Below are positions 1 through 16,257 of a stretch of DNA of 16,257 bases, piece after piece. The translations under genes and the position numbers were made by a program. The number at the start of each line of letters is the position of its first letter. The stretch's first letter is position 1. The stretch covers positions 1-16,257 of the forward strand of contig JASXSV010000039.1 in assembly GCA_030674915.1 (NCBI GenBank). Reading direction: 5' to 3'. Source of the stretch: Candidatus Endonucleibacter bathymodioli. Lineage in GTDB: Bacteria > Pseudomonadota > Gammaproteobacteria > Pseudomonadales > Endozoicomonadaceae. The notes under the pieces are model-generated. The model saw only the letters and a program-made list of their open reading frames with translations. It was not told the origin of the DNA and ran no database searches.

Positions 1-130
1 TCCTCTAAAAGATGGACCATGCCGATTCATAACTGGCGTGCAGCACTAAACCACTTTATGATTATTTTTGAAGATAGATTGTCAGACCATATTTAACCAA
101 AGCAGATACACAGAGTTATTTACAGGGTCA
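1..130 (+). pseudogene. 3' end of an IS256-family transposase with IS right end (runs off the window)
   Basis: Frame 1 is open from the first base to a TAA at 94-96. Its tail reads KRWTMPIHNWRAALNHF followed by FEDRLSD, the C-terminal signature of IS256-family (mutator-like DDE) transposases, normally W-x-MP-I-x-NW with a closing F-E-x-RL. Just downstream, 106-129 contains a TACACAGAG...TTTACAGGGTC stretch typical of IS256 terminal repeats, so the element probably ends near 129. Only the last 31 codons are in the window, so whether the whole element is intact cannot be judged. It inserted only about 40 bases beyond the stop codon of the first zinc-finger gene. Confidence 0.75.
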
Positions 131-166
131 TTTAAATCAATTACAATCATCACCATGTAGCATTAT

Positions 167-1387
167 TTATTCAACTAGTATACCCAATCTTGCTAGTCTG
201 TGTGTTTTCATGTTTGAGTGGTTGTGTTTTTTATGTTGTCCTAAAAAATATTTGCTAGTAAATTGTTTTTCACACCATTCACACTCATATAGAAGATTTT
301 CTTCTGAATGAGTAGCTATATGTTCTTTTAAAGTATGCTTGGTAGTCAAGTTCTTGCCACATTTGTGGCAATTAAAAGTTTGTTTCTGGTCGTGATTTTT
401 CATGTGTACTTTCAGAATACTTTTGAGTGTAAATGACTTATTACACCCATGACGTTCGCACTGGTACGGCCTTTCCTCTTTATGGGTGCGCATATGCATT
501 AAGCTATCATCATGTGTATTAAATGTTATACGGCAAATACTGCATGTGTAGGTCTTTTCCCTCTGACCTGTTGTGCTAGCTGGTTTTTCGCCATCTAAAA
601 TAGCAGATGGACAATTATTTTCCTGCACAATACCAGTATTAGCAGTATTATTATAGTCATCATCAAGCAACAGGCGTTTAACATATGTAGTTTTGTCAGG
701 GTCTGCATTATTACGTTGAGACCTGTTTTCATGTGCAGGTCTCATATGCCAGTATGATGAGAATAGTCTGGTTAATATATCTAGGTTATTGCTGTTGCCA
801 TAGTTATTAACCACTAAATCCATGCCGTATGCTGTATTGTTAAGTTCTATTTGTTCTATTTGTTCTATTTGTTCTATTTGTTGAATTTTGAAATTTATTC
901 TCTTGTTAGTTTGATTAATGGTTAATATGACTACAAGTGCAGATGTGTAGCATTTTTGTTTTAAATGTAATTCTAATATATGTAAGAAGTTATCAGCATT
1001 TGCTGTGAATAAATAATCCATATTGCACAGTATAAGATTTTTATGATTATCAATTTTGTGAATGTCCTCAACATTGTCATCTTGTGATATGATTGTTAAG
1101 ATGGTTATAATTTGTTGTTTTATACTTTCATTTAATGTTATTGTTTTATCAATAAGAGCTATATAGCAGGCATCTTCTCTATGCTCAGGTACAAAGCTAT
1201 GAGGCACAAACATAAAATCCCATTTCTCCTTCTCAATATTTATACTTTCAGAAAGATGATTGTCTAGAGAAGCTTTAATGCACAGGGGGATTGACAATAA
1301 GCAAGACAATAATATACCCTTAATAATGGTTAAAAGCTTTAATGTATATGTATATAAATTTGGAATACGCAAGAGTTTCAATGGCAT
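167..1387 (-). CDS. ZnF1: exported protein with four tandem eukaryote-type C2H2 zinc fingers
   Basis: A 406-residue protein. Residues 1-39 form a long basic n-region and a hydrophobic core ending in CIKA, a plausible Sec signal peptide. Residues 50-230 form a domain shared with ZnF2 and ZnF3 that I do not recognise. The C-terminus has four C2H2 fingers: C282/C285/H298/H302, C310/C315/H328/H332, C340/C343/H356/H360 and C369/C372/H385/H390. Fingers 2-4 keep the C-x12-H spacing and the core leucine. The linkers KEERP and DQKQT have the canonical five-residue length of TGEKP linkers. Such tandem fingers are common in eukaryotes and very rare in bacteria; the Ros/MucR type has a single different finger. 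A 9-bp repeat encodes QIEQIEQIEQIE at residues 170-181. The ATG has AAAGGT nine bases upstream. Inferred role: secreted nucleic-acid- or chromatin-binding effector. Family identification of the fingers is firm; the target is unknown. Confidence 0.85.
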   Translation of the reverse strand: MPLKLLRIPNLYTYTLKLLTIIKGILLSCLLSIPLCIKASLDNHLSESINIEKEKWDFMFVPHSFVPEHREDACYIALIDKTITLNESIKQQIITILTIISQDDNVEDIHKIDNHKNLILCNMDYLFTANADNFLHILELHLKQKCYTSALVVILTINQTNKRINFKIQQIEQIEQIEQIELNNTAYGMDLVVNNYGNSNNLDILTRLFSSYWHMRPAHENRSQRNNADPDKTTYVKRLLLDDDYNNTANTGIVQENNCPSAILDGEKPASTTGQREKTYTCSICRITFNTHDDSLMHMRTHKEERPYQCERHGCNKSFTLKSILKVHMKNHDQKQTFNCHKCGKNLTTKHTLKEHIATHSEENLLYECEWCEKQFTSKYFLGQHKKHNHSNMKTHRLARLGILVE

Positions 1388-1430
1388 TAGTTTTTACCTT
1401 TATAATTGCAATAAGTGGAAAATCATCTGT

Positions 1431-1459
1431 ATTATTCTTGATGTAACGGATAGTTGCAA
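1431..1459 (-). promoter_or_regulatory. Predicted promoter of ZnF1
   Basis: On the minus strand, -35 TTGCAA (1454-1459), a 17-bp spacer and -10 AATAAT (1431-1436), followed by ACAG. The -10 lies 44 bases upstream of the start codon. The same arrangement at the same distance is found before ZnF2 and ZnF3, which supports it as the real promoter. Confidence 0.5.
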
Positions 1460-1529
1460 TAATTTTATAATTGATGAATCTCGGGTATATGTTTTTCGAG
1501 ATAATTATGTTGACAACGTTTTCGTATAA

Positions 1530-1688
1530 CATATTGTAATTAAAAGGCTTTTGATTGCTGTGTGTTTTTATGCATGAGTTCAAATCACATTTTTGAATAA
1601 ATGACGTGTTACATTCATTCCATTCGCACTTATGCGGCCTTTCATTTGTATGGAGGCACGTATATTGCATTAGTTGCTGGTTTTTCAC
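1530..1688 (-). pseudogene. Fragment A: decayed C-terminal zinc-finger tail of a lost array member
   Basis: The frame reads the end of one finger (first His replaced by Tyr), the linker TNERP, and a further finger with C-x4-C intact (CEWNEC), C-x12, a Cys in place of the first His, then IKTH. The next linker NQKP leads into F-N-Y, where the next Cys should be. Fragments B and C are homologous and sit at the same place 5' of ZnF2 and ZnF3. I read it as the 3' end of a ZnF gene whose body was lost where the IS5 relic now begins. The open frame continues to 1320 over the ZnF1 start, but nothing after about 1530 looks conserved as protein. No valid start codon or independent function is apparent. 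Confidence 0.65.
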
Positions 1689-1689
1689 T

Positions 1690-2083
1690 ACATTTCCACC
1701 GAGGTGAATAATTGGTTGACAGAATCTGGCATCATCTTGAACGAAGGTTCTTTGGTGATGCCATAATCATAATAGCTCCTACTTCTATTAAAAATAAGGC
1801 ACAGCAGCGTGACCCTGAAGTGTGCTAGACCAAAAAAGGTAATCAATGGCGTTTTGAAATGAAGGCTCATCTCGGAGTTGATACTAGGATAGAGCTGACG
1901 CATATCCTGGTGACAGTCGCTAATGAATACGCCTTAATCAGGATAGATAATTGATCAAATTCTCATATTCTCCGACTCGGGTTACCTGGGAGTAGGAAAT
2001 AGACCTGAATTGCAGGCTGTAAAAGCTAAGTGGTTTATTGCCGAGAATACCATTCAAGGTAAGAAAGTTTTGGTTGTATTGTA
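1690..2083 (+). pseudogene. Relic of an IS5-family transposase
   Basis: Plus-strand frames together spell pieces of an IS5-family DDE transposase: EVNNWLTESGIILNEGSLV, then IIIAPTSIKNKAQQRDPEV, a stop, [19 protein letters not shown] near 1835-1885, and after a gap SDSGYLGVGNRPELQ with AKWFIAENT near 1970-2060. These correspond in order to the family's first catalytic-Asp region, the TKKGNQWYFGMKAHIGVD motif, the second catalytic-Asp region (ADAGY) and the W-HIA motif. At least two frameshifts and several stops are needed, so it is dead. It separates ZnF2 from fragment A and ZnF1 and probably removed the body of an array gene. Confidence 0.8.
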
Positions 2084-2150
2084 AAGGATTTTTTCATATT
2101 GATGTTTCGCCAAAATATAATCGACTTTGTTGATTTATGCTGAGATCTCT
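2063..2150 (+). repeat. Dispersed repeat R1, copy 1 (matches the mpl upstream region)
   Basis: This stretch, starting GAAAGTTTTGGTTGTATT and ending in TATGCTGAGATCTC, aligns nearly base for base with 9799-9886 directly upstream of mpl, with only small indels. It keeps a possible promoter: TTTCAT (2092-2097), 18 bp, TATAAT (2116-2121), paralleling TTGCAT and TATGAT in the other copy. It has no plus-strand gene to drive here. Confidence 0.6.
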
Positions 2151-2206
2151 ATGTGTCAATAAATGTGAGCATATATTTAACATGCTTGATTTCCATCTCT
2201 GTAATT

Positions 2207-3373
2207 TCAATCATTCAAAATATCCATTGTACTATTTATGCAATTAGTATCTTTCTTTTGTGTGTGCTGGCTCCGCATATGTCTGACTAAAGAGCTTTTG
2301 TGAGAATACTTAGCACCACACGTTAGGCAAAGAAAATAATTGTGAGTGATATGATTGTTGTTATGTGTTTTTAAGTGACTTTTTTGAACAAATGCGTGGC
2401 CACACCCAGGCCACTTGCACTGGAACCGCCTTTCCTTTGTAAGGGTCCGCGTATGTTTTGTTAAATTACTGGGTTGATTAAATTCCTTACCATAGGTATC
2501 ACACTTGTGGGTCTTTTTCCTTGAAACTTTTGTATTATCTGTTTTTTCGCCACTTGAAACATTAGGTGCACAAGGGGGTAAATTATTTTCCTGTTCCATG
2601 CCAATATCCATACCTATATTTTCACCAGTAGTATTCAAGCATATCTCTGGATTCTGGATATTTTTCATATTAATTTTATCATCATGGAATAGATATCCCA
2701 TATCAGCCTCTTTGTCACTAACGGCATTATTGCTTTGAGAACTGTTTTCAGGTGCATGTCTCATATGCTTGCATAATGCTAATAGACGTTTTAATATATC
2801 TAGGCCATTGCTGGAGCTATTAATCATTGGGTTCTTGTCGTATACTGTACTATTAAGTTCTATTTGTTGAGTTTTGAAGCTTAATTCCTTATTATATTCT
2901 TTCATGGTAAATATAGCTACAAATGCATATTTGTATCTTTTTTGGCCTAAATCTAAAACACGAGAAAAACTATCAGCATCTACTGCTAATAAATAATTCA
3001 TATTACAAAGCGTAATGCTGTGATAGTTGTTAATGTTTGGAGCTTCCTTGATGTTATCAGCTTGTGTCATTTTTATTAAGGTGCTAGCAACTTGTTGATT
3101 TGTACTTTCATCCAACATTATTTTTTTATCAATCATGGCAATATAACAAACTTCTTTTCTATGCCAAGGTGCAAAATGCAGAGGTGTAAACATAAAAAGC
3201 CATTCCGCTTTTTCCTTATTAAAAGTTATACTTTCAGCAAGATTATTATCTGGCCCAGCTTTAATGCACATGGAGGTCAACAAACAATAAGAAAGTAATA
3301 TGCATTTAATCATAGTTGAAAGATTTGATCTGTATGTATGTAAGTTTGAAATGCGCAAGAAGTTTAGTGTCAC
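2207..3373 (-). CDS. ZnF2: exported paralogue with two intact and one broken C2H2 zinc finger
   Basis: A 388-residue paralogue of ZnF1. Translation starts at GTG (3371-3373), preceded by AGGTGG at six bases. The encoded start, MTLNFL, matches ZnF3. Residues 1-39 form a signal peptide with the same CIKA end. The N-terminal domain shares HR..-CYIA-ID, LCNM-YL, FK-QQIELN and LDIL with ZnF1. Finger 1 (from C291) has lost its second Cys (Y294) and last His (L311). Finger 2 is C319/C324/H337/H341, and finger 3 is C349/C352/H365/H370. The recognition-helix residues differ from those of ZnF1, so any DNA target should differ. A KVSRKK basic patch precedes the fingers. Export followed by nucleic-acid binding in a host is inferred from the domain layout, not demonstrated. 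Confidence 0.83.
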   Translation of the reverse strand: MTLNFLRISNLHTYRSNLSTMIKCILLSYCLLTSMCIKAGPDNNLAESITFNKEKAEWLFMFTPLHFAPWHRKEVCYIAMIDKKIMLDESTNQQVASTLIKMTQADNIKEAPNINNYHSITLCNMNYLLAVDADSFSRVLDLGQKRYKYAFVAIFTMKEYNKELSFKTQQIELNSTVYDKNPMINSSSNGLDILKRLLALCKHMRHAPENSSQSNNAVSDKEADMGYLFHDDKINMKNIQNPEICLNTTGENIGMDIGMEQENNLPPCAPNVSSGEKTDNTKVSRKKTHKCDTYGKEFNQPSNLTKHTRTLTKERRFQCKWPGCGHAFVQKSHLKTHNNNHITHNYFLCLTCGAKYSHKSSLVRHMRSQHTQKKDTNCINSTMDILND

Positions 3374-3416
3374 TTATGTCCACCTATCTAATAACAATCA
3401 TTTGAGAATTAGCTGT

Positions 3417-3445
3417 ATTTTGCTGTATTCAGCGTACTTGTGCAA
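3417..3445 (-). promoter_or_regulatory. Predicted promoter of ZnF2
   Basis: On the minus strand, -35 TTGCAC (3440-3445), a 17-bp spacer and -10 CAAAAT (3417-3422), then ACAGCT. The -10 begins 44 bases upstream of the GTG start, the same distance as in ZnF1 and ZnF3. Confidence 0.5.
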
Positions 3446-3453
3446 TAGTTTTT

Positions 3454-3768
3454 TTATTTATTAATATCATACATGTATTTTCCTAGATAATTACTCAGGG
3501 ATAGTGTAGGCAGCATGTTGTAATTTAAATGCCTTTCTGCGCTCTGTATTTTCATAAGTGTGCGTAAATTACATTTTTGAATAAATATAGTGCCACACTC
3601 ATTCCATGTGGTCTTGTGAGGACTTTCATTTATATGGGGGTGGAGATCTTCTATGAAGAGGGGCATATTATTATTAATTTCATTGCCAGACAATAGGTGT
3701 TCATTATCTGGTCCTTTGTCACAATCTGCATTATTAATATGAGAAAATTTTATAAATTCAGGACTCAA
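3454..3768 (-). pseudogene. Fragment B: frameshifted tail of ZnF3 with a degenerate finger
   Basis: This frame continues ZnF3 after a one-base slip at about 3768. It opens with a third, eroded copy of the ZnF3 internal repeat (SHINNADCDK) and ends in a finger remnant, TTWNECGTIFIQKCNLR. The remnant matches fragment A's CEWNECNTSFIQKCDLN, but the first Cys is now Thr and both His positions are lost. Restoring one T at the junction would fuse it in frame to ZnF3 as a protein of about 500 residues. The zinc site would still be non-functional. No credible ribosome-binding site precedes the apparent first Met, so I treat it as a broken 3' end and not a separate gene. Confidence 0.65.
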
Positions 3769-4952
3769 TGTCTCCGCTTTTTCCTTTGATTTGTTGTGTT
3801 ACCTGATTGCTCATAAGATGTAAAAGTGTTTTCTGATTCGATATAAAAATCCGCATAAATATAAGGAGGATTTATTTTTGGATGCATGCTATCAGAACTA
3901 TTGCTTTCCTCATCAAACAACGGGCGTTTCTTGTGGGGCATTTTGTCACAATCTATATTATCAGGTTGAGAAATGTTTTTAGATGCAGTATTAAAATGCC
4001 TCCTCTTTTTCCTTTGATGTGTTGTGTGATCTGGTGGTTCATACGCTAGTATGTCAGGTGTAAAAGTATTTTCTGGTTCGATATAAACATCCTCGTGGGT
4101 ATAAGGGAGAGGGATCTTTGGATGCAGGTTGTCATAACTATCACTTTCATCATCAAGCCTTGGACGTTTCTTGCCTGACATGTTATTACAATCTGCATTA
4201 TTAATTTGAGGAATGTTTTTAGATGCATGTTTCAGATGACTACATGATGCAAATAGTGGTCTTACTATATCTAGTGCCTTGCTGAAGTCATTAATAATGA
4301 GTGCCTCATCATATGCGATATTTTTAAAGTCTATGCGTTCAAGCTTGAAGTTCACTTCATTAGTAGCATCATTAAGTGCAGCTATAACTACAAGTGCAGA
4401 TGTATATGATTCTTTTTCTAAAGATGACGCTAAATCTACACCTAAATTTAAATCTATCATATCTATGTCTGAATCCATATCTACATCCATGTCTGGATTA
4501 GACAATGATCTATCACTATGTGTATGCTGTCTATCTGCTAATAAATTATCCGTGTAATAAGGCGTAAAACATCGAGGGTCACTAACATTTGTCGTATCTT
4601 CAATATTATTATCTTGGAGTATGGTTGTTAAGTGGGGGCAAATTTGCTGTCTGATACTTTCACTTGATGTTATTGCGGTATCAATTATAGCCATATAGCA
4701 AATACCTTTTTTATGCCATCGTGCAGTATTGTTAGGCATGAAAACCAAAGACCATTTATCCTTATCAGAACCAAGGTTAAGAAATGTGTTATGAAGCTCA
4801 AGACGTGCTATTTGATCAATAGGAGCATCTGGCCCAGCTTTAATGCATATGGAGGTTAACAATAAATAAGAAAATAATATACCGTTCAGAATAGTTAAAA
4901 GCTTAAATCTACATGTATATGCATTTGACGTGCTCAAGAAGTTCAATGTCAT
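3765..4952 (-). CDS. ZnF3: exported paralogue without fingers, carrying repeated NLS-like basic motifs
   Basis: A 395-residue paralogue with AGGGGTG eight bases before the ATG. Residues 1-39 form a signal peptide (CIKA end). Residues 60-240 form the shared N-terminal domain, interrupted by an acidic low-complexity insert DMDVDMDSDIDMID (154-167). Residues 243-322 and 323-395 are a tandem duplication with an 80-residue (240-bp) period. Each copy has a Lys/Arg motif near its start (KKRPRLDDE at 261, KKRPLFDEE at 341) and a second at its end (QRKKRRH at 313 and 389). All four resemble classical monopartite nuclear localisation signals. A TGA created by a one-base frameshift ends the protein just before the degenerate finger of fragment B. 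It may be a functional short nuclear-targeted protein or a decaying pseudogene. Confidence 0.75.
   Translation of the reverse strand: MTLNFLSTSNAYTCRFKLLTILNGILFSYLLLTSICIKAGPDAPIDQIARLELHNTFLNLGSDKDKWSLVFMPNNTARWHKKGICYMAIIDTAITSSESIRQQICPHLTTILQDNNIEDTTNVSDPRCFTPYYTDNLLADRQHTHSDRSLSNPDMDVDMDSDIDMIDLNLGVDLASSLEKESYTSALVVIAALNDATNEVNFKLERIDFKNIAYDEALIINDFSKALDIVRPLFASCSHLKHASKNIPQINNADCNNMSGKKRPRLDDESDSYDNLHPKIPLPYTHEDVYIEPENTFTPDILAYEPPDHTTHQRKKRRHFNTASKNISQPDNIDCDKMPHKKRPLFDEESNSSDSMHPKINPPYIYADFYIESENTFTSYEQSGNTTNQRKKRRH
3768..4226 (-). repeat. Tandem 240-bp in-gene duplication within ZnF3
   Basis: Copy 1 occupies 3987-4226 and copy 2 occupies 3768-3986. Translated copies align from ASKNI through the KKRP motif, a HPKI segment, an ENTFT segment and QRKKRRH. 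Copy 2 is shorter by four codons in the ENTFT-to-RKKRRH part. A third, eroded copy appears to start in fragment B. ZnF1 has only a single diverged version (RNNADPDK with VKRLLLDDD). Confidence 0.8.
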
Positions 4953-4995
4953 TGGTTTTCACCCCTATAATTCCAACCATTATAAAAACAGCTGT

Positions 4996-5024
4996 ATTCT
5001 TCTTTATTCAACGTATGATTGCAA
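4996..5024 (-). promoter_or_regulatory. Predicted promoter of ZnF3
   Basis: On the minus strand, -35 TTGCAA (5019-5024), a 17-bp spacer and -10 AAGAAT (4996-5001), then ACAGCT. It lies 44 bases from the start codon, as in the two paralogues. The conserved hexamers sit in an intergenic region that is otherwise diverging. Confidence 0.5.
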
Positions 5025-5079
5025 TAGTTTTCTCATTTATGAATATCACACATATATGTTCTGAGATGATTGTTTTGGG

Positions 5080-5220
5080 AATGTCTTGAGTCAATATGTT
5101 GTAATTAAAAGGCTTTTTGTTGTAGCGCTTTGTTATACATGCGCTCAAATTGTATTTTTGAATAAATGTATTGTCACACTAATTCCATACGCACTTGAGT
5201 GACCGTTCATATGCATGCTG
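5080..5220 (-). pseudogene. Fragment C: decayed zinc-finger tail upstream of ZnF3
   Basis: The minus strand reads ERSLKCVWN, a stop, CDNTFIQKYNLSACI, then NKKPFNY. This aligns position by position with fragment A (ERPHKCEWNECNTSFIQK...CI...NQKPFNY). The stop falls between the finger's two cysteines, so it is dead. It implies that a fourth array unit once lay upstream (rightward) of ZnF3, before the IS481 relic. Its position relative to ZnF3 equals that of fragment A to ZnF1 and fragment B to ZnF2. Confidence 0.65.
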
Positions 5221-5292
5221 CACAGATATTGAATAGGTGCTTATTTGTGATATTTAGTGGAGTTGTGTATATCTTTTTGAAAGGATTTGGGT

Positions 5293-5696
5293 ATGAATAT
5301 GCACATGAAAATAAGTTTAACGCCGCTGGCTAGTAAAGATATTTGACTACACTATGGGGCGGGAAGCTGGGCGATCGTGGCGCTTTCCAGAAGTTTCATG
5401 GCATTATGGACAACTATTTGCAAGGTAGGAGTTTACGCCACGGAAGTCCACCAACAATCGCTTCTTGGCCGTAAAATTTGGCATAAAACGCCTAGTAAAA
5501 GCAAAAGTCTCAATTGAACGCAAGAAAAAAGCAGAAGCAAGACGTTACAACAAAAATTACCCAGGCGAGATGAGCACAAAGACAGGCCGCGTGCATATTT
5601 ATTCATTGCCATCGACGACTTTCCGCGTGAGTTGTGATCGGCATCCTGCCTGATAAAACCCAAGCAGCGGCAGCAGCGTTTTTGAGAGAGTTTCTA
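5293..5696 (+). pseudogene. Relic of an IS481-like transposase, truncated by an IS5-family element
   Basis: The start, MNMHMKISLTPLASKDI, resembles the N-terminus of IS481-like integrases just before their helix-turn-helix. Later pieces in three frames are KKAEARRYNKNYPGEM, AYLFIAIDDFPREL (which carries a catalytic Asp region) and ILPDKTQAAAAAFLREF, in the order expected for the family's integrase core. Several frameshifts and a stop after KDI show it is dead. The reading stops at 5697, exactly where the terminal repeat of the next element begins, so that element inserted into it. Confidence 0.7.
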
Positions 5697-6869
5697 GGGA
5701 ATCTCTGATTGAAGTAGTTTGCAATTCGATTATCAGATGTGCGATCAAACTCTCTGACTTCCGATCTTATTTCCTCGTAACTTTCGATTCATTTTGTCGC
5801 TTTTACCCACTTATCCGCTCTAGAGGCGGATTTAGAGCGCAATTATGTCGGTAACGCATTACGTTGCAGGTATAAATTGGTCATTGCCACCAGGCTAATA
5901 ACTTGCGACCTGTTTTTTTCCAAACCACGGTAACGTAATTTGCGGTAACCAAACTGACATTTGATGATTCGGAACAAGTGCTCACCCTGGCTCGTATTTT
6001 TGATTGTTGGCGATTACGTGTGCGTTGACTGCTATTTAGGTTGCCTTTTCTTGCTTTGCGCTTGTCATTTACTTTCCAATGTAATCCTAAGCATCGAGCG
6101 CTTCGCTTATATGTGTTGCGGGTGTAGCTCGCATCGCCAAAGATTACTTCGTTTCGTTTTCCTATCTCAACAAGGCAGGCAGTTCGCCAATATCCGCTTT
6201 ATTGGCAGAGGTAACCGTTACTGTATGAGCAGTACCACTATTCACATACGCACCGATATTGATCTTCATGCCAAAGTACCACTGATTTCCTTTACGTGTC
6301 TGGTGCATTTCAGGATCACGTTTGCCCTAGACGTTTTTGGTCGAGGACGAAGCTCTTATTAATGTGGTATCAATCATGGTGCCTTTTGAAAGAGCAAGGC
6401 CGTGTAATTGCAAATGCTCACTGACCGCAGTAAATAACTTGTCAGTCAATTGATTACGCTCCAATAGGTGACGAAATTTCAGGATAGTTGTTTCATCAGG
6501 GAGCCGATCTTCGCACAGCTCCAATTTAGCAAATCTTCTCATTGATTCAATTTCATACAGCGCGTCTTCCATCATCGGATCGGATAGTTGAAACCATTGC
6601 TGCATGAGATAGATACGTAGCATAGTGGTCAAGCCGATAGGTTGCGCCCTCCAATACGTCCACTTTTCGGGTAATGTGGTTTAATGATTGCTTCAAAGGC
6701 TGCCCAAGGAACACAAGATTCCATTTTCTCAAGGAATAACTCTTTTCGCGTTTTGCGTTTTTTGGCTGCGTAGCTGAGCGACGCAAAACTTTGTTGTTCC
6801 ATTTTGGATAACCGGCTTGCCATAGCAATGCTATTGTACTAGGTTTTGGAGATTCAATCAGAGATTCCC
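5697..6869 (-). mobile_element. IS5-family element with perfect 17-bp terminal inverted repeats, transposase broken
   Basis: Ends 5697-5713 (GGGAATCTCTGATTGAA) and 6853-6869 (its exact reverse complement) bound a 1173-bp element. The minus-strand transposase is split. Residues from 6823 downward read SYAAKKRKTRKELFLEKM and VPWAAFEAIIKPHYPKSG. A shift near 6630 leads to MLRIYLMQQWFQLSDP...DETTILKFRHLLE...GTMIDTTLI, which contains the first catalytic Asp. Further fragments are FGDASYTRNTYKRSARCLG (second Asp) and EHLFRIIKCQFGYRKLRYR (catalytic Glu region) near 5870-5990. At least three frameshifts or stops make it defective, although its ends are intact and could be moved in trans. Confidence 0.85.
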
Positions 6870-6871
6870 TA

Positions 6872-7719
6872 TGGAATCTCTGAACAAGCACGTTTGTTTT
6901 TTACCAGCGCTTAAAAAGCCAAATTTAAATTTATGGTGTATATATTCATCTTACTGGGCGTGTTTTTAGGTAAATTAGCCCTATTTTTTTCGTTTCCCTC
7001 GCTTTTGGCGAGTTTTGGGCGGATTAACCCCCCAAACGCCCTCGTAGCATGTAAAGATTGGCCAGTCCAAGCAGGTTGAATACTTGAACTGCATTTTTTA
7101 CTAAGCCTTTGTAGCTGGCTTTCTTGTATCCGAACTGACATTTTATCACTCTAAAGCAATGTTCTACTCTGGCACGAATCTGTGAGTTTTTGCGGTTTTG
7201 TTTCTTTTGTGATGAGCTCATATTTTTCTTTGGTTTACGTTTATCATTAACCTTACAGCTCATGCCAAGGCTGCGTGCTCCTCGTTTGTAAGTGTCACTA
7301 GTATAACCCGCATCTGCGAATACTACTTTGTCATCTTTGCGCAGGAACTTGGGTAATTCGTTAACATCTAATACATCAAGTTGCGCAAACCAACGCATAC
7401 AGTCTATATCGTATAAGGCATGCTCTGCTGCAGGATCTGATAATGAGTACCATTGCTGTAAGAAATAAATCCGGAACATGCTTCCCATTGGCATTGGTGG
7501 GCGACCTTTGCCTTTCTTGGGATAGTAAGGCTCTATAATATTGAGCAAGCGTACCCATGGTACGGTTTTTCCCATTTCATTTAAAAAGATATCACGTTTA
7601 GTGATCTCTTTTTTATGGGTGTATTCTGCAGATGCGAAAGTGATTTGTTTCATACGACAATACTGTTTGTTTGTGTGGCTGTATTATCTCACATTTATTA
7701 GACTTATTCAGAGATTCCC
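6872..7719 (-). mobile_element. Second IS5-family element, an internal-deletion derivative abutting the first
   Basis: Ends 6872-6888 (TGGAATCTCTGAACAAG) and 7703-7719 match as inverted repeats at 15 of 17 positions, giving an 848-bp element. It begins only two bases after the end of the neighbouring element. The two share the terminal core GGAATCTCTGA and belong to the same IS5 subgroup. It carries one uninterrupted but shortened transposase gene (see the separate entry). Confidence 0.8.
7024..7653 (-). CDS. Internally deleted IS5-family transposase
   Basis: A 209-residue open frame; full-length members of the family are roughly 320-330 residues. The N-terminal part (RDIFLNEMGKTVPWVRL, then MFRIYFLQQWYSLSDPAAE and MRWFAQLDV) runs to NELP. 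It then jumps directly to KDDKVVFADAGYTSDTYKR, and it ends with RARVEHCFRVIKCQFGY. The second Asp (ADAGY) and the Glu (RVEH) of the DDE triad are present. The whole central block with the first Asp (normally a VDATII motif) and the TKKGNQW motif has been removed without breaking the frame. It should be catalytically dead, though it could still bind its own ends. Confidence 0.85.
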   Translation of the reverse strand: MKQITFASAEYTHKKEITKRDIFLNEMGKTVPWVRLLNIIEPYYPKKGKGRPPMPMGSMFRIYFLQQWYSLSDPAAEHALYDIDCMRWFAQLDVLDVNELPKFLRKDDKVVFADAGYTSDTYKRGARSLGMSCKVNDKRKPKKNMSSSQKKQNRKNSQIRARVEHCFRVIKCQFGYKKASYKGLVKNAVQVFNLLGLANLYMLRGRLGG

Positions 7720-8048
7720 TATGGACATTTGCTGGTGCGGCTAAGATGATTATGTAACCAGAGGAAGTTGCCAAAGAGAGGGGCGAGCAAGCACAGAGTG
7801 ACGCCATGGTTCGTGACTCACAAGGGTAGTTCCAAAGGGGAGGAGATGGGGATAAGGATAAGATGGGCATTATCCAAGAAGGCTGGGAAGACTCAGGTCT
7901 TCTGGTTGGAGACGATGGAGTTTGGAGCGTATGATGCGTAGTTCCCACCCAGACTCAGATGAATGGGGTGATCCTGCTTACTGGGAAGACATCATGACCA
8001 TAGAGGCCAGTCCTGAGGGCTGATTTAATTTAACTAAGGGAGCTTACC
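7720..8048 (+). other. Region without a recognised gene; only short unassignable open frames
   Basis: Between the IS element and the small ORF before rpiA there is no recognisable gene. One plus frame is open for 63 codons (7750-7941) without a convincing start. A 30-codon ORF (7931-8023, MMRSSHPDSDEWGDP...) has a bacterial look but no match I can name. The long minus-strand frame 7613-7948 crosses the IS end and looks like a shadow. The sequence is G-rich compared with the ZnF region. A decayed coding or phage remnant is possible but not shown. Confidence 0.35.
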
Positions 8049-8162
8049 GTGAGTAAAAACAAGCCAGCGCAATGGAAAGAAGTAGGTGGGATAGTTGAGG
8101 ATACACCAAGTATACCAGAGCTTGAAGGTAACCAAGCTGGGCAGATGAGGACGGAAATATGA
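8049..8162 (+). CDS. Small ORF (37 aa) overlapping the rpiA start
   Basis: It starts at GTG (8049-8051) with AAGGGAGC a few bases upstream, a good ribosome-binding site. It reads [20 protein letters not shown]... and ends at a TGA (8160-8162) that overlaps the rpiA ATG as ATGA. Such overlaps usually mean translational coupling, and rpiA has no convincing ribosome-binding site of its own. The peptide is hydrophilic, without a signal sequence or membrane segment, and I do not recognise it. It may be a leader whose translation feeds rpiA, or the remnant of a longer gene. Confidence 0.4.
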
Positions 8163-8857
8163 TCTCGGAACGAGCAGATCAGGCAATCAAACGAGGTTTT
8201 AAGAAGGTTGCAGCCGAAGCTGCCCTGAATCACATTGTACCATGTATGGACGGAGACATGGTTGTAGGCATTGGGACGGGCTCAACAATTAGTTTTTTTA
8301 TTGAGGCTCTTGCTATGCATAGACATGATTTTAATGGCTGTGTTGCCAGCTCTAAAGCAACAGAAGAGCATTTGAAGTCCTATGGTATAGCTGTGTATGA
8401 TTTAAACGCAGTTAGAAGTTTAAGGTTCTATATTGATGGTGCGGATGAAGTTAATACTCACTTCCAGCTGATTAAGGGTGGCGGGGCGGCTCTTACAAGA
8501 GAAAAAATTATTGCTGCGGTTGCTGACGAGTTTATTTGTATCGTTGATGAAAGTAAGTCTGTTTCTATATTGGGTGAGTTTCCACTTCCTGTTGAAGTAA
8601 TTCCAATGGCAAGAGGTCATGTTGCCAGAGAGATTGTTAAACTTGGGGGGAATCCAGCTTACCGTGATGGAGTTGTAACAGACAATGGCAATATTATTTT
8701 GGATATCTGGAATCTGAAAATTATTGATCCTATTGCTCTTGAAACACAAATCAATCAAATTGTCGGAGTTGTGACTAACGGGATATTTGCTGTGAGACCT
8801 GCTGACATGATGATGTTTGGTACTAAAGATGGTGTAAAAACTATCAAGAGAGTTTAA
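8159..8857 (+). CDS. rpiA: Ribose-5-phosphate isomerase A
   Basis: RpiA interconverts D-ribose 5-phosphate and D-ribulose 5-phosphate in the non-oxidative pentose phosphate pathway, a cytosolic step feeding nucleotide and aromatic precursor synthesis. The 232-residue product carries the family motifs GIGTGST (37-43), DGADE (93-97) and [12 protein letters not shown] (106-117), and ends in [10 protein letters not shown]. Catalytic residues correspond to the E. coli Asp81, Asp84, Lys94 and Glu103 at D93, D96, K106 and E115, all shifted by exactly 12, so the enzyme should be active. The extra 12 residues are N-terminal ([12 protein letters not shown]). The start overlaps the stop of a small upstream ORF as ATGA. 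Downstream lies IS630 debris, so it appears to be the last gene of its transcript. Confidence 0.95.
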
Positions 8858-9079
8858 TGGAAGTTGCATAAAGACTGCGTTATCGCATGGCTATGGCTTG
8901 ATCCGTAGGTGCTTCGGCTGCTTGTATGCTAGCAACTATTGGATTGAAACTGTTTTTCTGCACTTTCAGCTCATGTTAACACTCAATCAACCTCACAGCA
9001 AAAAAAACAGACTTGGAATAACGCCATAAGGAAATGCGTGATGCTTGAGAGTCGTACCTCATTGAGGAGGCATTGCCGC

Positions 9080-9775
9080 TTATATTTCTTAGTACTGAAA
9101 TATTAGATATACCGTGTCTGACCTGAACAAATAGCTTGATTTACAAAAAACTGAAGTGGTATTCACAAGTATGACTCTGAAAAACAGGCTAAGTACTATG
9201 AAGCATTGAGGGCTTCATTGTTAAGGATGAAGTGGTGCTTTTTATGGATGTAGTTAATTTAACGTAGGAGGAAAAAAACACCTAAAGATGTTTTTTGCAT
9301 GGGGCTGGTAAAGTCATCAGTACGAATGGGGTTCGCACTTGGCTAGACATCGTCTGCGCTATTAAACTGGACAATTTATAAGTAGCTATTTTTGATTAAT
9401 TTAAGACCCTTAATGGAGTGGCTATTATCGAATTTCCCAAAAAACCCGGAGTGCTTATGAGTCAATGGAAATAATCCATATGGTTCTTTATGGGCTGGCT
9501 GCCATCGTTAAAATAAGTTGGGAAAGATAGTCAAAAAGTTGTAAATAAAACTAGGCTGCCTGTCGCCTTACAGTCCAAATATTAACCCAGTTTAGCGGCT
9601 GTGGAGGCCAATAATGAATATGCCAGGAATAATAAATACTTCGCAACTGCGAAAGGTTTGTGACAAAAAATAAATAATTACCTATACGAAACTTTACATG
9701 TAACTAACGTTTTGTTGTTCAGCAGTATTTACGACAATTGTGAGGTTTTGAAACCTGTATCTGAATTTGCGTGGG
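9080..9775 (+). pseudogene. Relic of an IS630-family transposase filling the rpiA-mpl gap
   Basis: Reading across plus-strand frames gives IS630-family pieces in the right order: YTVSDLNK, a stop, LDLQKTEVVF (about 9110-9155); YDSEKQAKYYEALRASLL (9168-9222); DEVVLFMDVVN (9228-9260, first catalytic Asp); NGVRTWLDIVCAIKLDN; NGVAIIEFPKKP; and NEYARNNKYFATAKG with QKINNYLYETL and LKPVS near the end (9611-9765). IS630 transposases typically have FMDAVHP, R-x-NI-GALNLDN and a C-terminal W-x-MNEYARNN-Y-F block. Numerous stops and frameshifts show it is long dead. The gap 8858-9080 holds nothing I recognise. Confidence 0.75.
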
Positions 9776-9798
9776 TATAGGTCAGTGGTGGATACGAA

Positions 9799-9886
9799 AA
9801 GTTTTGGCTGTATTTAAAGGATTTTTTGCATGTTGATATTTTACCAGCATATGATTGACTTTGGTGCGTTATGCTGAGGTCTTAAT
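9799..9886 (+). repeat. Dispersed repeat R1, copy 2, with the probable mpl promoter
   Basis: It aligns with 2063-2150. It contains -35 TTGCAT (9826-9831), an 18-bp spacer and -10 TATGAT (9850-9855), about 60 bases before the chosen mpl start. The equivalent hexamers exist in the other copy. Either the mpl promoter region was duplicated, or mpl is now driven by the end of a mobile element. Confidence 0.5.
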
Positions 9887-9914
9887 AAAGTTATATCTCA
9901 ATAGGAGCAGGAGA

Positions 9915-11270
9915 ATGCATATACACGTTCTGGGCATATGTGGAACATTCATGGGAAGCTTGGCTATTCTTGCTCGGGAACATGGCTTCAAAGTATCCGG
10001 ATCGGATCAGCATGTTTATCCACCAATGAGCTCTCAGCTTGAAAGTGTGGGTATAGAGTTAATGGAGGGTTATGTTGAGGCTCACCTAGAGCCGAAACCA
10101 GATCTGGTTGTGATTGGTAATGCTCTTAGTCGAGGTAATCCTGCTGTTGAGTATATTCTGGATAAAGGCTTGTCCTACACTTCGGGGGCTGAGTTTTTTG
10201 CTAGCTATCTCTCAAAAGATAAATGGGTCTTGGCGGTGTCTGGCACTCATGGGAAAACCACAGTCAGTAGTATGTTGGCTTGGATTCTTGAATATGCGGG
10301 CATGTCTCCTGGTTTTCTGATAGGTGGCGTGCCCAGTAATTTTGGTGTTTCTGCTAGATCCGGAGATACGCCTTTTTTTGTAGTTGAAGCGGATGAGTAT
10401 GATACAGCTTTTTTTGATAAACGCTCAAAGTTTGTCCACTATCGACCACGGACATTGGTTATTAATAATCTTGAGTTTGATCATGCGGATATTTTTGAAG
10501 ATCTTGCCGCTATCCAAAAACAGTTCCATCACTTGATCAGAACTGTTCCTAGTTCTGGGCGGATCATTCTACCGGATGGTGAACAGAATATTGATCAAGT
10601 TCTGGATATGGGCTGTTGGTCAGAAACGGAGGTGTTGGGAAAGCAATGGCAGGCTAGGGCTTTGAAAGATGACGGTTCGACATTTGAAGTGCTCAAAAGC
10701 GGTAAAACATATGGTTGCATTACCTGGGGGGAGATAGGTAGCCATAATATAGCCAATGCTATGGCAGCTATTGCTGCAGCTAGGCACGTTGGGGTGTTGC
10801 CAGGGGTTGCATGTGATGCGCTATCTGAGTTTCAAGGGGTAAAGCGACGTATGGAGCTGGTAGCTGAAATACGAGGTATTAAAATCTATGATGACTTTGC
10901 CCATCATCCTACAGCTATAGCAACCACTCTTGAGGGTTTTAGGGCTAAAGTAGGTAATAAGCCAATCAGGCTTGTTATTGAGCCGCGCTCTAACACCATG
11001 AAAATGGGGGTTCATAAACAGGCTTTGTTTGACTCTATTCAGAGTGCTTCTGAGGTTATCTGGTTCCAGTCTGATGGTTTGAAATGGTCTTTGGAAGAGC
11101 TGATACAGGGAAGCTCCGTTCCGTCGAAGTTGTTGAATACCACTGAAGCTATAGTCTGCTATCTGAAAGATACGGCGAAGGCAGGGGAAAATATCCTGAT
11201 TATGAGTAATGGGGGGTTTGAAGGAATTCATGCTCGAATAGTTCAGGCATTGGAATCGGATAAAACTTGA
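9915..11270 (+). CDS. mpl: UDP-N-acetylmuramate:L-Ala-gamma-D-Glu-meso-DAP ligase
   Basis: Mpl reattaches the tripeptide L-Ala-gamma-D-Glu-meso-DAP, salvaged from old peptidoglycan, to UDP-MurNAc using ATP, a cytosolic recycling step. The 451-residue product has the N-terminal nucleotide-binding HVLGICGTFMGSLA (4-17) and the P-loop GTHGKTT (110-116). The Mur ligase central signature is EADEYDTAFFDKRSKF (158-173), with NNLEFDHADIF following. It then has GVKRRMELV (308-316), DDFAHHPTAI (327-336) and MSNGGFEGIH (430-439). I chose the ATG at 9915 because GGAGCAGGAG sits directly before it and family proteins begin M-x-IHILGICGT. The frame is open back to 9855, but that extension is not family-like. 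The motifs are complete and no lesion is visible. It is flanked by IS630 debris and the convergent gene at 11452. Confidence 0.95.
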   Translation: MHIHVLGICGTFMGSLAILAREHGFKVSGSDQHVYPPMSSQLESVGIELMEGYVEAHLEPKPDLVVIGNALSRGNPAVEYILDKGLSYTSGAEFFASYLSKDKWVLAVSGTHGKTTVSSMLAWILEYAGMSPGFLIGGVPSNFGVSARSGDTPFFVVEADEYDTAFFDKRSKFVHYRPRTLVINNLEFDHADIFEDLAAIQKQFHHLIRTVPSSGRIILPDGEQNIDQVLDMGCWSETEVLGKQWQARALKDDGSTFEVLKSGKTYGCITWGEIGSHNIANAMAAIAAARHVGVLPGVACDALSEFQGVKRRMELVAEIRGIKIYDDFAHHPTAIATTLEGFRAKVGNKPIRLVIEPRSNTMKMGVHKQALFDSIQSASEVIWFQSDGLKWSLEELIQGSSVPSKLLNTTEAIVCYLKDTAKAGENILIMSNGGFEGIHARIVQALESDKT

Positions 11271-11349
11271 TGTCAGGAGTGGAGCTCTGAAGGTATTCAT
11301 GATTCTTACTGAGAGTATGTATCTGTAGCTAATCCTCACCTTGACTACC

Positions 11350-11410
11350 TTGGTATATACCCTATTCCCTTTGAAGGCGTGAGAGTATTGAATGCTCTTA
11401 CTCAGCTTAG
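11350..11410 (+). repeat. Dispersed repeat R2, copy 1 (mpl 3' intergenic region)
   Basis: The segment from GGTATATACCC through TTCCCTTTGAAGGCGTGAGA to GTATTGAATGCTC aligns with 16091-16135, and its later part also aligns with 15700-15735. It lies in the 180-bp gap between two convergent genes. I see no strong rho-independent terminator in that gap, so the repeat may serve in its place, but this is unproven. Confidence 0.5.
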
Positions 11411-11451
11411 ATAGCTGCACCTATCCACACCTTCAATGGTAGCTGGTATAG

Positions 11452-12396
11452 CTATAAGGTTATAGATGGCGTGGGGGTTAGCTCCTTTTGGGAAACCATG
11501 TTGTGTAACCACAGAGCAAGGGCGTCCAAGTAAATAGCCAATGGTGTATGGATATCAGCCGCTTCGGCTGCTAGGGTGGTGCTGAAACTATTGGGTAATT
11601 CACTTTGTACGACAATTTGCTGGTAAGCAGCATGTGGCTGGTCTGAAATAATCAGTACAGAGCCAGCTGGAGGGTTAGATTTCATCCACTGTTGTAAGGT
11701 GTTTCTGGTGTTTGGTCGTTGCCATTGATTGTCAGTCCATATTCGTGGAGACGTTATAAATCGGCAGTCCGTATTTCTCAGGCTTTTAGGTATGGTGCTG
11801 GTAACCCAAATCATTTTTGCTCCTTCAGTTTCTGTTAATGGGCGTGCAGATTCACTGATATTTCCGCCAGTAGCTTGCTTGACTAACTCATCTACGTGGT
11901 CAATATTTTGAATTAGAGGGCGCTCTCCGGTAAGAAAAAGAATCTGATTTGACGTTACACCCTCTGTCCAAAGTCTGTTTACCTGATTCAGGCGCCGCTG
12001 CATTCTTGGTATGGTAGCGCCTAAAAGTAGAACATAGTCATAATTTTGTTTATCGGGCTTCAGTTCATGAACAAGCCCCAAAGAAGTCAGAATTTGTAAA
12101 ACTTTCACCTTTGTTTCCGCAGAAACGTTGACTTCAGGCATTTCCCAACGCTCAACGCCAGGTTTACGTCTCCATGCGGATGACGCCTGAGTCATCGATT
12201 CTGGTGTGTTCTTGTGAGGGATGTTAAGCAGGGTTTGTATTTGATCTAGTTTAGAGAAAAAATTTTGGTCCCTAGCTTGAGACAAGGTGGTTATTAGCAT
12301 TGTGGACATCCATAATATTAGGAGCCATATATTGACGGCAGAAGGAAGCCGAGAAATTATTACAAACAGCATTTTGCCGGTGGATGTAACTTTCAT
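11452..12396 (-). CDS. Exported YdcF/DUF218-like protein
   Basis: A 314-residue protein from the ATG at 12396, chosen because TAGGTG precedes it at normal spacing. A GTG three codons upstream would place the same site inside the gene. Residues 1-43 carry a hydrophobic segment (NIWLLILWMSTMLITTL) ending in SQA before RDQN, a plausible signal peptide, so the protein is probably periplasmic. The middle has YDYVLLLGATIPRMQRRL followed by LW-x-EGV and ILFLTGERPL. Later come RPNTRNTLQQWM and GSVLIISDQPHAAYQ. This pattern, a hydrophobic strand, a turn with charged helix, a second strand with TG, and then NT and a strand with a conserved polar end, resembles the YdcF/DUF218 fold linked in some bacteria to envelope metabolism. 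Recognition is by pattern only and is moderate. It converges on mpl and is followed by the 100-residue gene in the same direction. Confidence 0.5.
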   Translation of the reverse strand: MKVTSTGKMLFVIISRLPSAVNIWLLILWMSTMLITTLSQARDQNFFSKLDQIQTLLNIPHKNTPESMTQASSAWRRKPGVERWEMPEVNVSAETKVKVLQILTSLGLVHELKPDKQNYDYVLLLGATIPRMQRRLNQVNRLWTEGVTSNQILFLTGERPLIQNIDHVDELVKQATGGNISESARPLTETEGAKMIWVTSTIPKSLRNTDCRFITSPRIWTDNQWQRPNTRNTLQQWMKSNPPAGSVLIISDQPHAAYQQIVVQSELPNSFSTTLAAEAADIHTPLAIYLDALALWLHNMVSQKELTPTPSITL

Positions 12397-12463
12397 TGTT
12401 TGCACCTATAGTGAGTTGACTCTGTACAGGGTAGATGCAAATTCGTCAGCTATCAGGAAAATA

Positions 12464-12766
12464 TTATATAGCGTCTTCTTTTTCCTGTGGTTTGCTCTTT
12501 GTTAGGAGTTGTTGGTCAAGGTCGGGGATAGGCCAGTTTTCAGGATATGTCTTTGCTAGGTTTTCCATTACCACGGAATATTCATTAGCAGGTTTATTTA
12601 ATAAATAAGTGAGGAAGGTGTAAATTCTGTCAGAAATTTGCTTTTTGAACAGAGATAGCTGTTTGTCAGTGATTTGTTTATTACTGTGGCATTCCTCTAA
12701 AATGGAGTCATTCACACAGTTTGCTGCTATGATGATCGTGAGTTTTTTAATATTATCTTCGTTCAT
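12464..12766 (-). CDS. Unrecognised small hydrophilic protein (100 aa)
   Basis: The frame is open for 100 codons with mixed charge, predicted largely helical, and no signal peptide or membrane segment. Its C-terminus is rich in Lys, Glu and Gln (TKSKPQEKEDAI). Features visible are an Asn/Asp-rich start (MNEDNIKK), a KKLTIIIAANCVND hydrophobic helix and two cysteines near residues 17 and 26. There is no clear ribosome-binding site before the ATG, which lowers confidence. It lies 67 bases upstream of the YdcF-like gene on the same strand and could share its transcript. I know of no family match. Confidence 0.5.
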   Translation of the reverse strand: MNEDNIKKLTIIIAANCVNDSILEECHSNKQITDKQLSLFKKQISDRIYTFLTYLLNKPANEYSVVMENLAKTYPENWPIPDLDQQLLTKSKPQEKEDAI

Positions 12767-12887
12767 TATGTGTAGCTCGGCTATAAAGTAGAGTATGCTA
12801 TCGTACTTTAATCTACAGGAAAGGGCGCTTGTTTTATTGCATTATCTATGTCGTCCATTTCTGAGAGAATGGACTTGGTGCCCTTGG

Positions 12888-12936
12888 AATGTCACACGCC
12901 ATCCTCGTAACCTACTCCTTGTAGGCTTACGGGACT
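12888..12936 (+). repeat. Dispersed repeat R2, partial copy with a small hairpin
   Basis: CCCTTGGAA is followed by CCTAC (12911-12915), a 5-base loop and GTAGG (12921-12925), then CTTACGGG. The same hairpin and flank, CCTAC-TATTC-GTAGG then CTCATGGG, occur at 16152-16175. The copy lies in the 200-bp gap between two small minus-strand genes, which holds no other recognisable element. Confidence 0.4.
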
Positions 12937-12968
12937 ACGCGTGCTAATGTCTTACACTCATTTTGCAG

Positions 12969-13496
12969 TTACTGTTTCCTTGGAACTATCGTCTTGGCTC
13001 CATTATTCATTAGCTCCTGTGCCTTCGGATGGGTCCCATTAAGCAAGTGCCTTTTTAATGTTTCCGGATCACCTTGATAGTTACCATTATCATTCCACTG
13101 CGCCAATGTTTTGTCTGCATCTGGGTGTGTCCCTTCTAGAAAGTTGCGGGTTGCTGTTTCGGTTGATGTTCCCATCTCACATTGTCGGCTCTGTCTTTTA
13201 ACTGTGCTGTATGCTTGAGATGCGTCTGAGGCGGCCATAAATAGCCATGGAACAATGCCACAGGAGGCCATAAAAACATGGGTTGCAACATGATGATTTT
13301 TAACACGGCTTACCCACTCTTTATAAACTTTAGGTATGAGTTTTACTGGCTCTGTCCATCCCTTGATTTTACGCCCAAAAGCACTAAACTTCGCGAGAAT
13401 CCGGTTTTGCATTTTCTTTTCTGAAAAATCTTGTTTTCTAAAGAGGACAACCGAAGATTGTGTTTGTTGAGTTTGATTTGAATTGATTGGTTTCAT
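12969..13496 (-). CDS. Unrecognised 175-aa protein with a GTHP repeat and one hydrophobic segment
   Basis: AAGGAG stands eight bases before the ATG, a strong bacterial ribosome-binding site, so this is likely expressed. The N-terminus is Gln/Asn/Ser-rich (NSNQTQQTQSS) and not a signal peptide. Residues 25-66 are basic. Residues 72-90 (THVFMASCGIVPWLFMAAS) form one hydrophobic segment. The C-terminal third has two copies of a short unit: NFLEGTHPDADKTLAQW (118-134) and HLLNGTHPKAQELMNNG (150-166), ending in basic VPRKQ. A polar N-terminus, a single hydrophobic segment and short C-terminal repeats fit an effector or host-interaction protein, but this is inference. I recognise no family. Confidence 0.65.
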   Translation of the reverse strand: MKPINSNQTQQTQSSVVLFRKQDFSEKKMQNRILAKFSAFGRKIKGWTEPVKLIPKVYKEWVSRVKNHHVATHVFMASCGIVPWLFMAASDASQAYSTVKRQSRQCEMGTSTETATRNFLEGTHPDADKTLAQWNDNGNYQGDPETLKRHLLNGTHPKAQELMNNGAKTIVPRKQ

Positions 13497-13589
13497 AAGT
13501 ACTTCTCCTTGTTTGTTGTTATTCCGTCTATAAACAGATTATCTCTCCTAAATTCTTAAGAAGCACTAACAATGCTGTTGGTAATACTA

Positions 13590-13875
13590 ACGAACATGCT
13601 CATCGCCTTTGGAGCTGCTGATAGGCTGCGTTATACCTCTCTTATTGCTTCGGCTTGCTCCATTTTGCGGCGGAAGAAAACAACAGAGGCATAGACGTAG
13701 ATCAGTAGGCATAGCAGAGTCTAGGGATGATGGACCTGTGCCAGCTATAACAGTACTGCTGAGGAGTCATGCGAAAGATCTAGCTGTCTGACAACTTCGG
13801 CAACAAGGCGCACTAAATGATCTTCTGGCAGCCACTCATTGAGTGATGAGATAGTAGTGGTTGAGCTGGATACTG
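13590..13875 (-). pseudogene. Relic of an IS1182-like transposase N-terminus
   Basis: Minus-strand reading gives TTISSLNEWLPEDHLVRLVA and EVVRQLDLS, then after a stop and shift LLCLLIYVYASVVFFRRKME and QAE..., ending in a degenerate AAPKAMSMF. IS1182-type transposases begin with a LNDWLPEDHLARFV...VDQLDLS block followed by a MLL-LL-YGYATG-FSSRKIE segment, in the same order and spacing. Stops and frame changes show a dead fragment of the first 90 or so residues. It fills most of the gap between the GTHP-repeat gene and erpA; 13876-13995 shows nothing else recognisable. Confidence 0.6.
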
Positions 13876-13995
13876 GTTATTTCATGTGATTGGGGTTAAT
13901 TTCGACAATCTCCTAGTATTCGCTCATGGATTGAGCGTGTTTTAAGAGTACTTAAATTGAGACAGTTGCATCGGCTGTTCATGAAAAGGTGTCTT

Positions 13996-14349
13996 TTATA
14001 TGGAAAAAGATGAGCCGCATCCACAAGTTGACTTCGCATTGGGGTTTTTTACTAGGAATTTTGATCCCTGTAATCCTTCTTCGTAATCTACAGCTGCCCC
14101 GACAAGGTATTGATAGCTTAATGAGTCGATAACCATCTCGGCATCACCATTAGTAATCACTGTATCATCTTCGGCAACTTTGAGATCAAAGATAAAGCCA
14201 TATTGAAACCCAGAGCAGCCACCGCCGGTAACATACACTCTCAGCTTTAGTTGTTTATTGTTCTCTTCTTCAACTAGATCTTTGACTTTGGCCGCCGCCT
14301 CATCAGTAAATATAATAGGGGTCGGGGTTATATTTTTTACTACGCTCAT
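13996..14349 (-). CDS. erpA: Iron-sulfur cluster insertion protein ErpA
   Basis: ErpA is an A-type carrier that delivers Fe-S clusters to apo-proteins, including the isoprenoid enzymes IspG and IspH in E. coli. The 117-residue product contains [19 protein letters not shown] (35-53) and ends [16 protein letters not shown]. The three cluster-binding cysteines are C45, C109 and C111, spaced as in the family, and the length matches (114 in E. coli). AGGAGA lies six bases before the ATG. It follows the bactofilin gene by about 100 bases on the same strand, the order seen in Pseudomonas relatives. No defect is visible. Confidence 0.96.
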
Positions 14350-14449
14350 TGATTCTCCTGTGATGCTGGTTTGTGGCCTGTCTGTGCCAGAGAGAGTATA
14401 GAGGTATTGGCCGTAATGAGTGCGTTTTAAGGTTTATTGAGGGCTATTC

Positions 14450-14899
14450 TCATGTTTTGGTGTTACCTGTTTGCTTTTGTATTAGGATACCATCATCTGT
14501 TGCAGGAGCGTCTAGGAGGGCTTGTTGTTTCGATGAGCCGATACCTTGGTGCTCTAGGCTGCCATTGATCTCGGCGCCTTTTGATATTTCAATGATATTG
14601 TAGAACACATTGCCAGTAATCACGGCGTTTGCATTTAGTTCTAGATGATTTGAACAATAAATATTTCCTTTTATATTACCATTTATTTTGATTCTGGGGG
14701 CGCAGAGATTGCCCTCAATACAGCCGCTTTGGGTCAGGGTGAAAAGCCCGTCATCTGCACTTACATTACCTTGAATCCTGCCCTCCAGATGCATGGTCCC
14801 GTCAAACGAGATATCGCCATGTATTGACGTGCTTGTAGAGATCAGTGTTGTGCCACCTTTCGTGTTATCTTGCTTATTCTTTTTGACGTTGTCCCACAT
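14450..14899 (-). CDS. Bactofilin-family polymer-forming protein
   Basis: Bactofilins polymerise without nucleotide into filaments that often scaffold envelope enzymes. The 149-residue product has the family's right-handed beta-helix pattern of short repeats: STSIHGDISFDGTMHLEGRI then GNVSADDG, GCIEGNLCAPRIKINGNIKG, NANAVITGNVFYN and GAEINGSLEH, flanked by disordered polar tails. The N-terminal MWDNVKKNK and the C-terminal QKQTGNTKT are the flexible ends. AAGGAG lies about ten bases before the ATG. The start overlaps the end of the upstream DUF6776 gene by 26 bases in another frame, indicating one transcript and likely coupled translation. The family assignment is firm; the partner enzyme is unknown. 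Confidence 0.9.
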   Translation of the reverse strand: MWDNVKKNKQDNTKGGTTLISTSTSIHGDISFDGTMHLEGRIQGNVSADDGLFTLTQSGCIEGNLCAPRIKINGNIKGNIYCSNHLELNANAVITGNVFYNIIEISKGAEINGSLEHQGIGSSKQQALLDAPATDDGILIQKQTGNTKT

Positions 14900-15650
14900 T
14901 AGTAGTTAACTCCTTATTCCATTCAAAGCTTTCGTTGAAGTTTTGTGCGGAGTTATTGCTAATTCTCGCAACAACCCTGATTATTTTAGGTGTAAACCCT
15001 TCGGGTAAAGTGAATTCGAAAAAATCCTGCTGTCCAGGTAATACTTGGAAGTACCGGAATGCAAGGGGCAGGCTTGAGGCTTTTTCACCTGCCAGTTCAA
15101 ATAGTGATAGAGATTTTTTCTCTGCGTTTCCGAAATGTCCTTCGATCGTTACTGATACATTGCCTTTTAAGAAAGAGTTGGCTCGAGATACTTGTGCAAC
15201 TGTAAGGCGTAAATGGAATTTACGGACTGCGTTGCCGTTTAAGAGGTCAAGAGTATGTACTCTGACCCCAGACGTTACATTCTCTGGTGCGATAATGCTA
15301 CGGTAAAAAGCCAGTTCTTTGTTTAACTCCGCCTTTTCATCTATAAGCTTTCGAATTATAACCCGAAGATTTTCTAAAGACAGGTTGTCAACATTCTGAG
15401 CGTTTCTAGCAATAGCTAACGCCTGTAGGCTCTCTTGGTGCTTAGCTTGGATAGTATTGATCTTATCCTGAAGGTGTGTGTTCAGGTTCTCAAGGCGTTC
15501 AGTTTTTTCGGCTGCATATCGCTCAGCTCTGCTGTATGCAAAAAATAGGATGCTTAAAAAAGTTATAAGCACTATTGCCCTGAACAGCCAGTCTTGGAAA
15601 GGAGTATGTTTGACAACCTTATGATTGTTTTCATTCAGAGTTATGGGCAT
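14874..15650 (-). CDS. DUF6776-family single-pass inner-membrane protein
   Basis: A 258-residue protein of the type that sits beside bactofilin and erpA in many gammaproteobacteria. Residues 23-40 (FRAIVLITFLSILFFAYS) form one membrane anchor after a short, mostly basic cytoplasmic N-terminus. Residues 45-115 are rich in Glu, Lys, Leu and Gln and look like a coiled coil. The rest (RVHTLDLLNGNAVRKFHLRL onward, ending with FEFTLPEGFTPKIIRV) is a predicted beta-rich periplasmic domain. The function is unknown; context suggests a membrane partner of the bactofilin scaffold. The ATG at 15650 has only a weak ribosome-binding site, but no other start gives the anchor. In relatives argC often lies upstream; here no gene is seen for 600 bases. 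Confidence 0.8.
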   Translation of the reverse strand: MPITLNENNHKVVKHTPFQDWLFRAIVLITFLSILFFAYSRAERYAAEKTERLENLNTHLQDKINTIQAKHQESLQALAIARNAQNVDNLSLENLRVIIRKLIDEKAELNKELAFYRSIIAPENVTSGVRVHTLDLLNGNAVRKFHLRLTVAQVSRANSFLKGNVSVTIEGHFGNAEKKSLSLFELAGEKASSLPLAFRYFQVLPGQQDFFEFTLPEGFTPKIIRVVARISNNSAQNFNESFEWNKELTTNVGQRQKE

Positions 15651-15681
15651 CGTAATATGATTATAAGTAAATTATCTCTAG

Positions 15682-15708
15682 GGGGAGCTTATATTGAGAC
15701 TGCTCCCC
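15682..15708. terminator. Inverted repeat upstream of the DUF6776 gene
   Basis: GGGGAGC (15682-15688) and GCTCCCC (15702-15708) form a perfect 7-bp GC-rich stem with a 13-base loop. No long T-run follows on either strand, so a terminator role is uncertain. It could also act in the 5' region of the operon transcript. Confidence 0.35.
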
Positions 15709-15775
15709 TTGGAAGTGTGAGGGTGTTGACTGCTCCTGCGCACCTCAGTCACCCGTTTCTCTTGGGATCATAGGG
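15700..15775 (+). repeat. Dispersed repeat R2, copy 2
   Basis: From CTCCCCTTGGAAG through TGAGGGTGTTGACTGCTC to CACCTCAGTCACC, this aligns with 11361-11409 and 16104-16156. Conserved spacing of the CCTT, GAAG, TGAG and TTGACTGCTC blocks supports common origin. Confidence 0.5.
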
Positions 15776-16090
15776 GCTTAGCTCTAGAGCCTTTAATGGT
15801 AATGGGTATGGGTGAGCGACAAGTCAATAAGGTTCTATTAGAGTTGACGGTCAAGTGATTAGAGCGAGGCAACGCTCTTATTTTCTAATGCGACGATAAC
15901 AAATAGTCAATATTTCCGTCATTTAGTAGAGATTTTATTCGCATGAATTCTAGCAAGTATGAGGGTTTTGTCCATTAATTGCTGAGTATTAATCGATTTA
16001 GTGCTTACAGGAGCTATTTGAAATACCTTGCTCAGCATTTTATATGGTGAAGGGCTTTGAGATCAAGAATGATTTGCTCATTTGATGGGG
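15776..16090. other. Intergenic stretch without a recognised gene, containing one small hairpin
   Basis: No open frame here has a credible start, ribosome-binding site or family match. AGAGCG (15861-15866) and CGCTCT (15873-15878) form a 6-bp stem with a 6-base loop followed by TATTTTCT, a possible weak terminator for plus-strand transcription. The argC gene often found upstream of this operon in relatives is not present in the window. Confidence 0.35.
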
Positions 16091-16185
16091 GTAGTATACC
16101 CATTTTCCTTGAAATTTTGAGGTTATTGGCTGATCTAAGTAGTCTCAATCACCTACTATTCGTAGGCTCATGGGTTTCTCTCGTT
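16091..16185 (+). repeat. Dispersed repeat R2, copy 3, with hairpin
   Basis: GTAGTATACCC, then TTCCTTGAAATTTTGAGG, TTATTGGCTGATC and TCAATCACC match the other R2 copies in order. This copy also contains CCTAC-TATTC-GTAGG (16152-16166), the same hairpin as at 12911. It is the longest copy and links the 11350, 12890 and 15700 versions. Confidence 0.5.
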
Positions 16186-16257
16186 CGTCGCCTAATTATG
16201 CCTTCAAAAGTGGCTGATACAGAGGAGTGTTAGGTTTGTTTACTTGATACTGCTCTA

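Follow-up and report, generated by a model that had tools for sequence, protein, structure and literature searches.

Tandem genes for predicted exported proteins, two with C2H2 zinc fingers, from a probable relative of 'Candidatus Endonucleobacter', a parasite of mussel nuclei

Three paralogues in tandem

We analysed a stretch of 16,257 nucleotides (the window), in which positions 167-4952 hold an array of three paralogous open reading frames (ORFs), all with a predicted signal peptide and a common N-terminal domain, and two of them, ZnF1 and ZnF2, with C2H2 zinc fingers (Table 1). An earlier note, made from the letters of this DNA, had described three paralogous genes with bacterial start sites and no introns, and this description holds: the ORFs, the Shine-Dalgarno-like sites before the three long starts (AAAGG, AGGTGG and AGGGGTG) and tblastn matches between the genes (down to 1.6e-32 or better) agree, and introns are absent from all three. 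ZnF2 starts at GTG. Over whole proteins, the two other paralogues are 44% and 33% identical to ZnF1.

A duplicated block at the 5' ends marks the unit of tandem duplication, and a finger remnant, additional to what the note had listed, lies upstream of each gene, the one before ZnF1 giving a PF13465 match of 0.0056, below cut-off. The third paralogue has an internal repeat and the basic motifs KKRPR (once) and QRKKRRH (twice), which we take to resemble nuclear localization signals. With two finger-bearing genes, one fingerless gene and three remnants, the array in the window is eroding; among its three genes, the pN/pS of the N-terminal part is 0.79.

Table 1. Features of the array, in positions of the window; the signal peptides are inferred.
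Feature	Position	Strand	Basis
ZnF1 gene, 406 aa: predicted signal peptide, N-terminal domain, 4 intact C2H2 fingers	167-1387	-	ORF; PF00096 3.8e-11
ZnF1 finger block, 4 intact: 482-544, 392-460, 308-370, 218-283	218-544	-	
ZnF1 predicted signal peptide, residues 1-39, junction between IKA and S	1271-1387	-	alignment A2
ZnF2 gene, 388 aa: predicted signal peptide, N-terminal domain, 2 intact and 1 broken finger	2207-3373	-	ORF; PF00096 4e-9
ZnF2 finger block: intact 2351-2419 and 2264-2329, broken 2441-2503	2264-2503	-	
ZnF2 predicted signal peptide, residues 1-39, junction between IKA and G	3257-3373	-	alignment A2
Third paralogue, 395 aa: predicted signal peptide, N-terminal domain, no finger	3765-4952	-	ORF
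Third paralogue, predicted signal peptide, residues 1-39, junction between IKA and G	4836-4952	-	alignment A2
Third paralogue, internal repeat	3816-4001, 4056-4241		75%
Duplicated 5' block, copy 1 of 3 (tandem-duplication unit)	1246-1545	.	repeat D1
Duplicated 5' block, other copies	3232-3531, 4811-5110		repeat D1, 65% and 72%
Finger remnant upstream of ZnF1	1530-1656	-	direct repeat D2; tblastn to ZnF1 fingers 4.4e-5
Finger remnant upstream of ZnF2	3514-3640	-	repeat D2, 73% to 1530-1656
Finger remnant upstream of third paralogue	5095-5221	-	repeat D2, 74% to 1530-1656

A lineage-specific leader with a predicted signal peptide

The first ~230 residues form a leader specific to this lineage, composed of a predicted Sec signal peptide and one domain. 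Export, as the note had proposed, is predicted from a hydrophobic N-terminal core followed by an A-[G/S] junction that is conserved in members of three lineages, and the domain it had called shared and unrecognised does occur in all three genes, with no Pfam family above cut-off. All three match a profile of the N-terminal region (1.3e-104 to 3.1e-91), but this profile was built partly from them, so independent support comes from the alignment and from phmmer matches to P0003 and P0004, two 'Ca. E. bathymodioli' proteins with the same N-terminus. Judged by sequence, the window genes belong to an Endonucleobacter family of putative exported zinc-finger proteins, which we define here by the predicted signal peptide and the N-terminal domain.

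Classical C2H2 fingers in two of the three proteins

We counted as intact every C-X2/4-C-X12-H-X3/4-H motif and applied the Pfam cut-off for PF00096 (25.2 bits). By profile, four ligands and X12 spacing, ZnF1 (43.2 bits, four stretches) and ZnF2 (36.8 bits, three stretches) carry classical tandem C2H2 fingers, six intact motifs in all, located where the note had counted four and two; the third paralogue gave no Pfam family at E <= 1, and an NCBIfam search returned nothing above cut-off. The five-residue linkers it had described are found in three of the four cases between adjoining intact fingers, the other linker having six residues. TGEKP, the linker consensus of classical C2H2 fingers, is kept in none of the four. 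Among PDB sequences, the finger block of ZnF1 matches ZFP568 (2.3e-26), CTCF (4e-24) and PRDM9 (2.1e-20).

An earlier structure model was poor (mean pLDDT 42.3). In a model of P0023, a family member from the relative 'Ca. E. childressi', the finger blocks reach a pLDDT of 72-88 (mean 51.6), and Foldseek matches the modelled fingers to the DNA-binding ones of Aart (1.2e-13), PRDM9 (1.7e-13), CTCF (1.4e-12) and ZFP568 (1.9e-12). The N-terminal domain has blocks mostly under 50 in both models; as the model with a mean of 51.6 is useful for the fingers only, we claim no fold for this domain.

Kinship with an intranuclear parasite

The Mpl protein of the window is 89% identical to that of 'Ca. Endonucleobacter sp. 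(ex Gigantidas childressi)' (E. childressi, our genome G007) and 76% to that of the next genome, and the housekeeping block, read from ORFs, is largely syntenic with the former (DUF6776-bactofilin-Fe-S protein-...-mpl-rpiA). The window likely stems from a close relative of 'Ca. Endonucleobacter', which is reported to multiply in the nuclei of mussel cells (PMC11521996); the nucleus-linked bacterium of the earlier note agrees with this closest genome.

E. childressi holds a tandem array with 17 copies of the N-terminal region, 16 of which come with at least three fingers. Within the bacterial family, the leader family is present in only 1 of 37 genomes (E. childressi) and PF00096 in 29 of them, and Kistimonas, a related genus, has already been described in a review as enriched in zinc fingers (PMC12491435), so the note's statement that such fingers are almost absent from bacteria needs limiting. 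Finger proteins of 240-263 aa without any leader occur in genomes G021, G022 and G023. A shorter part of the N-terminal region also heads three ankyrin ORFs of E. childressi (E 4.1e-10 to 1.2e-9), as expected of exported host-directed proteins; the two that were scanned contain Ank_2 (4.8e-23 and 2.5e-23). Scans with the three-gene alignment confirmed no relative in genome_contigs (0 of 21 stretches matching the pattern) or viral_contigs (0 of 14).

Literature searches among open-licence PubMed Central papers found no paper describing the exported zinc-finger family, and the words 'zinc' and 'C2H2' are absent from the main text of PMC11521996. Matches in animals were short, 28-40% across 18-31% of the query, and came from unrelated groups (fish, insects and a frog); no single animal source stood out among the database matches as donor, and a eukaryotic origin of the fingers is plausible from their sequence.

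Fingers diversify behind a conserved signal peptide in E. childressi

In the E. childressi array, the signal peptide is conserved while the fingers diversify. Across the 8 of 17 copies with a regular five-finger arrangement, pN/pS is 0.05 (0-0.49) in the signal peptide, 0.77 (0.49-1.30) in the N-terminal domain and 2.90 (1.95-5.47) in the fingers, with 0.22 (0-1.03) at Cys, His and core codons. Finger pN is 0.327 at contact positions versus 0.306 at others, per-position entropy is not contact-focused, and a calibrated left-out test on 78 distinct fingers found the four DNA-contact positions not unusually variable (ranks 324, 121 and 516 of 715 position sets). An uncalibrated contact test, apparently positive, was biased because neighbours were selected on other positions, and preferential change at DNA-contact positions was dropped for this family. 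In G021 the calibrated ranks are modestly high (16, 27 and 51 of 715); mixed ranks come from G034 (59, 26 and 287 of 715) and from a small 240-aa set of G021 (33 and 69 of 715, 58 of 285).

Proposed mechanism and competing readings

We think it probable that the products of this array, paralogues with predicted Sec signal peptides and in two cases C2H2 fingers, would be released into the host nucleus, the fingers likely binding host DNA. Sec is predicted to take the protein out of the cytoplasm, and we infer a further step over the outer membrane; as the nucleus is where the bacterium lives, its fingers would then meet chromatin directly and could alter host gene expression. The array appears to live by duplication and loss, with expansion in E. 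childressi and erosion in the window, where function may be fading because linkers have lost TGEKP, a ZnF2 finger is broken and the third gene is fingerless. The family is best read as fast-evolving effectors, exported by the bacterium, whose target would be DNA of the host nucleus. More tentatively, and as possible rather than probable, we propose that the Endonucleobacter lineage has a duplicating, fast-evolving repertoire of secreted finger proteins that binds host DNA inside the nucleus. This repertoire would be the equivalent, in a parasite of animals, of TAL effectors, with animal-style fingers placed after a bacterial export leader that is exchanged between fingers and ankyrin repeats.

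It is unlikely, though the leading alternative, that the proteins reach the host nucleus yet bind host proteins or RNA, their diversification tracking changing protein partners; variation spread over the finger surface in E. childressi, the non-TGEKP linkers of the window and the ankyrin repeats (a protein-binding fold) of sister proteins with the same leader fit this, whereas the E. childressi fingers form regular tandem arrays that best match DNA-bound arrays. We give little credence to proteins that stay in the periplasm or on the surface of the bacterium, capturing zinc or extracellular DNA, for instance, with no host target: the one export signal predicted is of the Sec type, without a known route over the outer membrane, and zinc and DNA would both be at hand in the nucleus, but finger diversification with conserved ligands is unexpected of a housekeeping scavenger and the leader is common to ankyrin proteins. 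Comparably improbable is a neutral, decaying family without present function in the window organism, as the broken finger, fingerless paralogue, remnants and N-terminal pN/pS in the window might suggest, given two open frames with six intact fingers and close relatives with intact, selected copies. Membrane-anchored or cytoplasmic regulators, whose hydrophobic N-terminus is an anchor or whose true start lies further in, seem very improbable: start codons do exist inside the leader and three genomes have leaderless finger proteins, but the signal peptide is the most conserved part of the E. childressi array, its junction is kept across lineages, and good ribosome-binding sites precede the long starts. 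Finally, an assembly chimera with eukaryotic DNA, or contamination, can be dismissed almost entirely despite the lower GC of positions 1-5000 (31-37%, against 36-45% in the rest of the window), because, besides bacterial start sites and intron-free genes, paralogues lie in two named bacterial metagenome-assembled genomes (MAGs), in one of them on a contig of 1,533,009 bases.

If the favoured reading of host DNA binding is true, gene expression in an animal is edited by a bacterium within the nucleus, through many zinc-finger proteins, the animals' own favourite DNA readers. This would shed light on how an intranuclear parasite keeps its host cell alive while filling the nucleus, supply natural finger arrays that are exported and can be studied, and extend the record of host-type genes (inhibitors of apoptosis, IAPs) reported in the same parasite.

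Comparison with known systems

Ros/MucR proteins share a bacterial setting and C2H2-type ligands with the window proteins, but are described in PMC9779718 as bacterial transcription regulators; their family PF05443 reached only E 0.14 in ZnF2, below cut-off, and gave no match in ZnF1 or the third paralogue, which places the window proteins outside it. According to PMC11521996, E. childressi has seven IAPs, each with a Sec signal peptide, and the BIR and RING domains of 'Ca. Endonucleobacter' IAPs are host-derived; these exported IAPs have eukaryote-type domains behind a Sec signal peptide, as is predicted for the window genes with fingers, whereas the window genes carry no BIR or RING domain. 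Two BIR and RING proteins of E. childressi have hydrophobic N-termini.

The animal factors ZFP568, CTCF and PRDM9 have the finger spacing and sequence of the window proteins but no signal peptide, and the window proteins lack introns and any KRAB, BTB or SET part; no SET domain was found by Pfam in the window genes, nor in E. childressi, and they do not class as PRDM-like. TAL effectors are proteins of plant pathogens that are injected by type III secretion and bind host DNA in the nucleus through tandem modules. Such DNA binding is what we propose for the window fingers, but the modules of TAL effectors are TALE repeats, not C2H2 fingers, and with no Pfam match to TALE repeats the window genes are not TAL effectors. 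The window proteins may be nucleomodulins, secreted bacterial effectors that change chromatin or expression in the host nucleus; the intranuclear life reported for the relatives (PMC11521996) is in keeping with this class.

Closest are the C2H2 proteins of the 'Ca. Endonucleobacter sp. (ex Gigantidas childressi)' and 'Ca. E. bathymodioli' MAGs, known as database entries, which share the predicted signal peptide and the N-terminal domain with the window proteins and likewise end in fingers. Their fingers are more numerous and more regular, with TGEKP-like linkers, and the tandem array of the former has 17 copies, compared with three genes and remnants in the window.

The array and its surroundings

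By ORF calls, the array consists of three paralogous genes whose N-terminal parts can be aligned over their full extent, each with a predicted signal peptide. The C2H2 fingers that the earlier note had read in ZnF1 and ZnF2 are borne out: they are C-terminal and exceed the Pfam cut-off, with four intact in ZnF1 and two, plus a broken one, in ZnF2. The third paralogue has an internal repeat and no finger, and its basic motifs look like nuclear localisation signals. A finger remnant lies upstream of every one of the three genes and the 5' blocks recur as direct repeats (D1 and D2) at spacings of roughly 2.0 and 1.6 kb, a layout in which the duplicated unit extended from one gene's end as far as the following gene. 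GC content at 1-5000 is 31-37%, below that of the flank.

Features of the window and of related genomes
Feature	Location	Remark
Zinc-finger array	window 167-4952 (-)	three genes
ZnF1	window 167-1387 (-)
IEQ-encoding short tandem repeat	window ~841-885	within ZnF1
ZnF2	window 2207-3373 (-)
Third paralogue	window 3765-4952 (-)
Transposase remnants	window 6327-6632, 7024-7653	PF05598, PF01609; between array and rpiA
Three proteins	window 11452-12405, 12464-12766, 12969-13496	no Pfam match over cut-off
Zinc-finger array	G007 C1:1400926-1447934	away from syntenic block
Three tandem ankyrin-repeat proteins	G007 L167 5843-8218, 9467-11830, 13641-15608	leader as in zinc-finger family
Two paralogous proteins, 403-405 aa	G007 L195 11774-12991, 13195-14406	hydrophobic N-termini; adjoining rpiA
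Tandem finger array	G021 C1:3780000-3919300 (L128, L171-L176)	40 ORFs
SET-domain cluster	G012 C1:4951472-5021712	many matches; 21 in genome

The window most likely belongs to the 'Ca. Endonucleobacter' lineage, as judged from Mpl identity, gene order and named relatives. Besides RpiA and Mpl, its flank encodes bactofilin, a DUF6776 protein, an Fe-S assembly protein and remnants of transposases. Mpl shares 89% identity with its counterpart in G007, the closest genome, and at most 76% with those of the other 36 family genomes. Flank gene order in G007 largely matches, with some duplications and one swap (ORFs compared by eye), and the zinc-finger array there has a different position. Database entries identical to proteins of the G007 array, 16 in number, carry the name 'Candidatus Endonucleobacter sp. 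(ex Gigantidas childressi)' (E. childressi). A single contig under the name 'Ca. Endonucleobacter bathymodioli' supplies the relatives P0003 and P0004, and JGI contigs another two. The three proteins lacking Pfam matches over cut-off have G007 counterparts, identified by eye, in the interval from the Fe-S protein to mpl. The L195 pair sits next to rpiA, on the flank that is occupied in the window by the array, and its second member matched no Pfam family.

One leader, two payloads

A profile of the N-terminal domain found 17 full-length copies, all in G007 and none in the other 36 family genomes, together with three G007 ORFs, 664-791 aa long, that match it in part (residues 8-86, E 4.1e-10 to 1.2e-9). 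Domain scans of two of them identified ankyrin-repeat proteins (Ank_2, 4.8e-23 and 2.5e-23); the third looks similar on reading. With the ankyrin proteins added to its input, a second leader profile recovered the same 20, a weak, decayed G007 match (0.064) and a weak match in G034, another family genome (0.057). As the leader profile matches both kinds of ORF, one leader carries two eukaryote-type payloads. At least three fingers are present in 16 of the 17 zinc-finger copies, and in the remaining one a stop lies between the ORF of the leader and one with six fingers. The N-terminal-domain tree unites the 16 proteins named E. childressi in a single group (100/99) and leaves the three window proteins outside it, which argues for a lineage-specific expansion in E. 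childressi and an older divergence in the window.

Diversification and structure of the fingers

Eight of the 17 G007 copies have five fingers at regular spacing; for these, pN/pS (bootstrap range) is 0.05 (0-0.49) in the signal peptide, 0.77 (0.49-1.30) in the N-terminal domain and 2.90 (1.95-5.47) in the fingers, finger 5 by itself giving 0.84; the ligand and core codons give 0.22 (0-1.03). The full set of 16 copies with at least three fingers yields 0.36, 0.87 and 2.19 for signal peptide, domain and fingers. Read from the codons, the fingers change on their surface with the fold maintained. Swapping of fingers among copies could inflate their pN/pS, yet pS is low (0.085).

ZnF1 matches ZFP568 (2.3e-26), CTCF (4e-24) and PRDM9 (2.1e-20) in sequence. 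In the model of P0023, an E. childressi family member, the five fingers are well predicted (blocks 72-88) and the N-terminal part poorly; Foldseek searches with it rank Aart, PRDM9, CTCF and ZFP568 at the top.

Eukaryote-type domains across the family

The classical finger profile PF00096 matches 29 of 37 family genomes (28 over the cut-off). In a sample of 292 genomes from the order it matches 16, five of them outside the family set. At the single locus surveyed in each of 29 genomes, with three ORFs cut at the 5' end, an N-terminal hydrophobic stretch of at least 2.0 occurs in G004, G006, G007, G014 and G029, most clearly in G006, G007 and G029. The hydrophobic N-termini of finger proteins at L113 (G006), L107 (G029) and, less clearly, L111 (G004) are unrelated to the window leader.

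The G021 array shares one signal-peptide-like leader across its ORFs, 36 of 40 with at least three fingers, and all eight ORFs scanned have a SET domain over the Pfam cut-off; KKRK-like basic motifs are present in those inspected. By sequence, it is a second type with predicted export in the family. Since its N-termini are unrelated by profile to those of the window, though both are signal-peptide-like, the combination of signal peptide and fingers probably has at least two origins within this animal-symbiont family. Long tandem arrays in G034 (L123-L127, L131, L179-L182) hold 102 ORFs with at least two fingers (938 counted), most lacking a signal-peptide-like start.

BIR domains occur in 16 of 37 family genomes, peaking at 28 matches in G007. 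Two G007 examples combine a RING with a hydrophobic N-terminus, in agreement with the Sec-exported inhibitor-of-apoptosis proteins reported in PMC11521996.

Proposed function and known systems

'Ca. Endonucleobacter' multiplies in mussel nuclei, according to PMC11521996. What the sequences show directly are the genes with their fingers, the leader in common, the duplication, the kinship and, in the relative, the diversification. The window proteins are predicted to lose their signal peptide on Sec export; they would then enter the nucleoplasm and there probably bind host DNA through their fingers. We lean towards such DNA-directed effectors because, for a bacterium already inside the nucleus, export alone would suffice to reach chromatin. 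In a calibrated test on the G007 fingers the four DNA-contact positions were not special, so that finger diversification is not proof of DNA targeting. Effectors directed at protein or RNA seem rather unlikely, given this access to chromatin.

GenBank-type records label such proteins 'C2H2-type zinc finger protein'; 'zinc' and 'C2H2' are absent from the main text of PMC11521996, and searches of the open-licence PubMed Central literature turned up no publication about zinc-finger arrays exported by this lineage. The layout of the G021 array, though bacterial, resembles that of PRDM proteins in joining a SET domain to fingers.
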